64,000 nt of DNA. Source: Aliiglaciecola sp. M165. GTDB taxonomy: Bacteria; Pseudomonadota; Gammaproteobacteria; Enterobacterales; Alteromonadaceae. The stretch lies in assembly GCF_007197995.1 (NCBI RefSeq), contig NZ_VKKH01000006.1, forward strand, positions 434,001-498,000, in the 5' to 3' direction. The notes under the pieces were generated by a model. That model had not been told where the DNA came from and searched no databases. It saw only the letters and a program-made list of their open reading frames with translations. Below are positions 1 through 64,000 of the stretch, in pieces (the stretch's first letter is position 1; every line of letters starts with the position of its first letter). The position numbers and the translations under genes were made by a program.

Positions 1-238
1 TGTTAAAATTGTTAACTCACTGTCTAATAGCCCTATTCGCAGGCAAGATACGCCAAAAGTTTTTGATATTACAACTGTCGTTTATACATCGTCACCATCA
101 TATATTATGGCCCACAGTGCATTATTTGAAGGTGATGTAACATCAATAGTCGTACCTAAAGTGAGAGCGGTTGATATCGATGATATTTATGATTTCAAGC
201 TTGCCGAAGCCATTTTGAAGGAAATGCAAAATGCTTAA
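1..238 (+). CDS. Acylneuraminate cytidylyltransferase (NeuA/PtmB-like), C-terminal fragment
   Basis: Only the last 78 codons or so are in the window; the reading frame starts at base 2 and stops at 236-238. The tail, with a VPKVRAVDID segment followed by DIYDFKLAEA, matches the C-terminus of CMP-sialic, CMP-pseudaminic and CMP-legionaminic acid synthetases. These enzymes activate a nonulosonic acid with CTP in the cytoplasm. The stop overlaps the next gene by 8 bases, so the two are translated as a coupled pair. With ptmA- and ptmE-like genes downstream, PtmB (CMP-legionaminate synthetase) is the likeliest identity. The sugar specificity cannot be read from this fragment. Confidence 0.8.
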   Translation, partial: VKIVNSLSNSPIRRQDTPKVFDITTVVYTSSPSYIMAHSALFEGDVTSIVVPKVRAVDIDDIYDFKLAEAILKEMQNA

Positions 239-989
239 AGGAAAAACCATTTTGGTGCTTGGGGCTGCCGGAAAAATCGGAAGTGAAGTAGTACGTGGAG
301 CTTTGAAAGAGGGTGCTTCAGTGGTTGCTGCTGACGTTAATCAACTAAAAATGAAAAGTGATTTTGAACTTGAATTGATTGCATCGGGGGGAAAGTTGAC
401 ATTAAAAACTATTGATGTTCTTTGTGAGAAATCTACTCATGCAATTTTTAACGGATCAATTCATTTTGATGGATTAGTGAATTGTACTTATCCACGAAAC
501 GCAGCTTATGGGGCTTCGTTTTTAGACGTAAAGCTAAGCGACTTTAACCAAAATTTAAAAATGCACCTAGGGTCGGCTTTCCTTATAATGCAGCAAGCTG
601 CAAGGTACTTTGAGTCAAGCAAAAAACCTATATCAATAATTAACTTCTCGTCAATCTATGGATTCATAGCTCCGCGATTCGAGCTTTATCGTGGAACTTC
701 CATGACAATGCCAGTTGAGTATGCCGCGATTAAATCCGCCATTGTACATCTTACTAAATACGTATCATCCTATGTCAAACACAGTGATTTTAGGGTCAAC
801 TGCGTCAGTCCTGGCGGAATAATTGAAGGTCAACCAGATTCATTTTTAGAAGCATATAAGAAGCAGGCTGCGAGTAAGGGAATGTTAGATAGAGAAGATG
901 TAGTGGGAAGCGTGCTTTTTCTTTTGTCGGATCACTCCCGATACGTGCGTGGGCAAAACATAGTTGTTGATGATGGCTTCAGTTTATAA
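231..989 (+). CDS. Short-chain dehydrogenase/reductase, PtmA-like (nonulosonate pathway)
   Basis: This is a 252-residue classical SDR. A glycine-rich NAD(P)-binding motif (GAAGKIG, residues 11-17) follows the first beta strand. The catalytic set is Ser140/Ser141 with Tyr164 and Lys168 in a YAAIK motif, and the C-terminus has the usual SPGGI and DDGFSL segments. ATG at 231 lies inside the end of the upstream cytidylyltransferase (8-base overlap) after a GGA ribosome site. SDRs of this length next to CMP-nonulosonate synthetases are called PtmA (flagellin modification protein A) in Campylobacter, where they belong to the legionaminic acid locus. The substrate is inferred from context only. Confidence 0.85.
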   Translation: MLKGKTILVLGAAGKIGSEVVRGALKEGASVVAADVNQLKMKSDFELELIASGGKLTLKTIDVLCEKSTHAIFNGSIHFDGLVNCTYPRNAAYGASFLDVKLSDFNQNLKMHLGSAFLIMQQAARYFESSKKPISIINFSSIYGFIAPRFELYRGTSMTMPVEYAAIKSAIVHLTKYVSSYVKHSDFRVNCVSPGGIIEGQPDSFLEAYKKQAASKGMLDREDVVGSVLFLLSDHSRYVRGQNIVVDDGFSL

Positions 990-1178
990 ATACGTTTATT
1001 TGAAGCGAAAATAATTGCATCAACAATAGAGAAATTGGGTTGAGCGAATGCTAAAAATTTTCTAGATCACACGCATGTAATATTGAATTTTTAGTAGATC
1101 ACTTCATTTTTAGAGTTTCTGTCCGATAAAGCGATATAGAACGAAACTATTATTTAAGGTCTGTTATCAGGTAAGGCT

Positions 1179-2225
1179 ATGAAAAACTGGTATGACACGT
1201 GCGTGAGTAAGACCGATACAATTCGGGATACACTCAATAGAATTAATCAATCGAGCTTAAAAATAGCGTTGGTGGTAACAGATAAAAACCAGCTTTTGGG
1301 AACTGTAACAGACGGTGATATAAGACGCGCAATGTTAAATAACGTCAGTATGGAAACACCAATAGCATCAATCATGAGTCGCCAACCCAAAGTTGCGAAG
1401 CGTTCGACAAGCAAACGTCAACTGATTGATTTGATGGAACGGTATATGCTCAACTCTGTCCCAATTGTTTCAGAAGATTACATTGTTGAAGATCTCGTAT
1501 CTTTCCATCATTTGGTAAAAAGGCCCACTCGTAAAAACGCTGTATTACTAATGGCTGGTGGATTTGGTACTCGTTTGAGTCCACTCACTAACAACTGTCC
1601 AAAGCCGCTGTTAAAAGTTGGAGAGAGTCCGTTGTTGGAAATAGCTGTTAAAAATTTTGCTGATGCCGGTTTTACTCAGTTTTATATATCTACACATTAC
1701 ATGCCTGAAAAAATACGGGACTACTTTGGTGATGGCAGAAAGTGGGGAGTCAACATTTCCTACGTACACGAAGAAGTTCCTTTAGGAACCGCTGGCGCAC
1801 TTGGTTTGTTACCTAAATCTTCGCTGGAAGATGATATAGTCATTATGAATGGGGATATACTAACAAATATTGATTTTGATAAATTGCTTGAATTTCATCA
1901 AGAAAACCAGGCTAAAGCGACCATGTGTGTGCGTGAATATCAGCAACAGATCCCTTATGGTGTAATAGAAACAGATGGATATAAAATTACTGGAATCAAA
2001 GAAAAACCAACATCACAACACTTTGTTAACGCAGGGATCTATGTTGTTTCTCCAGAGTTGCTAGAAATGGTATCAAAAGGGCAATACATTGATATGACGA
2101 CGCTTTTAGAACTTAGTATCAGTCGTGAAAACGACGTCGCTGTGTATCCAATTTTAGATTATTGGTTAGATATTGGAAGATTAGATGACTTTCAGAAGGC
2201 CCAGATTGATGTTCAAAACTTATAA
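1179..2225 (+). CDS. CBS-domain sugar-1-phosphate nucleotidyltransferase (PtmE-like)
   Basis: The 348-residue protein has two N-terminal CBS modules (about residues 1-115) followed by a nucleotidyltransferase domain. The signature of sugar-nucleotide pyrophosphorylases, LLMAGGFGTRL then CPKPLLKVG, begins near residue 123, and the acidic metal site (MNGDIL) follows. This CBS-plus-transferase layout is that of Campylobacter PtmE, which makes GDP-glucosamine as the first committed precursor of legionaminic acid. A 189-base gap separates it from the SDR, so it may have its own promoter, but I see no convincing -35/-10 pair. The nucleotide (GTP versus others) is inferred from the PtmE likeness. 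Confidence 0.85.
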   Translation: MKNWYDTCVSKTDTIRDTLNRINQSSLKIALVVTDKNQLLGTVTDGDIRRAMLNNVSMETPIASIMSRQPKVAKRSTSKRQLIDLMERYMLNSVPIVSEDYIVEDLVSFHHLVKRPTRKNAVLLMAGGFGTRLSPLTNNCPKPLLKVGESPLLEIAVKNFADAGFTQFYISTHYMPEKIRDYFGDGRKWGVNISYVHEEVPLGTAGALGLLPKSSLEDDIVIMNGDILTNIDFDKLLEFHQENQAKATMCVREYQQQIPYGVIETDGYKITGIKEKPTSQHFVNAGIYVVSPELLEMVSKGQYIDMTTLLELSISRENDVAVYPILDYWLDIGRLDDFQKAQIDVQNL

Positions 2226-2286
2226 GTCGTTTTTATTGAAGTGTAATAAGTTTGAACAATTGAAATCGACGCAGTAGGTACTTCCG

Positions 2287-3252
2287 GTGAAACAAATACT
2301 ATTGATAGGCGCAGGTCAAATAGGGAGCCGTCATTTACAAGCATTAGCATTATCTCGACATCGATACAAGATTACCGTTGTTGACCCATCCCTTGCTTCT
2401 TTGAACACCGCTCGATCTCGTTTAGAAGAAATACCAAATCACATCGTCACTGTATCTTTCAGCCAAAAAATGCCCGTTAACGGTTTATTTCATTTAACTA
2501 TAATTGCAACAAATGCGAATCAAAGATTTGGTGTTTACAAGCAGCTTCAAGAATCAAATGAGTTACTTGCAGTAATATTCGAGAAAGTCATTTTTCAATC
2601 TTTAGAACACATTGATGAAGTAGAAACACTGCTTGCCACCCACAAAACAAAAGCCTGGGTGAATTGTGCCAGACGATCTAACGCACAATATCAGCATATT
2701 AGGCGTTTAATAAAAGGCCATTCTCCCGTTACTATGAGTGTAAGTGGTAATTTATTTGGCTTAGCTTGCAATGGAATACATTTTTTGGATTTGTTTGCTT
2801 TTTTGATTGGAGAACACGAACTGGATGGATTAAGTCAATCGTTTGACCTCGAATATGTTAAAACAAAACGTCAAGACTGCTATGAAGTCTTTGGCGAAAT
2901 GGAAGCCAATATTGGCGAAAATAAGCTCAATATTTATTGCTCCAACAAGCAGGAAGCCCAAAGTGTTAGATTGAATATTCAAACTAAAAATAAAAGATTT
3001 GTGATAGACGAAGTCAATCAAAAAATGGAGCAGTTTGAAAACAATCAAAATTTTGGGCTGCCAGCTGAATTCAAATTGCAACCGCAAAGCAAGATGACTC
3101 ATACTATTGCATACCAAATTTTTACGTTAGGTACTTGCAGTTTGCCAACGTACGCTGAGTCAGCGAAGCTTCATCGACATTATATTAGAGCGTTTACTGA
3201 CTACTTTGAAACTGTGAGCCCTGGGAAGTTTACTTTATGTCCAATCTCTTAA
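2287..3252 (+). CDS. Gfo/Idh/MocA-family oxidoreductase
   Basis: This 321-residue protein begins with a Rossmann motif, LIGAGQIGSRH (GxGxxG), typical of Gfo/Idh/MocA NAD(P)-dependent sugar dehydrogenases. The start is GTG at 2287. The family EKP motif is altered: the segment reads FEKVIF, so Lys is kept but Pro is lost. The C-terminal half is more divergent than in its neighbour at 3266. It sits in the nonulosonate island, 61 bases after the nucleotidyltransferase and 13 bases before a second family member, so the two are probably co-transcribed. Substrate unknown; modification of a flagellar or surface sugar is inferred from context. Confidence 0.75.
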   Translation: MKQILLIGAGQIGSRHLQALALSRHRYKITVVDPSLASLNTARSRLEEIPNHIVTVSFSQKMPVNGLFHLTIIATNANQRFGVYKQLQESNELLAVIFEKVIFQSLEHIDEVETLLATHKTKAWVNCARRSNAQYQHIRRLIKGHSPVTMSVSGNLFGLACNGIHFLDLFAFLIGEHELDGLSQSFDLEYVKTKRQDCYEVFGEMEANIGENKLNIYCSNKQEAQSVRLNIQTKNKRFVIDEVNQKMEQFENNQNFGLPAEFKLQPQSKMTHTIAYQIFTLGTCSLPTYAESAKLHRHYIRAFTDYFETVSPGKFTLCPIS

Positions 3253-3265
3253 TGCGAGAGTTCCT

Positions 3266-4222
3266 ATGATTTGGATCATTGGTGCAGGGCCAATGGGTAT
3301 GGAGTATGCCAAAGTAATACAGGCTCTCGATAGAGACTTTATTTGTATTACTAGAAGCCAATATTCTGCAAACGTTTTTGGGTCAAAATATCCGCAAAAG
3401 GTGGTTTCCGGAGGGTTAGCAAAATTTTTGGCTTCAAATCCCTCTCTTCCAAATCATGCAATTGTTGCTTCAGGTATGGAATGTCTATGTGATTTAACAC
3501 TTAATCTAATCGATGCAGGTGTGAAGTCAATTCTTGTCGAAAAACCTGGTGGAATGAACATCCAAGATATTAAGTCACTGGAAGCTGCATCCGAAGAAGC
3601 AAATTGTGAATTGTATGTTGCATACAATCGGCGTTTTTATGCTTCTGTTATTGCGGCGGAGTCAATGATTGAAAATGATGGTCGAGTCAGTTCCCTTAAT
3701 TACGAAATTACAGAGTGGGGACATGTAGTAAAAGACTTGAAACAATCGCCAAAGATAAAGTCAAAGTGTTTTATCGGCAATACAAGTCATGTTGTTGATT
3801 TAGCGTTCCATTTAGGGGGGCGTCCTACACAGATTAGCAGTTTCGTCAAAGACAAAACGGATTGGCACGAATCTGGCGCTAGCTTTGCGGGCGCCGGAGT
3901 AACGGAAAAAAGAGCACTTTTCGCATATTATGGAAATTGGAATGCACCTGGTAGGTGGAGCCTTGAGGTATTAACCAATCAGTGCCGGTATATATTCAGA
4001 CCAATGGAAAAATTGCAAATTCAAACGTTGGGCTCTATCAAAATAGAAAGTGTCAACATTGATTACAAACTAGACGAACTCTATAAACCAGGTCTTTACA
4101 AGCAAACTGAGTCTTTTTTGCGTGGAATTACTAAAAAGTTATGCCGGATTTCGGATCATTCTCTTAATATGAATCTTTATTATCAAATGGCCAATTACGA
4201 ACTAGAACAAGGGGGTGTTTAG
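3266..4222 (+). CDS. Gfo/Idh/MocA-family oxidoreductase (PtmF-like)
   Basis: The 318-residue protein has an N-terminal Rossmann fold (IIGAGPMG) and an intact EKP motif (LVEKPGG, near residue 93) with the downstream YNRRF segment usual for this family. It follows another Gfo/Idh protein by 13 bases and is followed by a sulfotransferase 2 bases after its stop, so translation is likely coupled. Campylobacter ptm loci carry an oxidoreductase, PtmF, beside ptmE, and this gene is the best counterpart. It probably oxidises or reduces a ring carbon of a nucleotide sugar; the exact step is not shown by the sequence. Confidence 0.8.
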   Translation: MIWIIGAGPMGMEYAKVIQALDRDFICITRSQYSANVFGSKYPQKVVSGGLAKFLASNPSLPNHAIVASGMECLCDLTLNLIDAGVKSILVEKPGGMNIQDIKSLEAASEEANCELYVAYNRRFYASVIAAESMIENDGRVSSLNYEITEWGHVVKDLKQSPKIKSKCFIGNTSHVVDLAFHLGGRPTQISSFVKDKTDWHESGASFAGAGVTEKRALFAYYGNWNAPGRWSLEVLTNQCRYIFRPMEKLQIQTLGSIKIESVNIDYKLDELYKPGLYKQTESFLRGITKKLCRISDHSLNMNLYYQMANYELEQGGV

Positions 4223-4224
4223 CG

Positions 4225-5082
4225 ATGCACTCTTTCAAGCCCTTGCTAATAAGTGGTCAGATGCGCTCAGGTACATCACTCCTTGCGAACTTTCTTGATG
4301 CACAAACCGAGATTACAGTGCATCGTGACAGGGCAACAGTTTTATTTAGAAATCAACATGGTGTCGAACATCCTCTTGATTTTCTCGTTGAACTATCTTT
4401 GACCGACAAGCAAGCTATTCGTCAATCAATTAGTAAAAACTTGGACACAATTTTCGCGGCTAAAGAAAGAGACGTAGGGCGGTTATTGGCTGAAATCAAA
4501 GAGAATTACAGGCTAGATTTTAATGTCAGAGAAACTAAAAATTATAGAGATATCATTTTCGACAGTTTTGCGGCAATGGCAAATAAAAAGGATCGATATG
4601 TCGGCACTAAAGTCACGTTGTGTGAGCATAATATTAATGCTTTCATAGACCAAGTAGATGGAAAAGTGATAAATATTGTACGGAATCCTATGAGCGTTAT
4701 TCAATCGTTAATATGCCGGGGATTCATGGAAGGTAAGTTAGCATCTTCCGCTAGTAAATACATTCATTCATGGAAGCGAGGCGCGAATCGACTGCTTGAA
4801 TGCAACAAAGATAATTTGTTTATTGTTCGGTTTGAGGATTTTATCTCTGACAAATCTGCTGTCAGTAAAGCGTTGGCTCAATTTTTAGAAGTCAACATTA
4901 ATCCGAATATTAACACTTTAAAAGACTATTCATTACCGTGGTTTGGTAACTCAAGTTTCGACAAAAATCTCATTGCAGTAGATAACTCTGTGGAATCAAG
5001 AAAAATTGAGCTGCCTGACGATCTGCGACATGAGATAAAAATTAACTGTCATGATGAAATGGCTAAGCTAGGCTACCTGTAG
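4225..5082 (+). CDS. Sulfotransferase-family protein
   Basis: The 285-residue protein starts with a P-loop-like 5'-phosphosulfate binding motif (SGQMRSGTSLLANFL, residues 10-24). It carries a second PAPS-contact motif of the 3'-phosphate type (IVRNPMSVIQS, near residue 153). Both are hallmarks of PAPS-dependent sulfotransferases, which transfer a sulfuryl group to a sugar or protein hydroxyl. No signal peptide or membrane anchor is visible, so it should act in the cytoplasm. It is the last plus-strand gene of the glycan island, 2 bases after the preceding oxidoreductase, and converges on the Maf gene with 13 bases between stops. A role in sulfating the glycan is inferred from position. Confidence 0.8.
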   Translation: MHSFKPLLISGQMRSGTSLLANFLDAQTEITVHRDRATVLFRNQHGVEHPLDFLVELSLTDKQAIRQSISKNLDTIFAAKERDVGRLLAEIKENYRLDFNVRETKNYRDIIFDSFAAMANKKDRYVGTKVTLCEHNINAFIDQVDGKVINIVRNPMSVIQSLICRGFMEGKLASSASKYIHSWKRGANRLLECNKDNLFIVRFEDFISDKSAVSKALAQFLEVNINPNINTLKDYSLPWFGNSSFDKNLIAVDNSVESRKIELPDDLRHEIKINCHDEMAKLGYL

Positions 5083-5095
5083 ACAAATGTTTTAA

Positions 5096-8000
5096 TCAAT
5101 TACAAACTATATTTCTCACTTTATGTTGATATGTTTCTAATTCATCTTCATTCATAAACTTGTACAACAAGTGCTTACACTGTAATTTTCCAATAATTAT
5201 TTTTGTTCTGCTTTCGTTATTGTGTAGGTTCAATGGTTGACTCGCAACTGGCCGAGCATGAACGCCTACATATAGTAAATTATCATAAGCTTGGTAGTTC
5301 TCAAGTGGTATGTCGACATCGCAATTACTCAGCTTAGTGCCTTCAAGTGCAATATGTTTGGGAACAATAAGATCATAATTTTGCTCACTTAGACATGCGA
5401 AAGTTGCTGCTTGGGCAAGCAATACAGGACCTAAATAAGTGGATGCATTTTCTATCTCCGTTACTAACATGTAACAAATATCATGGTATGAAGCCGATAC
5501 TTCTGCGGAATGAGAGAGAATTGCAATTGTATATTTATTACCTTTTTTTACTATTTCTGACGGGGAGATATGATCGTAAATTATGTAATCTGGCTCTCGC
5601 TTGAGTTCCAAAGCATCATTAAAGCTTAAAATGTCTACTTGCTCGATCCATGGTAATTGTTTTTCAATAATAAATTCAATACATGCTCGAAAACTAGGAG
5701 AGTTTGACACAAAGAGAATACTGCTTTGTCGGTAATTGTGTTTTAAGCTTTTTAGCTCCCTGAGCATTGGTTGAAATGATGAGCTATCGAAATCATCTTG
5801 CCTTCTCAGCGATAACAAGCATGAAATTTCCTCGAAGGCTTTCAACCAGGCATCTTTTGCGTCATTGAATGAACAGGAAAGGGATTGTTCTTCACTTCCG
5901 TTGTTTACCAACTTGGTTAACACAGCGTTTGCGTAATTGATCGTTCCATACAAATAGTAGAAAAGTAATGAGTTTCCTTTTTTATAGGAAGAAAATAACA
6001 ACTCTTTTTGATAATTAATAAGGTGATTGGCCTGCTTTATAGAGTCTACCTTCTGATTGAGTCTATCAATAAGTTTATCTAACTCTTTCTCCATTATTTG
6101 GTTAGAGTATTTAGCTTCAAAACGCCCGATAAAATTCTTATTAAATTCAGTGGTAAACACCGACAATTTGAGCCTTTTTAATGAGTCTTGTTTCTGTTTA
6201 GTACTTGATATTACTATCAAATTGTCTAAAGAAAGAGGCGTAGCGCCAATAATTTTTGCCCCGTCGCTGCAGTTAAAAAACTCTTGCCGTTTGCTACTTC
6301 GGTGGATGACTTGTTCAATGATTTGTTTAGATAGTTTAAATTCGTGTTTTGTATTTACTGTCGGCCGGAAGTTTCCAGGAACGATCAATGAAGTATTGTT
6401 CTTTTTAGCATAATCATATGTTTCATTTCCGTCTTCTTGATAATATCCAGAGGACTTCGAATGATGATGTTTAATGTCAAAAAAACCTAAGTCAACTCCC
6501 ATAAAGTAGATGTTGTTGAAGCCGAGTACAGTTACTAAGTTAGTGGCAAAGTTGCTGACGGTTGGAAAAGCATGTTGAAGTACTTCAAAATTCTCTGTGC
6601 CAAGAATGTTTAGAGCGGAGACGGTTGAAGATTCTCCTTCTTTAAATGCAATCATGACGTCTTTGTACAATTCACATGTATCTGGGTGAATACCGTTGCA
6701 AGAAATTAATGTAATATTCTTAAGGTATTGGCGATCTTCAATCAAAACCGCCCAATCGAATGTCGTGCGGTTTTGTTCTATTTCTGCATGAAAGTCAGGG
6801 GTTATCCCATGACGGCGAAGCGCTTGCAAAGCAGTGCCGCAACTAACGACTATGACTTGTTCTTTAAACGTTTTGATTGTGTCGATGGACATGTCTAAAG
6901 ATGGTCCATTTCCGACGATAAAAACAGGTACTTCCTTGTCTTCATAAGTTAATTTACTACTCGGGGAATTTCCCAAAATTGGCAAATCTCTATTGAACCC
7001 TGCCTTAGTATGAGCAATGCCATAATATGCGTGATCAAAGTATTCACCCATCGAAATCACGATTTGTAATTGTTCTCTCAATTGCGCTATTGAAGAGTTT
7101 AGAGACGCATTGTAGTAACTTTGGTAGAAATATGTATTGTTGAGAATATAAGGGCCGATAGAATGGAATTGATTGAGCAATTCCTTAAATAAGTGGGAGC
7201 CTTCATCTCCCACGTTGATATAAAGCCTAGCATTAGTTGCGTCAATTTTTTCTAAAATAGCTCTCCAGTCAATCGCAAACAAAGAGGAATAGAAAAAATC
7301 TCTATTCGGTTCGCATACAAATAACTTTTCAACTGAATGCTGATTCACTAATGTCTCTAGCTGATACCCCACACCAATGCCGAAAACAATTATTGATGCT
7401 ATGTTCTCAGGGAGTATGCCAGCTTCATTCTGTGCTTCTTTTAAAAGTTCTTCAGTCTCTTTAACAAACTTGTAATGTAAATAGTGCGCAAGCTTAGTTC
7501 CCCTGTAACCTAGAATCAAACCATCTTTATGTGGCTGTTGACTGTAGTTTTCGAAATTAATAGCGCAATCTTCTCTAGAGTTATCTGAGTACCAAGGTGT
7601 CATCGAATCAGATTGAACAACATTCACATCGCCTCTATCGTTTTGAATTGGCAACCAAATTTCAGGTTTATAGTCTTTGAATTCGCGATAAATGTCTGGA
7701 AAAAACTTTTTGAAAGCTAGGAGGTTATTAGTAAATATAGATGCTTTGGAATTACAGTCAGTGTAGTTCGCAATGTTGATGTTTGGTGTCCAGGGTGGAA
7801 CGTAGTTTTTGTAATTATCAGAGAGCTCATACGTGACTCCGCGTTCTTTAATAGTAGACCATTGTTTCTGGGTTAAATTTTTAAACACGTTATTGAATAC
7901 GGGGTGGTTATAATGTTTGTACAAATAAAAATGATGTATATCATCATATTGGGTTAATTCATCAATGTCTGCGACTAGACTCCTGCTATCTTTTTCGATC

Positions 8001-8605
8001 TGCAAAAACAACTGCGTTTTGTTTCGTTTTGCAATGTCAAAAATTTCGTGCCACTTGGTAATAAGAATTGAGCATTGAAAGTATTGTATTTCAGGTTCAT
8101 AAACGATTAGATATTTAATTTTTCTAGCTTTAATCAATTCAACTAAATGTATTCCAAGACCACATCCTAAAACTACCAAACAATCAATAGATTCTGGCAA
8201 AGAGGAGTAGCTCATTCGGCTAAGGTACCCCTTACTGTGAGTTAAGCTTTTATTAGCTTCAACATGGAATGAAGTTAAGCTTTTATTGTCTTCAAGCAAG
8301 GATATTTTGGGAGCGTGCGTTAAGAACTCTTCTACCTGCTCTTTGACCTCTTGTCGTGGATGAAAACCATATAAGGTACGTCCAATACCATAATCAACGA
8401 TATTTACTTCTCCAAAAACGTTGTAAAATAGAGAATGGTTTTGCAATTTTGGAGATTTGACTTGTTTCAGCAAAGACGGAATATTTCTTTCAAAACTATT
8501 AATATTTTTGCCATGGGTTTCTAGGATTATGCGGGCTAAAGATTCATCTAGATTCTTTTGTTTTTCTTCATCACTATCAATGTGCAGGCGTATGTTTTTT
8601 AACAT
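5096..8605 (-). CDS. Very large Maf-type (DUF115) motility accessory / flagellin glycosyltransferase
   Basis: This 1169-residue protein carries the DUF115/Maf core (about residues 540-800), opening with VPVFIVGNGPSLD and followed by GITPDFHAEIE. Maf proteins transfer CMP-activated nonulosonic acids to flagellin before export; Campylobacter, Aeromonas and Shewanella examples are usually shorter. The N-terminal half holds two copies of a Rossmann-like unit, at about residues 141-205 and 402-470. Each has a glycine loop (LGCGLGIHL; FGIGVGYQL), then an EP motif (VYEPE; VCEPN) and a Trp-containing helix. A further domain follows the core to the C-terminus. The gene sits between the sugar-synthesis genes and a flagellin, which fits a flagellin glycosyltransferase. 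Confidence 0.85.
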   Translation of the reverse strand: MLKNIRLHIDSDEEKQKNLDESLARIILETHGKNINSFERNIPSLLKQVKSPKLQNHSLFYNVFGEVNIVDYGIGRTLYGFHPRQEVKEQVEEFLTHAPKISLLEDNKSLTSFHVEANKSLTHSKGYLSRMSYSSLPESIDCLVVLGCGLGIHLVELIKARKIKYLIVYEPEIQYFQCSILITKWHEIFDIAKRNKTQLFLQIEKDSRSLVADIDELTQYDDIHHFYLYKHYNHPVFNNVFKNLTQKQWSTIKERGVTYELSDNYKNYVPPWTPNINIANYTDCNSKASIFTNNLLAFKKFFPDIYREFKDYKPEIWLPIQNDRGDVNVVQSDSMTPWYSDNSREDCAINFENYSQQPHKDGLILGYRGTKLAHYLHYKFVKETEELLKEAQNEAGILPENIASIIVFGIGVGYQLETLVNQHSVEKLFVCEPNRDFFYSSLFAIDWRAILEKIDATNARLYINVGDEGSHLFKELLNQFHSIGPYILNNTYFYQSYYNASLNSSIAQLREQLQIVISMGEYFDHAYYGIAHTKAGFNRDLPILGNSPSSKLTYEDKEVPVFIVGNGPSLDMSIDTIKTFKEQVIVVSCGTALQALRRHGITPDFHAEIEQNRTTFDWAVLIEDRQYLKNITLISCNGIHPDTCELYKDVMIAFKEGESSTVSALNILGTENFEVLQHAFPTVSNFATNLVTVLGFNNIYFMGVDLGFFDIKHHHSKSSGYYQEDGNETYDYAKKNNTSLIVPGNFRPTVNTKHEFKLSKQIIEQVIHRSSKRQEFFNCSDGAKIIGATPLSLDNLIVISSTKQKQDSLKRLKLSVFTTEFNKNFIGRFEAKYSNQIMEKELDKLIDRLNQKVDSIKQANHLINYQKELLFSSYKKGNSLLFYYLYGTINYANAVLTKLVNNGSEEQSLSCSFNDAKDAWLKAFEEISCLLSLRRQDDFDSSSFQPMLRELKSLKHNYRQSSILFVSNSPSFRACIEFIIEKQLPWIEQVDILSFNDALELKREPDYIIYDHISPSEIVKKGNKYTIAILSHSAEVSASYHDICYMLVTEIENASTYLGPVLLAQAATFACLSEQNYDLIVPKHIALEGTKLSNCDVDIPLENYQAYDNLLYVGVHARPVASQPLNLHNNESRTKIIIGKLQCKHLLYKFMNEDELETYQHKVRNIVCN

Positions 8606-8975
8606 AAATTTGGTTACGTCTTGTTGTTCACTATTAAAAGAAGTCAGAGTCAGTCTACAGAAAGCAATTTTTAGGCCTGTTTAAGTGACAGAAATTTGAC
8701 CTAAACAATGCCACACAATAGCTGTGCATTAATTTTAAAGCAAATAGCAGCTCTTTGTCGCAAACTAGAGAAGCTCCTTCTTATGGCTATGAAGATTATT
8801 GTTATTAAGTTTAATACTTGAAATCTAAATCATTGATTGCTCAAAGACCCACCGTTAGTTGATTTCTTTGGGCAAAGCGTACTTTCGTTGTAGCAAAGTT
8901 AAGGTATATTCCTACATGCTTACTTTATAACCAACCGTTTGCTATAATCACAAGAGGTATGTGAGAGGTTAAGTT
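8606..8975. other. Divergent intergenic region between maf-like gene and flagellin
   Basis: This 370-base AT-rich stretch separates two divergent genes. I find no open frame of note. Toward the flagellin there is a TATAAT at 8943-8948 and a GAGAGG ribosome site at about 8962-8967. A search by eye for a sigma-54 pattern (GG, ten bases, GC) or a sigma-28 pattern near the flagellin was negative. The promoter class therefore remains open. Confidence 0.5.
8943..8948 (+). promoter_or_regulatory. Possible -10 box for flagellin gene
   Basis: TATAAT is a perfect sigma-70 -10 hexamer 27 bases before the flagellin ATG, but no good -35 lies 16-18 bases upstream. It could instead be chance in AT-rich sequence, or part of a sigma-28 promoter that I cannot align. 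Confidence 0.3.
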
Positions 8976-9776
8976 ATGATTGAATTTGATACGGGCAACA
9001 ATGCTTCGTTGCTGCAACAGTTGCAACAACGGCAAGAAACTTTGTTTGAGCGTTTATCTTCTGGGCGTCGTGTAAATTCTGCTGCAGATGATTCAGCAGC
9101 GCAGCAGATTATAGACCGTCTAACGACTCAGGTAGAAGGCAACCGACAGGCAATTTCCAACGCGTTTGATGTTGTGTCATTGGCGCAGGTTGCTGAAGGT
9201 GGTTTATCCGGTATCAATGAAGATGTGAACCGAATTCGTGAGTTGTCCGTGCAAGCTGGAAATGGTTTGTTAACCGATGCAGATCGAAATGCGTTGCAGT
9301 CCGAGATCTCTCAATTGCAAGAAAATATCACTCAGACCATAGATCAAACCACATTTGGTGGCCGTGAACTGTTGACTGAAAATGGGTCGATCGATTTTCA
9401 AGTAGGTGCCAATGCGGGCCAACAGATTGGTGTGCAGACAGAGGATATTGCCTCGCAGCTAGAAGGTGTGCTGACTGTTGATGTATCAACCCAACAAGGT
9501 GCTGAAGAAGCATTGGAAGCCGCCGACGAGGCGTTAGAGGTTGTAGGTGGCGCAAGAGCTGAGTTAGGCGCTACTCAAAATCAATTTGAAAGTGCTGCAC
9601 GTAATCTTAGCCAGGCAGATGTGAATGTCGCTGCGGCCAGAAGTCGTATTCAAGACACTGACTTCGCACAAGCGACCTCAGAAAGTATTGCTACAGGTAT
9701 TCAAAGTCAGGCTGCTCTGACTGTGCAAGCACAAGCAAATCAGCAACAAGGGCAAGTTCTTTCCCTGTTGAGCTAG
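8976..9776 (+). CDS. Flagellin (short, with atypical N-terminus)
   Basis: The 266-residue protein has the two conserved flagellin ends that form the D0/D1 helices of the filament. The N-terminal part includes RLSSGRRVNSAADDSAAQQI and the LAQVAEGGL segment; the C-terminal part includes AAARSRIQDTDFA and ends in the usual LLS. There is almost no variable D2/D3 region, giving a minimal flagellin. The start MIEFDTGNNA differs from the common MALxVNTN. A GAGAGG ribosome site supports ATG at 8976. It lies between a Maf glycosyltransferase and flrA, and a strong terminator follows. Other flagellins may exist elsewhere in the genome. Confidence 0.92.
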   Translation: MIEFDTGNNASLLQQLQQRQETLFERLSSGRRVNSAADDSAAQQIIDRLTTQVEGNRQAISNAFDVVSLAQVAEGGLSGINEDVNRIRELSVQAGNGLLTDADRNALQSEISQLQENITQTIDQTTFGGRELLTENGSIDFQVGANAGQQIGVQTEDIASQLEGVLTVDVSTQQGAEEALEAADEALEVVGGARAELGATQNQFESAARNLSQADVNVAAARSRIQDTDFAQATSESIATGIQSQAALTVQAQANQQQGQVLSLLS

Positions 9777-9802
9777 ATATAAAATAATATTCCCCAGTGA
9801 AG

Positions 9803-9829
9803 AAAAAGCAGCATGGCTGCTTTTTTTTT
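9803..9829 (+). terminator. Rho-independent terminator after flagellin
   Basis: The stem AAAAAGCAGC / GCTGCTTTTT with a 3-base loop is followed by a run of T. It lies 27 bases after the flagellin stop and insulates it from flrA. Confidence 0.9.
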
Positions 9830-9872
9830 GCCCAGTTACCTGATTTTTATCACTAATCTTTCACAACTTTGG

Positions 9873-9900
9873 TTGCTATCCGGCAACGAATGTTTAAAAT
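9873..9900 (+). promoter_or_regulatory. Candidate sigma-70 promoter of flrA
   Basis: TTGCTA (9873-9878) and TAAAAT (9895-9900) are 16 bases apart and lie about 46 bases before the flrA start. A sigma-70 type promoter is expected for the master regulator, which sits above the sigma-54 genes. The match is fair, not strong. Confidence 0.4.
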
Positions 9901-9946
9901 CATGTATAGCTTCCTACAAAAATAAAAAAATAATCCTGAGGACACG

Positions 9947-11401
9947 ATGAGCATGATTTTGATTATCAGCGAGCAAAGCACGCGCGCCTATAATCTCAAA
10001 ACGATCTTGTCGTTTCTTGGTGAACAATGTTCAACTGTTTCGTTTTCTCAAGCCATCACTTCAATTACCTCTCAGGTCAACTATGAAGCGGTAATTATTG
10101 ATATGGAGTCGCCTGAGCTTACCGACGATGTAGTGAGTAAATTTCCCGCTCAGCCGTTTATCGTTATTGGTAATAAACACCTAGAGACAGACTTTCGCGC
10201 CAATATTGTAGGACAACTAACCGATCCTGTGACTTACCCTGTATTGACGCAAATGTTGTATCGCTGTCAGGAGTATTTGCGCAAACGTCCAGTGAAAAAC
10301 GCTGGGACAAGTAAAACCAAGTTATTTCGCAGCTTAGTAGGTAAAAGTGAAGAAATTCAAAGTGTTAGACATCTTATAGAACAAGTCTCCGGCTCTGATG
10401 CGAATGTCTTAGTGCTGGGTGAGTCAGGTACGGGTAAAGAAGTTATTGCGCGCAATGTTCACTTTTTGTCACATCGAAAAGATGGCCCTTTCATTCCCGT
10501 TAACTGCGGTGCTATACCTGCCGAATTGTTAGAGAGTGAATTATTTGGCCATGAGAAAGGAGCGTTTACCGGCGCAATCGGATCGCGAAAAGGGCGCTTT
10601 GAACTCGCAGAAGGTGGAACACTTTTCCTCGATGAAATCGGCGATATGCCGTTGCAGATGCAGGTTAAGTTGCTGCGAGTGCTGCAAGAAAGATTGTATG
10701 AGCGGGTAGGGGGCACCAAACCGATAAAATGCAATGTGCGTATCGTAGCCGCAACACACCGCGAATTGGAAAGCATGATCAGCGAAGGTACATTTAGAGA
10801 AGATTTGTACTACCGATTAAATGTTTTTCCTATCGAGAGTCCAGCATTAAGAGAGCGCAAAGAAGATATTCCACTGCTGCTTCAAGAGTTGGTTTCTCGA
10901 TTAGAGCAAGAAGTTGAATCTACATTAAGATTTACTGAAAATGCGATCAATTCGCTGGTAGAGCATCATTGGCCTGGAAATGTCAGGGAGCTATCGAATT
11001 TAGTCGAACGTTTACTTATTTTGTATCCCGATCAGGTCGTTGATGTTAAAGATCTGCCTAGTAAATATCAGTACACCAATGGCGATGATTTTCAACCTGA
11101 TTACCCTGAAGAGTTACTCGAGCGTGAAGCTTTGTTATCAATGTTTGGTGACGACTCGGATGATGACGGCGCCAATTCAGAACAAAGTGATACACAAGAT
11201 ACTGCTGAGCAAAGTGTTTCTTCTGCTTTACCTTCTGATGGAATGAACTTGAAAGAGTATTTGTCAGAGCTTGAAATTAGTATGATCAACCAGGCGCTAG
11301 ACCAACAGGATGGCGTTGTGGCTCGTGCTGCCGAAATCTTAGGAATGCGCAGAACAACATTGGTCGAGAAAATGCGCAAATACAACATTGTTAGGGACTG
11401 A
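9947..11401 (+). CDS. flrA: Flagellar master regulator FlrA/FleQ (sigma-54 dependent activator)
   Basis: The 484-residue protein has three parts. The first is an N-terminal receiver-like FleQ domain (about 1-125). The second is an AAA+ sigma-54 interaction domain with Walker A (GESGTGKE), the GAFTGA loop that contacts sigma-54, and Walker B (LFLDEIGD). The third is a C-terminal Fis-type helix-turn-helix (AAEILGMRRTTLVEKM). FlrA/FleQ activates the class II flagellar genes, including flrBC, and in Pseudomonas responds to cyclic di-GMP. ATG at 9947 follows a TGAGGA ribosome site; a second ATG two codons later is less well placed. A sigma-54 site lies immediately downstream, before flrB. Confidence 0.95.
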   Translation: MSMILIISEQSTRAYNLKTILSFLGEQCSTVSFSQAITSITSQVNYEAVIIDMESPELTDDVVSKFPAQPFIVIGNKHLETDFRANIVGQLTDPVTYPVLTQMLYRCQEYLRKRPVKNAGTSKTKLFRSLVGKSEEIQSVRHLIEQVSGSDANVLVLGESGTGKEVIARNVHFLSHRKDGPFIPVNCGAIPAELLESELFGHEKGAFTGAIGSRKGRFELAEGGTLFLDEIGDMPLQMQVKLLRVLQERLYERVGGTKPIKCNVRIVAATHRELESMISEGTFREDLYYRLNVFPIESPALRERKEDIPLLLQELVSRLEQEVESTLRFTENAINSLVEHHWPGNVRELSNLVERLLILYPDQVVDVKDLPSKYQYTNGDDFQPDYPEELLEREALLSMFGDDSDDDGANSEQSDTQDTAEQSVSSALPSDGMNLKEYLSELEISMINQALDQQDGVVARAAEILGMRRTTLVEKMRKYNIVRD

Positions 11402-11481
11402 ACCATTCTACTGTCATTTTGTTGACGTTCTTAAACCTGCTTTATAATCCTGTAAAACATTGAATTTAAACAATAAATAGT

Positions 11482-11497
11482 TGGCATGCGATATGCT
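11482..11497 (+). promoter_or_regulatory. Sigma-54 promoter of flrBC
   Basis: TGGCAT-N5-ATGCT matches the sigma-54 consensus TGGCAC-N5-TTGCW, with the essential GG (11483-11484) and GC (11495-11496) exactly ten bases apart. It lies 48 bases before the flrB ATG, and FlrA is known to activate flrBC in Vibrio. Confidence 0.8.
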
Positions 11498-11544
11498 AAT
11501 TCTCGTATTAGAAGTACTTTAAAGTTTTTTGACGAGAGGAAGCT

Positions 11545-12690
11545 ATGGCGCTGAGCAGTGCACTACATGAGTCGTTCGAATCTATCCATCACTCAATGGA
11601 TTATTCCGCTTCAAGCTCTGAAGATGAACCCAACGATGTTAAACGAGTCTCTATTGAAGAATTTGAGCAATTAAAAAATCAAGCCACCCGCTTAGAGCAT
11701 TTACTCCAAGTGATGCCCGCAGGTGTCGTAGTTGTGAGTGAAAAAGGCGTCGTTAAGCAAGCGAATGCCCTTGCAAAAAGCCTCTTAGGGGAGCCGCTTG
11801 AAGGTCAAGCTTGGCGTAACATCATTAAACGCTCTTTTAAACCTCAGGCCGATGACGGTCATGAGGTATCTTTGCACGATGGGCGTAAAGTCAAATTGTC
11901 AATAACGCCCTTAAAAGAAGAACCAGGACAACTTATTGTTTTGACGGATCTCACTGAAACGAGGCAATTGCAGCAACGTATCAGCCATATGCAACGACTG
12001 TCGTCACTAGGAAAAACCGTCGCTTCAATCGTTCATCAGATCCGCACACCTTTATCAGCAGCCATGTTATACGCATCAAATTTGGCAAGTAACCAATTGT
12101 CAGACGCCGCCCGTCAACGCTTTAGTGAAAAGCTCAGTTTGCGTTTAAAAGATTTGGAAACTCAAGTGAATGATATGTTGTTATTCGCCAAGAGCGGTGA
12201 ACAGCAAGTGGTGCAGAGTCTCTCTATCAAATCCTTATTTGAAGAAGTCGTGACTGCTTCAGACAACATGTTGCATACCTCTAAAGGTCAATTGATGGTA
12301 TCTAGCGAGCACAACGATCTTTGTATTTTGGGCAATAAACCTGCGTTAGTCGGGGCAATTCAAAACCTGGTGCACAACGCGCTGCAAATCCAGCCTAAAA
12401 ATCCGATTGTGGCATTGAATTGTCGTAGGCAAGACGACCACTTGATAGTCGATGTACTGGATAATGGCCCTGGCATTGACAAAAAGCACCTGATGAAAGT
12501 ATTTGAGCCTTTCTACACCACTAAAAGTCACGGCACAGGGCTTGGATTAGCAGTTGTTGCAACGGTGGCTAAGTCGCACGGGGGCAGCGTTTCTGTTGCA
12601 AATGTACAAGATAAAGGCGCATGTTTTTCCATTCAACTTCCCATTCATAACTCAGGTCATGAATCTAATCTTCAAGGAGATAAATCGTGA
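11545..12690 (+). CDS. flrB: Flagellar sensor histidine kinase FlrB/FleS
   Basis: The 381-residue protein has no membrane segment, as usual for FlrB. A PAS domain (about residues 45-140) precedes the HisKA helix with phospho-acceptor His164 in a VHQIRTP box. The HATPase domain follows, with its N box (NLVHNAL), DNGPGI and GTGLGLAVV. FlrB phosphorylates FlrC, which then switches on the basal body and hook genes. GTG of flrC overlaps its TGA stop by 4 bases, so the pair is translationally coupled. A sigma-54 promoter lies upstream at 11482. Confidence 0.95.
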   Translation: MALSSALHESFESIHHSMDYSASSSEDEPNDVKRVSIEEFEQLKNQATRLEHLLQVMPAGVVVVSEKGVVKQANALAKSLLGEPLEGQAWRNIIKRSFKPQADDGHEVSLHDGRKVKLSITPLKEEPGQLIVLTDLTETRQLQQRISHMQRLSSLGKTVASIVHQIRTPLSAAMLYASNLASNQLSDAARQRFSEKLSLRLKDLETQVNDMLLFAKSGEQQVVQSLSIKSLFEEVVTASDNMLHTSKGQLMVSSEHNDLCILGNKPALVGAIQNLVHNALQIQPKNPIVALNCRRQDDHLIVDVLDNGPGIDKKHLMKVFEPFYTTKSHGTGLGLAVVATVAKSHGGSVSVANVQDKGACFSIQLPIHNSGHESNLQGDKS

Positions 12691-14027
12691 GTCAGACAAC
12701 TATATTAATTGTCGAAGATGATGCTGGACTAAGAGAAGCGCTGGTCGACACTTTACTTCTTGGCGGGTATCAGATCCTTGAGGCTGATAGCGCGGAGCAG
12801 GCGATGGTAAAACTTGGAGCTGAAAAAGTAGATTTAGTTGTGAGTGACATTCAAATGGGTGAAATGAGTGGCTTAACGCTTTTGCGTAGTATTAAAAATA
12901 AATTTCCTAACATGCCGGTTTTGCTAATGACCGCCTATGCGACTATCGATGACGCAGTTCAAGCGATGCGCGATGGCGCGACAGACTATTTATCCAAGCC
13001 CTTCAGTCCAGAAGTTTTACTCAATTTAGTCGGGCGTTATGCGCCGGCGCAACAGGTGGAGTCACGAGATCCCATTGCAGAAGATCCCATCAGTCAAAAG
13101 TTACTCACCTTGTCTAAAAAGGTAGCCAGCTCTGATGCTACGGTTATGGTCCTAGGTCCAAGCGGCTCTGGCAAGGAAGTGTTAGCGCGATATATCCATG
13201 ACCAATCGAGCCGAAAAAACGAACCTTTTGTTGCAATTAATTGTGCTGCCATACCGGAAAACATGCTAGAGGCAACATTATTCGGTTATGAGAAAGGCGC
13301 GTTTACTGGCGCATTACAAGCCTGTCCGGGAAAGTTTGAGCAAGCACAAGGTGGTAGTATATTACTGGATGAAATCACTGAAATGGATTTGGCTTTGCAA
13401 GCAAAACTACTTCGTGTGTTACAGGAAAAGGAAGTTGAAAGACTCGGTGGCAGAAAAACGATCAGCTTGGATGTGAGAGTGATCGCCACCAGTAACCGTG
13501 ATCTTAAAGACGCCGTGCTCAAAGGTGATTTTAGAGAGGATTTATTTTATCGACTCAATGTGTTTCCTTTAATGTGGCATCCGTTAGATAAACGAGCCGG
13601 AGATATAATTCCATTGGCTAACCATCTCATCGAACGGCATTACTCTGGTAATGGCACAGCACCAACCTTATCAGCATCAGCACGCAGTAAGTTAATGCAA
13701 CATTCTTGGCCTGGCAATGTAAGAGAGCTTGAGAATGTTATACAGCGAGCGCTCATTTTGTGTGAGGAGCAATGCATCGACGCCAACGACTTGTTAATTG
13801 AAGTTGAAACTGGCCATAGTGGCGAGCAGGAGCCTGTGGCGAGCGAAATCGATGAGAGCAAATTGGGCAGCGAGTTGCGTCAACAAGAACATCAAATCAT
13901 TTTAGATACATTGCAATCTTGCAATGGAAAGCGCAAGGATGTTGCTGAAAGGCTGGGTATTAGCCCAAGAACGCTGCGTTACAAATTGGCGAAAATGCGT
14001 GAAGTGGGTATTGAACTACCTGCTTAA
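12687..14027 (+). CDS. flrC: Flagellar response regulator FlrC/FleR
   Basis: The 446-residue protein has a receiver domain with acidic pocket (EDD, residues 10-12) and phosphorylation site Asp54 (VVSDIQM). A sigma-54 AAA+ domain follows, with Walker A (GPSGSGKE), GAFTGA and LLDEITE, and then a Fis-type HTH (AERLGISPRTLRYKL). FlrC-phosphate drives class III flagellar genes from sigma-54 promoters. The GTG start at 12687 overlaps the flrB stop (GTGA). Perfect sigma-54 sites downstream, before fliE and fliK, are its likely targets. Confidence 0.95.
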   Translation: MSQTTILIVEDDAGLREALVDTLLLGGYQILEADSAEQAMVKLGAEKVDLVVSDIQMGEMSGLTLLRSIKNKFPNMPVLLMTAYATIDDAVQAMRDGATDYLSKPFSPEVLLNLVGRYAPAQQVESRDPIAEDPISQKLLTLSKKVASSDATVMVLGPSGSGKEVLARYIHDQSSRKNEPFVAINCAAIPENMLEATLFGYEKGAFTGALQACPGKFEQAQGGSILLDEITEMDLALQAKLLRVLQEKEVERLGGRKTISLDVRVIATSNRDLKDAVLKGDFREDLFYRLNVFPLMWHPLDKRAGDIIPLANHLIERHYSGNGTAPTLSASARSKLMQHSWPGNVRELENVIQRALILCEEQCIDANDLLIEVETGHSGEQEPVASEIDESKLGSELRQQEHQIILDTLQSCNGKRKDVAERLGISPRTLRYKLAKMREVGIELPA

Positions 14028-14043
14028 AAAACGACATCACATA

Positions 14044-14074
14044 AAAAGGTCGGTAGGTAGGTTGCCGGCCTTTT
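14044..14074 (+). terminator. Terminator after flrC
   Basis: The stem AAAAGGTCGG / CCGGCCTTTT (one G-U pair) has an 11-base loop and ends in T residues, 17 bases after the flrC stop. It separates flrBC from the fliE operon. Confidence 0.8.
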
Positions 14075-14165
14075 CATTCTCTAGGTTTCCTGTTTTTATC
14101 CGTTTAGATTGCTGTCAATAAAATGACATGGTCTATAACTTATTGAAAAGTATATAAAATAAAAG

Positions 14166-14181
14166 TGGCACTTTGTTTGCT
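14166..14181 (+). promoter_or_regulatory. Sigma-54 promoter of fliEFGHIJ
   Basis: TGGCAC-N5-TTGCT is a perfect sigma-54 consensus, with GG at 14167-14168 and GC at 14179-14180, ten bases apart. The predicted start of transcription is near 14192, about 70 bases before the fliE ATG. FlrC is the expected activator. Confidence 0.93.
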
Positions 14182-14263
14182 AAGTTCTATTTAACAACAA
14201 AGATAGCGTTATTTTTCTGTCACTTGGTGACAGGCAGAGCACAAATCAATACCGGGGTGTCCA

Positions 14264-14593
14264 ATGGAAATCAAAGCGCAATCGCTCTATCAAGAAATGC
14301 AGGCCATGGCGTCTGGTGCCAGCATGGAAATAGGTCCATTCAATCCGCAAGAGACCAACAACCCATCATCAAAAAATTTTGCTGAGATGCTTGGCCAGGC
14401 AATTAACACTGTCAATGAAATGCAGCTTGATTCAAAAAATCAACAAATTGCTTTTGAAATGGGAGATCCCTCATTGAGTTTAGCTGATGTAATGCTAGCT
14501 AAAGAAAAATCAGGCATTGCCTTTGAAGCAACAGTTCAGGTACGAAATAAAGTCATGGAAGCCTACAAGCAAATCATGAATATGCCGGTGTAA
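14264..14593 (+). CDS. fliE: Flagellar hook-basal body protein FliE
   Basis: At 109 residues it has the usual FliE length. The conserved C-terminal helix is present, with DVMLAKEKSGIAFEAT and VRNKVMEAYKQIMNMPV. FliE joins the MS ring to the proximal rod and is exported by the flagellar type III apparatus. It is the first gene of a fliEFGHIJ unit; a sigma-54 promoter lies 83-98 bases upstream and fliF starts 16 bases after its stop. Confidence 0.95.
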   Translation: MEIKAQSLYQEMQAMASGASMEIGPFNPQETNNPSSKNFAEMLGQAINTVNEMQLDSKNQQIAFEMGDPSLSLADVMLAKEKSGIAFEATVQVRNKVMEAYKQIMNMPV

Positions 14594-14609
14594 CAGGAGA
14601 GCATGACTC

Positions 14610-16313
14610 GTGGCTGAAGCAACAAGCACAGAACTTGCGTTGAACGATACCGATTCATTTGGTGATTCAACCGAGCTGGAACAAAAATCTGGTTTCATGG
14701 ACGCATTGGGAAGTGCAGACATCATGCGTCAGATCACAATTGTTGTGGCGCTAGTCATTTGTATCGCCATCGCAATATTTATCGTTATCTGGGCGCAGGA
14801 GCCGACTTATCGTCCGTTAGGAAAAATGGAAACCCAAGAGCTTATCGAGACCTTAGATTATCTCGATCAGAACTACCCGGATTACCGTCTGGAAGGCAAT
14901 GTTGTTTACGTGCGAGAAAGTGATTTCAAACAGATAAAAATGAATATGACCCGTCAGGGGCTTGCGACATCTTCTGAATCCGAAGGGACTGAAATTATCA
15001 TGCAAGACATGGGGTTCGGTGTCAGTCAGAGAGTTGAAAAAGAACGATTAAAACATGCTCGTGAACAGCAAATTGCCCGTACTATCGAAGAAATCAATGG
15101 TGTAAAAAGAGCGACCGTTTTGCTAGCCATGCCCGTTCATAATGTATTCGCACGTAGAGAAAAGAAAGCCAGCGCAACGGTTGTTGTGTCTGCAGGTCGA
15201 GGTTCAAGCATTTCCGCGCAAGAAGTGGATGCCATTGTGGATATCGTCGCTTCCGCAGTACAAGGTATGGAACCCAATCGAGTTACGGTCACAGACAATA
15301 ATGGTAGGCTACTCAATTCTGGTTCTCAAGATGCGGCCTCAGCACGCTCTCGCAAAGAATACGAATTAGAAAAGCAACGTGAACAAGCCTATCTAGAAAA
15401 AATCGACTCAATATTAATTCCCGTACTTGGGCTGGGAAACTATACTGCTCAGGCGGATGTAACGATGGACTTTACTGCAGTTGAACAAACCCAACGCCGC
15501 TACAACCCTGATTTACCGGCAATTCGAAGCGAAATGTTAGTAGAAGAAAACAGTGTTGGTGGGGTGATAGCCGGTATCCCGGGAGCCTTAACCAATCAAC
15601 CACCACTGGATTCAAACATTCCAGAGCGCGCCAGTGGTAGCAATTCTCAAGCCTCGTTGCCTGGTCGCAATTCAAAAGAAGAAACGCGCAATTATGAACT
15701 GGATACGACTATCAGCCATACCAAACAGCAAACGGGAATTATAAAACGACTCAGCGTGTCGGTGGCAGTGGATTATGTTAACCAAACGGCGGAAGACGGC
15801 ACGGTGACAACCTCACCTAGGGCGCAACAAGAGTTGTTAAATATCAGACGTTTATTGCAAGGCGGAATTGGCTTTGATGTGACGCGTGGCGACTCCTTAG
15901 AAGTTGTCAGCATTCCCTTCAGTAAAGACAATGACTATGTTCCGGTGGAAGTGCCATACTATAAAGAAGAATGGTTCGCACAAACGGTTAAAATCGCCGC
16001 AGGCTCTTTAATTATTATAGTGTTGATATTTGCCCTTGTTAGACCCATGTTGGGACGTTTGATCAATCCGCAAGACACCACGGAAAACGATGACTTTGAT
16101 GTGGACAGCGCATTGGATTTGGGTGATGAAACCATCAGCATGTTGTCTCAAGAGTTTGATGAAGGGCAAGTTGGATTTGCCGCAGATGGGTCTTTGATGT
16201 TACCAGACCTCCACAAAGATGAAGATGTATTAAAAGCCGTGCGTGCACTAGTAGCCAATGAACCTGAACTATCTGCACAGGTAGTTAAAGGTTGGTTGTT
16301 GCAAGACGAGTAG
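14610..16313 (+). CDS. fliF: Flagellar MS-ring protein FliF
   Basis: The 567-residue protein has a transmembrane segment near residues 38-58, a large periplasmic part with ring-building motifs, and a second transmembrane segment near residues 460-480. A cytoplasmic tail follows that binds FliG. GTG at 14610 is the start: an ATG at 14602, nearer the AGGAG site, runs into a stop after four codons. FliF forms the base of the flagellum and houses the export gate. The stop lies 8 bases before the chosen fliG ATG. Confidence 0.95.
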   Translation: MAEATSTELALNDTDSFGDSTELEQKSGFMDALGSADIMRQITIVVALVICIAIAIFIVIWAQEPTYRPLGKMETQELIETLDYLDQNYPDYRLEGNVVYVRESDFKQIKMNMTRQGLATSSESEGTEIIMQDMGFGVSQRVEKERLKHAREQQIARTIEEINGVKRATVLLAMPVHNVFARREKKASATVVVSAGRGSSISAQEVDAIVDIVASAVQGMEPNRVTVTDNNGRLLNSGSQDAASARSRKEYELEKQREQAYLEKIDSILIPVLGLGNYTAQADVTMDFTAVEQTQRRYNPDLPAIRSEMLVEENSVGGVIAGIPGALTNQPPLDSNIPERASGSNSQASLPGRNSKEETRNYELDTTISHTKQQTGIIKRLSVSVAVDYVNQTAEDGTVTTSPRAQQELLNIRRLLQGGIGFDVTRGDSLEVVSIPFSKDNDYVPVEVPYYKEEWFAQTVKIAAGSLIIIVLIFALVRPMLGRLINPQDTTENDDFDVDSALDLGDETISMLSQEFDEGQVGFAADGSLMLPDLHKDEDVLKAVRALVANEPELSAQVVKGWLLQDE

Positions 16314-16321
16314 GAAAGACG

Positions 16322-17356
16322 ATGGAAGATGAATTAGTAGAATCCAGTAGCTATGACGTCGGCAAATTAGAAGGTGTCGACAAAGCGGCTATCTTACTGT
16401 TGAGTTTGTCTGAGGAAGATGCAGCGCAAATACTTAAACATCTCGAGCCTAAGCAGGTTCAAAAACTGGGCCAAGCGATGGCGCAGATAGATGATATGAC
16501 ACAGCCTAAAATTACTGCTGTGCACAAACACTTCATCGAAGAAATTCAAAACTACAGCACTATCGGATTCCAAAGCCAAGACTTCGTTAAGCGGGCATTA
16601 ACTGCAGCGTTAGGTGAAGATAAAGCGGCTAACCTAATCGATCAGATCTTAATGGGTAGCGGTGCAAAAGGTTTGGATTCACTTAAGTGGATGGATTCAA
16701 AACAGGTTGCCAGTATCATTCGCAACGAACACCCACAGATCCAAACCATTGTCATGTCTTATCTGGAAGCCGAACAGTCGGCAGAAATCTTGTCTCAGTT
16801 CCCAGAAAAAGTGCGTTTAGACTTAATGATGCGTGTGGCGAACTTAGAAGAAGTTCAACCAGCAGCGTTACAAGAATTGAACGAAATCATGGAGAAACAA
16901 TTTGCCGGTCAAGCAGGCACGCAAGCTGCGAAGATGGGCGGCCTGAAATCTGCTGCTGATATCATGAACTATCTGGATACAAACATCGAAGGTCAATTGA
17001 TGGATGCGATCCGAGAACAAGATGAAGAAATGAGCCAGCAAATTCAGGATCTTATGTTTGTCTTTGATAACTTGGCCGACGTGGACGACCGAGCTATTCA
17101 GGCTATTCTTCGCGAAGTGCAGCAAGACTCGCTACTTAAAGCAATCAAAGGTGCTGACGAAGAGCTCAAGAACAAAATTACTAAGAATATGTCTAAACGT
17201 GCAGCTGATATGCTCCTCGATGATCTTGAAGCCCTTGGACCGGTTCGTATCAGTGAGGTGGAAACTGCACAAAAAGAAATTCTTTCGGTTGCGCGTCGAT
17301 TGGCTGATTCAGGTGAAATCATGCTTGGCGGCGGTGGCGGTGAAGAGTTCTTATAG
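16322..17356 (+). CDS. fliG: Flagellar motor switch protein FliG
   Basis: The 344-residue protein starts MEDELVESSS and reads into the FliG N-domain (GVDKAAILLLSLSEEDAAQI), the middle domain and the charged C-terminal domain (ELKNKITKNMSKRAADMLLD) that meets the stator. The frame is open upstream to a TTG at 16292 inside fliF, but ATG at 16322 has an AGGA site and matches family starts, so I use it. FliG couples proton or sodium flow to rotation. A run of glycines precedes the EEFL end. Confidence 0.95.
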   Translation: MEDELVESSSYDVGKLEGVDKAAILLLSLSEEDAAQILKHLEPKQVQKLGQAMAQIDDMTQPKITAVHKHFIEEIQNYSTIGFQSQDFVKRALTAALGEDKAANLIDQILMGSGAKGLDSLKWMDSKQVASIIRNEHPQIQTIVMSYLEAEQSAEILSQFPEKVRLDLMMRVANLEEVQPAALQELNEIMEKQFAGQAGTQAAKMGGLKSAADIMNYLDTNIEGQLMDAIREQDEEMSQQIQDLMFVFDNLADVDDRAIQAILREVQQDSLLKAIKGADEELKNKITKNMSKRAADMLLDDLEALGPVRISEVETAQKEILSVARRLADSGEIMLGGGGGEEFL

Positions 17357-17384
17357 TGAAATGTCAACGTGAGAGTGATCAAAA

Positions 17385-18161
17385 GTGAGTAAACTAGATT
17401 TGACAGAAGAGGAGATTGCCTCCTGGGATCTACCTTATCTAGAGGATACTCGCCAAGTGGATGACAGCAAAACTAATGCTTTGAATCGACAAAGCAATTG
17501 GAAATACGAACCCCCTGAACCTGAAGAAGAAATTCTGCCTCCAACTGCCGAAGAAATCGAAGCAATCAGAGAAGCTGCGTATAAAGAAGGGTTTGAGCAG
17601 GGGAAAAAAGCCGGTTTTGATAAAGGTTATGATGAAGGGAAAACTCAAGGACTAGAGGAAGGAACACAAACGGGTATGGAGCAAGGTCTCGAAGAGGGCA
17701 TTGCTGCAGGTCAGGAGCAAGTCAATACACTTATCGCATCGTGGCAGTCGATGATTGAACATGTTCATCAACCCGTCGCTCAGGTAGATGAGGTTTTGCA
17801 AAATGAATTGGTCAAACTTGCTGTGTCGCTTGCACGAGCGGTGATTCGCCACGAGGTGCAAAGCAATCCTGATATCTTGCGGGCCGCTTTACAGGACGCC
17901 TTAAAAACCTTACCCATTCAAGAATCTAGTTATCAAATTCACATGCATCCGGAAGATATATTAGTCGTCAAACAGACATTTTCTGAGGAGCAAATTCAAC
18001 AACAAAATTGGCTATTTGTTGAGTCTCCGGGTATGTCTCGCGGCGGCTGCGACGTGACAACGTCGAACAATGCTGTTGATGTGTCGATTGAAAGGCGTGC
18101 TCGAGACGTACTTGATAAATTTCTGCTCCAGCAAGGTTTATCCGACGTCGACCAAGAGTAA
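17385..18161 (+). CDS. fliH: Flagellar assembly protein FliH
   Basis: The 258-residue protein has the FliH layout. An acidic N-terminus is followed by a helix with GxxxG-type repeats (about residues 66-110, YKEGFEQGKKAGFDKGYDEG and on), and a C-terminal domain related to the stator of F-type ATPases. FliH binds and regulates the FliI ATPase and docks it at the C-ring. The start is GTG at 17385 with a weak ribosome site. It lies 28 bases after fliG and 6 before fliI. Confidence 0.93.
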   Translation: MSKLDLTEEEIASWDLPYLEDTRQVDDSKTNALNRQSNWKYEPPEPEEEILPPTAEEIEAIREAAYKEGFEQGKKAGFDKGYDEGKTQGLEEGTQTGMEQGLEEGIAAGQEQVNTLIASWQSMIEHVHQPVAQVDEVLQNELVKLAVSLARAVIRHEVQSNPDILRAALQDALKTLPIQESSYQIHMHPEDILVVKQTFSEEQIQQQNWLFVESPGMSRGGCDVTTSNNAVDVSIERRARDVLDKFLLQQGLSDVDQE

Positions 18162-18167
18162 CTTGAC

Positions 18168-19502
18168 ATGACGTCCAGCATACTAGAAAAAATCAAATCT
18201 CTGCAGTCACATATCCCTGAAGCACCTAGTATAGCCTCTGGAAAACTGGTTCGTGGTATTGGTTTGACCCTTGAAGCGGTCGGTTGTCAGATGCCTGTTG
18301 GTAGCCAATGTTTAGTGCAAACCATTGATGGGCAAATCGAAGCAGAAGTAGTGGGCTTTGCTGAAAATATCACCTATTTAATGCCAACTGAAGCCGTTAA
18401 AGGTATTGTGCCTGGGTCTCGCGTGCAACCTCTTGATCGTGAGCAAGGGCTGCCCGTTGGTATGTCCCTACTTGGACGTGTGGTTGATGGAAATGGTCAA
18501 CCTCTTGATGGTCTCGGCGCGATCAAAGCAGAGAAACGTGTTCCACTTAACAAACCGCCCATCAATCCCTTGTTGCGCCGCCCTATTGAAAAGCCGTTGG
18601 ATGTTGGTGTCAGAGCAATAAACTCAATGATTACTGTTGGCTTGGGGCAGCGGATGGGATTGTTTGCTGGCAGTGGCGTAGGAAAAAGCGTGTTGATGGG
18701 AATGATGACTCGCGGGACATCGGCCGATGTGGTAGTCGTTGGTTTGGTGGGAGAACGGGGACGAGAGGTTAAAGAATTTATTCAGGATATTTTAGGAGAC
18801 GAAGAACGACAAAAATCCGTTGTGGTTGCTTCGCCTGCGGATACCTCGCCACTTATGCGATTGAAGGGCTGTGAAACTGCGGTAGCCATAGCCGAGTACT
18901 TTCGTGATAAAGGTATGAACGTATTATTGTTGATTGATTCATTGACCCGCTATGCGATGGCTCAGCGTGAAATCGCCCTTGCAGTGGGTGAGCCGCCTGC
19001 AACAAAAGGTTACCCACCTTCAGTATTTGCGAGATTGCCTGCATTGGTTGAGCGAGCAGGAAATGGAAGAGATGGTCAAGGCTCTATTACAGCATTTTAT
19101 ACTGTGTTAACAGAAGGGGATGATCTTCAGGACCCAATCGCTGATGCAGCAAGAGCAATTCTTGACGGTCACGTGGTACTGAGCCGAACCTTGGCAGATT
19201 CTGGGCATTATCCAGCAATTGATATTGAAGGTTCAATCAGCCGGGTAATGCCCATGGTAGTGAGTGATGAGCATATGCTGGCGAGTCGCCGGATCAAGCA
19301 GGTATATTCAAACTACCAGCAAAATAAAGACTTAATTAGCATTGGGGCTTACACAAAAGGCACAGATCCGAGGATGGATTTGGCCATCGCTGCAGAGCCT
19401 GCCATTAATGCATTTTTGCAGCAGGGAATGAAACAAGTATTGCCTTATGATGAGAGCCTGGAAGGCATGATGGCATTAACCAAAGGCTTAGGTAACGCGT
19501 AG
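18168..19502 (+). CDS. fliI: Flagellum-specific ATPase FliI
   Basis: The 444-residue protein is homologous to the F1 beta subunit. It has Walker A ([15 protein letters not shown], near residue 164), Walker B ([12 protein letters not shown]) and the conserved ERGREVKEF segment. It energises export of rod, hook and filament proteins. The stop TAG shares its last base with the GTG of fliJ, so the two are translationally coupled. Confidence 0.96.
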
Positions 19503-19951
19503 TGGCAGAAAAACAGCTAGAAATGGTAGCAAGCTGGGAAAAAGAAAAAGAAGACCAGTTAGCGCGAGAATTCCAATTGGCACAGCAGCATGCGTCGATG
19601 AACAAGCAGAAGTTGTCGAGTTTAGAGCAATACCGATTGGATTATCTCAGGCAAACTCAAGTAAAAGGAAAAACGGCCCTTGAGGTAGATAAATTTAATC
19701 AATTGCAATCGTTTATTGGAAAACTCGACAAAGCGTGTCAACAGCAGATGCAGGTACATAGCCAGTCGGTGTTGGTGGCTGAACAACGCAAGGATATTTG
19801 GTTAGCACAACAGCGAAAACGCAAGGCCGTAGAAATGTTGTTGGAAAAAAAACGTCTAGCGCGTCTTGCCAGAGACAACAAAATTGAACAACAGCTCATG
19901 GATGAATTGTCCACACAACGATTTATCCGGCAAGCGCAACAACGCCGATAA
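19502..19951 (+). CDS. fliJ: Flagellar export chaperone FliJ
   Basis: The 149-residue protein is almost wholly helical and charged, with heptad-like Glu/Lys/Gln patterns, as expected of the FliJ coiled coil that sits in the FliI hexamer. The GTG start overlaps the fliI stop by one base. It is the last gene of the fliE unit; a sigma-54 site starts 21 bases after its stop. Confidence 0.9.
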   Translation: MAEKQLEMVASWEKEKEDQLAREFQLAQQHASMNKQKLSSLEQYRLDYLRQTQVKGKTALEVDKFNQLQSFIGKLDKACQQQMQVHSQSVLVAEQRKDIWLAQQRKRKAVEMLLEKKRLARLARDNKIEQQLMDELSTQRFIRQAQQRR

Positions 19952-19971
19952 TGATGCTCTATTTGACAGGT

Positions 19972-19987
19972 TGGAACGCTCTTTGCT
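19972..19987 (+). promoter_or_regulatory. Sigma-54 promoter of fliKLMNOPQR-flhB
   Basis: TGGAAC-N5-TTGCT matches the sigma-54 consensus at all but one position, with GG (19973-19974) and GC (19985-19986) ten bases apart. It lies in the fliJ-fliK gap, 81 bases before the fliK ATG. Confidence 0.8.
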
Positions 19988-20067
19988 CTATCTCGATACT
20001 AAAGAAATACAAAAGCGATATGAAAGCCGAATTTAGCGTAAATTCGACAATAAATCGGGAATAGAAG

Positions 20068-22287
20068 ATGCAACACATTGCCACATTTAAACCAGAGATT
20101 GCCGCATTGCCATTTAAATTGAAGTCGGCAAGTAGTATAGGAATTCAGCAACAAATTGAGTTTAAGTCGTTTTTGACTCAAGCTGATCCTGTTTATTCGC
20201 AACCAGTGCAGCCTAACCCCATCCACGTCGATAAACATGCCCATACATCCGGCAGCAACACAAGTTCAGCTGAGACCCAACGACAACCCCAAATCGCCAA
20301 AGAGTTATCACAAGCTCGTAATGAGCAAAACAAAGCTCCTCATTCTGACAAACAAGTACAAACACAGACACAAGAAAAGCAACCACGTCAGCCTTTGTCA
20401 GCAGATAAACCATTTGAAAAAAATGAGCAAGGCTCTGCGTATGACGAAGCAAAGACCTCGCAGCACAACGATACTTTAGAACAAACTGATAAAACAGATA
20501 ATACTGACGAAACGATTGCTGAACGGACAAATTATGAGAAAACCAACGCTCAATCTGCGAAACAACAGAGTGAGAATGTAACGGATAGTAAACAAAAAAT
20601 TTCAGACTCCCAAGGCGAAACTGCTGAAGATGAGCTTCTACTTGATTCGTCTAGTCTCGATAGTAATCAAGTTGATTGGCTAGATCTGGTCGAAAAAAGC
20701 CAAGGGGCAAATATTGAAAACGGCGAAAATAAAGTTCAGATGTTGCCCATGGGTGACATTTATTTGTCTCAGTTTATTCAAGAATCAGACGGGCAGAATT
20801 CGGAAGCCTTGATTGCGAAATCATCTACAGAAATTGACTTGTCCGTGGAGGGTGAGTTGTTAGTAGTTGAAGAACTAGACCCCACCATTAATAGCAATAT
20901 CGAATTAACGGAGTCGGAAGGTGGGCCTTCGCACCCCGTTCTTGATGTTAAGGATATTAAATCTGTTATCAGTGAATTAGCAGCGCTGTTGGAGTCAAAC
21001 GCGGAACAGAAATTAGAATTTAGTGAAAATCAAGAACCTATAGCACAATTACTGACTCAGTTGATGTCAGCGACTCAACAGGAAAACGAGCCTGTATCCT
21101 TGGGCGATCTGGAAGCAATAATTGCGCAGCTAGAGGCTGAAGGCTTGAGTGCTGAGTCACTGCTTGACGCCCAACTCTTGATTGCTCAGCAAAATGCGTC
21201 GTTAATTGAGGCTGCACCGCAAAAAGTCGCGTCAGAAAAAGTCACAACTGGAAACGTCGAGCCCGGGCAAGAAGTTGATCCGAAAATAAAGCTAAACGAT
21301 CTTGCTGCGCCCACAATCGACAACAATGCTTTGCAACTTGATGAAGTTGTCAAAACTCAACAGGCGGCAACTAATGAAGACACGTCTGAGGCTGTAAAAG
21401 TTGAAACGGCATTACTAACCCTGTTGAAACTTTCTCCAGAAAAGCTTGAAAAATCACTCGATAACCTAGCTCAAAGATTGAACGTAAGTGCAGCGCAGCC
21501 CGCTAAACAGGGTAACGAGGACAGCGTTGCCAGCGAATCGCTAAAATCAGATTTTGTCAGTGCCATGAAAGCTGGATTAGAAGAAATTAAAGCGCAAATG
21601 AAACAAGGGCACCAACCCGCCATTGATTTGAGCACGTTGGTCAGCGATGTAGTGAGCAAAACTGCGACGTCTCAAATAAGTCCTGACACCATCAATCAGA
21701 CGCTCAGCCGATTTAGTCAAACCCTTGAGATGGCCAGTTCAATGAATGCCAAGCTTGATGCGGCGACATTGGTTAGTGGGCTTGAAAAGTCTGTCGCCAA
21801 AGATAATTTAGCTCAATCTCAGGTAACACAAAGTAAACAGGCGCAACAACAGATGGCGCAGTTTGATAAAGCCGTAAATATCACTCGTAGTGAAGGCCAG
21901 CAGCAGCTTGCAGAAAAGGTACGCTGGATGGTTAATCAAAATAACCTGCAAGCAGATATTCGCCTTGACCCGCCAGAATTAGGTTCAATGAAAGTCAGAG
22001 TGAATTTGTCAGGTGAATCGGCGAGTGTGAATATTGTTGTGCAATCTCAGCAGGCTCGTGAGGTACTGGAACAAGCAACACCTAAGCTTAAAGAATTGTT
22101 AGAGCAACAAGGTATTGAGTTAGGCCAATCTTCCGTGCAGCAAGAGCAGGATGGAGCAGCGCAACAGGAAAGTGGCAGCTTTGCTGGCGGCTCAGGTCAA
22201 GATTCAGAATCGAACGCTGAGGAAAATGTTGTAGCTGAACACAAAATACGAAACGGGCGAATCGGTGGTATAGATTATTTTGTTTAA
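20068..22287 (+). CDS. fliK: Flagellar hook-length control protein FliK
   Basis: The 739-residue protein is long for FliK. The first 600 residues are low in hydrophobic content and rich in Gln, Glu, Ser and Asp, as in other FliK molecular rulers. The C-terminal Flg_hook domain is clear, with LQADIRLDPPELGSMKVRV and VVQSQQAREVLEQATPKLKE. FliK measures hook length and switches export specificity through FlhB. The terminal 60 residues are Gln/Glu/Gly rich. It opens the second long flagellar unit. Confidence 0.92.
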   Translation: MQHIATFKPEIAALPFKLKSASSIGIQQQIEFKSFLTQADPVYSQPVQPNPIHVDKHAHTSGSNTSSAETQRQPQIAKELSQARNEQNKAPHSDKQVQTQTQEKQPRQPLSADKPFEKNEQGSAYDEAKTSQHNDTLEQTDKTDNTDETIAERTNYEKTNAQSAKQQSENVTDSKQKISDSQGETAEDELLLDSSSLDSNQVDWLDLVEKSQGANIENGENKVQMLPMGDIYLSQFIQESDGQNSEALIAKSSTEIDLSVEGELLVVEELDPTINSNIELTESEGGPSHPVLDVKDIKSVISELAALLESNAEQKLEFSENQEPIAQLLTQLMSATQQENEPVSLGDLEAIIAQLEAEGLSAESLLDAQLLIAQQNASLIEAAPQKVASEKVTTGNVEPGQEVDPKIKLNDLAAPTIDNNALQLDEVVKTQQAATNEDTSEAVKVETALLTLLKLSPEKLEKSLDNLAQRLNVSAAQPAKQGNEDSVASESLKSDFVSAMKAGLEEIKAQMKQGHQPAIDLSTLVSDVVSKTATSQISPDTINQTLSRFSQTLEMASSMNAKLDAATLVSGLEKSVAKDNLAQSQVTQSKQAQQQMAQFDKAVNITRSEGQQQLAEKVRWMVNQNNLQADIRLDPPELGSMKVRVNLSGESASVNIVVQSQQAREVLEQATPKLKELLEQQGIELGQSSVQQEQDGAAQQESGSFAGGSGQDSESNAEENVVAEHKIRNGRIGGIDYFV

Positions 22288-22382
22288 TCATTAAACAAAT
22301 AGCTAGATAAAGTAAAACAGACGTTGCCATTTGCTGATACTGGCAGATAATAAAGCTATTAATTAATACATAGAGAAGACAA

Positions 22383-22904
22383 ATGGCAGAAGAAGAGTTA
22401 CAGATGGAAGAGGGCGGTAAAGGTAAAATGATGATAATCATCATTGTTGCCGTTGTCCTCATCGGAGGCGGTGCCGCTGCGTATTTTTTGTTGGGCGGGT
22501 CGGACGAACCTGCGATGGAAGATCAAGCTGCGGTGACGCAAACCGGATCGGATGGTGCTCCTACTATGTCGGGCACCAACAAAGGCACGGCATTGTATGT
22601 TGCGATGCCAAGACCCTTTGTATTTAACGTGCCAGGACAAGGTAAAGATAGACTGGCGCAAATAAAGGTGCAGCTTATGGTACGTGGTACCGATAACGAA
22701 GAAACTGCCAAAATGCACGTCCCGTTAATAGAAGGGACCTTGCTGAGGGTATTTAGCAGTGCCAATGCCGATGATTTGGTGACTGAAGCTGGAAAGGTAT
22801 CGCTTAGAGACCAGTCAGCGCGAGAAGTGCAAAAAGTGATGAAGGAAACTGTGGGTAACGAAGTAGTGGAACAAGTGTTGTTTACTGGTTTTGTTATGCA
22901 ATAG
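22383..22904 (+). CDS. fliL: Flagellar basal body-associated protein FliL
   Basis: The 173-residue protein has a short cytoplasmic tail, one transmembrane helix (about residues 18-40, rich in Ile, Val and Gly) and a periplasmic FliL domain. Near the C-terminus is the LRDQSAREVQKVMKE helix. FliL rings surround the stators and support torque. ATG at 22383 follows AGAGAAGAC. It lies 95 bases after fliK and 36 before fliM. Confidence 0.93.
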   Translation: MAEEELQMEEGGKGKMMIIIIVAVVLIGGGAAAYFLLGGSDEPAMEDQAAVTQTGSDGAPTMSGTNKGTALYVAMPRPFVFNVPGQGKDRLAQIKVQLMVRGTDNEETAKMHVPLIEGTLLRVFSSANADDLVTEAGKVSLRDQSAREVQKVMKETVGNEVVEQVLFTGFVMQ

Positions 22905-22940
22905 CGACAATTTGAACGAAATAAGCAGAGTGAGTGAAGC

Positions 22941-23999
22941 GTGAGTGATTTACTGTCACAAGATGAGATTGATGCGTTATTACACGGCGTAGACGATGTC
23001 GAAGAAGAAGAAACCGAAGGTTTAGAGTCAGATGGCTCGACGCTGGAGTATGACTTCTCTTCTCAAGATCGTATCGTTCGTGGCCGCATGCCAACGCTGG
23101 AAATCGTTAACGAACGATTTGCGCGGCATATGCGTGTGAGCTTATTTAATATGATGCGCCGCTCGGCTGAAGTTTCGATTAATGGCATACAAATGATCAA
23201 ATTTGGTGAATATATTCACACCTTATTTGTTCCAACCAGTTTGAATATGGTTCGCTTTAGACCGCTAAAAGGCACTGGGTTAATCACCATGGAAGCCCGA
23301 TTAGTCTTTATTCTGGTCGACAACTTTTTTGGTGGAGATGGTCGCTACCACGCAAAAATTGAAGGTCGCGAATTTACGCCAACGGAGCGACGTATTACGC
23401 AAATGCTGCTGAAGCTTATCTTTGAAGACTACAAGGAAGCTTGGGCACCCGTTATGGACGTGTCATTTGAATATTTGGATTCGGAAGTGAATCCTGCGAT
23501 GGCAAATATTGTAAGCCCAACTGAGGTTGTGGTAATCAGTTCGTTTCACATTGAGCTGGATGGCGGCGGTGGTGATTTTCATGTCTCATTGCCGTATTCA
23601 ATGCTTGAACCGATCCGAGAGTTATTGGATGCCGGTGTTCAAAGCGACAAGGAAGATACGGATTTACGCTGGAGTAAAGCGTTACGCGACGAAATCTTGG
23701 ATGTGAATGTATCTGTTTCCACTCACATGTTGGATGTCGATATTCCGCTTAAAGATCTGATGGAATTTAAAGCTGGCGATATCATTCCGATAGAGATGCC
23801 AGAAACCATAACGGTATTGATCGAAGAATTACCCACATTTAGAGCCAAATTGGGGCGCTCCCGTGACAACTTGGCTGTGAAGATAACAGAGAAGATTCCA
23901 CGACCCACGTCGGTGAAATCGGAATTACAACTATTAACTAAAGGCGGACGCCGAATAGACAGTGACGCTGAGCTTTCTGTACTTGAGGAAGACTTGTAA
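22941..23999 (+). CDS. fliM: Flagellar motor switch protein FliM
   Basis: The 352-residue protein starts MSDLLSQDEIDALLHGV, the conserved N-terminal peptide that binds CheY-phosphate. The central CheC-like domain and a C-terminal SpoA domain (residues about 255-325) follow. FliM builds the C-ring with FliG and FliN. The start is GTG at 22941; another GTG nearby runs into a stop. Confidence 0.96.
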   Translation: MSDLLSQDEIDALLHGVDDVEEEETEGLESDGSTLEYDFSSQDRIVRGRMPTLEIVNERFARHMRVSLFNMMRRSAEVSINGIQMIKFGEYIHTLFVPTSLNMVRFRPLKGTGLITMEARLVFILVDNFFGGDGRYHAKIEGREFTPTERRITQMLLKLIFEDYKEAWAPVMDVSFEYLDSEVNPAMANIVSPTEVVVISSFHIELDGGGGDFHVSLPYSMLEPIRELLDAGVQSDKEDTDLRWSKALRDEILDVNVSVSTHMLDVDIPLKDLMEFKAGDIIPIEMPETITVLIEELPTFRAKLGRSRDNLAVKITEKIPRPTSVKSELQLLTKGGRRIDSDAELSVLEEDL

Positions 24000-24026
24000 G
24001 CATGCTGCAAGCTGAGGGTTTTAAAC

Positions 24027-24461
24027 ATGAGTGATGATGATGCAATGGATGACTGGGCCGCTGCAATGGCTGAACAGGCAGAGGAAGAAGCTGCCGAGGG
24101 TGGAGAAGCGGAGCAACCGGATATTGGGGCCAACGACCTAGATGTATCCGTTGCTGAGCTTGATGAGCTCTCAGAAGATCAGCCGATAACGGCACAAGAA
24201 AAGAAAAAGCTCGATACCATTTTAGATATTCCGGTGACCATTTCGATGGAAGTGGGGAGAAGCCACATCAGCATACGTAACTTACTGCAATTGAACCAAG
24301 GTTCGGTTGTCGAATTAGACCGTGTTGCCGGTGAGCCATTAGATGTTTTAGTAAATGGCACGTTGATTGCTCATGGAGAAGTAGTAGTCGTCAACGATAA
24401 ATTTGGTATTCGCTTAACTGATGTTATTAGTCAAATCGAGAGAATTAAAAAGCTTAGGTAA
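24027..24461 (+). CDS. fliN: Flagellar motor switch protein FliN
   Basis: The 144-residue protein has an acidic, disordered N-terminal 55 residues and a C-terminal SpoA domain (ILDIPVTISMEVG, then LNQGSVVELDRVAGEPLDVLVNG split over residues 70-115). It forms the lower C-ring with FliM. Its 3' end overlaps the fliO frame by 41 bases if fliO starts at 24421. Confidence 0.95.
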   Translation: MSDDDAMDDWAAAMAEQAEEEAAEGGEAEQPDIGANDLDVSVAELDELSEDQPITAQEKKKLDTILDIPVTISMEVGRSHISIRNLLQLNQGSVVELDRVAGEPLDVLVNGTLIAHGEVVVVNDKFGIRLTDVISQIERIKKLR

Positions 24462-24909
24462 TAAAAACTCATTAAAATCATGGGTTTGGATTCTTCTGAG
24501 CCCATTGTTCCTGGCCTCAAATGAGGCCTCAGCACAGGTTGAAAGCCTGTCTAATCCCACTTCAATAGTGTCAATTTTCCTTTCTTTATTATTAGTTATA
24601 GTGATTGTTTTCGCTTTAGCTCTGTTAATGCGTCGGTTTAATGTCACTGCAACAGGAAATGGTCAGCTAAATGTTGTTGCCTCTATGGTTGCAGGCACAC
24701 GAGAGCGTGTTTTAGTAATAGAAGTAGGGCAAGAGCAACATTTAATTGGCGTAACCGCCACCAATATCAATCATTTAGCCAAACTTGAGAACCCTCTGCA
24801 AAAGCCTACCAGCAGCAGTGCAGAGAGCTTTAAAGACAAGCTTACTCAAGCATTGGCTGGGAAAATCCAATCAGGTATCAACTCAACAAAGGGTGCCACT
24901 CATGACTAA
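24421..24909 (+). CDS. fliO: Flagellar biosynthesis protein FliO
   Basis: The 162-residue protein has a hydrophobic N-terminal segment ([19 protein letters not shown]) that looks like a cleavable signal. A transmembrane helix (about residues 48-68) is followed by the FliO domain with RRFN and [12 protein letters not shown] motifs. FliO is a chaperone for assembly of the FliP ring. The only ATG ahead of the signal is at 24421, inside fliN, giving a 41-base overlap with no clear ribosome site, so the true start is uncertain. Its stop overlaps the fliP start by 8 bases. Confidence 0.85.
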
Positions 24910-25651
24910 ATGGTTGTTGTTTATCTTGAGTGTCATTTTATTGGCTCCATCGGAAGTTTTAGCTGCGCCAGGTGTAGATGCGTTAACGGTGACGACAAAT
25001 CCCGACGGGACACAAGATTACACCATGACGTTGCAAGTGCTGGCGATCATGACTGCGCTCAGCCTGCTACCAGCTTTTATCATGATGATGACTTCCTTTA
25101 CTCGGATAATCATAGTGCTATCGATATTGCGTCAGGCAATTGGTTTGCAACAATCTCCCTCAAACCAAATCCTGATAGGTGTGAGCCTGTTTTTATCGAT
25201 GTTTATCATGGCGCCAGTGTTTGAACAAATCAATGAGACCGCTTTACAGCCTTATCTGAATGAAGAAATGACCTCATTGGAGGCCTATGAACAGGCTAAG
25301 CAGCCAATGCGTGCATTTATGTTGTCACAGACGCGGGTAAAAGATTTAGAGACCTTTGTGGAGTTGGGTGACATGCAGGACCAATTTGACGATCCATCTG
25401 AAGTCCCAATGAATGTTCTTATTCCTGCCTTTGTGACCAGTGAATTAAAAACCGCGTTTCAGATAGGGTTCATGCTGTTTATTCCATTTTTGATCCTTGA
25501 TTTGGTCGTTGCTTCTATTTTAATGGCAATGGGGATGATGATGTTATCGCCAATGATTGTCTCTTTGCCGTTCAAATTAATGCTTTTTGTCTTAGTCGAC
25601 GGTTGGAATCTTATTTTTGGCACTCTGGCGAATAGCTTTGGATTAGGGTAG
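24902..25651 (+). CDS. fliP: Flagellar type III export gate protein FliP
   Basis: The 249-residue protein starts [11 protein letters not shown] with a cleavable signal ending near residue 20 (EVLAAPG), usual for FliP. The core signatures are present: [17 protein letters not shown] and the C-terminal [20 protein letters not shown]. FliP forms the export gate with FliQ and FliR. The frame is open further upstream, but ATG at 24902, inside the end of fliO, gives the proper signal peptide. Confidence 0.95.
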
Positions 25652-25660
25652 GGAACGAGC

Positions 25661-25930
25661 ATGGCACCAGAGATATTTGTCGAGATACTCAAAGAATCCT
25701 TACAAATGGTTATTTTGTTGGTTTCTGCGATCATTTTACCTAGTTTGTTTGTTGGCTTGATTGTAGCGGTATTTCAAGCTGCAACCTCAATCAATGAACA
25801 AACCATGAGTTTTTTGCCGAGGTTAATCGTTACCCTGCTTGCATTGAGTTGGGGCGGGCATTGGTTGACGCAAAAAATTATGGATTTCACCTTTACAATG
25901 GTGGAACGGATCCCTGAAGTGATAGGGTAG
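25661..25930 (+). CDS. fliQ: Flagellar type III export gate protein FliQ
   Basis: The 89-residue protein has two transmembrane helices and the FliQ pattern QAATSINEQTMSFLPRL between them. It is at the family length and lies 9 bases after fliP and 5 before fliR. Confidence 0.95.
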   Translation: MAPEIFVEILKESLQMVILLVSAIILPSLFVGLIVAVFQAATSINEQTMSFLPRLIVTLLALSWGGHWLTQKIMDFTFTMVERIPEVIG

Positions 25931-25935
25931 CTTTA

Positions 25936-26718
25936 GTGGAAGTCGCTGCTGATACCATTACCCAGTTTCTTGCCGACATGATGCTACCCTTTATGCGTAT
26001 TTCCGGTTTATTTGCAGCTATGGTGGGGCTCAGTGCCAAGACCGTTCCAACACCAATTAAATCGTTGTTAACCTTGTTTTTGACCTTAGTGATCATGCCT
26101 GTCGTTCCTCCGGTTCCAATTTCAGAAATTGTCAACGTAGGAACCTTTGTCCTTATCATTCAACAACTCATTATCGGCGTTGCCATAGGCTTTATATCAA
26201 TCATGGTACTTGAAACTTTTGTGTTGGCAGGGCAAGTGGTTGCGATGCAAACCGGCTTAGGTTTTGCGTCGATTGTTGATCCGGTCAATGGTATTAATGT
26301 GCCAGCAGTAGGCCAGTTTTATCTCATTTTAGCAACCTTGTTGTTTTGGGCATTTGACGGACATTTGGCGATGATCAAAATGATCGTGATGAGTTTTCAG
26401 GCTTTTCCTATTGGTGAAGCATGGTTTCAGCCGGAACATTTCAAAGAAATTGCTCATTGGGCCGGGTGGATGTTTGTTGGCGCAGTAACATTGTCCTTGG
26501 CGCCCATTGTTTCATTGTTGATTGTTAACCTGGCATTTGGTGTGATGACCAAGGCGGCGCCTCAACTGAATATTTTTAGTATTGGTTTTTCGATAGCGCA
26601 AATCATGGGCTTGGTGATTATATGGCTAACATTGGACAATTTCACACATCACTTTGAAATTCAATGGCAACGAGCACAGTTATTAATGTGCGACCTGTTA
26701 CGTGTGTGTAATAACTAG
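25936..26718 (+). CDS. fliR: Flagellar type III export gate protein FliR
   Basis: The 260-residue polytopic membrane protein has the FliR patterns FMRISGLFAAMVGL near the N-terminus and GLGFASIVDPVNGINVP in the middle. It has about six hydrophobic helices. The start is GTG at 25936, 5 bases after fliQ. FliR completes the FliP5-FliQ4-FliR1 gate and contacts FlhB. Confidence 0.95.
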   Translation: MEVAADTITQFLADMMLPFMRISGLFAAMVGLSAKTVPTPIKSLLTLFLTLVIMPVVPPVPISEIVNVGTFVLIIQQLIIGVAIGFISIMVLETFVLAGQVVAMQTGLGFASIVDPVNGINVPAVGQFYLILATLLFWAFDGHLAMIKMIVMSFQAFPIGEAWFQPEHFKEIAHWAGWMFVGAVTLSLAPIVSLLIVNLAFGVMTKAAPQLNIFSIGFSIAQIMGLVIIWLTLDNFTHHFEIQWQRAQLLMCDLLRVCNN

Positions 26719-26731
26719 GGAGGGTGTTTGA

Positions 26732-27859
26732 ATGGCCAATGATACGCACGAAAAAACTGAAGAACCCACGGCGAAAAAAACTGAAGATGCCCGCAAGAAA
26801 GGGCAAATTGCGCGATCTCGGGAATTGTCAACAACATTGGTTTTAGTTGGAAGCGCAGCCGCTTTTCTATTGATAGGTGAACAGATCGCATCTGCCCTAT
26901 ATCAGGTTACGCTGAGAAGCTTCAACCTGTCTCGTGATGAAACTTATGACTTAAATCATATGTTCCAATCATGGAGTTTCGCAATTGAAACTATAAGTTT
27001 ACCCGTTTTGTTTTACATGTTGATCGCGACCATTGCTGGTATTTATGGAAGTATTGCTTTAGGGGGATATAATTTCACCTGGAAGTCCGCTTCTCCACAG
27101 GCGAACAAACTCAATCCCATCGCCGGTTTCAAACGTATGTTTGGCGTCAATGGCTTAGTTGAATTGCTTAAGGCTATCGCCAAATTTGTGGTTGTTGCTG
27201 CTATGGCGTACCTCGCATTGGTAATGTTTCAAGACGAAGCCTTACACTTGGATATGGAGCTTTATCCCCGCAATCTATTTCACGCGTTGGAGCTTATTGC
27301 ATGGGCGTTTTTACTCTTGTGTTGTGCATTGATTCCTATCGCCGCTTTTGATGTGCCTTATCAAAGTTGGAAGCACAATAAAGAAATGAAAATGACCAAA
27401 CAGGAAGTCAAAGACGAACGTAAAAACTCAGAAGGTGATCCGCAAGTCAAAGGGCGCATTCGTAAGCTGCAATATCAGGCTGCAGCGCAAAGAATGATGC
27501 AAGAAGTGCCCAAGGCGGACGTAGTGGTGACAAACCCAACTCACTTTTCTGTTGCATTGAAATATGACCAAAATGGCAATACTGCGCCAATTTTGGTTGC
27601 AAAAGGCGCTGACGAGTTGGCTATGCATATTCGAAAAATAGCTGCAGCTCATGGTGTGCCAATTGTTTCGTCCCCACCTTTGGCGCGGGCGATTTTCCAT
27701 ACGACAGAAGCGCAACAACAAGTACCAGAAAAACTCTTTATGGCTGTTGCCCAAGTCCTTGCTTACGTCTATCAAGTTAAAGCCTTCAAAAATGGCAAAG
27801 GTAAACGTCCACCACCTCTTAAAAAGAATTTAGACATTCCAGCTGATATGCGGTACTAG
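26732..27859 (+). CDS. flhB: Flagellar export switch protein FlhB
   Basis: The 375-residue protein has four transmembrane helices and a cytoplasmic C-domain with the autocleavage motif NPTH at residues 268-271. Cleavage between Asn and Pro is needed for the switch from hook to filament export. An AGGGAGG ribosome site precedes ATG at 26732. In many relatives flhA follows, but here an unrelated gene does, so flhA must lie elsewhere. Confidence 0.96.
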   Translation: MANDTHEKTEEPTAKKTEDARKKGQIARSRELSTTLVLVGSAAAFLLIGEQIASALYQVTLRSFNLSRDETYDLNHMFQSWSFAIETISLPVLFYMLIATIAGIYGSIALGGYNFTWKSASPQANKLNPIAGFKRMFGVNGLVELLKAIAKFVVVAAMAYLALVMFQDEALHLDMELYPRNLFHALELIAWAFLLLCCALIPIAAFDVPYQSWKHNKEMKMTKQEVKDERKNSEGDPQVKGRIRKLQYQAAAQRMMQEVPKADVVVTNPTHFSVALKYDQNGNTAPILVAKGADELAMHIRKIAAAHGVPIVSSPPLARAIFHTTEAQQQVPEKLFMAVAQVLAYVYQVKAFKNGKGKRPPPLKKNLDIPADMRY

Positions 27860-27964
27860 CTGTTTGTCTATAACCGCTTGTTAATGTTAATGATAATTCA
27901 AAACTTTCATGTGTTTTTAGTTGATTGCGCTATGCTTATTGAAAAGAAGGGTGAATGGGTTTAA

Positions 27965-28831
27965 ATGAAATTTGTAGTGTACTGCTGTTTGCTACTTGGC
28001 AGTTTCCTCGTGTATGCACAGGAAAAAGAAACTATCTACTGGCAGACCTTCCATAGCCCACCATCGACTATCCGCATAGGTGACTTTGATGGCTTGGGGT
28101 TTGTCGACATTGCGTTGTCTAAAGTGATCGAAAAATTGCCCCAGTACCATCATGAGATGCAATTGACTACGCTTTCCAGGGCTCTGGAAAATATTAAGCA
28201 ACAGAAAAACACCTGTCATCCGTCTTTGTATGTTACACCAGAGCGTCGAAAAATCGCATATTTCTCACACCCTTCAATCATTTCGCCAGCAAATCGATTG
28301 GTTATGGTTAAAAATCAGCAATTGAAGTTGAATATAGAAGCACCTATCAAGTTGCCGGAGGTGTTAAACAATACGTCACTGAGTGTTGCTGTAGTTCAAG
28401 GCAGGTCCTATGGCACTCAAATTGATCATTCTCTTTTAACCATGCTTGAATCTGACAATAACCGACTTATGAGCATCTCTACAGAACGTCTCGAAACGCT
28501 CTTCAAATTGGTTTCTTCCAGCAAAGTTGATTTGACCTTCTCTTATCCTTTTGAACTCAATTTTTTTAAAAAACGTGCAGAAGTGATATCACAAGAACTT
28601 ATAGGTTTGATGGTTGATGGGGCGGATCAATATGCGCTCGGCAGTATTGGTTGCGCGAAAACGCCATTTGGCAAAAAAGTGATTTCAGAAATCAATGCCG
28701 TACTGTTAGACATCCGACCTACTTTGGACTATTACCATGCAATCACTACATGGTGGGAAGAAGAGCGAGAGCTTGCACAATTCAATGATTTTTTTAACGA
28801 TGTCTTTATTAGCAGCTTTGTCGAAAATTAG
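27965..28831 (+). CDS. Periplasmic solute-binding-like protein
   Basis: The 288-residue protein has a signal peptide (MKFVVYCCLLLGSFLVYAQ). Its body has features of family 3 (amino acid type) periplasmic binding proteins: IGDFDGLGFVDIALS near the N-terminus and the TPERRKIAYFSHP segment typical of that fold. No transporter genes are next to it. Proteins of this kind in Alteromonadales often occur alone, and the ligand is unknown. It follows flhB by 105 bases and ends before a bidirectional terminator. It could be a sensory partner or an orphan binding protein; I cannot tell which. Confidence 0.7.
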   Translation: MKFVVYCCLLLGSFLVYAQEKETIYWQTFHSPPSTIRIGDFDGLGFVDIALSKVIEKLPQYHHEMQLTTLSRALENIKQQKNTCHPSLYVTPERRKIAYFSHPSIISPANRLVMVKNQQLKLNIEAPIKLPEVLNNTSLSVAVVQGRSYGTQIDHSLLTMLESDNNRLMSISTERLETLFKLVSSSKVDLTFSYPFELNFFKKRAEVISQELIGLMVDGADQYALGSIGCAKTPFGKKVISEINAVLLDIRPTLDYYHAITTWWEEERELAQFNDFFNDVFISSFVEN

Positions 28832-28859
28832 TGCAGAGGCCTATTAAATTATGAATAAT

Positions 28860-28890
28860 AAAAAGCCTTATCAAGTTGATAAGGCTTTTT
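28860..28890. terminator. Bidirectional terminator
   Basis: A 13-base perfect stem, AAAAAGCCTTATC / GATAAGGCTTTTT, with a 5-base loop lies between two converging genes. It carries T runs in both directions. Confidence 0.92.
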
Positions 28891-28905
28891 CCAGAAGTAG
28901 GGCGT

Positions 28906-29619
28906 TTAGGCGGAAAACAGCATATTTTGCTTAAGTTTGTACTTCACTTCTTCAATTGATTTGCCTTTGTCACCGACGACAACAACACTTGCGTGACTGG
29001 TGTTGAATGTTTGCCCAGTCATTTTGTCATCCGAAAACTCTTCTTCAAGTTTAAGTTTGTCAGAATGGGGTACGACAAAAACAACATATTTACTGCCATC
29101 AGTATCTTCCATCACCATGTGATAACTTCTGACATTGTCAAAATTGCAGAAATTCGCATAAATAATTTTTCCTAAACGCTGTGTAAACTGCGCGCCTAAG
29201 CTTGCTAACTGGGTATTGACCTTCTCAATGCTGATATCAGCACTGGCTTTCATCGCGTAACCATTACCTTCTTCATAAATGTGCGCCAAAGCATGCTCAC
29301 CTATATACTGGGTGCTTTGTTGTTGCCAGATACCGAAACTTAAACCAAAAGTAAATATCACCGATGCAGCAAGTGCAAGGTGGACCCTTCCGCGTTTTTT
29401 ATTCGCCTTATGGCTTTCAATGGATTGACGCAAAATTAGCCTATGCGCAAGATCTTCAGGCACAGTAACTTTACTAGCCTGAGTGATTGCTGAGTCCAGT
29501 TGTCTAATTTCATCCCAAAATTCCTGCTTACTGGGATCTTCAGCGGCAGCGCTTTTAACTTCCTCTGAATCACAATTAGGTTCTGCGTAAATGGTACGAC
29601 GGAAATTTAAATCATCCAT
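28906..29619 (-). CDS. DUF3379 anti-sigma-like membrane protein
   Basis: The protein has 237 residues from the start I prefer, MDDLNFRRTIYAEP. That ATG follows a GAGG site 9 bases upstream and overlaps the end of the sigma factor gene by 8 bases; an in-frame ATG 21 bases earlier is possible. A single transmembrane segment (about residues 78-95, LAASVIFTFGLSFGIW) separates a cytoplasmic N-terminus from a periplasmic domain. DUF3379 proteins in Alteromonadales and Vibrionales follow an ECF sigma gene and are presumed to hold it at the membrane. The signal sensed is unknown. Confidence 0.8.
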   Translation of the reverse strand: MDDLNFRRTIYAEPNCDSEEVKSAAAEDPSKQEFWDEIRQLDSAITQASKVTVPEDLAHRLILRQSIESHKANKKRGRVHLALAASVIFTFGLSFGIWQQQSTQYIGEHALAHIYEEGNGYAMKASADISIEKVNTQLASLGAQFTQRLGKIIYANFCNFDNVRSYHMVMEDTDGSKYVVFVVPHSDKLKLEEEFSDDKMTGQTFNTSHASVVVVGDKGKSIEEVKYKLKQNMLFSA

Positions 29620-30169
29620 TTTTGTAACCTCGACTGTCATTAGCTTTCTCTAATGCCTCTTTTAATTGGTTGCGTGCTCGGAACAATCTTGTCATCACCG
29701 TATTTTTATTGAGATCTAATTGTTCCGCAATTTCATCTCCACTGTACCCAAAGATTATTTGTAGCATCAGTGGTTCACGGTATTCTTCGCTCAGATTTGC
29801 CATTAGCGCTCTAAGTTCTCGATGTTCTATTTCGGTTTCATTTGATAGTCCATCATCAGCAAGTGCAACATCATCCATGTCAACCAAGTCAAACTGCTTA
29901 CGTTCAAATCGACGTGCATTTTCTCGTCGCAATATGGTAATGAGCCAAGACTTCGCTGCTTTTTCGTCTTTCAACGAATCTAAAGATTTCCAGGCTCTTA
30001 AAAAGGTTTCCTGAACGATATCTTCAGCTATAGCTTTGTCTTTGACTAACCAATATGCGTAACGGTATATGTCACCATGCAACGCGTTTACTAGCGCTTC
30101 ATAGCGTTTTTGTTTACTTGCCATGTCCTCAGAGACCGAGTCATTTGCAGATTGCTTTCGAGAAAACAT
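29612..30169 (-). CDS. ECF-type RNA polymerase sigma factor
   Basis: The 185-residue protein has sigma region 2 (YRYAYWLVKDKAIAEDIVQE, then TFLRAWKSL) and region 4 (LMLQIIFGYSGDEIAEQLDL followed by an RLFRAR helix), with no regions 1 or 3, as in RpoE-like ECF factors. It overlaps the DUF3379 gene, so the two are translated as a pair and probably act as sigma and anti-sigma. Many pairs of this kind autoregulate their own operon; I could not identify a promoter by eye. Confidence 0.9.
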   Translation of the reverse strand: MFSRKQSANDSVSEDMASKQKRYEALVNALHGDIYRYAYWLVKDKAIAEDIVQETFLRAWKSLDSLKDEKAAKSWLITILRRENARRFERKQFDLVDMDDVALADDGLSNETEIEHRELRALMANLSEEYREPLMLQIIFGYSGDEIAEQLDLNKNTVMTRLFRARNQLKEALEKANDSRGYKNG

Positions 30170-30253
30170 AAGACTTTACGTCCTTTTTTTTAACCTTTTG
30201 ATATTTATAACTATTTTTTAAGAGAAATTCATTTAAAAAAGTCATCATTCAAA

Positions 30254-30282
30254 TTAAAAAAAGTCCGGCAATAGCCGGACTC
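30254..30282 (-). terminator. Terminator of the DUF885 gene
   Basis: GTCCGGC / GCCGGAC with a 4-base loop at 30263-30280 is followed, on the minus strand, by a run of seven T residues. It lies about 30 bases after the stop of the peptidase-like gene. Confidence 0.9.
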
Positions 30283-30310
30283 TTTAAATCTTTATTATTT
30301 TAGAAACAGA

Positions 30311-32161
30311 TTATTTTTGGCTTTCTACCCAAGACTTTATCTTGTTTTCCAATATATTCAAAGGTACAGGCCCATCTTTTAATATTTCATCGTGGAATCC
30401 ACGTATATCAAATTTTTCACCTAGTTCCTGCATTGCGTTTTCACGCAACTCCATGATCTTGAGTTTACCAATCATATAGGCGGTTGCTTGTCCCGGCATG
30501 GCAATGTAGCGTTCAATAGCTTTCACGGCATCATTTTGTGGATTAGGTGTATTTTCCACAAGGTATTCAATCGCTTTTTCACGGCTCCACTGTTTTGCGT
30601 GGATCCCGGTATCGACCACTAGTCGACAGGCTCGCCAAAGTTCCATTGCTAAACGTCCAAAGTCAGAATAGGGATCTCTATAAAAACCCATGTCCTTGGC
30701 AAGCTCTTCAGTATATAAACCCCAACCTTCGGTGTAAGCTGTAAATGAAACATACTTCTGAAATTCAGGGATCCCTTCAAGCTCTTGGGCAATAGCGCGT
30801 TGCATGTGATGACCTGGAATGCCTTCATGGTAGGCTAAAGCCTCCATTTGGTAAATAGGCATATCCTTCATATTATACAAATTTGCGTAGTAGCGACCCG
30901 GACGCGAGCCATCTTTTGATGGGCTTTGATAAAACGCTTTTCCCGCCGATTTTTCTCTAAAGGCCTCAACCCGTTTTACTTCCATTCTAGCTTTGGGGAC
31001 TAAGCCAAAGTAAAGCGGGATTTGCGCTTCCATTTCATCGATGAAGGCTTTGGCTTCATTCATGTAACGCTCTCTACCTTCGTCGGTGCTGGGATAATAA
31101 AATTGCTCACTGGTGCGCATAAATTCAAAGAATTCTTGCAAGGTGCCCTCAAAGCTCACCTGCGTCATAATATCTTGCATTGCTTTATGAATACGATCGA
31201 CATTTTCAAGTCCAATATTATGCACTTCTTCAGCATCAAGATCCGTTGTGGTAAACCAGTTCAACCTGTTGTCGTACCATTTTTCACCATCAGGTAAACG
31301 CCAAACCCCATCACCTTCCGGAGACAATTCTCTTTGTAAGACTAATTCTGCTATGAGTGCTTGATAGGCGGGAAGAACTGATTCTTGCAATGCAGTACGT
31401 GCGTTAGCGATTAGTCCTGATTTTTCTGCGTTGGATATGTCTAGGTTATCGACTTTAGATTGGAAGTCTTTCCAGATTGTCGAGTCTTCTGCCGACTCCA
31501 AAAACGGATTTCCGCTTATCACATTTTGCGACGCTTGGATCATTTGATCATAGGACCATTTAGGCGGGTAAACACCAAGTTCTTGGCGTTTTTTCAGTTG
31601 CTCAATTACTTGGCTAAATAGTGGCTGAACTCCTTGCAAACGTGAAATATAATCTTCAGCATCTTTTACACTTTCAACACGATGGATATTGATTAGAAAG
31701 CTGGGAACCGTTGTGTGAAAAGCTCTAAATTGATGCATGATGTAAGTGTGATAACGGTATTCATCGTTTGCGATTCTGCGTTGCAAATCGACTTTCGCAA
31801 TCTCTAGACTTAACTTTTCTTGATCATCAAGTTGGGTTTGGTCAAAACCTTGCAAATCTTCAAGACGCTGACGTCTGATTTGTGCCATTTCATCTTGAAA
31901 AGTGAGCGTAAGATCATCCCATTTGTCGTAGTCCCATTTATAGCCTAAATAACTTTGGCTCATAGGCGAACGCTTTAAATCATCTTCAAACATCGTTGCA
32001 AAATATGCAGCCAATCGCTCTGACTCGTTGAGGCTTTGTGTTGCCTCAGCACTTTTTTGGGCGGCTGTGACTGTCGATTGGGCTGGCGCTTCAGGCTTTG
32101 AACATCCTGCTAGAGCGAATGCCAAGAGACTAATGGGGAAGAGCGTTTTCAAAGTTTTCAT
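30311..32161 (-). CDS. DUF885 family lipoprotein (putative metallopeptidase)
   Basis: The 616-residue protein has a lipoprotein signal with a lipobox (LAGC, Cys20). It carries the DUF885 signature YHEGIPGHHMQ (about residues 443-453), which resembles an HExxH-like metal site. DUF885 proteins are predicted zinc peptidases of the outer membrane or periplasm; activity has been shown for few of them. The gene stands alone on the minus strand, between batD and a terminator. The substrate is unknown. Confidence 0.85.
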   Translation of the reverse strand: MKTLKTLFPISLLAFALAGCSKPEAPAQSTVTAAQKSAEATQSLNESERLAAYFATMFEDDLKRSPMSQSYLGYKWDYDKWDDLTLTFQDEMAQIRRQRLEDLQGFDQTQLDDQEKLSLEIAKVDLQRRIANDEYRYHTYIMHQFRAFHTTVPSFLINIHRVESVKDAEDYISRLQGVQPLFSQVIEQLKKRQELGVYPPKWSYDQMIQASQNVISGNPFLESAEDSTIWKDFQSKVDNLDISNAEKSGLIANARTALQESVLPAYQALIAELVLQRELSPEGDGVWRLPDGEKWYDNRLNWFTTTDLDAEEVHNIGLENVDRIHKAMQDIMTQVSFEGTLQEFFEFMRTSEQFYYPSTDEGRERYMNEAKAFIDEMEAQIPLYFGLVPKARMEVKRVEAFREKSAGKAFYQSPSKDGSRPGRYYANLYNMKDMPIYQMEALAYHEGIPGHHMQRAIAQELEGIPEFQKYVSFTAYTEGWGLYTEELAKDMGFYRDPYSDFGRLAMELWRACRLVVDTGIHAKQWSREKAIEYLVENTPNPQNDAVKAIERYIAMPGQATAYMIGKLKIMELRENAMQELGEKFDIRGFHDEILKDGPVPLNILENKIKSWVESQK

Positions 32162-32197
32162 GTATTAATGCGTCCTGTCTAAGTGCACCACTTACTG

Positions 32198-33916
32198 CTA
32201 ATTATAGAGCGGTTGGAGAGCGCTTTTATTATGAGTTGAATTTAAATAGTCATTTCTTATTCGACTAATCACCTGCTTTAGCTTATCACTTTTCCATTGA
32301 ATGTCATCTCGTGCATACTGGCTTGCCATCATCAAGCTTATTTGTTCATCAAGCTCAGGTGAATTAAGAATAGATTGCAGTGTAGATAAGTCTGCATTCC
32401 TATTATCCAATAACTCCGCCAGCCAAAACTGCAGCCCTTGATATGTCTGGCTGACATTTTGATTTTTAATATGAATGAGTAGTTGCCTCCATGCTTCTTT
32501 TTCATTGGCATTGTTATTGATAGCGTCGATGTTGTCTACCGGCTTTTTCATCGATGTAAACCACCAAAACATCAAAGTAACCATCCATAATACAAGCAAT
32601 ATCCAACTGCTGAAGCTCCAATAGCTGTTGGATAGCGGTGCAGCGTGAGTTTGTGGCTGTTCAGTAAACGATGTATCCAATGTATTGATCTCTGTTGACT
32701 GAATTTGCGGTGTAGTCGTTGGTGGTTGAATCTGGCCGTTAATCTGACCTGGCAACACATTAATGCTTTGCGGAGGAATTTCAGCGTATTCAATTTGATT
32801 GTTTTGCAGGTTAAACCATGGAACCCTTACAGGAGGTAACACAAATTGGCCTTCGCGATTTGGGATCAAAGCGATATTTTCAACTCGTTGCGCAATGATA
32901 TTGCCGTCTCTGGCAACACTCGTGGTGGCCGGCTGGTCGGGATACACTTTAAACCCTGGTGGGTAGTCGCCAGTGATTTCGGGTAATTGTTCTTGAGCGA
33001 CGCCTAATGCAGACAAGGTAATTGTTCTGGTAATCGGCTCACCGACTCTAATTTGATCAAGCGCAGGTTGCCATTCTTCGTTCAATTGAACAAACTCACT
33101 GGGTAGCCACTGCTGGGTAAATGAACCAGGAATAGGTTGCACGTTTAGTTCTATGTCTGGTGCAACACGATTGATTGGGCGAGTGCGATTAAAATAACTA
33201 AAGCTTGTCCGATTACGAGAAACAATCTCTCCTTCGAACATGGGTCCTTTTATCGTTGTTAAACCACTCGATTGTGGAATGATGGCATAACTTCTTTCAA
33301 TAATTCGATAACGTTGACCATCAATGATATCGGAGTACTCATTGTCTTTACCCAACGAGCGAATTTCCGCGTTAGTGACCGTTGGCTCCGGCAAGCTCCC
33401 TCTTTGCAATTCGGCGCCCAGGTGGATTTTAACCGTATATTTTACGACTTGCTGCACGTAAGGAACACTGTCGTCTACCTGTGCGGTGACAAAAGCTTCT
33501 CTGGCTTGACCCGGTCCTGCTGAGGAGGCGGGAATTACCCTAAGCGGAATAGGTTGGGTTGTTTTTCCCCCAACATTAAACGCGGGTAAAACAAAGGATC
33601 CTTCTTTTCTTGGGATAAGGATGGTTGTCCATGTGGTGGAACGGGTCGTGTCAAAGTTTACCACCCGTGTTTGTGTGCTCACTGACGTTCTACCTACAAC
33701 AAAATCATCATCGAGGATCGAAGGGTCAAATTCGTCCCCTCTGGCACTTCCTGTCGCCACTACGGTCAATACAATTGACTCATCTGCCATCGCAGGGTTT
33801 TTATCAATTGAAGCCGCAACCGATTCTACCGCCGCGCGCGTTGCAAATGCAGCAGACATTAAAATAGCGATAATAAGTAACGACCAATACGACGATTTAA
33901 GCTTCGTAAATCTCAT
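32198..33916 (-). CDS. batD: BatD-like protein (oxygen-tolerance family)
   Basis: The 572-residue protein starts MRFTKLKSSY with a signal peptide. Repeated beta-rich BatD domains fill the periplasmic part, and a transmembrane segment lies near residues 434-452 (SFSSWILLVLWMVTLMFWW). The ATG at 33916 shares one base with the upstream TAA stop and has a GGAG site; a TTG two codons earlier is unlikely. BatD is thought to work with BatA and BatB in an envelope complex driven by MoxR; the client is unknown. It is the last gene of the cluster. Confidence 0.85.
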   Translation of the reverse strand: MRFTKLKSSYWSLLIIAILMSAAFATRAAVESVAASIDKNPAMADESIVLTVVATGSARGDEFDPSILDDDFVVGRTSVSTQTRVVNFDTTRSTTWTTILIPRKEGSFVLPAFNVGGKTTQPIPLRVIPASSAGPGQAREAFVTAQVDDSVPYVQQVVKYTVKIHLGAELQRGSLPEPTVTNAEIRSLGKDNEYSDIIDGQRYRIIERSYAIIPQSSGLTTIKGPMFEGEIVSRNRTSFSYFNRTRPINRVAPDIELNVQPIPGSFTQQWLPSEFVQLNEEWQPALDQIRVGEPITRTITLSALGVAQEQLPEITGDYPPGFKVYPDQPATTSVARDGNIIAQRVENIALIPNREGQFVLPPVRVPWFNLQNNQIEYAEIPPQSINVLPGQINGQIQPPTTTPQIQSTEINTLDTSFTEQPQTHAAPLSNSYWSFSSWILLVLWMVTLMFWWFTSMKKPVDNIDAINNNANEKEAWRQLLIHIKNQNVSQTYQGLQFWLAELLDNRNADLSTLQSILNSPELDEQISLMMASQYARDDIQWKSDKLKQVISRIRNDYLNSTHNKSALQPLYN

Positions 33917-35778
33917 TACCAACTCCTTCTTGTTCTATTTGGTAAGCGTTCTTGGCGGCGCTGTTGGTTTTCTAACATCATTTTGCGTTTCAATAAAAAT
34001 GCTGGGTCGTCAGGCACACGATTTAACAAATTTTGCATTCTTTGCATTTGTTCTCGCTCTTCATCTGTCAACGGCTGTTCAGACTGCTGGGCGGTCTCGC
34101 TTTGCTGTTCGTTTTGCTGCTCAGGCTCAGCCTGGTTTTGTTGTTCTTCAGCTGATTCTTCTTGCTCTTCATTTTGCTGTTCAGAGTTTTGTGAAGGGCT
34201 TTGTTGTTCTTGTTGTTCAGATTCTTGCTCATTTTTTGATTGCGTTTGGTCATTTTGCTCTTGACTGTCGCTTTGTTGTTGTTGGTTTTGATCAGATTGG
34301 GATTGATCTTGTTGATCCTGAGATTCAGACGATTGCTCCTGAGACTCCTGATCTTGCGACTGTTGATCTTGAGATTGCTGATCTTGTTGTTGCTCCTGTT
34401 CCTCTAGAAGCTTTTCAAGTAAGGCTTTATTCTGCTTTGCGTCTTCGTGGTCGGGCTGTTCATTTAACACCGCATCGTATGCTTCTATGGCTTTTTGCAG
34501 TTCTCCTAATTTTGCCAATGCGTTCCCTGAATTGTAGAGGCCTTCGAAACCGTCCACTTTTGCAAAATGTTGCAAGGCCGCTTCGTAATCTCCATTTCTG
34601 TACAATGCCGACCCTTTCCACATTGGATCGTTGAACTGTTCCGCAGCTTGCGAATAATCACCTTTGGCAAAGGTTTCACTGCCTTTCTGGTCATCATTTT
34701 TGAACCAGTTTTGCCATTGAAAGGCATACGCAGGCTGAGGTGTCATAAGTCCACTACCTAACACTATGCAAACGATAAACATGTATCCACGTCGGAAGCT
34801 AAATGCAGCGATAGGCAGCAGCAACAACAGCAAGTATGGACCTGCTTCCTTCCATTGATCACCAAATTTATCTTCCTGTGTGTCATCCTGAGTCGTTTCT
34901 GAGCTCGTTAGGCTCTGGTCTACTAAATACTCGATATCGGTATCATTTGAACGAATTCTGACAAATCTACCCCCACTTCGCGCCGCAAGTCCGGACAATT
35001 TTGTTTCATCCATTTTGGGTATTACAATTGCGCCGCTGGCATCTTTTAAAAAGTCTCCGTCTACCAGCTGTATTGGCGCTCCATCTGCGGTGCCAACACC
35101 CAGAATTGAAATGCGATAGGGCGATTTGGAAATAAATTCATTGAGCTCTGCCAATTGAGACATTTCCACACCATCGGTGATCCAAAAAATGTCCCCCTCA
35201 AAATACCCCGCATTTTTGAGAAGGTCCGTGGCACTTTTCAGACCCAAATAGGGTTCACTTCCTGCCACGGGCATAATTTCTGGTGAAAGGCTCGGTAAAA
35301 GTGTGGTCAAGTTTTGTGAATCTGAGCTCAAAGGACTGATCGTAAACGCATCCCCGGCATAAGCGACCAGGCCTACATCTCCTTCATCGATTTGTTGTAT
35401 AAGATCGATGCCTTTGAATTTTGCTCGGGTCAGCCTGTCAGGTTTAATATCCGTTGCACGCATTGACAATGACATATCGATCAATACAACTTTCCCGGTA
35501 TTTAATTGGTACACGGGTTGTGGCAGTTGCTCCCACGTGGGCCCAGCGAGAGCCGTGACAGCTACAAACCATCCTAAAGCTAATAAGAATAAAGGTGGCC
35601 GTTTGCCCTTTTGTATTTTACTAGTAACAAGATGTTTATACAGGTGGCCTGCCAAAACCCCTTGCCAGCCTGATTGAGATAAATGCATTTTTCGCAGCGC
35701 AAAATATAAAACCAATAGTGGGATTAGGGCTAAAAACCACTCAGGGCGAAGAAAATGAAATTGACTAAAATCTATCAA
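33916..35778 (-). CDS. BatB/BatC fusion: VWA domain plus TPR and Gln-rich tail
   Basis: This 620-residue protein joins what are two proteins in many bacteria. Residues 1-330 are BatB-like: two N-terminal membrane helices, a von Willebrand A domain with a MIDAS (DMSLS) and a C-terminal membrane helix. Residues 350-450 hold TPR-like repeats (YNSGNALAKLGELQKAIEAY) as in BatC. From about residue 455 to 600 the chain is nearly all Gln, Ser, Glu and Asp, in short repeats such as QDQQSQ. The 5' end overlaps batA by 4 bases. The fusion fixes a 1:1 ratio of the two parts. Confidence 0.88.
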   Translation of the reverse strand: MIDFSQFHFLRPEWFLALIPLLVLYFALRKMHLSQSGWQGVLAGHLYKHLVTSKIQKGKRPPLFLLALGWFVAVTALAGPTWEQLPQPVYQLNTGKVVLIDMSLSMRATDIKPDRLTRAKFKGIDLIQQIDEGDVGLVAYAGDAFTISPLSSDSQNLTTLLPSLSPEIMPVAGSEPYLGLKSATDLLKNAGYFEGDIFWITDGVEMSQLAELNEFISKSPYRISILGVGTADGAPIQLVDGDFLKDASGAIVIPKMDETKLSGLAARSGGRFVRIRSNDTDIEYLVDQSLTSSETTQDDTQEDKFGDQWKEAGPYLLLLLLPIAAFSFRRGYMFIVCIVLGSGLMTPQPAYAFQWQNWFKNDDQKGSETFAKGDYSQAAEQFNDPMWKGSALYRNGDYEAALQHFAKVDGFEGLYNSGNALAKLGELQKAIEAYDAVLNEQPDHEDAKQNKALLEKLLEEQEQQQDQQSQDQQSQDQESQEQSSESQDQQDQSQSDQNQQQQSDSQEQNDQTQSKNEQESEQQEQQSPSQNSEQQNEEQEESAEEQQNQAEPEQQNEQQSETAQQSEQPLTDEEREQMQRMQNLLNRVPDDPAFLLKRKMMLENQQRRQERLPNRTRRSW

Positions 35779-36779
35779 CTGATCCGCTCCCTAAATTGTG
35801 TGTTTAGCCTGTTCATTATTGGCAGAAGTGCCAATAAAACGGTCAAAATCAATGCGGCACATAGTGGATAAAAGTATAAGGCTTGTTGCGGTCGCATTTG
35901 GCGACTCTCTCCTTCAATCGGCTCTAACGCATCTAAAATACTGTAAATTTGTTGCAATGATTGGGTGTCTTTGGCGCGAAAATACTGTCCACCAGTGCTT
36001 TGCGCTAACTGCGAAAGCATATCCTCATCAAGATCACGCGAGGGGTTGGTGCGACGAGTCCCAAAGAATCCTTGGGTCACCATAGATTCGGCACCCACGC
36101 CAATGGTATATACTTTTACGTCGTTATTGATGGCGAGTTCGTTAGCTTGTTCAGGCGTGATATTACCTGCGGTGTTTTGCCCATCCGTTAACAATATGAG
36201 TACTTTGTTGGACTCTTCTTTATTAGAAAATCGCTTTATAGACAAGCCAATGGCATCGCCGATAGCGGTTTGCTCACCGACCAATCCAATCTGACTCTCT
36301 TTAAGTAGTTGCTCAACTGTATCTCTGTCGTAGGTAAGTGGAGCCTGCAAGTAGGCCGTATCTGCAAAGAGAATTAGACCCAAACGATCACCCACGCGGC
36401 GGGCAATAAAATCGCTAAGCACATATTTAATCATCAGAAGACGATTAACCTGACGACCATTTACCACCATGTCCTCTTGATTCATACTTCCAGAAAGATC
36501 GACTGCTAGCATTAAATCTCGTCCTTGTGTGGGTATATTTACAGGTTCTCCCAGCCATTGGGGTCGCGCCGCTGCGAGTACCAGGCAAAACCACGCAATA
36601 ACCGCCAGCGCCTTTTTAAGCCGACTTGATCCTTGTTCAATAGAAGACTGTTGTAACCCCTGGGTAAGTGCAGGAACACGTAATGCAGCACTTTGCGCTT
36701 TTTTATGTTTAGGTAATAACAACGCTAAAAAAGGTAGGGGAGTCAAGAACAACACCCACCACCAGGTTAATTCAAACAT
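35775..36779 (-). CDS. batA: BatA-like von Willebrand A membrane protein
   Basis: The 334-residue protein starts MFELTWWWVL with two N-terminal hydrophobic segments. A VWA domain with intact MIDAS (DLSGSMNQEDM, then TDGQN) follows, and then a C-terminal transmembrane helix (LYFYPLCAALILTVLLALL). A GAGGAGG site 9 bases before ATG at 36779 supports this start over an in-frame TTG at 36797. The start overlaps the DUF4381 stop by 8 bases and the stop overlaps batB/C by 4. Confidence 0.88.
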   Translation of the reverse strand: MFELTWWWVLFLTPLPFLALLLPKHKKAQSAALRVPALTQGLQQSSIEQGSSRLKKALAVIAWFCLVLAAARPQWLGEPVNIPTQGRDLMLAVDLSGSMNQEDMVVNGRQVNRLLMIKYVLSDFIARRVGDRLGLILFADTAYLQAPLTYDRDTVEQLLKESQIGLVGEQTAIGDAIGLSIKRFSNKEESNKVLILLTDGQNTAGNITPEQANELAINNDVKVYTIGVGAESMVTQGFFGTRRTNPSRDLDEDMLSQLAQSTGGQYFRAKDTQSLQQIYSILDALEPIEGESRQMRPQQALYFYPLCAALILTVLLALLPIMNRLNTQFRERIS

Positions 36780-37275
36780 GCGACTTTGCCTCCTCAATTT
36801 TAGCAGGGGAGGGTGGCAACGCGTGTTTTAACCAAACAATAACGATCGTTTTAGCATCATTCGGTGAGGTGAGAAGCTCAGCAGACGGCTGGCGATACAT
36901 CTGTTCTTGTAGCTCACTAAATGCCGATTCAAATGCATTTTTGCGCTTATCACCGAGCATACTTGCTAAGAATGCGCGCCAACTGTCTCCGTAAAGGGCA
37001 GCGACGCTCTCATGTCCGAAGTAACCAATACAAGTGCGCTTAAGAAGGGCATTGAGCTCGTTGAAATAATCAGGGTTCGTTTGGTCCATTCCGTCTAGTT
37101 CGCGCAGTGCCGAATTGCGTATTTTTCGCAATTTTTTGCAGCGCCATAAGGTAAAGCTGATGGCTAAAATACTCAGCAACGTCAAGCCTAGTAGCGCCCA
37201 CCATCCCCATGCAAGCGGCCAAAGACCAACTTCTTCAGGTACGTGTATATCCTGTAATTGGGCTAGCGGATCCAT
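36772..37275 (-). CDS. DUF4381 membrane protein
   Basis: The 167-residue protein has one transmembrane helix near residues 20-42 (WPLAWGWWALLGLTLLSILA) and a helical cytoplasmic part. DUF4381 genes lie between DUF58 and batA genes in many Proteobacteria, as here, and probably help assemble the VWA complex. The end overlaps the batA start by 8 bases, and one base separates it from DUF58. Confidence 0.85.
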   Translation of the reverse strand: MDPLAQLQDIHVPEEVGLWPLAWGWWALLGLTLLSILAISFTLWRCKKLRKIRNSALRELDGMDQTNPDYFNELNALLKRTCIGYFGHESVAALYGDSWRAFLASMLGDKRKNAFESAFSELQEQMYRQPSAELLTSPNDAKTIVIVWLKHALPPSPAKIEEAKSHV

Positions 37276-37276
37276 G

Positions 37277-38215
37277 TTATTTCCTTCCTGCCATAAATTG
37301 TTGCTCTAACGGTAAGGAAGCACTCAGTGGAAATAGTGGTGTTTTGCATTGCTGTAAAGTGTTTTTGATTCGATTGAATTGGGCTAAATGAGCGTTTCTA
37401 TATTGTTTAGTAATGCTTTGATCACCCAAAACGATACGCTGCCGTGACACGCCATCGGTCACATCAACCTGTTGCGAGTGATTGACATGGGGCAACTCAT
37501 GCTCAAACGGATCGGTAATTGAATAGGCGACCACTTCGCTATGTCTGGATATACGGCTGATATGCTGCTTAGCAGCATCGTTAAGCCCATTAAAATCGCT
37601 AAGTAAAAACACTAAGCTACCTGGGTGAACTAGCCTTCTCAAACGGGCGCAGGCGTCTGCAAAGGTAAAATCTCCTACGCCTGTCTCGCTTGGATCATGG
37701 ACTTCCATTAGACCATGTAAAAAGCCCAACACCGCCTTTTGGCGTGTAAAGGGTTTAAGTTCAATATGTCGATGCTGGTTGAAAATAAATCCACCAATAC
37801 GATCGCCTCGCGCCCGAGCTGCCCATGCTACTAGAGACGCCAAATGTGCGGTCTGCACCGATTTAAACAGAAGTTGAGTTCCGAAATGCATATTTGCAGA
37901 TAAGTCTGCTAGAACAAAAATTGGTCGTTCTTTTTCCTCTCGGTACAATTTGGTGTGAGTTTTTCCAGAGCGCGCAGTAACTCGCCAATCGATAGCACGA
38001 ATGTCATCACCAGGCTGATAGTGACGGGCTTCATCAAACTCCATCCCGCGGCCTTTTGTTTTAGCCAGATAACCGCCAGCAAGTTTGGACTGGATAGTCT
38101 TGCGCGGCGTTAAATTGATCAAGCTGGTCTTAGACTGGTAATGTACCAGTTGCTTGATATTTAATGTGACGCCATCGGCGTTTAGGCGGTTAAGCCATGC
38201 TGCATGATCGACCAT
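37277..38215 (-). CDS. DUF58 family protein
   Basis: The 312-residue protein has the DUF58 signature (FDEARHYQPGDDIRAIDWRV, near residue 60) followed by a VWA-like fold (VLADLSANMHFG). It lacks the N-terminal membrane helices of longer DUF58 proteins, so it is likely soluble. DUF58 proteins accompany MoxR ATPases, and this gene lies 5 bases after moxR in the same run. Confidence 0.88.
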   Translation of the reverse strand: MVDHAAWLNRLNADGVTLNIKQLVHYQSKTSLINLTPRKTIQSKLAGGYLAKTKGRGMEFDEARHYQPGDDIRAIDWRVTARSGKTHTKLYREEKERPIFVLADLSANMHFGTQLLFKSVQTAHLASLVAWAARARGDRIGGFIFNQHRHIELKPFTRQKAVLGFLHGLMEVHDPSETGVGDFTFADACARLRRLVHPGSLVFLLSDFNGLNDAAKQHISRISRHSEVVAYSITDPFEHELPHVNHSQQVDVTDGVSRQRIVLGDQSITKQYRNAHLAQFNRIKNTLQQCKTPLFPLSASLPLEQQFMAGRK

Positions 38216-38220
38216 AATAA

Positions 38221-39177
38221 TTACGGAACAGGTACCAATTTTAAAATTCTATCGAGAAGTTCATTGGCAGTAATACCTTCTGCTTCCGCTTCATAACTCA
38301 TCAAAATACGGTGACGTAGTACGTTATGAAATACTGCCTGAATATTATCAGGGCCGACAAAGTCTCTTCCCATCAACCAAGCATGGGCGCGAGCACATTT
38401 GTCTAGTGCAATCGTCGCTCGTGGACTGGCACCAAATTCAATCCAACTCTTAAGTTTTTCATCGTATTTTTCAGGCGTACGGGTGGCGATAATTAGCTCA
38501 ACGAGATAACGTTCAAGGGATTCGGCCAAGTGAATTTTCAATACTTCTTTACGTGCATTAAAAATTTCCGCTTGAGGAATGTGACTGACACTAACCTGCT
38601 TTTCGTCAATCGCTTCATCTCGGGTTAGCCGAAGTATGTCCAGTTCAGTTTGCGCGCCAGGATAATCAATTTCCAGGTGCATCAAGAACCTGTCAAGTTG
38701 CGCTTCAGGCAGAGGGTACGTACCTTCTTGCTCAATCGGGTTTTGTGTGGCCATTACCAAAAACAGTTCTGATAATGGATAGGTTTTGTTCCCAACAGTG
38801 ATTTGGCGTTCTGCCATGGCTTCAAGCAAAGCAGACTGAACCTTGGCAGGTGCTCGGTTTATTTCATCGGCCAACACTAAGTTGTGAAACAAAGGACCTT
38901 TTTGAAAAATAAATTCGCCCGTTTCTGGTCGGTAAATATCTGTACCGGTCAAATCGGCAGGTAACAAATCTGGGGTAAATTGAACGCGGTGGAAATCGCC
39001 TTCCAATCCTTTTGCTAATGCATTGACCGCTCGGGTTTTAGCCAATCCTGGAGGTCCTTCCACCAACAAATGTCCGTTGGCAAGCAGAGCAATCATTATG
39101 TTGTGTGTGAGATTGCTCTGTCCCAAGACTTGAGAGTCAAGGTAAGTTTGCAATTGTTTAAAATTTTCTACAGCCAT
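38221..39177 (-). CDS. MoxR-family AAA+ ATPase
   Basis: The 318-residue protein has Walker A (VEGPPGLAKT), Walker B (LVLADEINRAPAK) and sensor 1 (VMATQNPIEQEG), the standard MoxR set. MoxR ATPases act as chaperones on VWA-domain clients, here probably BatA and BatB/C encoded downstream. It is the first gene of the six-gene minus-strand cluster and diverges from fadI. Confidence 0.93.
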   Translation of the reverse strand: MAVENFKQLQTYLDSQVLGQSNLTHNIMIALLANGHLLVEGPPGLAKTRAVNALAKGLEGDFHRVQFTPDLLPADLTGTDIYRPETGEFIFQKGPLFHNLVLADEINRAPAKVQSALLEAMAERQITVGNKTYPLSELFLVMATQNPIEQEGTYPLPEAQLDRFLMHLEIDYPGAQTELDILRLTRDEAIDEKQVSVSHIPQAEIFNARKEVLKIHLAESLERYLVELIIATRTPEKYDEKLKSWIEFGASPRATIALDKCARAHAWLMGRDFVGPDNIQAVFHNVLRHRILMSYEAEAEGITANELLDRILKLVPVP

Positions 39178-39340
39178 TCATTTGTCCTAATTGCATGATA
39201 GATGAGGCGTTAGCCCAACATAGTGACACAAAAAGCTATATAGGGTTCCTTAAAAAAAACACAATGTTACAAATGCACGAAATCCTGCGACAAATAACTG
39301 TGCGCAGAAAACAGCAAAATCACCAATAGTTAACTAGAAT

Positions 39341-39368
39341 TTGAATTTTCCCTCGCAGTCTGTACAAT
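39341..39368 (+). promoter_or_regulatory. Sigma-70 promoter of fadIJ
   Basis: TTGAAT (39341-39346) and TACAAT (39363-39368) are 16 bases apart. The predicted start falls near 39375, just before the FadR-like site, so a bound repressor would block initiation. Confidence 0.7.
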
Positions 39369-39378
39369 CGGCACATCA

Positions 39379-39396
39379 TTACAGGTCAGACCACTG
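39379..39396. promoter_or_regulatory. FadR-like operator upstream of fadI
   Basis: The minus strand reads AGTGGTCTGACCTGT, which keeps the FadR core TGGTCNGACC and the flanking TGT of the E. coli consensus. It overlaps the expected start of transcription 22 bases before the fadI ATG, a position suited to repression relieved by long-chain acyl-CoA. Confidence 0.8.
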
Positions 39397-39417
39397 ACAA
39401 AAACATGAGGACAGATA

Positions 39418-40728
39418 ATGTCGGCAAAGCAAACAGTCACCACCAGAAACGGCGATAGAATCGCTATAGTAGCAGGCTTACGGACGCCTTTTGCAAAGAT
39501 GGCAACCTACTTCCATGGCGTACCCGCAGTGGATTTGGGCAAAATGGTTGTCAATGAGATGCTGACACGCAACAACCTCGATCCTCAACTAGTTGAGCAA
39601 TTGGTTTATGGTCAGGTTGTACAAATGCCTGAAGCACCAAACATCGCGCGTGAAATTGTTTTGGGTACGGGAATGAACGTGCACACCGACGCTTATTCTG
39701 TGTCTCGCGCCTGCGCAACGAGTTTCCAGTCAACTGTAAATATTGCAGAGTCTATGATGGCTGGCAATATTGAAGTTGGTATTGCTGGTGGTGCAGATTC
39801 TACTTCTGTGTCTCCCATTGGCGTGTCAAAAAACTTGGCCAGGGCACTGACAGACCTACAAAAAACTAAAACATTCGGCCAAAAGTTCAATATCTTCAAA
39901 AAGCTTAAACTAAAAGACTTGTTGCCTGTTCCACCAGCTGTAGCTGAGTATTCTACGGGGCTATCGATGGGCCAAACTGCAGAGCAAATGGCAAAAACTC
40001 ACGGTATTACTCGTCAAGAGCAGGATGCACTTGCCCACCGCTCTCACTCTTTGGCTGCGCAAAATTGGAATGATGGAAATCTTGATGGTGAGGTCATGAC
40101 TGCCTATGCCGAACCATTCAAAGGTGCTTTGGAAAAAGACAACAATGTCAGGTTTGACTCCAAACTTGATGGATACGCAAAACTTCGACCGGTATTTGAC
40201 CGTAAACATGGTTCGGTAACGGCGGCCAATGCAACACCGCTTACTGATGGGGCATCAGCAGTGATCATGATGACCGAAAGCCGTGCTAAGGCCTTGGGCT
40301 ATGCACCCCTGGGTTATATAAAGAGCTATGCCTTTGCTGCCATTGATGTGTGGGAAGACATGTTAATGGGGCCTTCCTATGCTACACCGATTGCACTGGA
40401 TAAAGCAGGTATGACACTCAATGATCTTACAATGATCGAAATGCATGAAGCCTTCGCCGCGCAAACCCTTGCCAACGTCAAGATGTTTGCAAGTGACAAA
40501 TTTGCCCAAGAGAAACTGGGTCGTAAAAAAGCTACTGGCGAGATCGATATGGACAAATTTAATCAAATGGGCAGCTCTATTGCTTATGGCCACCCATTTG
40601 CTGCCACGGGCACACGTATGATTACGCAAATGCTCAATGACCTGAACCGTAAGGGCGGTGGTACTGGTTTGTTGACCGCGTGTGCTGCAGGTGGTTTGGG
40701 CGCAGCAATGATTGTTGAAACAGAGTAA
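39418..40728 (+). CDS. fadI: Acetyl-CoA acyltransferase (3-ketoacyl-CoA thiolase) FadI
   Basis: The 436-residue thiolase has the nucleophile Cys in VSRACATS (near residue 100) and the C-terminal catalytic His and Cys segments ([20 protein letters not shown]). It has the extra length typical of FadI rather than FadA. It cleaves 3-ketoacyl-CoA in the last step of beta-oxidation, as a complex with FadJ. ATG at 39418 follows GAGGACAG. FadJ starts 11 bases after its stop. Confidence 0.93.
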
Positions 40729-40739
40729 GGGGATAGATT

Positions 40740-42902
40740 ATGGCTAATACCGACAAAGACAGCAAAAAAGTGAGCGCCGAAAAGAATAAAAGCGCCTTTA
40801 CTCTCGACGTTAAAGATAACGGAGTCGCCATCTTGTCTATGGATGTGCCCGGCGAGTCAATGAATACACTCAAAATTGAGTTTGCTGAGCAAATATCAGA
40901 AATGTTAGACGCCATTGATAGCAATAAAGATATCAAAGGAGTCGTTGTAGTCAGTGGCAAAGATGGTTCATTTGTTGCCGGTGCTGACATTAGCATGTTG
41001 GCATCATGTGAAACTGCCGAGGATGCAGAAACGGTATCCAAAGGCGGGCAAGATATATTTCAGCGCATGGAAGATATGCGCGCACATTTTGTTGCTGCGA
41101 TTCATGGCCCCGCACTTGGTGGCGGTTTAGAACTGGCACTTGCATGTCACTCTAGAGTTTGCAGTGATGATAAAAAGACGCAGATGGGGTTACCCGAAGT
41201 TCAGCTAGGTTTGTTGCCGGGAAGTGGCGGCACGCAAAGACTTCCTCGACTCATTGGTATTCAAAAAGCCATGAAAATGATGTTGACCGGTGCGCCAGTG
41301 AGAGCGAAGCAGGCCCTAAAGTCGGGTATCGTCGACGATATGGTTCCCAAATCCGTATTACTTGATGTCGCCATTGAAATGGCTCAAGCCCAGAAACCAA
41401 GACGCAAAGAACCCAAATTGGATTTGATGGGCAAATTTCTTGAACGCACGCCATTTGGTCGCAATACGTTATTCAATCAGGCACGCAAACAAACTATCTC
41501 TAAAACAAAAGGGAATTATCCTGCACCTGAGTTAATTATCGATTGTATTGAAACGGGCATTTCCAAAGGTATTGAAAAAGGTATGGCCGTTGAAGCACGT
41601 AATTTTGGCCAATTAGTCATGACAGCGGAATCTGAACAGCTTCGAAATATATTCTTTGCTACCACCGATATGAAGAAGGAAACTGGTGTGACTGGCGTAG
41701 AGCCGGGGCAACTGAAAAAGGTAGGCGTTTTAGGCGGTGGATTGATGGGTGGCGGTATCGCTTTTGTCACTGCCACAAAAGCGGGTTTGCCAGCGCGCAT
41801 AAAGGATATCCGCTCAGAAGGCATAGCCAATGCCATGAAATACTCTTATGACTTGCTAATTAAAAAGGTTAACCGCAGGTTTATGCGTAAGTCCGAGATG
41901 CAAAAACAAATGGCGTTACTAACAGGCAGTGTGGATTACTCTGGCTTTGGCGATGCTGATGTCGTTATTGAAGCGGTATTTGAAGATTTGGGACTCAAGC
42001 AAAAAATGGTCAACGATGTGGAAACCCATTGTAATGAAAATACCATCTTTGCGTCGAATACATCTTCGATTCCTATCGGTCAAATTGCAGAAAATGCTGC
42101 ACGCCCCGGACAGGTAATAGGATTGCACTACTTTTCGCCAGTTGACAAAATGCCGCTTGCTGAAGTTATTGCACACGAGAAAACGTCCGACCAGACGATT
42201 TCCACAACCGTTGAGCTGGCCAGAAAACAAGGCAAAACGCCGATCGTTGTAAAAGACGGTGCAGGGTTTTATGTAAATCGAATCCTTGCGCCTTACATGA
42301 ACGAAGCGGCGAACGTTTTACTCTCAGGTGAACCCATCGAGCATATCGATAAATCGCTAGTGAAGTTCGGCTTCCCTGTGGGTCCAGTAAAATTATTGGA
42401 CGAAGTAGGAATTGATGTTGGAACAAAAATTATTCCTATTTTGATGGCACAATTTGGTGACCGTTTTAAATCTGCCGACGCATTTGACAAAGTATTGGCT
42501 GACGATCGCAAAGGTAAAAAGAACAAGCGTGGATTCTATGACTATTCAGGCAAAAAACCAGGTAAAGAGGTAGATGAGAGTGTTTATACACTTTTAGGTA
42601 TTACTCCTGCTCAAGGCCTAAGTGCTGCTGAAATAGCAGAGCGTTGTGTGTTGATGATGTTAAATGAAGCCGCAATGTGTTTGCATGAGGGAGTCATTCG
42701 CAATCCACGGGATGGCGATATAGGAGCAATATTTGGTATTGGATTCCCTCCATTTCTCGGTGGACCATTCCGCTATATGGATAAATTGGGTGCCAAACAC
42801 GTTGTAGATAGACTCAATCACTATGCTGCATTATTGGGTGACAAATTTACTCCAGCTAGCAATCTTGTTGAAATGGCAGAAAAAGATAAAACGTTTTATT
42901 AA
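40740..42902 (+). CDS. fadJ: Bifunctional enoyl-CoA hydratase / 3-hydroxyacyl-CoA dehydrogenase FadJ
   Basis: The 720-residue fusion has an N-terminal crotonase domain (FVAGADISML oxyanion segment; HGPALGGGLELALAC). An NAD-binding dehydrogenase domain follows from about residue 320 (VLGGGLMGGGIAF), then the 3HCDH C-domains. The conserved NTSSIPI and GLHYFSPVDKMPL segments carry the catalytic residues. It forms the FadIJ complex with the preceding thiolase. A terminator lies 93 bases after its stop. Confidence 0.93.
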   Translation: MANTDKDSKKVSAEKNKSAFTLDVKDNGVAILSMDVPGESMNTLKIEFAEQISEMLDAIDSNKDIKGVVVVSGKDGSFVAGADISMLASCETAEDAETVSKGGQDIFQRMEDMRAHFVAAIHGPALGGGLELALACHSRVCSDDKKTQMGLPEVQLGLLPGSGGTQRLPRLIGIQKAMKMMLTGAPVRAKQALKSGIVDDMVPKSVLLDVAIEMAQAQKPRRKEPKLDLMGKFLERTPFGRNTLFNQARKQTISKTKGNYPAPELIIDCIETGISKGIEKGMAVEARNFGQLVMTAESEQLRNIFFATTDMKKETGVTGVEPGQLKKVGVLGGGLMGGGIAFVTATKAGLPARIKDIRSEGIANAMKYSYDLLIKKVNRRFMRKSEMQKQMALLTGSVDYSGFGDADVVIEAVFEDLGLKQKMVNDVETHCNENTIFASNTSSIPIGQIAENAARPGQVIGLHYFSPVDKMPLAEVIAHEKTSDQTISTTVELARKQGKTPIVVKDGAGFYVNRILAPYMNEAANVLLSGEPIEHIDKSLVKFGFPVGPVKLLDEVGIDVGTKIIPILMAQFGDRFKSADAFDKVLADDRKGKKNKRGFYDYSGKKPGKEVDESVYTLLGITPAQGLSAAEIAERCVLMMLNEAAMCLHEGVIRNPRDGDIGAIFGIGFPPFLGGPFRYMDKLGAKHVVDRLNHYAALLGDKFTPASNLVEMAEKDKTFY

Positions 42903-42994
42903 AATTAACGTAACCCCAATCCTCGATTAGAAATAACGGTGCTTACAGGCCTGCATATATGGGGTAGGGGTTAACTTAATGTTAAGTAACTGTT

Positions 42995-43021
42995 AAAAGC
43001 CGGGCTTTGCTCGGTTTTTTT
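42995..43021 (+). terminator. Terminator after fadJ
   Basis: AAAGCCGGGC / GCTCGGTTTT with a TTT loop (two G-U pairs) is followed by a T run. It ends the fadIJ operon. Confidence 0.8.
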
Positions 43022-43108
43022 ACATTAAGCTTCTATAAATTATAGTTTTTGAGCTTTAATTGGGTATAATTCGACCACTTAATTGTTTTTTTGTTGGCGA
43101 GGATTTTG

Positions 43109-43306
43109 ATGTTACTTGCTTTTATAGTTAGCGTATTATTTAGTTTTTACTACTATGTAGAGTCTTACAGAAGCGCTTTACCTGCGAAAAAGTGGGCTTT
43201 GGTTGGGTTGCTGTTTGGTCCCTTTGTATTGCCGATGTTTTCTATTTCTCAACATATGGCTTTGCGCCATGCTCGTGGATTTCAAAATACTTATTTAAAC
43301 GCTTAA
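43109..43306 (+). CDS. Small predicted inner-membrane protein (65 residues)
   Basis: The protein starts MLLAFIVSVLFSF with one hydrophobic helix at residues 1-15 and another near residues 31-46 (WALVGLLFGPFVLPMF), joined by a basic loop. The end is hydrophilic. ATG at 43109 has a GAGGA site 7 bases upstream; the frame also opens at two TTG codons further up, which are less likely. I do not recognise the family. It stands alone between terminators. Confidence 0.65.
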   Translation: MLLAFIVSVLFSFYYYVESYRSALPAKKWALVGLLFGPFVLPMFSISQHMALRHARGFQNTYLNA

Positions 43307-43325
43307 TCCGTACATTTTGAAAAAA

Positions 43326-43348
43326 AGAGAGGGCAAGCCTCTCTCTTC
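43326..43348. terminator. Hairpin terminator, stronger on the minus strand
   Basis: AGAGAGG / CCTCTCT with a 5-base loop lies 20 bases after the small membrane protein. The T run is on the minus-strand side, so it best fits as a terminator for the secreted-peptide gene at 43392. Confidence 0.65.
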
Positions 43349-43391
43349 AAAAACAATCCGTGTGATCCACTAAAATCCAATGCATCAGCAC

Positions 43392-43547
43392 TTAAAACGA
43401 GATAGTGCAGTGTTTTCTACAAAGTCTAAGCGCCTTTGTAGTTTCTGTACTAACTGCTTTAGGCTTCTCCTGGTTCTTTGCGCCGTCTTGCGCCGCAGGG
43501 GCAGGAGTTGTGGTAAGCATGAGTGCTACAGCATAAGCTTTTAACAT
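43392..43547 (-). CDS. Putative small secreted peptide (51 residues)
   Basis: The frame runs from ATG at 43547 to TAA at 43392. An AGAGGAA ribosome site precedes the ATG. The first 19-20 residues (MLKAYAVALMLTTTPAPAAQ) look like a signal peptide, with a short basic start, a hydrophobic core and an Ala-x-Ala-like end. The mature part of about 31 residues is basic and has two Cys (LCRKHC) that could form a disulfide or bind metal. No family is recognised. A perfect inverted repeat lies 45 bases upstream and a terminator-like hairpin downstream, which supports a real transcription unit. Confidence 0.6.
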   Translation of the reverse strand: MLKAYAVALMLTTTPAPAAQDGAKNQEKPKAVSTETTKALRLCRKHCTISF

Positions 43548-43959
43548 CTTTTGGTTCCTCTTTTGATACTTCTATATTATTTTAATTAGTAACTGCCAAT
43601 AAATTGGCAGTCTCATATGTATCTGCTAATAACGTGCCAACTTGAATCTATACCAGTCCGCATATTTATTTGCCCTCTCAGCGAGGATTAAAACGAGCTT
43701 CGTCGAGGTATGCCTTTGTGAAAGTTTAGTGGGGTTAAATAGGTGTAACAGAGCGAGTTTTAGAGCTGTGAGGAATGAGTTTCTAACTCATAGATAGATT
43801 AGCCTATCTGAACTTTGATATTTGCAAATTGGGGTAAGGAAGCAATAAAAAGAGCGTGTATGTGCGACTTCAAATTAGTTGAGGTGGATGACGGGATTAG
43901 ATGATTTGAGTGCAGTAAATGGAATGTTTTTTTCTGGCTCAACGCTTGGGAACTCAGCG
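43548..43959. other. Intergenic region with a palindrome
   Basis: This stretch lies between the secreted-peptide gene and the end of the GGDEF/EAL gene. Besides the palindrome at 43592-43611 I find no gene. A short imperfect repeat near its end (AACGCT / AGCGTT) has no T run. Confidence 0.5.
43592..43611. promoter_or_regulatory. Perfect 9-base inverted repeat, possible operator
   Basis: ACTGCCAAT / ATTGGCAGT with a 2-base centre. It lies 45 bases upstream of the secreted-peptide ATG, where an operator or activator site would be. The lack of a T run argues against a terminator. Confidence 0.45.
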
Positions 43960-46900
43960 TTAGGTAGCATTAATTAATTGATTAATATGCAGGTTCTCGG
44001 CTAGCAAACGTTCGAACTTCGTAGCGTTTAAAGGTTTACTGTACAAGTAGCCTTGTAACATCTCACATTCATAAAGTCGGAGAATCTCCAACTGACGTTC
44101 TTGCTCAACCCCTTCAGCAACTACTTTAAGCCCTAAGTTATGTGCAATGTTAATGATCGCAGCGGTCATATGCTTATCTACGTTGCTGGTAGCAATGTCG
44201 TCGATAAACGCCTTATCAATTTTTAGTGTATTCAGTGGGAATTGTTTGAGGTAAGCCAACGATGAATAACCTGTCCCAAAATCATCCAGAGCGAGGTGAA
44301 TGCCTTTTTCCCTCAGGCGTTGCATCATTTGCAGCGCTTGCTCAGGGTTTTGCATCAGCGTCCCTTCGGTGATTTCACATTCTAAATGCAATGGCGACAA
44401 TCCCACTTTTTGAAGAATTCTGGAAATTCGGTCATCTAAGTCTGGTAATTCGAATTGGCGAGCAGAGATATTCACAGCGACACGCCCAGTGAAGAGGCCT
44501 TTTGCCACCCAACGTTTAGTATCTTCACAAGCCTTTTTAAGCACCTGTTCGCCAATCTCAACAATCTGTCCTGTCTCTTCTGCAAGTGGGATAAACTGCG
44601 CAGGGCTGACAATACCTTTTTCTGGGTGTTCGAATCGGACCAATGCTTCCATGCTGACGAGCTTGCCACTGGCGATATCAATTTTGGGTTGGTAATACAC
44701 AGTGAATAGGTCTTCTTTTAACCCATATCTAATTAAGTTTTCAATTTGCAGTTGTCTCACCGCATTTTGATTCATTTCGCCACTAAAGAATTGATACTTG
44801 TTACCGCCAGAATTCTTCGCGAAATACATAGCCGTGTCAGCATTTTTTAGTAGTTCTTGTGGTGAGGTTCCATCTTCCGGATAGAACGCGATACCCACAC
44901 TCGCACCCAAAACAAACTCTTGTTTATTGATAAGGAAAGGGTGTGCCATCTGATCCAGTATGCGTTGGGCATAGTGGTTTATTCGTACCATTTCCTCGGT
45001 ATTGTCTACCAAAATACTGAATTCGTCGCCACCAAGGCGATAACATGTAGCGTTTGTGCCGGCTATTTTTTGTAATCGTTTGGCTATTTGTTTGATTAAA
45101 ATATCGCCCGTCTGGTGCCCAAGTGAATCGTTTATTTTCTTAAAGTTATCCATGTCTAAACATACCAGGGCATGATGAACATCTTTACGGACCAAGTTAT
45201 TGTGGCTGGCTTGGAAAAACGAACGGTTAGGCATTTCAGTTAGCGGATCGGTGTTCGCTAGTTTGAGTAATTCTTTTTCGGTGCTTTTACGCGAAGAGAT
45301 ATCAGAAAATACACCTACATAATGGCTGGTCTTTCCGTCTTCGCCTGCAATGGCATCTATGTTTAGCTCCATCTCGTAGCGATCACCATTTACTCGGCGT
45401 GATTCGACTTCACCATTCCAGTTTCCTTTTTGTCGCAGCGCTTTTTTGACTTCTTCAGTGAAAGCTTCTGGATATTGGTTAAATTTAAGATAGCTGGCTA
45501 AACCTTGCTCACGGGTCTCTCCGGTATATTCGCAATATGATTGGTTGACCGAGATAAAACGGAAATTGGTATCCGCGATGAATACGCCATCAGAGATTGT
45601 CTCAATTGAACGCTCATAAAGCTTAAGTTGTTCTTCAGCTTGCTTTAAATGACTAATATTTTTTAAGGTTCCTGTCATTCGCAGAGGTTGCTGATTGTTA
45701 TCACGTTTAACAATCATGCCTCGGTCGAGGATCCAGACCCATTCACCTTTAAACGTTTTAACGCGGTAAGTAACCTGATAGAAGTCGGACTTTTTATCTA
45801 TGTGGTGCTGCAATGCTTCTTGAATTCTAGGAATGTCATTTTGATGGATATTCGCTTCGTAAGAACTGTTGGCCCTAAAATCGTCTTGTGGAAAGTCAAT
45901 CGTTCCCCACGTGTTGGCTCGATAAACTTGACCGCGATATACATCCCAGTCCCACAATTCGTCACCACTGCTCCAAAGGGTAAGTTTCAGGCGTTCTTCA
46001 CTTTCCTTTATCGAGTTTTGTATGGCAAGTTTACGCTTATACTGTCTCAGTATGTATAGGAGCATCAATACAGCCATTACTCCGTAGGCAGCCATTGCGG
46101 GCTTGTCTAACCAAATCGGCGGGGCGATGTATAAGTTCAACCTAGCGGAGTCTGACCACGGGGCATCACCAATTTTCCCTTGAACTTCAAACGTGTGTGC
46201 ACCATAAGTTTCGATAGAGAAGGGCGCTATTCGCGCATTAGCATCGGTTTCGAACCAAGTGTCTCGCCAACCCAGTAGACGGTATCGATAAGTAATTTGT
46301 TTAGCAAACAGCGAATTGATGTGACCAAATTCCAGGGTAAATGGAATATCTTCATTAGACAGGTTAACCGAATCAGACATTCGAATAGGTTTTTGCAAAA
46401 TTGCGTTGTCATCACCCACTTTAATGAGTTTATTGTGGATTTTTAGATCAGTAATCGTTGGTGCAGGCAGCGTGATTTGGTTGGACGTTGAATCTTGAGC
46501 ATAGCCAGACTGCAGTTGACTTAGAACCTTGGGATTGAAAATATGAAAACCCTGTATTCCGCCAAAGAGTGCTAACCCCTGGTTAGTAATGATCGCAGAT
46601 CCTTGATTTAAATCATTATAATCTAGCACCGCACGAGGAATACTATAAATTAGCTCGCCACTGTCCAACGAGATTTGCCAGATTTCCGATTGACTGCTTT
46701 GCCACACAGTATCTTGGCTAATTGGGTCAAGTTCTGAATTGACGACAAACCCTCGGGCATTGTCACCCCGAGGGTGGATTTGTCGCACTGGTTGATAAGT
46801 GGTTTTATCTAGCTCAAATATGCCATGTTTGCCGGTAGATACCCAATAGGCTTTGTCCGTTTCATGCACATCAAAAACCGAAGGCTCTATATCTTGATAA

Positions 46901-48492
46901 TTGCTGCGTAATTGGATGTTGGTATATTTCGTAAGGGTACTATCAGCGATGACCAGCCCTGCTTCAGAATTAAACCAAATATTGTCACGACTGTCTTGCA
47001 TTAACGGTTTCACCGCATCATAGCCGTCAAAGCTCATAGATTGGTATGGCTTACTCAAGTCCGTACTATCAATCGCGTATAGGGATACCTCTTCACTTTG
47101 GGCACTGATCCAAAACGTTTCTTTCATTTTGGTGATAAACACAATTTGTGCATCTTCTAAATAGGTTTTTACTTTACGTAACTCATCACCAACCAGCTCG
47201 TAAACTAAAACCCCATTGTCGGTTGCGACCCAAACTCGTTTTTGCTGATCGACTTTTATATCCCAGAAGTGAATATTGGAATCTGTTAGAAATCGCTTAA
47301 ATTCTCCGGTTTGAGTGTAGTAAAGGTTTAGACCGCCGCTCAAAGTAGGGATCCAAACCGTATTGTCGCCATTGTCAGCAAAGGCCCAAATGGTGTTGTC
47401 TGAGCCCAAAATGCTGCTACCACTCAATGTTTTAAAATGCTTTATTGCCGAGAATTGTTTGTGATACTGGAATAGCCCTGAGGTGTGTGTGCCAAACCAA
47501 ATAGAGTTTTTACTATCTTTAAAAGCAGTCAATATTACCGGGTTAGTCAAACCTATGTATTTAGCCGTATCTTGCCCAACGGAAAACACTGATTGGCTGT
47601 TTTTATTGTAGATACTCAGTCCTTCATATGTTGCAAGGAATATCTCATCTTCACCATTAGTAACAATTGAACGCACTGTGTTATTCACAATTTTAAGCTG
47701 ATCATTGCGTTCAGTGTTTAACCATTCAGAGGATGTGAGATCTGAAGAGAGAATTAACGCGCCGCGTTCGGTACCGAGCCAATATTCCCCATCTATTATT
47801 TTAATGTCGTATAGCTGAGCAGCGTCGATTGTGGCACCCCAAGGGTTGTTTCCGTCAAAACGATGCAGCCGGTTTGTTTTAGTATCAATGACAAAAATGC
47901 CCGAATTATCGGTGCCTAGCCATATTTTGTCCGATTCAGTGAATATTGTTCTGACGGTGTCATCAAGGACCTCACCGTTTTCAAATGCTAGTTTTTTGAA
48001 TTCATCGTCTTTAACACTGTAGGTATAAAGGCTTTTTTCGCCCGACAGCAACACATTGCCATCTGCAGTTTCACCAATACCCCAGAAAGTTTTCGATTCA
48101 AGTGCACTATTTGCAGAAGTGTAAACTTGAAACTGGTCTCGCTCGGCAATGTATTTTGCGACCCCGTTTAAGGCCGAAATCCATAGCGTGCCGCTCGAAT
48201 CAACAAAGAGCTCTCGAACAAATTCAAGTTGGATTTTCTTAGAGCTCTGAGATTGTGGAAAGTAATGTTTGAATTCGTATCCGTCGAATCGATTGAGACC
48301 TTCAAATGTTGCTATCCAAATGAATCCTTCTTGGTCTTCAACAATATCAAGTACCGAGCTTTGCGAAAGCCCATGCTCAACAGAGTAGTTTTCTAACTGA
48401 ATGTTGGCCACATTTGCCAGAGACACAGAAGGCACTAACGCTGCGTATAAAATTAGTGCAAATAACCTGAATGTCTTATGAATGTGACTCAA
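43960..48492 (-). CDS. Periplasmic-propeller sensor with PAS, GGDEF and EAL domains
   Basis: The 1510-residue protein has a signal peptide and then about 700 residues of two-component-regulator propeller repeats (motifs such as IWIATFEGLNRFDG and LWISALNGVAKY). A Y_Y_Y domain and a transmembrane helix (AYGVMAVLMLLYILRQ) follow. Two PAS regions come next, then GGDEF (motif intact, residues 1154-1158) and EAL (EAL at 1282-1284; DDFGTGYSSL from 1403). Both cyclic di-GMP synthesis and breakdown are possible. The layout is that of a hybrid polysaccharide or sugar sensor with the kinase replaced by cyclic di-GMP domains. The ligand is unknown. Confidence 0.93.
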   Translation of the reverse strand: MSHIHKTFRLFALILYAALVPSVSLANVANIQLENYSVEHGLSQSSVLDIVEDQEGFIWIATFEGLNRFDGYEFKHYFPQSQSSKKIQLEFVRELFVDSSGTLWISALNGVAKYIAERDQFQVYTSANSALESKTFWGIGETADGNVLLSGEKSLYTYSVKDDEFKKLAFENGEVLDDTVRTIFTESDKIWLGTDNSGIFVIDTKTNRLHRFDGNNPWGATIDAAQLYDIKIIDGEYWLGTERGALILSSDLTSSEWLNTERNDQLKIVNNTVRSIVTNGEDEIFLATYEGLSIYNKNSQSVFSVGQDTAKYIGLTNPVILTAFKDSKNSIWFGTHTSGLFQYHKQFSAIKHFKTLSGSSILGSDNTIWAFADNGDNTVWIPTLSGGLNLYYTQTGEFKRFLTDSNIHFWDIKVDQQKRVWVATDNGVLVYELVGDELRKVKTYLEDAQIVFITKMKETFWISAQSEEVSLYAIDSTDLSKPYQSMSFDGYDAVKPLMQDSRDNIWFNSEAGLVIADSTLTKYTNIQLRSNYQDIEPSVFDVHETDKAYWVSTGKHGIFELDKTTYQPVRQIHPRGDNARGFVVNSELDPISQDTVWQSSQSEIWQISLDSGELIYSIPRAVLDYNDLNQGSAIITNQGLALFGGIQGFHIFNPKVLSQLQSGYAQDSTSNQITLPAPTITDLKIHNKLIKVGDDNAILQKPIRMSDSVNLSNEDIPFTLEFGHINSLFAKQITYRYRLLGWRDTWFETDANARIAPFSIETYGAHTFEVQGKIGDAPWSDSARLNLYIAPPIWLDKPAMAAYGVMAVLMLLYILRQYKRKLAIQNSIKESEERLKLTLWSSGDELWDWDVYRGQVYRANTWGTIDFPQDDFRANSSYEANIHQNDIPRIQEALQHHIDKKSDFYQVTYRVKTFKGEWVWILDRGMIVKRDNNQQPLRMTGTLKNISHLKQAEEQLKLYERSIETISDGVFIADTNFRFISVNQSYCEYTGETREQGLASYLKFNQYPEAFTEEVKKALRQKGNWNGEVESRRVNGDRYEMELNIDAIAGEDGKTSHYVGVFSDISSRKSTEKELLKLANTDPLTEMPNRSFFQASHNNLVRKDVHHALVCLDMDNFKKINDSLGHQTGDILIKQIAKRLQKIAGTNATCYRLGGDEFSILVDNTEEMVRINHYAQRILDQMAHPFLINKQEFVLGASVGIAFYPEDGTSPQELLKNADTAMYFAKNSGGNKYQFFSGEMNQNAVRQLQIENLIRYGLKEDLFTVYYQPKIDIASGKLVSMEALVRFEHPEKGIVSPAQFIPLAEETGQIVEIGEQVLKKACEDTKRWVAKGLFTGRVAVNISARQFELPDLDDRISRILQKVGLSPLHLECEITEGTLMQNPEQALQMMQRLREKGIHLALDDFGTGYSSLAYLKQFPLNTLKIDKAFIDDIATSNVDKHMTAAIINIAHNLGLKVVAEGVEQERQLEILRLYECEMLQGYLYSKPLNATKFERLLAENLHINQLINAT

Positions 48493-48680
48493 AGTGCCTA
48501 ATTACCTATATTTGATGTAATTTTGTTTTAATTATTAGTGACATCAACGTTCATGCGGTTGCGCATTCTTCCGGGTGTTAATATGCCCAATTTGCGGCGT
48601 CTCTACAACACAAGAATGCATCTAAATTCGTCAAAATAACAAATTTTTACAAAACTGAACGAAATCTGTTCGAAAACGCG

Positions 48681-51443
48681 TTAAATAACGTAACTGGCGT
48701 GGGATTTAAAGTGGTGTAAATCTTTAATGATTTCTCCATCGATGGGTTCGTCAGATGGTTTATTCCCTGGACAAAGTAGCACGAGTTGACCATTGATATT
48801 TGGTTCATTAAGGCGTTGACAAAACCCAACCACATCTGAAAAAGAGAGATTGTTCATTGCAGTGGCTAATGCGTTTTGTTGATTGAATTGATGATCCTGA
48901 TTGCCAATAGACAACCACAATCTTTGGCTTTTGACCGATAAGCTTGTGTCGTTGTCGACAAGTTGTTTAAGTATATTTCGCCTAACGTGCTGCCAAATGT
49001 CTTCAAAATCGCCAATTTGAGCAATCATCGAATTTAAAAATAATTCAATTTCTTCGACCAATTTAGACATCGAATAGTCGGGCGACTGTACATAAAATAC
49101 CATCCCAGGGTGTTGGTTAAGAGGCAGGTAACCGCTTCCAACCAAATACCCCAATTGCTTTTCATTTCGCAGTTCATTGAAAAACGGTGTAGCAAAGAGC
49201 TGTTCTACCAGTATGGTTAAGGCTACATCATGGCTGTTCGCCGTAGGGATTTGTAAATAAACAACCGCCGCTGCATCATTGTGTTGGCTGTCAACGTAAT
49301 TAACAAACCGTTTTGAGTTTTTGAGATCTATAACATCACGTTTTATAGCCTCTGGAGCGGATGAATTATGCGCTTCGGATTCTATGTGTTTGGCGAACTG
49401 ACAGGCTTGTTCGTGAGTCCAATCACCAAATAAAAAAGACTCTATGTAATAATCACTAAATAGCGATTTTTTCACTTGATAAATATCTTCCAAGGTTGCA
49501 TTTTTTACATATTCCAGCAATTCCATTGGGGGGTAAGTATACCGCTGAACAATACCCGACAGCCTCGTAAACAAGCGGTTCACAGGACGATTTAATAACG
49601 CATTTTGTAAGTTGTTAATTTGTTTGTTTTTGATTTGTTCAAACCGATCACTTAAATCGATGTCTTGGTGCAGCAAGGAAAAAATCTGACGAGACAGTTG
49701 AAGTTGTTTTTGACTGAAGCCACTTGTATGAATTGTCAATCCGCCTTGATGCGCATAAAGGTGATAGTGCAACCCCGCAACACCTGCTTGATAAAATAGG
49801 TCATTTAAATGTTCTGACATCATAGCAACCCACAATCTTTTGTAGGCCGATATGGCGGCTCCCTGAGTCACAGCCTTACAATCAAAAGAAATAAAACAAT
49901 CACCTTTTGGCTGGCTGAACTGTGCATCCTGAGCGAACCAAACTTGAATATTTTGCTGTTTGACTATCTGTTTCGGGATCAGGTTGTGTTTTTCGATAGG
50001 TTGAGTCGACAATTGTTCACAAATGTAGGGGTTCTTCTCAGGCAAATGAAGGTTTTCGACAGGATCTGGCGAATTCAGGCGCTGTAATAGATTGGTTTCG
50101 ATAGCCTCAATTTTATATGGCGTTGCATACCACTTGGCGACTTTGTCAGTGTGCAAATCAGGCGCGACCAATTTTAGGCGCATATTTGATGGAGTCAGTT
50201 TTGCAATGCATTTTTCTACTATATCCGCATCGGGTTCACTAACAACGTGGTCACCAGAGAGCCATTCTTCCGTTGGATAATGAAACATTTGCGTGGATAA
50301 ATGAGTTGCTTCATCGATTGGCTTTGCTGATTCAGTGAAATCAAAACATTGTTGCCCCAATAACACTTTTTCCCTAAAACGCCATTGTTCTCCTGTTCCT
50401 TGATTTATTTGTTTAATAAAATAGAACAAAGCATTTAGGATATCCTCCAGACAATTTAGTCCTCGCTCAGTAAGCTGCATATTAATATTGAAATCTTTAA
50501 AATTGCTACCGTTTATTCCCCCACCTGCACTGAGATTAGTCACCCAGTCACACTTTTTCAGGTGCCAGAGTAAGCTACCTTGACCTTCGTCACCCAGAAG
50601 GTGGCTGATGTACTCCAACGGTTTTGTTCGGAACAAGTCTTGAACATCGGGAAAGGCAAAACTCACTATCAGACGGCGCGCTACCTTTATCGGTTTGATT
50701 TTTATTAATACGGCGAGTTGAGACTCCAAATAAAGTGGTGGGTAAGATTGGCGTTCGACCGGTGCTTTCCTTGGCACGTCGGTAAATGCTTGTTCAACGG
50801 CATTTTTCATGTCGTCCAACGACGATTGACTGATGACACACAATGTCATGTTCTCTGGGGTATACAGCGAGTTGTGAAGGTTATGCAGTGCTTTTTGTAA
50901 CTGGTTGGGAGAATATTCGCTGAAGGTTTGCTGATTGCCCACGGAAAATCGACTAAACGGATGCGCTGGGTTACAGGTTTCTTTGTGCACCTGATAAAGC
51001 CTTCGCAAGTCATCGTTTATTTTTAACTTAAATTCGGCATCGATGGCTGAAATCTCTCTGCTAATACCTTGTAAATCAAATACGGGGTAAAACAAGAGAT
51101 CACAAAACAACGTTAAGCTCTGCTCAAGGTATTCATGGGCAACATCAAAGTGAAAATTACTGTATTCTGTGCCTGTCCATGCATTGACGCAACCACCGCG
51201 TTGCGACAAAAATTGGTCGAATCCATTGGTGTCGGGATATCGCAAACTGCCATCAAATAGCATGTGTTCGAGTAAATGAGAAAGGCCGTCTATACCTTCA
51301 GGATCGTTAAAGTGTCCACCGTTTACACATGCGGCGGCGGCAGATTTTCTGCAAATAGGGTCGCTTACCAATAGAACTTTCAATCCATTTGGCAACGTAG
51401 TAGGCAAAAAGCTACGTTTGTCGTTTGAACTTATCCGCAACAA
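48681..51443 (-). CDS. M16 family zinc peptidase (insulinase/pitrilysin type)
   Basis: The 920-residue protein has the inverted zinc motif HLLEH at residues 56-60, with a third ligand Glu137 in AIDAEFK, 77 residues on as in insulin-degrading enzyme. The NDDLRRLYQ helix follows. Four M16 domains fit the length. No signal peptide is seen, so it is probably cytoplasmic, unlike E. coli pitrilysin. The frame has no ATG near its 5' end and is closed by a stop just upstream, so translation appears to start at TTG (51443 or 51440). Confidence 0.88.
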   Translation of the reverse strand: MLRISSNDKRSFLPTTLPNGLKVLLVSDPICRKSAAAACVNGGHFNDPEGIDGLSHLLEHMLFDGSLRYPDTNGFDQFLSQRGGCVNAWTGTEYSNFHFDVAHEYLEQSLTLFCDLLFYPVFDLQGISREISAIDAEFKLKINDDLRRLYQVHKETCNPAHPFSRFSVGNQQTFSEYSPNQLQKALHNLHNSLYTPENMTLCVISQSSLDDMKNAVEQAFTDVPRKAPVERQSYPPLYLESQLAVLIKIKPIKVARRLIVSFAFPDVQDLFRTKPLEYISHLLGDEGQGSLLWHLKKCDWVTNLSAGGGINGSNFKDFNINMQLTERGLNCLEDILNALFYFIKQINQGTGEQWRFREKVLLGQQCFDFTESAKPIDEATHLSTQMFHYPTEEWLSGDHVVSEPDADIVEKCIAKLTPSNMRLKLVAPDLHTDKVAKWYATPYKIEAIETNLLQRLNSPDPVENLHLPEKNPYICEQLSTQPIEKHNLIPKQIVKQQNIQVWFAQDAQFSQPKGDCFISFDCKAVTQGAAISAYKRLWVAMMSEHLNDLFYQAGVAGLHYHLYAHQGGLTIHTSGFSQKQLQLSRQIFSLLHQDIDLSDRFEQIKNKQINNLQNALLNRPVNRLFTRLSGIVQRYTYPPMELLEYVKNATLEDIYQVKKSLFSDYYIESFLFGDWTHEQACQFAKHIESEAHNSSAPEAIKRDVIDLKNSKRFVNYVDSQHNDAAAVVYLQIPTANSHDVALTILVEQLFATPFFNELRNEKQLGYLVGSGYLPLNQHPGMVFYVQSPDYSMSKLVEEIELFLNSMIAQIGDFEDIWQHVRRNILKQLVDNDTSLSVKSQRLWLSIGNQDHQFNQQNALATAMNNLSFSDVVGFCQRLNEPNINGQLVLLCPGNKPSDEPIDGEIIKDLHHFKSHASYVI

Positions 51444-51647
51444 CCATCACCCGAAAATTACTTTGCAACTAGCATAACGTAAAATTTACTTTTTTAAACA
51501 ACGTTTGTTGGTTTGTGTAATAATTTGACCGAAAATATGACTATTGTTTGCTTAATTTAAAAAACGTACAAAAGTGATAGTTTTTATTGAGTTACGACAC
51601 TACACTTACGCACTAATAAACACCTGCTCCGGTAATTATAGACCTCC

Positions 51648-52130
51648 ATGTATATCTATATCATGCGTCATGGTGAAGCTGTTCCAGATATGCTTAATGA
51701 CAGACAACGACCACTTACCTCTGTAGGAGTAAGTGAGGCAAAGTCTGCTAGCACCTGGCTTAGCCAACAAACACGCGCGCTTAAAACACAAATAAGCCAC
51801 GCCTTTGTTAGCCCTTACACCAGGGCACAACAAACGTTTGCTCAGCTGAGCAAAGGGTTAGATTTAGCTGAAACCTTAACGCTTGACGACATCAGGCCAA
51901 CAGGCGATTGCTTCACAATGCATCATTTTATCGACGTTTTTTGTGCTGAAAGAGAGAATGTTTCATCACTCTTGATGGTCAGTCACATGCCTTTTGTCAG
52001 CTATTTAGTTGATGAATTGTGCGGGCAACCCTTGTCTATTATTTTTGCCACAGGCTCTATAATCTGTATTGACTACGATGTTTCTCAATCAAAAGGGAAA
52101 CTGATAGAAAGATACGACCCTAGGTCTTAA
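51648..52130 (+). CDS. sixA: Phosphohistidine phosphatase SixA
   Basis: The 160-residue protein has the histidine phosphatase RHG motif at residues 7-9 (IMRHGEA). Further conserved parts are the SPYTRAQQT segment and a second catalytic His in SHMPF. SixA removes phosphate from phosphohistidine, in E. coli on the nitrogen phosphotransferase protein NPr. It is at family length. It diverges from the M16 gene. Confidence 0.88.
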   Translation: MYIYIMRHGEAVPDMLNDRQRPLTSVGVSEAKSASTWLSQQTRALKTQISHAFVSPYTRAQQTFAQLSKGLDLAETLTLDDIRPTGDCFTMHHFIDVFCAERENVSSLLMVSHMPFVSYLVDELCGQPLSIIFATGSIICIDYDVSQSKGKLIERYDPRS

Positions 52131-52186
52131 AATTTTCCTATAGGTTTTTCCATTCCTTCCGATAAAGACGGCGAGAGGAGAGGCCT

Positions 52187-52366
52187 ATGTCAACAAAGAG
52201 TTTACCTGCATATTTGCAGCAGGTATTGCAGCAACACGTAGAAAAATCAGAACTAACACATGATGATGAGCTCGACGGTATCTATGACCGGCTAGCAAAG
52301 CTAAATGAGAACGTGGAGAAAATGAAAGCAAAAATAAAATTGAAGAGAGCTGAGCGCTCGGGCTAG
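52187..52366 (+). CDS. Small helical protein of unknown function (59 residues)
   Basis: The frame starts at ATG 52187, after a strong GAGGAGAGG site, and ends with TAG at 52364-52366. The product (starting MSTKSLPAYLQQVL) is charged and predicted to be helical, with heptad-like spacing of Leu, Ile and Val in the second half and a basic end. There is no membrane segment. It lies 56 bases after sixA on the same strand, so the two may be co-transcribed. Its stop overlaps the stop of the converging CorC gene by 4 bases. Family not recognised. Confidence 0.65.
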   Translation: MSTKSLPAYLQQVLQQHVEKSELTHDDELDGIYDRLAKLNENVEKMKAKIKLKRAERSG

Positions 52367-53655
52367 TGTTGTTCGTCTGGAGAAGGCGGCTGAAAATACG
52401 TTGGTAGGATCCGAACGGTTTTAATCATGTTGTCTTTTATTTCAATGATTTCCATAGGATATCCTGCCAGTCTCATACTTATGTTTGCATCAGGGATATC
52501 TTCCAGATGTTCAAGTATTAAACCATTGAGTGTTTTGGGACCCTCCGTAGGTAGGTGCCAATCCATTTCCTTATTCAATTCACGTAAGTTGGCACTGCCA
52601 TCGACTAGAACACTTCCGTCTTGTTGAACATTAGCTTCTTTGGAATATGTAGGTAGTATGCTTGTTGTGAAATCACCAATAATTTCTTCCAAAATATCTT
52701 CTAAGGTAACTAAGCCTTGAATATCACCATATTCATCAACTACCAGTCCGATCCGCTCTTTTACCGCTTGAAATTGATACATCAACGTATGTAAGGGTGT
52801 TGATTCTGGCGTGAAATAAATCTCGCGAACGGCTCTTAACAATGTCGCTTTGGTAAACTGATCTTTAGATAATAATCGCAGAGCATCGCGCATATGCACA
52901 AATCCCACAGCATCATCGATACTATCGCGATACAGCAAAACGCGTGTGTGTTGTGCGTTAACAAGTTGACGTTGAATGTCTTTCCAATCGTCGTTAATGT
53001 CGATTGAAACAATTTCGCTGCGCGGGATCATAATGTCTTCGGCTGTGACTTTTTCCAGATCCAAAATACCTACCAGCATGTCTTGGTGCTTTTGAGGAAT
53101 TAGTGCACCTGCCTCGTGTACCACAGTGCGTAATTCTTCTCGGGATAAATTTTGGCCTTCATCATTAATCGGGCTTATCCTTAAAAGAACCAAAATACCA
53201 TTGCATATGCCATTGATAAGGTAAACAAAGGGATACAACAGAAACATTAAGGGCAACAAGATAAAAGAACTTGGGAAGGCTATTTTTTCAGGATAGAGGG
53301 CTGCAACGGTTTTAGGGGTTACTTCTGCAAAAATGAGAATGACAAGCGTGAGTCCAAAATTGGCCACAACAAGTCCCCAAACGTCACCAAACAATCTCAC
53401 ACACAATATTGTCGCAACCGACGCCGCAGCAATATTCACGAGATTATTACCAATCAAAATTAAACCAATCAACCGATCAGTTCGTTCCAGCAGCTTTGTG
53501 ACGCGTTTGGCGCCGCTGTGCCCCTCATTCTCTAAATGTTTCAGCCGATAGCGATTGATCGACATCATACCGGTTTCGGAGCTGGAAAAATAAGCAGAGA
53601 GAAAAATCAAAATAGCGAGTACTGTAAATAATGTACTCGTCGCGATGTCGTCCAA
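52363..53655 (-). CDS. CNNM/CorC (HlyC/CorC) family membrane protein
   Basis: The 430-residue protein has a DUF21 (CNNM) membrane domain of about four helices (residues 1-190). A CBS pair follows (IMIPRSEIVSIDI; GLVVDEYGDIQGLVTLEDIL), then a CorC_HlyC C-terminal domain. This is the YfjD/CorB layout linked to magnesium and cobalt export. It follows the CcsA-like gene by 80 bases on the same strand; that pairing is common in gammaproteobacteria next to ffh. Confidence 0.9.
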   Translation of the reverse strand: MDDIATSTLFTVLAILIFLSAYFSSSETGMMSINRYRLKHLENEGHSGAKRVTKLLERTDRLIGLILIGNNLVNIAAASVATILCVRLFGDVWGLVVANFGLTLVILIFAEVTPKTVAALYPEKIAFPSSFILLPLMFLLYPFVYLINGICNGILVLLRISPINDEGQNLSREELRTVVHEAGALIPQKHQDMLVGILDLEKVTAEDIMIPRSEIVSIDINDDWKDIQRQLVNAQHTRVLLYRDSIDDAVGFVHMRDALRLLSKDQFTKATLLRAVREIYFTPESTPLHTLMYQFQAVKERIGLVVDEYGDIQGLVTLEDILEEIIGDFTTSILPTYSKEANVQQDGSVLVDGSANLRELNKEMDWHLPTEGPKTLNGLILEHLEDIPDANISMRLAGYPMEIIEIKDNMIKTVRILPTYFQPPSPDEQH

Positions 53656-53735
53656 CTAAGGGGTCCTTTATTAACACTCAGTAGAGAATGTAAATGCAAC
53701 AGCTAAAGTATTCAAGGTGAATGTTTAAATTGTTT

Positions 53736-54524
53736 TTATCCAATCAATACTTCACGCACAAATCGGCTACCAAAATAAGCCAATGTCAAAATAAAACCGC
53801 CAACAATGGTTGCACTAATGACGGGTTTTCCGCGCCACCCCCAACGATGGTGTCCAATTGCAGTGACAACAAAAATCAGCCATGCAATGACTGATAGCAC
53901 GGTTTTATGAGCTTGTTCCTTTGCCCACATATTATCTAAAAATACAAAGCCCGTAATGAGTGACAAGGTTAGTAACACGCTTCCGGCAAGGAGCAGTTTA
54001 AAAAATATCGTTTCCACCGTCATGAGCGGCGGCAATGAAGAATGCAGAAGAGGGGCCTTTTTATGCTTGAGGCGAAGATTGATATAACTGAGCTGTAAGC
54101 CATACAACACTGTGATGCTTAAACAACCGTAAGCAAACAATGCCAGAGTGATATGGATTAGCAATTTGGGTTGCAGAGCAATTTGCATCATGTGCACATC
54201 TGGAATAACCGCACCAATAAACACCACGAGTGCAGAAAAACCAAATACCACAGGCATTAAAATAGCGGTAGAGAATGCAAAGGAGGCAATTGTCATGGTA
54301 AACGTGACAAGCCAGGCAATCAGTGAAGCGACGTTGACCATACTCATGTTCTGGCCAGGCGCTAAGAAAATACTTTCTGATAATAAGAAAAGATGTAATG
54401 TTAATGCGATAAATGCGGGTATCGCCATCAATTTGGGATTAGGGCCTTGATGATGGAATAGCCGAGATGCCAACCAGGCGGTGACACTTAAATAGGCAAT
54501 TATACAAACAATTTCAACAAACAC
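53736..54524 (-). CDS. CcsA/YpjD-like inner-membrane protein (cytochrome c assembly family)
   Basis: The 262-residue protein has about eight hydrophobic helices. Conserved features include LLIHITLALFAYG in the middle and the HHRWGWRGK segment near the end, as in the cytochrome c assembly (CcsA) family. YpjD-type members next to ffh have no proven role in cytochrome c biogenesis. It diverges from ffh. Confidence 0.88.
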   Translation of the reverse strand: MFVEIVCIIAYLSVTAWLASRLFHHQGPNPKLMAIPAFIALTLHLFLLSESIFLAPGQNMSMVNVASLIAWLVTFTMTIASFAFSTAILMPVVFGFSALVVFIGAVIPDVHMMQIALQPKLLIHITLALFAYGCLSITVLYGLQLSYINLRLKHKKAPLLHSSLPPLMTVETIFFKLLLAGSVLLTLSLITGFVFLDNMWAKEQAHKTVLSVIAWLIFVVTAIGHHRWGWRGKPVISATIVGGFILTLAYFGSRFVREVLIG

Positions 54525-54674
54525 TCTGTGCTCCCACCACGCAGAACAAATCTTTAATCAACTTTTTGACATTGAATAATCGTCATCAAGTATATATGTA
54601 TTATAGAAAAATCATATCTTTAAAAAAATAGCCAAGGAAGCTCAACAAAGGTTCTTATCTTGCACGAGTTTCGC

Positions 54675-54680
54675 TATAAT
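54675..54680 (+). promoter_or_regulatory. -10 box of ffh
   Basis: TATAAT lies 34 bases before the ffh ATG. The -35 partner (TTCTTA at 54652-54657, spacing 17) is poor. Confidence 0.5.
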
Positions 54681-54713
54681 CAGCCCGCTAAATATTAAGG
54701 AATTACCACTATT

Positions 54714-56114
54714 ATGTTTGAAAACCTCACTGAGCGATTAGGCAAAACGCTTCGCGACATAAGCGGCAAAGGTCGTCTGACAGAAGATAATATTAAAGAC
54801 ACGTTACGTGAAGTCAGAATGGCACTCCTTGAAGCCGATGTTGCTTTGCCTGTGGTGCGGGAATTTGTTGCTCAAGTGAAAGAGCGCGCTGTGGGGACCG
54901 AAGTCACCAAGAGCCTCAAGCCTGGACAAGTGTTTATAAAAATTGTCCAATCCGAACTTGAGTCGGTAATGGGCGACGCAAATGAAAAATTGAATTTGGC
55001 TGCTCAACCTCCTGCCGTGGTATTAATGGCCGGTTTGCAAGGTGCAGGTAAAACCACCAGTGTTGGTAAATTAGCGAAATATTTAAAAGAGCGAGAAAAG
55101 AAAAAAGTTCTAGTGGTGAGTGCTGATGTGTATCGCCCAGCAGCGATAAAGCAGTTGCAGACACTCGCTGAAGATTTGGATGTCGGCTTTTTCCCGTCCA
55201 GTTCATTGCAAAAGCCTATTGATATCGCCCATGCAGCGATTGATCACGCCAAGAAAAAGTTCTTTGATGTACTTCTTGTTGACACTGCAGGTCGCTTGCA
55301 TGTTGATGGCGAAATGATGAGTGAAATAAAGGGGTTACATGAAGCAGTTAACCCCATCGAAACACTATTTGTTGTCGATGCCATGACTGGTCAGGACGCT
55401 GCTAATACGGCCAAAGCATTCAATGAAGCTTTGCCGCTTACTGGGGTTATCTTAACCAAAGCTGATGGTGATGCACGGGGCGGTGCAGCGTTATCGGTCA
55501 GAAAGATTACTGGCAAGCCAATAAAATTTATTGGTATGGGCGAAAAGCTAGACGCCCTTGAACCTTTCCACCCCGAGCGTATTGCGTCTCGTATACTTGG
55601 AATGGGCGATGTTCTCAGCCTGATTGAAGAGGTTGAGCGCAAAGTCGATAAGCAAAAAGCGCAAAAACTTGCCGCGAAAGTGCAGAAAGGCAAAGGCTTT
55701 GATTTACAGGATTTCAAAGAGCAGTTGGAACAGATGCGCAACATGGGGGGCATGATGGGAATGATGGATAAGCTTCCTGGTATGGGCAACATGTCGGCGC
55801 AAATTAAAGACAAAGCCAATGACAAACAATTTACCCAAATGGAAGCCATCATCAACTCTATGACGCCTGGTGAGCGAAAACGTCCAGATGTGATCAAAGG
55901 GTCGAGAAAAAAGCGTATCGCTGCAGGATCAGGCACACAGATTCAAGATGTTAACAGGCTACTCAAGCAGTTTATGCAAATGCAAAAGATGATGAAAAAA
56001 ATGTCTGGCGGCGGCATGAAAAAAATGATGCGAAATATGAAAGGTATGATGCCACCTGGCGGCGGAATGGGTGGTCCTGGCGGTTTAGGTGGCATGTTTC
56101 CACCAAAACGATAA
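54714..56114 (+). CDS. ffh: Signal recognition particle protein Ffh
   Basis: The 466-residue protein has the N domain, the G domain with G1 (GLQGAGKTTS), DTAGR and TKADG motifs, and the methionine-rich M domain. It ends in a tail of Met, Gly and Pro repeats. Ffh with 4.5S RNA delivers inner-membrane proteins to FtsY. It is at family length and is followed by a strong terminator. Confidence 0.96.
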   Translation: MFENLTERLGKTLRDISGKGRLTEDNIKDTLREVRMALLEADVALPVVREFVAQVKERAVGTEVTKSLKPGQVFIKIVQSELESVMGDANEKLNLAAQPPAVVLMAGLQGAGKTTSVGKLAKYLKEREKKKVLVVSADVYRPAAIKQLQTLAEDLDVGFFPSSSLQKPIDIAHAAIDHAKKKFFDVLLVDTAGRLHVDGEMMSEIKGLHEAVNPIETLFVVDAMTGQDAANTAKAFNEALPLTGVILTKADGDARGGAALSVRKITGKPIKFIGMGEKLDALEPFHPERIASRILGMGDVLSLIEEVERKVDKQKAQKLAAKVQKGKGFDLQDFKEQLEQMRNMGGMMGMMDKLPGMGNMSAQIKDKANDKQFTQMEAIINSMTPGERKRPDVIKGSRKKRIAAGSGTQIQDVNRLLKQFMQMQKMMKKMSGGGMKKMMRNMKGMMPPGGGMGGPGGLGGMFPPKR

Positions 56115-56140
56115 GACCGATAGAACCCATTGCGATCAGG

Positions 56141-56168
56141 AAAAACGAGGCAGGGGCCTCGTTTTTTT
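56141..56168 (+). terminator. Terminator after ffh
   Basis: AAAAACGAGGC / GCCTCGTTTTT with a 4-base loop and a T run lies 27 bases after the ffh stop. Confidence 0.92.
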
Positions 56169-56309
56169 GTCATTTAATTTCTAAATACTGTCAATAATAT
56201 TTACACCTACAAATTGTACAAAATATAAGCTGTTCATTTCTAAGGTAATTATATTTGGCTGATTTGTTGCATAAAAAATAGCCCACAACTTCTCTTAGAG
56301 ATTTAGGTT

Positions 56310-56858
56310 ATGAAAGTACATTTATTTTCGAAATTGTTATGCATCCTATGTTTTTCTTTTGTTTCAGTATTTGCCAATGCGGGTCTCATTTTTACCGCAT
56401 CATTGAGTGGCGATCAGGAAGTTCCGCCTGTCGCGACAGCTGCGTCAGGTATGGCAACGGCTGAACTTACTGGGGCAGCTGGGTCTTATGTCTTAACTTA
56501 CCAAATTGACTATATGGATCTAAGTTCTCCGATCATTGATCTCGCTGGTGGTGGGCACTTCCACAACGCACCAATGGGAACCAATGGGGGAGTTGTGCAT
56601 TTGTTTGATACCGTACCTTTCGCGTTCTTAGGAACGACGTCTGGATCTATCAATGGTGATTGGCGCTTTGATGACGCGGCGAATCCATTAACGGATTTTC
56701 TCGCCAATGAACTTATGGCTGGTAATATCTACATTAACATCCACACTGAGAACTTTCGAGGTGGAGAGCTTCGCGGACAACTGACAATGGTGCCTGAGCC
56801 TTCAATGCTTCTGTTATTCGGCGCCTGTTTATTAGCAGTTTTTAGGCGCAAGATCTAA
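56310..56858 (+). CDS. CHRD-domain secreted protein with PEP-CTERM sorting signal
   Basis: The 182-residue protein has a signal peptide ending at FANAG (about residue 25), then a CHRD domain (residues 28-155). The domain has the GDQEVPPV start, the GGHFHNAPMG centre and the GGELRGQL end. The C-terminus is a PEP-CTERM signal: VPEP at 161-164, a hydrophobic stretch and a basic RRK end. Such proteins are processed by exosortase EpsH-type enzymes and are common in exopolysaccharide and biofilm formers. No exosortase gene is in the window. Confidence 0.88.
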   Translation: MKVHLFSKLLCILCFSFVSVFANAGLIFTASLSGDQEVPPVATAASGMATAELTGAAGSYVLTYQIDYMDLSSPIIDLAGGGHFHNAPMGTNGGVVHLFDTVPFAFLGTTSGSINGDWRFDDAANPLTDFLANELMAGNIYINIHTENFRGGELRGQLTMVPEPSMLLLFGACLLAVFRRKI

Positions 56859-56922
56859 ACCTAAATATAAGTTTAGCCTGCCCACGATAAACAAGCTTTC
56901 GACCTGCTTTACACCCTACCTC

Positions 56923-56961
56923 TCGGTGATTTAAGGCTAAAGCCTCAAATCACCGACTTTT
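56923..56961 (+). terminator. Long hairpin after the CHRD gene, possible terminator
   Basis: TCGGTGATTT / AAATCACCGA pairs over 10 bases, with an inner GGCT / AGCC stem, and is followed by CTTTTCC. It lies between the CHRD gene and the rpsP promoter. Confidence 0.6.
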
Positions 56962-56963
56962 CC

Positions 56964-56991
56964 TTGCAAACACGCTGTAAATCCGTATAAT
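56964..56991 (+). promoter_or_regulatory. Sigma-70 promoter of rpsP operon
   Basis: TTGCAA (56964-56969) and TATAAT (56986-56991) are 16 bases apart, 88 bases before the rpsP ATG. Confidence 0.82.
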
Positions 56992-57078
56992 CTCGCGGCC
57001 TTGATTTCTAGTGCCTAGCGCATTGGTGTCAAGGCAAACAAGTTAACAGTAACGCTATTACGAGTTTGAGGCATATAC

Positions 57079-57330
57079 ATGGTTACTATTCGTTTACAGC
57101 GTGGTGGCGCAAAAAAGCGTCCATTTTATCAAGTAGTGGTTGCAGACAGTCGTCGTGCACGTAACGGCAAGTTCATTGAGAACATCGGCTTTTTCAACCC
57201 AACTGCACAAGGTCAATCAGAGCGTTTACGCTTAGATCTTGAGCGTGTAGAGCACTGGGTAGGGCACGGCGCAAGCCTGTCTGAGCGCGTTGCTCGCTTG
57301 GTTAAAGATGCGCAAAAAGCAGCTGCATAA
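57079..57330 (+). CDS. rpsP: 30S ribosomal protein S16
   Basis: The 83-residue protein starts [20 protein letters not shown], the standard S16 N-terminus, and has the [13 protein letters not shown] segment. It is the first gene of the rpsP-rimM-trmD-rplS operon conserved in gammaproteobacteria. rimM follows 23 bases on. Confidence 0.97.
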
Positions 57331-57353
57331 GCGCTGAATAAATTGAGGTATAG

Positions 57354-57878
57354 ATGAGTCAAGCGTCTGACACAGTAGTGATTGGCAAAATCGGCGCACC
57401 TTATGGTGTAAAAGGTTGGGTTAAAATCACTACCTATACTGATGAAATACAAGGTGTATTTGATTACTCTCCATGGCTATTAGGGGACGAGTTAAAAGAA
57501 TATACCGTTGACCAATGGAGAACGCACAATAAAGGCGTTGTCGCGAAACTGATTGGGGTCGAAAGTCGAGATGATGCTGAAAGTATCAAAAATCTTGAAA
57601 TTTCGATTAAAGCAGAACAGCTACCTCAATTGGCCGGTGACGATTATTATTGGCGGGATCTAGTCGGCATGCAGGTTGTAACCGAGCAAGGCTACGATTT
57701 GGGTGTGGTAAAAGAATTGTTTGAAACGGGTGCGAATGACGTAATGTTAGTCAAAGCCAATTCGAATGATGCTTTCGGTCAAAAAGAACGTATGTTGCCG
57801 TTTTTACGCGAACAAGTGATTAAAACGGTCGATATGCAGGCAAAGACCATTAAGGTTGATTGGGATCCGGGGTTTTAA
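57354..57878 (+). CDS. rimM: 16S rRNA processing protein RimM
   Basis: The 174-residue protein has the N-terminal RimM beta barrel (VIGKIGAPYGVKGWVKI) and the C-terminal PRC barrel (DDYYWRDLVGMQVV; MLPFLREQVIKTVD). RimM helps 30S head maturation and binds S19. Its stop is followed directly by the trmD ATG. Confidence 0.96.
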   Translation: MSQASDTVVIGKIGAPYGVKGWVKITTYTDEIQGVFDYSPWLLGDELKEYTVDQWRTHNKGVVAKLIGVESRDDAESIKNLEISIKAEQLPQLAGDDYYWRDLVGMQVVTEQGYDLGVVKELFETGANDVMLVKANSNDAFGQKERMLPFLREQVIKTVDMQAKTIKVDWDPGF

Positions 57879-58688
57879 ATGACCCCACCAATGTCTGAAC
57901 AGGAGCCTGTCTCCTGCACAACACGTTGGTTTGGTGTGGTGAGTCTGTTTCCAGAAATGTTTAACAGCTTTACCAAGCAAGGTGTCACAGGGCGAGCGGT
58001 GAAAAACCAATTGCTTGAAGTAGAGTTTTTTAATCCTAGAGATTTTACTCACGACAAGCATCGCACTGTCGACGACCGCCCTTACGGCGGTGGCCCAGGA
58101 ATGCTAATGATGGTTCAGCCTTTAACAGACGCAATCCATGCTGCCAAAAAAGCGGCAGGGGAAAAAACTAAGGTGATTTACTTATCACCTCAGGGAAAAA
58201 AGTTAGATCAAACAGGAGTTAAGCAGTTATCAAAGCATGACAGTTTAATTTTTGTCGCAGGTCGATATGAAGGTATCGATGAGCGGGTCATACAATCAGA
58301 AATCGATGAGGAATGGTCTATTGGTGACTATGTTCTTAGCGGTGGAGAATTGCCGACCATGGTGTTAATGGATGCGATATCGCGTTTTGTCCCAGGTGTT
58401 TTAGGACATGATCAATCAGCGGAGCAAGACTCCTTTACTGATGGATTATTAGATTGTCCTCATTATACCCGGCCGGAGCAGTTAGATGGTCGCAAAGTTC
58501 CCGAGGTGTTATTAAGCGGTAATCATCAAAAAATTAGGCAGTGGCGGTTACAACAGTCACTAGGTAGAACCTGGTTACGACGCCCTGAATTGTTAAATGA
58601 CCTAGCTCTGACTGAGGAGCAACGACAGTTGTTGAAAGCATTTCAACAATCGTTCGAGCAGCAAGCGGATTCGCAAGAAGACAGTTAA
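57879..58688 (+). CDS. trmD: tRNA (guanine-N1)-methyltransferase TrmD
   Basis: The 269-residue protein has the TrmD start ([11 protein letters not shown]) after an extra 17-residue leader. The trefoil-knot motifs [12 protein letters not shown] and [12 protein letters not shown] bind S-adenosylmethionine. It methylates G37 of tRNAs. ATG 57879 is directly after the rimM stop; a start at the inner ATG (57891) would give a more usual length. Confidence 0.96.
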
Positions 58689-58707
58689 TCTAGGATGAGA
58701 GGATATG

Positions 58708-59067
58708 ATGAGCAAAATCAGTCAAGATATCATCAAGAAAATTGAGCAAGAACAGTTAAAAACTGATCTTCCGGCATTTGGTCCGGGTGATACAGTCGTA
58801 GTAAAAGTACGAGTTAAAGAAGGCGAAAAAGAGCGTCTTCAGGCTTACGAAGGCGTAGTAATCGCTAAGCGTAACCGTGGCCTACACTCTGCATTCACAG
58901 TACGTAAGATCTCTAACGGTGAAGGTGTTGAACGTGTTTTCCAAACACACAGCCCTGCAGTTGCTTCTATTGAAGTGAAACGCCGTGGTGCAGTACGTCG
59001 AGCTAAGCTTTATTATCTTCGTGAGCGTTCAGGTAAATCTGCACGTATCAGAGAAAAGCTTAACTAA
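58708..59067 (+). CDS. rplS: 50S ribosomal protein L19
   Basis: The 119-residue protein begins [16 protein letters not shown] and has the L19 core ([36 protein letters not shown]). Two ATG codons are adjacent; the second (58708) is 5 bases from the AGAGG site and is preferred. It closes the operon before a perfect terminator. Confidence 0.96.
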
Positions 59068-59100
59068 GAAATTAATCTATGCGTTATTGTTAACTTGTGA

Positions 59101-59124
59101 AAACCCGCGAAAGCGGGTTTTTTT
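59101..59124 (+). terminator. Terminator of the rpsP-rplS operon
   Basis: AAACCCGC / GCGGGTTT with a GAAA tetraloop and a T run lies 33 bases after rplS. Confidence 0.95.
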
Positions 59125-59197
59125 ATAGCATAATAAAATGAGTGTCAGAGACAAGCGTTCGCTGGAATTTTGCACAGAAATAGTCATTTTGTTCAGT

Positions 59198-59226
59198 TTG
59201 CTTTCAGCTTTATCAAGTATTCTAAT
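59198..59226 (+). promoter_or_regulatory. Candidate promoter of the OmpA-type lipoprotein gene
   Basis: TTGCTT and TCTAAT are 17 bases apart, 84 bases before the ATG. This is a fair match only. Confidence 0.4.
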
Positions 59227-59309
59227 AGTTAATGACTTTTGACAATGATTCACAAGAAGTAGGAATGGATCCTGCTTATTGAAAATATGATTTTTAAACG
59301 GAGAAAATA

Positions 59310-59939
59310 ATGAAAAAAACGATTCTTGCCATCAGCGCCAGCGCTTTGGTTTTATCTGGATGCACATCAACATCGAATAATGCACAACGCGGAGCGGGTA
59401 TCGGCGCTATCGTGGGCGCCATTGCGGGGAAAGGTACTGGTGACCACGATAAAAGCCGATATGTTTGGGGAGCTGCGTTGGGCGCGTTGGCCGGTGGCGC
59501 AATTGGCGCTTACATGGACAAGCAAGAAGAAGAATTTCGTAGAGAGTTGGCAGATAGTGGGGTAGAAGTGTATCGAGAAGGCGACAATATTCGTTTATCT
59601 ATTCCCGGCAATATTACTTTTGCGACAGAAAAAGCCAATATAGTTACAGACTTTTACCCAGTACTAAACGACGTGGCTAAAGTTTTGGGTCGCTACGAAA
59701 AAACTAAGCTATCGATTGAAGGACATACTGATTCAGTGGGTGATGCGCAATACAACCAGCAATTGTCCATTCAACGCGCAAACAGTGTTGCAAGTTATCT
59801 TGAAGGTAGTGGCGTCATGAGCGCGCGCCTACAATCCATTGGATTTGGCGAGGCTCAACCTGTTGCCTCTAACGACACTAACGAAGGAAGGCAAAAAAAC
59901 CGTCGTGTTGAGCTACGTGTTATCCCTTTGAAAGGATAA
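59310..59939 (+). CDS. OmpA-family lipoprotein with glycine zipper (YiaD-like)
   Basis: The 209-residue protein has a lipobox (LSGC, Cys18), a glycine-zipper segment (about residues 30-70, GIGAIVGAIAGKGTG and AALGALAGGAIGAYMD) and an OmpA C-domain. The peptidoglycan-binding pattern LSIEGHTDSVGDAQYNQQLS is intact, with the RR(V) end. It should anchor the outer membrane to the cell wall. An AACGGAG site precedes ATG at 59310. Confidence 0.92.
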   Translation: MKKTILAISASALVLSGCTSTSNNAQRGAGIGAIVGAIAGKGTGDHDKSRYVWGAALGALAGGAIGAYMDKQEEEFRRELADSGVEVYREGDNIRLSIPGNITFATEKANIVTDFYPVLNDVAKVLGRYEKTKLSIEGHTDSVGDAQYNQQLSIQRANSVASYLEGSGVMSARLQSIGFGEAQPVASNDTNEGRQKNRRVELRVIPLKG

Positions 59940-60010
59940 ACAGGAAGATGATACTGGCGTGCTTCCTCGAAGGAGCACGCAATCACTATCAAATGTTAAG
60001 GCGTTCTTAG

Positions 60011-60475
60011 TTAGAAGGGTTTTATAAAACCTACGCCAAATACCAATGCCTGCTCTCCATCAACAAAATCAACTGAAATAGTCGGGGCCACAATAAAGTG
60101 TTCAAACTGAAAATCGTATGCTGCGCTGACTCGCACAAGATCTTTAGTTTTAGACTTGTATCCGCCAATTTTTTCTTCGCCAACACCAAGACCAAGGCGA
60201 ACTGGGCCAACAGGATGATAGTACAGTGCCGCTATTTTAAGGGTTACACCATCTCCATGATGACCGTCATCTATACGTTCATAGATTAAACCAGCACCAA
60301 ATTTTTCTGTAAATTTATACTCGTATTCCAATGCATATGTAAAGTCAGTCTCGCCATCCACGTGGGTAGCGCCAATAAATATCTCAGGCAAATGGCGTGC
60401 GCCTTCTGCTGCAATGGTTTGGAGTGAAAATGCCGCCAAAGCGACCAATAACAAAGATGTTTTCAATACTTTCAT
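60011..60475 (-). CDS. Small outer-membrane beta-barrel protein
   Basis: The 154-residue protein has a signal peptide ending near residue 22 (QTIAA). Alternating hydrophobic strands follow (YALEYEYKFTEKFGAGLIYE; VRLGLGVGEEKIGG), and it ends in Phe, the usual mark of outer-membrane insertion. About eight strands fit the length, as in OmpW or OmpX-like barrels, but no family is recognised with certainty. It converges on the OmpA-type gene. Confidence 0.65.
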   Translation of the reverse strand: MKVLKTSLLLVALAAFSLQTIAAEGARHLPEIFIGATHVDGETDFTYALEYEYKFTEKFGAGLIYERIDDGHHGDGVTLKIAALYYHPVGPVRLGLGVGEEKIGGYKSKTKDLVRVSAAYDFQFEHFIVAPTISVDFVDGEQALVFGVGFIKPF

Positions 60476-60632
60476 GGTAACCCTCGGATATAATTAAACT
60501 TTTCAACATGTGTTTAAAAACCGAGCAACCTTACACGACGAAAACGTTTTTTTTCGTATGAAAAATGATACCTTCGTATCTAATTTGGATTAGCAAGGCT
60601 GTGAAAATCGAAAACGGATCAGAGGCAATAAA

Positions 60633-61424
60633 GTGTATTTAGATACCTCAATGCGAGTATTGACGATAGGTGATGGTGATCTAACCTTTTCTCGTTCACT
60701 GGTTTCTCATCATGGCATTGAGAATTTGACTGCCAGTGTTCTGGACAGTGAAGCCGACTTACGTGCCAAATATTCTGAGAATGCTTTGGGAGATCTAACA
60801 GAGCAAAAAATCGACGTTGTTTTTAATCTGGATATCACTGACAACAAAACAATTCCAGCGTCTCTACTAGGACAATTTGATTTAGTTATATTTCAGTTTC
60901 CATTGATACCTAATTTTAAGAGCCAGTCTATTTTTGAACGAACTAAACATTGGGGGAGTAATGGGCTTAATCGACTTTTATTGCATAAATTTTTAAAAAA
61001 TAGTTTTACATTATTGTTGGCAGAAAATGGTGCAAGGCTGGCGTATATTTCATCAAAGGATGTAAAACCTTATTGCGACTGGGATATCGAAAACCTGCAT
61101 AAATCTCTCCCTGGTGTACGATTTTTAGGATGGCAACAATTTGTACTTAGCGACTTTCCTGAATATGTAGTGCGAAATGTTGACAGAGACAAAGACGTCA
61201 AAAGCACGGCAGCTAAATCCTATGTTTGGTCCGATAAACCAGAGCAAAATAAATCCTTAACACTAAACCCGTCTGAAAAACACAAGAATAATTATTGTGC
61301 ACTTTGTGGGAACGGTCCATTTTCCACCGATGCGATTATCCAATCACATAGACAAAGCCGACGTCATAAGAAGTTACAAGGCTATGATGATAATTGGCGT
61401 AGGATATTGTTGGAACAAGATTAA
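60633..61424 (+). CDS. BMT5-like (DUF2431) Rossmann-fold protein with C-terminal zinc finger
   Basis: The 263-residue protein has the DUF2431 motif (LTIGDGDLTFSRSL, residues 10-23) seen in the yeast 25S rRNA uridine methyltransferase Bmt5. Its usual partner segment FQFPLIPN (near residue 90) follows. Residues 222-245 form Cys-x2-Cys-x13-His-x5-His, close to the U1/matrin type of C2H2 zinc finger. The start is GTG at 60633 with an AGAGG site; an ATG at 60651 lacks one. An RNA-binding methyltransferase is the likeliest role, but activity in bacteria is not established. Confidence 0.75.
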   Translation: MYLDTSMRVLTIGDGDLTFSRSLVSHHGIENLTASVLDSEADLRAKYSENALGDLTEQKIDVVFNLDITDNKTIPASLLGQFDLVIFQFPLIPNFKSQSIFERTKHWGSNGLNRLLLHKFLKNSFTLLLAENGARLAYISSKDVKPYCDWDIENLHKSLPGVRFLGWQQFVLSDFPEYVVRNVDRDKDVKSTAAKSYVWSDKPEQNKSLTLNPSEKHKNNYCALCGNGPFSTDAIIQSHRQSRRHKKLQGYDDNWRRILLEQD

Positions 61425-61425
61425 A

Positions 61426-61458
61426 GAAAGTTACTCACTCGTTAAGTGAGTAACTTTC
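61426..61458. terminator. 13-base perfect hairpin between converging genes
   Basis: GAAAGTTACTCAC / GTGAGTAACTTTC with a 7-base loop lies directly after the stop of the DUF2431 gene and 26 bases from the amylase stop. The T runs are short, so it is a weak intrinsic terminator or a transcript-end stabiliser. Confidence 0.7.
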
Positions 61459-61483
61459 ATTGCAGTATCGGATGCGGTTTTAA

Positions 61484-63475
61484 TTAGAAATCGCGTATTT
61501 CAACTGTACTGCTATTAAAACTGAAACGATTGACTTTTCCACACTGTGCGAAATGATTGTTTGAGGCATAAGGGGTGCCAGTTTGTTGAATGTCTGACTC
61601 CCAACCCTGGCCATTTTTCACAAACGCTTTTAACTCAAACCAACCATTAACCGTTTTGCTGCAATCCATTTGTACATCTAACATCCAGTGGTGTGGACCC
61701 CAGATATTAAGTGGCTCTTCGCCAAAACCGTCAACTGCAACGGTGCGTTTTGTTCCCCATGCAGCGGGCCAGTTGTTGGTGGTCCAGTCCATCGCAGTTC
61801 CTTCTGCCGCTGAGCTTTGTCCGGATTCAATTCCGTACCAATCGAGGAAATTATCATTAGATTTCCACGGCGTAGTGGTTGTGTTGAGCAAATTGTTATG
61901 GCTGATAGGCATAGCACAAACGTAGTTGGTGTCATTGCAACTTAGTCCTAGCGCACTGGCAGCGTAGGCATGATCCAGACCACCGCGCACAAACATATCT
62001 TGTCCGCTACTGGTTTGTGCCTCTATAAATATAACAGTACGTTGAATGTCGCCACCTGGGTCGCTGCTGACCTTCGAATTTTTATGAATTGCTATAGCAT
62101 CCCAAGGGCCTACATTTAGAGCGATTGACCCATTTGCGGCAACCGTTACCGAAGAGCCTGAACAACTCTTACCATCTGCGCTTAATTCACCATTTAATAC
62201 ATTACAATAAGTGCCCGCTGCCATTGATGTGTTCAATGTGGCAGTAAGATTGTATTGTTCTTTATTAATGGCGACAAAACCACTTGCTCCACGACCAAAT
62301 GCGATTTGATTCGCACCATTGTCCCACCAATCAGAGGTATAAAAGTCGTCTGAAGTATTGTTGCGAAAATCCATTGCTCCTGCGATGTAGGACCAGCGGT
62401 GTTCACATTTCCAATTTGAACCGAAGCACTCAAGGTTACCATTATTGTGCACGGGTACATTAGGTGCTCCAGCATCGGTATCACCATGGAAATCATAACT
62501 AGACATCACCTTGGGGTAGCCGTAGGGGTATGCGAGCATAAAAGTGTTCGCTAAATCATATAATCTTCCATCTTCAAATGTGATGACATTACCACCACCA
62601 CCATGCCCCCGCTGATTGTCATGATTGTCGACAAATACCACAGCAAGATAACTAGGCATGAAACCCCAGCCCTCACCAAAGTTGCTCAACCAAGACAAAT
62701 TGCCATTTCGAAATGTGTTACCGATTTCAACACTGTATTTAAATTCTGTGACTAAGCCGTTTTGAAAATACTCCGATGCAGAGACAGCTTCACCGCCTTG
62801 ATCAATCACCTCTTGAAAAATCAACGGTGAACCGTTGACGTTAGAAAGTATCCCTGCAATATCAGTAGTTGGCATATGTTTGGATGCGTCCAATCTAAAC
62901 CCGGCTACACCAATATTGGTCAGGTCATTCAAAAATGCAGCTATCGTGCTTTGCACATAGGGCGCGTCGGTATCTAAATCGGCTAGGCCAACGAGCTCGC
63001 AATTCTGCACTTCATAGCGATTTCCATAGTCGCTGATTGCACAGGTAGTATGAAAATCTTGAGGTGAATAGATTGGGTATTGTTTATTGCCAAAATTACT
63101 TCCCGCGGTGCCTGTTCCACTACCTGCGGCCATGTGATTGATAACAGCGTCAACGTAGATGTCGACACCAACATTTTGGCAACGCTGAACCATATCGATA
63201 AAATCTGCTCGAGATCCGCCTCTACTTTCTAGTACATAACTAACCGGCTGGTATCTCGCCCACCATTGGTCAACGGTGATATGTTCATTAGGAGGGCTTA
63301 CCTGAACCGCGGCATATCCCTTAGGCCCCAAAAAAGTCTCACATTCAGTGGCGACATCTTGCCAATTCCATTCAAATAGGTGAACAAAGGTACTTGGTGC
63401 GGCTTGCGTCGTCGAAGAGAACGACAAAGTTGAGAGCACAGCGGCGCTGGCCAATGTGTGTTTGCTAAATATCAT
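61484..63475 (-). CDS. Secreted chloride-dependent alpha-amylase (GH13) with C-terminal extension
   Basis: The 663-residue protein has a signal peptide cut near residue 25 (TTQA-APST) and a GH13 barrel. The nucleophile is Asp196 (GFRLDASKH), the acid/base is Glu222 (FQEVID) and the third acid is Asp286 (FVDNHDNQ). Arg194, Asn284 and Lys322 match the chloride ligands of the Pseudoalteromonas haloplanktis enzyme (Arg172, Asn262, Lys300). A tail of about 180 residues follows the barrel, as in the precursor of that enzyme, where it is a cleaved propeptide. It should hydrolyse starch outside the cell. It diverges from a maltose acetyltransferase gene. Confidence 0.95.
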
Positions 63476-63808
63476 GTTACTGTCCCGTGTGTTCGGCGTA
63501 ACATCTAATCAATGTTGCTTCCCGTTGATTACCGCTCTTTTGCAATGTCGAAATTACAAAAGTATCCTTTTGATTATTATGATGTTATTGCCAATTGTTA
63601 AATTTATTTTGGAGCGCTGCATTTTGAGTTGTTAACAAAAATGCAACGCGGCATTAACATACAGAGGTGGAAAAAAATTACCAAATGAATACGTATGTAG
63701 TCATCATTCAAGGGTTATTCAGGCAAATCAATTTGATTAATTCGAAAGTATAAAGCAATTGGTATAAGGTCTGCGTGTGTTTTCAAAATGAGTCGATAAC
63801 TGGTTAGC
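63476..63808. other. Divergent intergenic region between amylase and acetyltransferase
   Basis: This is a 333-base AT-rich gap. The inverted repeat at 63614-63649 is the only structure noticed. I could not identify -35/-10 pairs or a maltose-regulator site with confidence. Confidence 0.4.
63614..63649. repeat. Inverted repeat in the amylase regulatory region
   Basis: GCGCTGCATTTT and AAAATGCAACGC pair at 11 of 12 positions around a 12-base centre, 139 bases upstream of the amylase ATG. It may be an operator or a hairpin. Confidence 0.4.
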
Positions 63809-64000
63809 AATGCAAGAAGAAAAACAAAAAATGTTGCTTGAGCAGGAATATTTTCCTAGCAATAAACTGCTGCAAAGCGAGCGTATGCACGCCAAATCGG
63901 TATGTCATCAATTCAACCAGCTTGCACCCGCTCAATACAAACAGGGCATAAAGTTGTTTAAAGCACTTTTTGGTTCGACGCACAATTTTTGGATTGAGCC
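63809..64000 (+). CDS. Maltose/galactoside-type O-acetyltransferase, N-terminal fragment
   Basis: The first 64 codons are present, starting at ATG 63809; the gene runs off the window. The Mac domain pattern is visible: MLLEQEYFPSNKLLQSER near the start, an FNQL helix, and LFKALFGS followed by NFWIEP. These enzymes acetylate glucose, maltose or related sugars from acetyl-CoA. The hexapeptide-repeat domain would lie beyond the window edge. Its place beside an amylase suits maltose metabolism. The ribosome site is weak. Confidence 0.75.

Follow-up and report, generated by a model that had tools for sequence, protein, structure and literature searches.

Flagellar nonulosonates have been studied mostly as pseudaminic acid (Pse) or legionaminic acid (Leg), the latter a 5,7-diamino-3,5,7,9-tetradeoxynonulosonate. 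According to the main text of PMC7874193, in which the strings 'sulf' and 'legionaminic' have 0 occurrences, the Group II islands of Aeromonas combine pse genes, a 3-oxoacyl-ACP-reductase-like SDR, an AMP-ligase, luxE, luxC and Maf with a strain-variable segment, a make-up that resembles the locus analysed here; the GT-2 glycosyltransferase Fgi-1, whose gene comes after luxC, starts the outer glycan by placing its first sugar on flagellin-bound Pse. A second likeness is to the GDP-type Leg pathway of Plesiomonas shigelloides and Campylobacter, whose LegB-, LegG-, LegI-, LegF-, PtmA-, PtmE- and PtmF-like genes also lie in a flagellar locus, with PtmF between PtmE and LegF in the gene table for P. 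shigelloides (PMC4481668). Finally, for the 2,3-di-O-methylglyceroyl-Pse of C. jejuni, Pse5(di-O-methylglyceroyl)7Ac, the work cited proposes that the modification comes after acetyl removal and implicates the aminopeptidase-like Cj1295 (PMC3068675).

We analysed a window of 64,000 nucleotides from Aliiglaciecola sp. M165. A flagellar glycosylation island, which runs from fliS to flrA and is flanked by flagellar genes on both sides, ends on the right with the first genes of this window. The island extends over about 34 kb and is thus not compact, as an earlier note on this DNA had called it. Its upstream part holds the Pse pathway, LuxE/LuxC/LicD genes, LegB, LegG and LegI, and its right end carries the following features:

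1..238, plus strand: 3' end of the CMP-nonulosonate synthetase gene (legF/ptmB); CTP_transf_3, TIGR03584 135.8 bits
231..989, plus strand: PtmA-like SDR; NF006619 328.9 bits (cutoff 255)
1179..2225, plus strand: PtmE-like nucleotidyltransferase with CBS domains; PF00483 and PF00571
2287..3252, plus strand: Gfo/Idh/MocA oxidoreductase, probably not PtmF; PF01408
3266..4222, plus strand: gfo2, Gfo/Idh/MocA oxidoreductase; PF01408
4225..5082, plus strand: sulfotransferase; Sulfotransfer_3 49.4 bits (cutoff 27)
5096..8605, minus strand: Maf glycosyltransferase, 1169 aa; PF20157 (Maf_flag10_N) 399 bits, PF01973 (MptE-like) 106.8 bits
8976..9776, plus strand: atypical acidic flagellin paralogue, 'flagX'; Flagellin_N 98.8 bits, Flagellin_C 66.2 bits
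9947..11401, plus strand: flrA-like sigma-54 activator, right island border and start of the flr genes; open frame, named from gene order

The last of these we take to be flrA from gene order and general knowledge of the family. The open frames are confirmed, and family searches assign them to SDR, CBS plus nucleotidyltransferase, two Gfo/Idh/MocA, Sulfotransfer_3, Maf and flagellin. The six sugar-modifying genes listed in the earlier note are present, the first of them only as a tail inside the window: the full legF/ptmB gene (L003:19243-19938) starts about 460 bp upstream and is cut by the window edge. Its TIGR03584 score lies below the PseF cutoff of 205.7 bits, and the PtmA-like SDR reaches 205 bits against FlagModPtmA, under the cutoff of 350. 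The PtmE-like gene is 66% identical to its syntenic counterpart in the relative G685. For the oxidoreductase at 2287, syntenic homologues (32-40%) are found in G685, G052, G093 and G003. In G093, the PtmF slot between PtmE and LegF holds a homologue of L003:18263-19246, which directly precedes the window; the gene at 2287 is therefore probably not PtmF, and that name was probably a misassignment. Full-length gfo2 homologues above 240 bits occur, besides the own gene, in G093, G003, G059 and G052 among 242 genomes of the order, and G685 has a homologue with 48% identity. The sulfotransferase gene starts 2 bp after the end of gfo2 and is separated by 13 bp from Maf, with which it converges. Maf is encoded on the other strand, so that it does not form a single unit with the sugar genes, which had been thought to lead into it.

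PseB, PseC, PseF, PseI and PseG each score over their curated cutoffs, and a pseH-like GNAT is also present. LuxE and LuxC come after the pse genes, a FabG-like SDR and the AMP-ligase, in the order of the Aeromonas Group II islands, with which the locus also shares the presence of the pse set, luxE/luxC and Maf beside flagellar genes. It differs from them in that a Leg-type cassette, LicD/TagD and the sulfotransferase follow luxC (main text of PMC7874193). Against the parallel stands that the first gene after luxC here is LicD. The reading we prefer, to which we give an even chance, is that of a Group II-type island for a Pse-rooted glycan that includes a second nonulosonate, produced in the absence of LegC, and probably sulfate. 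What the sequence shows is the content and order of the genes, their domain families, the lack of a LegC over cutoff and the lack of a close relative of the sulfotransferase in the searches; from this we infer every substrate and product as well as the order in which the sugars are attached. Pse synthesis would fall to pseB-C-F-I-G together with the pseH-like GNAT; Maf would probably transfer the product to the four ordinary flagellins of the region, and the genes to the right of luxC would assemble or modify an outer glycan of heterogeneous make-up.

The Leg-type cassette contains the 4,6-dehydratase LegB (TIGR04180, 496.5 bits, cutoff 475), the synthase LegI (TIGR03569, NeuB_NnaB, 466.7 bits, cutoff 399.65) and the hydrolysing 2-epimerase NeuC/LegG (TIGR03568, 360 bits, cutoff 235.9). 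Thus, the legI and legG homologues which the earlier note proposed to look for upstream are both there, and a nonulosonate synthase lies within the locus bordered by flagellar genes. The legionaminic-type sugar suggested in that note is borne out as far as synthase, LegG and LegB are concerned, but a plain legionaminic route is not supported. LegC is the aminotransferase that supplies the 7-amino group; genome-wide, no protein exceeds its cutoff (TIGR04181, 420 bits); the best match, at 228.7 bits, is PseC, and LegC queries against the island matched PseC only. A tblastn search for the N-acetyltransferase LegH, with the G052 LegH-like protein and PglD as queries, gave no match at E 1e-3 in L004, L003 and positions 1-12000 of the window. 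The 337-aa gene before legB (L003:10202-11215) has no Pfam, NCBIfam or PDB match; it may resemble GT42/Maf-like transferases. Compared with the Plesiomonas/Campylobacter pathway as tabulated in PMC4481668, the locus not only lacks LegC and LegH and has a LegG on a divergent branch of the LegG tree, but also has extra genes: a TylF-type and a second methyltransferase, an ATP-grasp ligase, a HAD phosphatase, a PIG-L deacetylase, two more Gfo/Idh enzymes and the sulfotransferase. The two extra Gfo/Idh enzymes were considered as substitutes for LegC and ruled out, as G093 and G003 carry a gfo2 homologue together with LegC in one cluster.

In the 13 family islands compared, pseB/C/F/I matches are found throughout, whereas LegI and LegG occur together in only three: the own genome (G000), G685 and G052. 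None of the three has a LegC over cutoff. The cassettes of G000 and G685 are without LegC and LegH, and that of G052 lacks LegC and keeps the rest, including a LegH-like gene; LegB, PtmE and PtmA are kept in all three. G685, a relative of another genus, has a 14-gene cassette, legB to gfo2, in common with the own genome and in identical order. LegB was found in at least 5 of 295 genomes of the order, a lower bound since at most 7 candidates per genome were scored. The LegC threshold of 280 bits misses G059, whose LegC-like enzyme scores 378.6 bits, below the family cutoff. With LegC missing from two kinds of Leg-type cassette in one family, the locus offers a concrete, testable case that clusters named 'Leg' may not all make Leg.

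The strongest competing proposal, which we rate slightly below even, is that ordinary di-N-acyl-legionaminic acid is made, with amination by a PglE-like enzyme encoded on contig C24 or by PseC, and with LegG taking a UDP-linked 4-amino sugar. Contig C24 encodes a PglF-like dehydratase, the PglE-like aminotransferase and a NeuD/PglD acetyltransferase, all over cutoff, which could supply the 4-amino sugar and thus count against a LegC-free route. Moreover, among solved structures LegG matches a GDP/UDP-diacetylbacillosamine 2-epimerase best (E 6e-59), and Leg is described as made from UDP sugars in B. subtilis in PMC7439481. Such a route, however, would make LegB of the cassette and the GDP-sugar supply by PtmE/PtmA superfluous, though G000, G685 and G052 have all kept LegB, PtmE and PtmA. 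This proposal is about which sugar is made, and it is compatible with the island explanation preferred here.

In the LegC-free route, PtmA, PtmE and the PtmF-like protein would form the GDP-sugar supply, followed by dehydration by LegB, 2-epimerisation with loss of the nucleotide by LegG, condensation by LegI and activation by LegF. Methyltransferases, ATP-grasp, HAD and PIG-L proteins in place of LegC/LegH would suit the replacement of an N-acetyl group by a different acyl group that carries methylation, an idea shared with the di-O-methylglyceroyl Pse of C. jejuni; the enzymes differ, Cj1295 being implicated there and a PIG-L deacetylase, an ATP-grasp ligase and two methyltransferases being present here (PMC3068675). 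The acyl exchange does not explain the LegH-like gene of G052, which is kept without LegC. The fullest form of the proposal is a 9-deoxy nonulosonate with a C7 hydroxyl in place of the amine (made without LegC, as the fusaminic acid structure would need), an unusual methylated N-acyl group and sulfate, carried on the flagellum with Pse; we consider this combination a long shot.

Nine family islands with Pse genes but without a Leg-type synthase carry Maf homologues of 39-56% identity (G272, G733, G702, G666, G734, G704, G729, G696 and G172, of which G734 has a 30% legF-like match). Judged by these islands, Pse is most likely the sugar that Maf attaches, with the Leg-type sugar assigned to the variable outer part of the glycan. 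The model of the earlier note, in which Maf transfers a legionaminic-type sugar, possibly sulfated, directly to flagellin, fits poorly with these nine islands, with the opposite strand of Maf and with the restriction of LegI and LegG to three islands, and appears improbable. In its favour, Maf and the Leg-type cassette are neighbours here, Maf4 of C. jejuni is given as a putative legionaminyl transferase in PMC9298399, and a 49% Maf homologue lies near a LegC-containing Leg cluster in the relative Marinifaba aquimaris (L166), so that a Maf could use a Leg-type donor.

The nonulosonates of many clusters end up in LPS or capsule, and LicD and TagD-like genes also occur in loci for polysaccharides. 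Both kinds of gene are found upstream of the window, which would suit a Leg-type sugar and sulfate destined for a surface polysaccharide rather than for flagella. We regard this as unlikely, since flagellar genes border the block on both sides and no polymerase, flippase or chain-length family is found in the family searches of the genes from legB to flagX.

Under the Pse-rooted reading, the sulfotransferase, an addition at the 3' end of the cassette, would place sulfate on the Leg-type sugar or a neighbouring one. The predicted model has a PAPS-sulfotransferase fold (mean pLDDT 65.5; Foldseek E 1.5e-9, Z 17.9 to TPST1) and also resembles heparan sulfotransferases; a search against PDB sequences gave no match up to E 0.1. 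The fold of the model does not give the substrate. That the target is a protein tyrosine is very improbable: although tyrosylprotein sulfotransferases are the solved structures closest in fold (Z 16.0-17.9), sugar-acting 3-O-sulfotransferases come close behind (Z up to 15.3) and the five flagellins carry 0, 1, 1, 0 and 0 tyrosines. Position behind gfo2 and fold, taken together, allow sulfation to be fairly inferred, and the glycan probably contains sulfate. If it acts within this part of the island, the enzyme would sulfate a flagellar nonulosonate; full-text searches of an open-access library gave no report of such a doubly acidic, sulfated flagellar sugar.

When the genomes of 84,980 species were scanned with a sequence pattern, a method that detects close relatives only, no close relative of the sulfotransferase came up. 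Matches are found in 3 of 295 order and 5 of 369 class genomes (overlapping samples, own genome included), the others being weak. The sulfotransferase HMM, built from only 8 rows (7 motif-filtered domains and the own protein; 23 of 30 loci were dropped), detects it among the 13 family islands in G000, G696 (2) and weakly G666 (2), counts that are lower bounds. All four foreign island proteins exceed the Pfam cutoff of 27 bits, the score of one being 28.2 bits, and a G696 protein is distantly related to the sulfotransferase along its full length (23% over residues 2-284). Among 80 named LegB loci, only that of Candidatus Brocadia (L219) has an HMM match. This distribution does not support the sulfotransferase as a regular island part, and since the G685 cassette is without it, the cassette does not need it.

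Of the five flagellins in the region, only flagX is atypical. It has both flagellin domains, but its N-terminus is unlike the D0 of its four paralogues: the VNTN-type start is replaced and 5 residues fewer are present; in the model, residues 1-10 and 12-35 have pLDDT <50. Between residues 130 and 190 it has 7 Ser/Thr, compared to 11-15 in the ordinary flagellins, which makes it unlikely as the main glycosylation target and speaks against the earlier assignment of this role to the flagellin adjacent to Maf. A scan for sigma-28 promoters upstream of flagX gave no match in the window and weak scattered matches elsewhere. A flagX-like place scoring at least 200 bits exists in 42 of 98 family genomes, a threshold that ordinary flagellins approach at 199.9 bits, and its place near flrA is conserved, flrA lying within 1.5 kb in 23 of 30 flagX loci.

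The edge of the window falls inside a glycosylation locus, and a further 40 kb of the same contig, nearly all of it upstream, was examined. The reading frames listed for the window start exist, and their families match those first named or are closely similar. The search upstream of the window for legI and legG homologues found both, in flagellar surroundings. The locus thus includes a nonulosonate synthase, and the lipopolysaccharide locus without one that the earlier note had considered as the contrary case is not what lies there. The gene order, from left to right, is as follows.

Left of the island: flgG/H/I/J/K/L, four ordinary flagellins (274, 280, 275 and 274 aa), flaG, fliD, fliS and a short gene, names which we presume from gene order and characteristic sequence features
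After fliS and the short gene: pseB, pseC, pseF, one more gene, pseI, pseG (the five pse genes exceed curated cutoffs)
In the pseH place, after pseG: GNAT gene (domain family)
Next: SDR, AMP-ligase, LuxE, LuxC, LicD, TagD-like cytidylyltransferase, LicD (domain families)
L003:10202-11215 (own contig, upstream of the window), directly before legB: 337-aa gene, no family match
Next: LegB, TylF-type methyltransferase, second methyltransferase, ATP-grasp, HAD, LegG, PIG-L, LegI, Gfo/Idh, LegF
In the window after LegF, continuing the LegB block: PtmA, PtmE, two Gfo/Idh enzymes, sulfotransferase
5096-8605, opposite strand, facing the LegB-to-sulfotransferase genes: Maf
8976-9776, right of Maf: flagellin-like gene, followed by flrA

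Intergenic gaps from legB to the sulfotransferase gene range from -11 to 189 bp. The island is real and its limits are well defined; it is a flagellar glycosylation island of a known type, in which two features are uncommon: a Leg-type cassette that lacks LegC and a lone sulfotransferase.

In its pseudaminic acid (Pse) half the genes are ordered as in the Group II islands of Aeromonas, for which passages of PMC7874193 give pse genes, 3-oxoacyl-ACP reductase, AMP synthetase, luxE, luxC, Maf-2 and a highly variable, transferase-bearing segment. As the variable segment is placed there between luxC and pseC, the two arrangements are alike, not identical. According to the same passages, a heterogeneous glycan is built in Aeromonas on the Pse bound to flagellin, and its first sugar is added by a glycosyltransferase encoded after luxC (PMC7874193). 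The 337-aa protein before legB, which had no match in Pfam, NCBIfam or PDB searches, is a candidate transferase for a second sugar.

We compared 13 islands of the family (that of our genome, G000, and those of its relatives G272, G733, G702, G666, G734, G704, G729, G670, G685, G696, G052 and G172), of which the G685 and G052 sequences do not reach both ends. All 13 have matches to pseB, pseC, pseF and pseI, whereas the cassette with LegG and LegI is confined to G000, G685 and G052. Nine islands, all but these three and G670, combine a Maf homologue (39-56% identity) with the lack of a Leg-type synthase by tblastn; among the nine, the G734 island has a legF-like match (30%). The G670 island, which has further weak synthase- and cytidylyltransferase-like matches (25-27%), was excluded from this count. 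Since nine islands carry Maf without a Leg-type synthase, the simplest reading of the sequences is that Maf would use Pse, and the proposal that it places the Leg-type sugar directly on flagellin is left unsupported. A Maf homologue (49%) near a Leg cluster in Marinifaba aquimaris counts against this reading, however, so that Maf may instead use a Leg-type donor. Only some homologues share the last ~200 residues of Maf (G729 over the full length, G733 to residue 1162); the alignments of nine other homologues stop near residues 927-1010.

Nor is the adjacent flagellin supported as the glycan target. It does not belong to the ordinary filament proteins of the genome. It is 44-48% identical to the four ordinary flagellins, its N-terminus (D0) is different and 5 residues shorter, its net charge is -23 compared to 0 to +4, and residues 130-190 contain 7 Ser/Thr compared to 11-15. 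In its predicted structure the long helices are kept and most of residues 1-35 are poorly predicted. Relatives occur at one place with at least 200 bits in 42 of 98 family genomes, a count whose border is blurred because ordinary flagellins reach 199.9 bits. Flagellins of this type are acidic in all 30 loci examined (net -6 to -23); 23 of these loci have flrA at a distance of at most 1.5 kb, and 7 the start of an opposite-strand Maf gene. We would guess that the protein is a minor or specialised filament part.

The first uncommon feature is the absence of LegC. The best TIGR04181 hit in our genome, 228.7 bits at PseC, is far from the cutoff of 420, and LegH-like queries had no match in the island. 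G685, from another genus of the family, has the cassette from legB to the second in-window Gfo/Idh gene with gene content and order unchanged (identities 34-69%), and no LegC over the cutoff was found there. A homologue of this Gfo/Idh gene in G003 (L252) has one TAA reported inside the match. G052 encodes LegB, LegG, LegI, a LegH-like protein, PtmE, a PtmF-position enzyme, LegF, PtmA and two further Gfo/Idh enzymes; LegC is absent between LegB and LegG, which are 13 bp apart, and from the genome at E <= 1e-90. The G093 cluster (a different type of dehydratase, LegC, LegG, LegI, LegH, PtmE, a PtmF-position enzyme, LegF, PtmA and two Gfo/Idh) is likely the full form of the cassette.

LegB was detected in at least five genomes of the order sample of 295: G089 and G215, with LegC close by, and G000, G052 and G172, with none over the cutoff. 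In the 80 named LegB loci taken as the best of 567 confirmed ones, LegC scores at least 290 bits in 58; among the remaining 22, some stop close to LegB or contain no apparent synthase. LegC is present in 45 of 51 loci having both LegG and LegI, a non-random sample, as the loci searched included 8 from the G-numbered genomes that were picked in part because they had already been found. The six without LegC over the threshold are G000, G685, G052, G059, which has a LegC-like enzyme below the cutoff, and two Muribaculaceae loci. Five LegB loci, mostly from Bacteroidales (L200:289-3250, L209, L211, L212, L217), have ATP-grasp directly after LegB and no LegC, and four of them also LegI; they represent another LegC-less arrangement.

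In a LegG tree of 54 rows, whose bootstrap values are not settled, G000 pairs with G685 (support 100/99), and the pair is joined by L159 of Sphingomonas and L167 of Undibacterium (100/98), which have PIG-L as well as LegC; G052 is placed away from them. The label "no LegC" (7 rows, including G059 and the edge-limited L148) requires 5 changes, 4 of them forced by well-supported branches. In this single-gene tree, therefore, LegC absence has more than one origin, and G000 and G685 use a divergent LegG.

A PglE-like enzyme encoded on another contig of the genome, or PseC, may carry out the amination, giving a Leg-like product; the PglF-, PglE- and PglD-like genes on that contig (L278:7973-11635) might provide a 4-amino sugar. 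Alternatively, the 4-keto group may not be aminated and the product carry a 7-hydroxyl. Judged from gene families only, the combination of the TylF-type and second methyltransferases with a HAD phosphatase, an ATP-grasp ligase and a PIG-L deacetylase would be compatible with a swap of an N-acetyl for a methylated acyl group. Passages of PMC3068675 describe 2,3-di-O-methylglyceroyl on Pse N5 in C. jejuni, with prior acetyl removal proposed.

The second uncommon feature is the sulfotransferase, a Sulfotransfer_3 protein by domain search. Its model, built on a 6-row alignment, has a mean pLDDT of 65.5 and two stretches that fall under 50 (residues 42-105 and 231-259). Tyrosylprotein sulfotransferases are the best structural match (Foldseek E 1.5e-9; Z 17.9, 226 aligned, 4.4 A rmsd), followed by the sulfotransferase domain of a cyanobacterial olefin synthase (Z 15.4) and heparan 3-O-sulfotransferases (Z 15.3). 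Tyrosine sulfation of flagellin is nevertheless unlikely, because the five flagellins together hold two tyrosines. The sulfated flagellar nonulosonate that the earlier note proposed is possible.

Searches for close relatives of the sulfotransferase were negative. In overlapping samples of 295 genomes from the order and 369 from the class, the own copy gave the only strong match, and G272 of the same genus had none. Scanning 84,980 species' genomes with a peptide pattern, which detects close relatives only and may not include our genome, yielded no relative either. Distant sulfotransferases are present in the G696 and G666 islands, and the domain occurs in 89 of 98 family genomes, mostly in long proteins among the matches listed. 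The open-access matches listed, which mostly exclude subscription papers, make no mention of sulfated pseudaminic, legionaminic or nonulosonic acid, of sulfated flagellin or of flagellin sulfation. In the same literature legionaminic acid, sulfotransferase and flagellin never share a paper, legionaminic acid, "sulfate group" and flagella never occur together, and flagellin, sulfotransferase and "glycosylation island" are not combined in any of the best matches. One paper listed (PMC9631793) has "sulfated", "flagellin glycosylation" and "nonulosonic" together, the first two in reference titles only. A nonulosonate-type locus of the anammox bacterium Candidatus Brocadia (L219), in which a sulfotransferase lies between PIG-L-like and pseI-like genes, is, by gene content, a second example of such a cluster with a sulfotransferase. 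The stretch L219:10001-20896 encodes LegB, an aminotransferase and PIG-L-like, sulfotransferase, pseI-like and pseG-like proteins.
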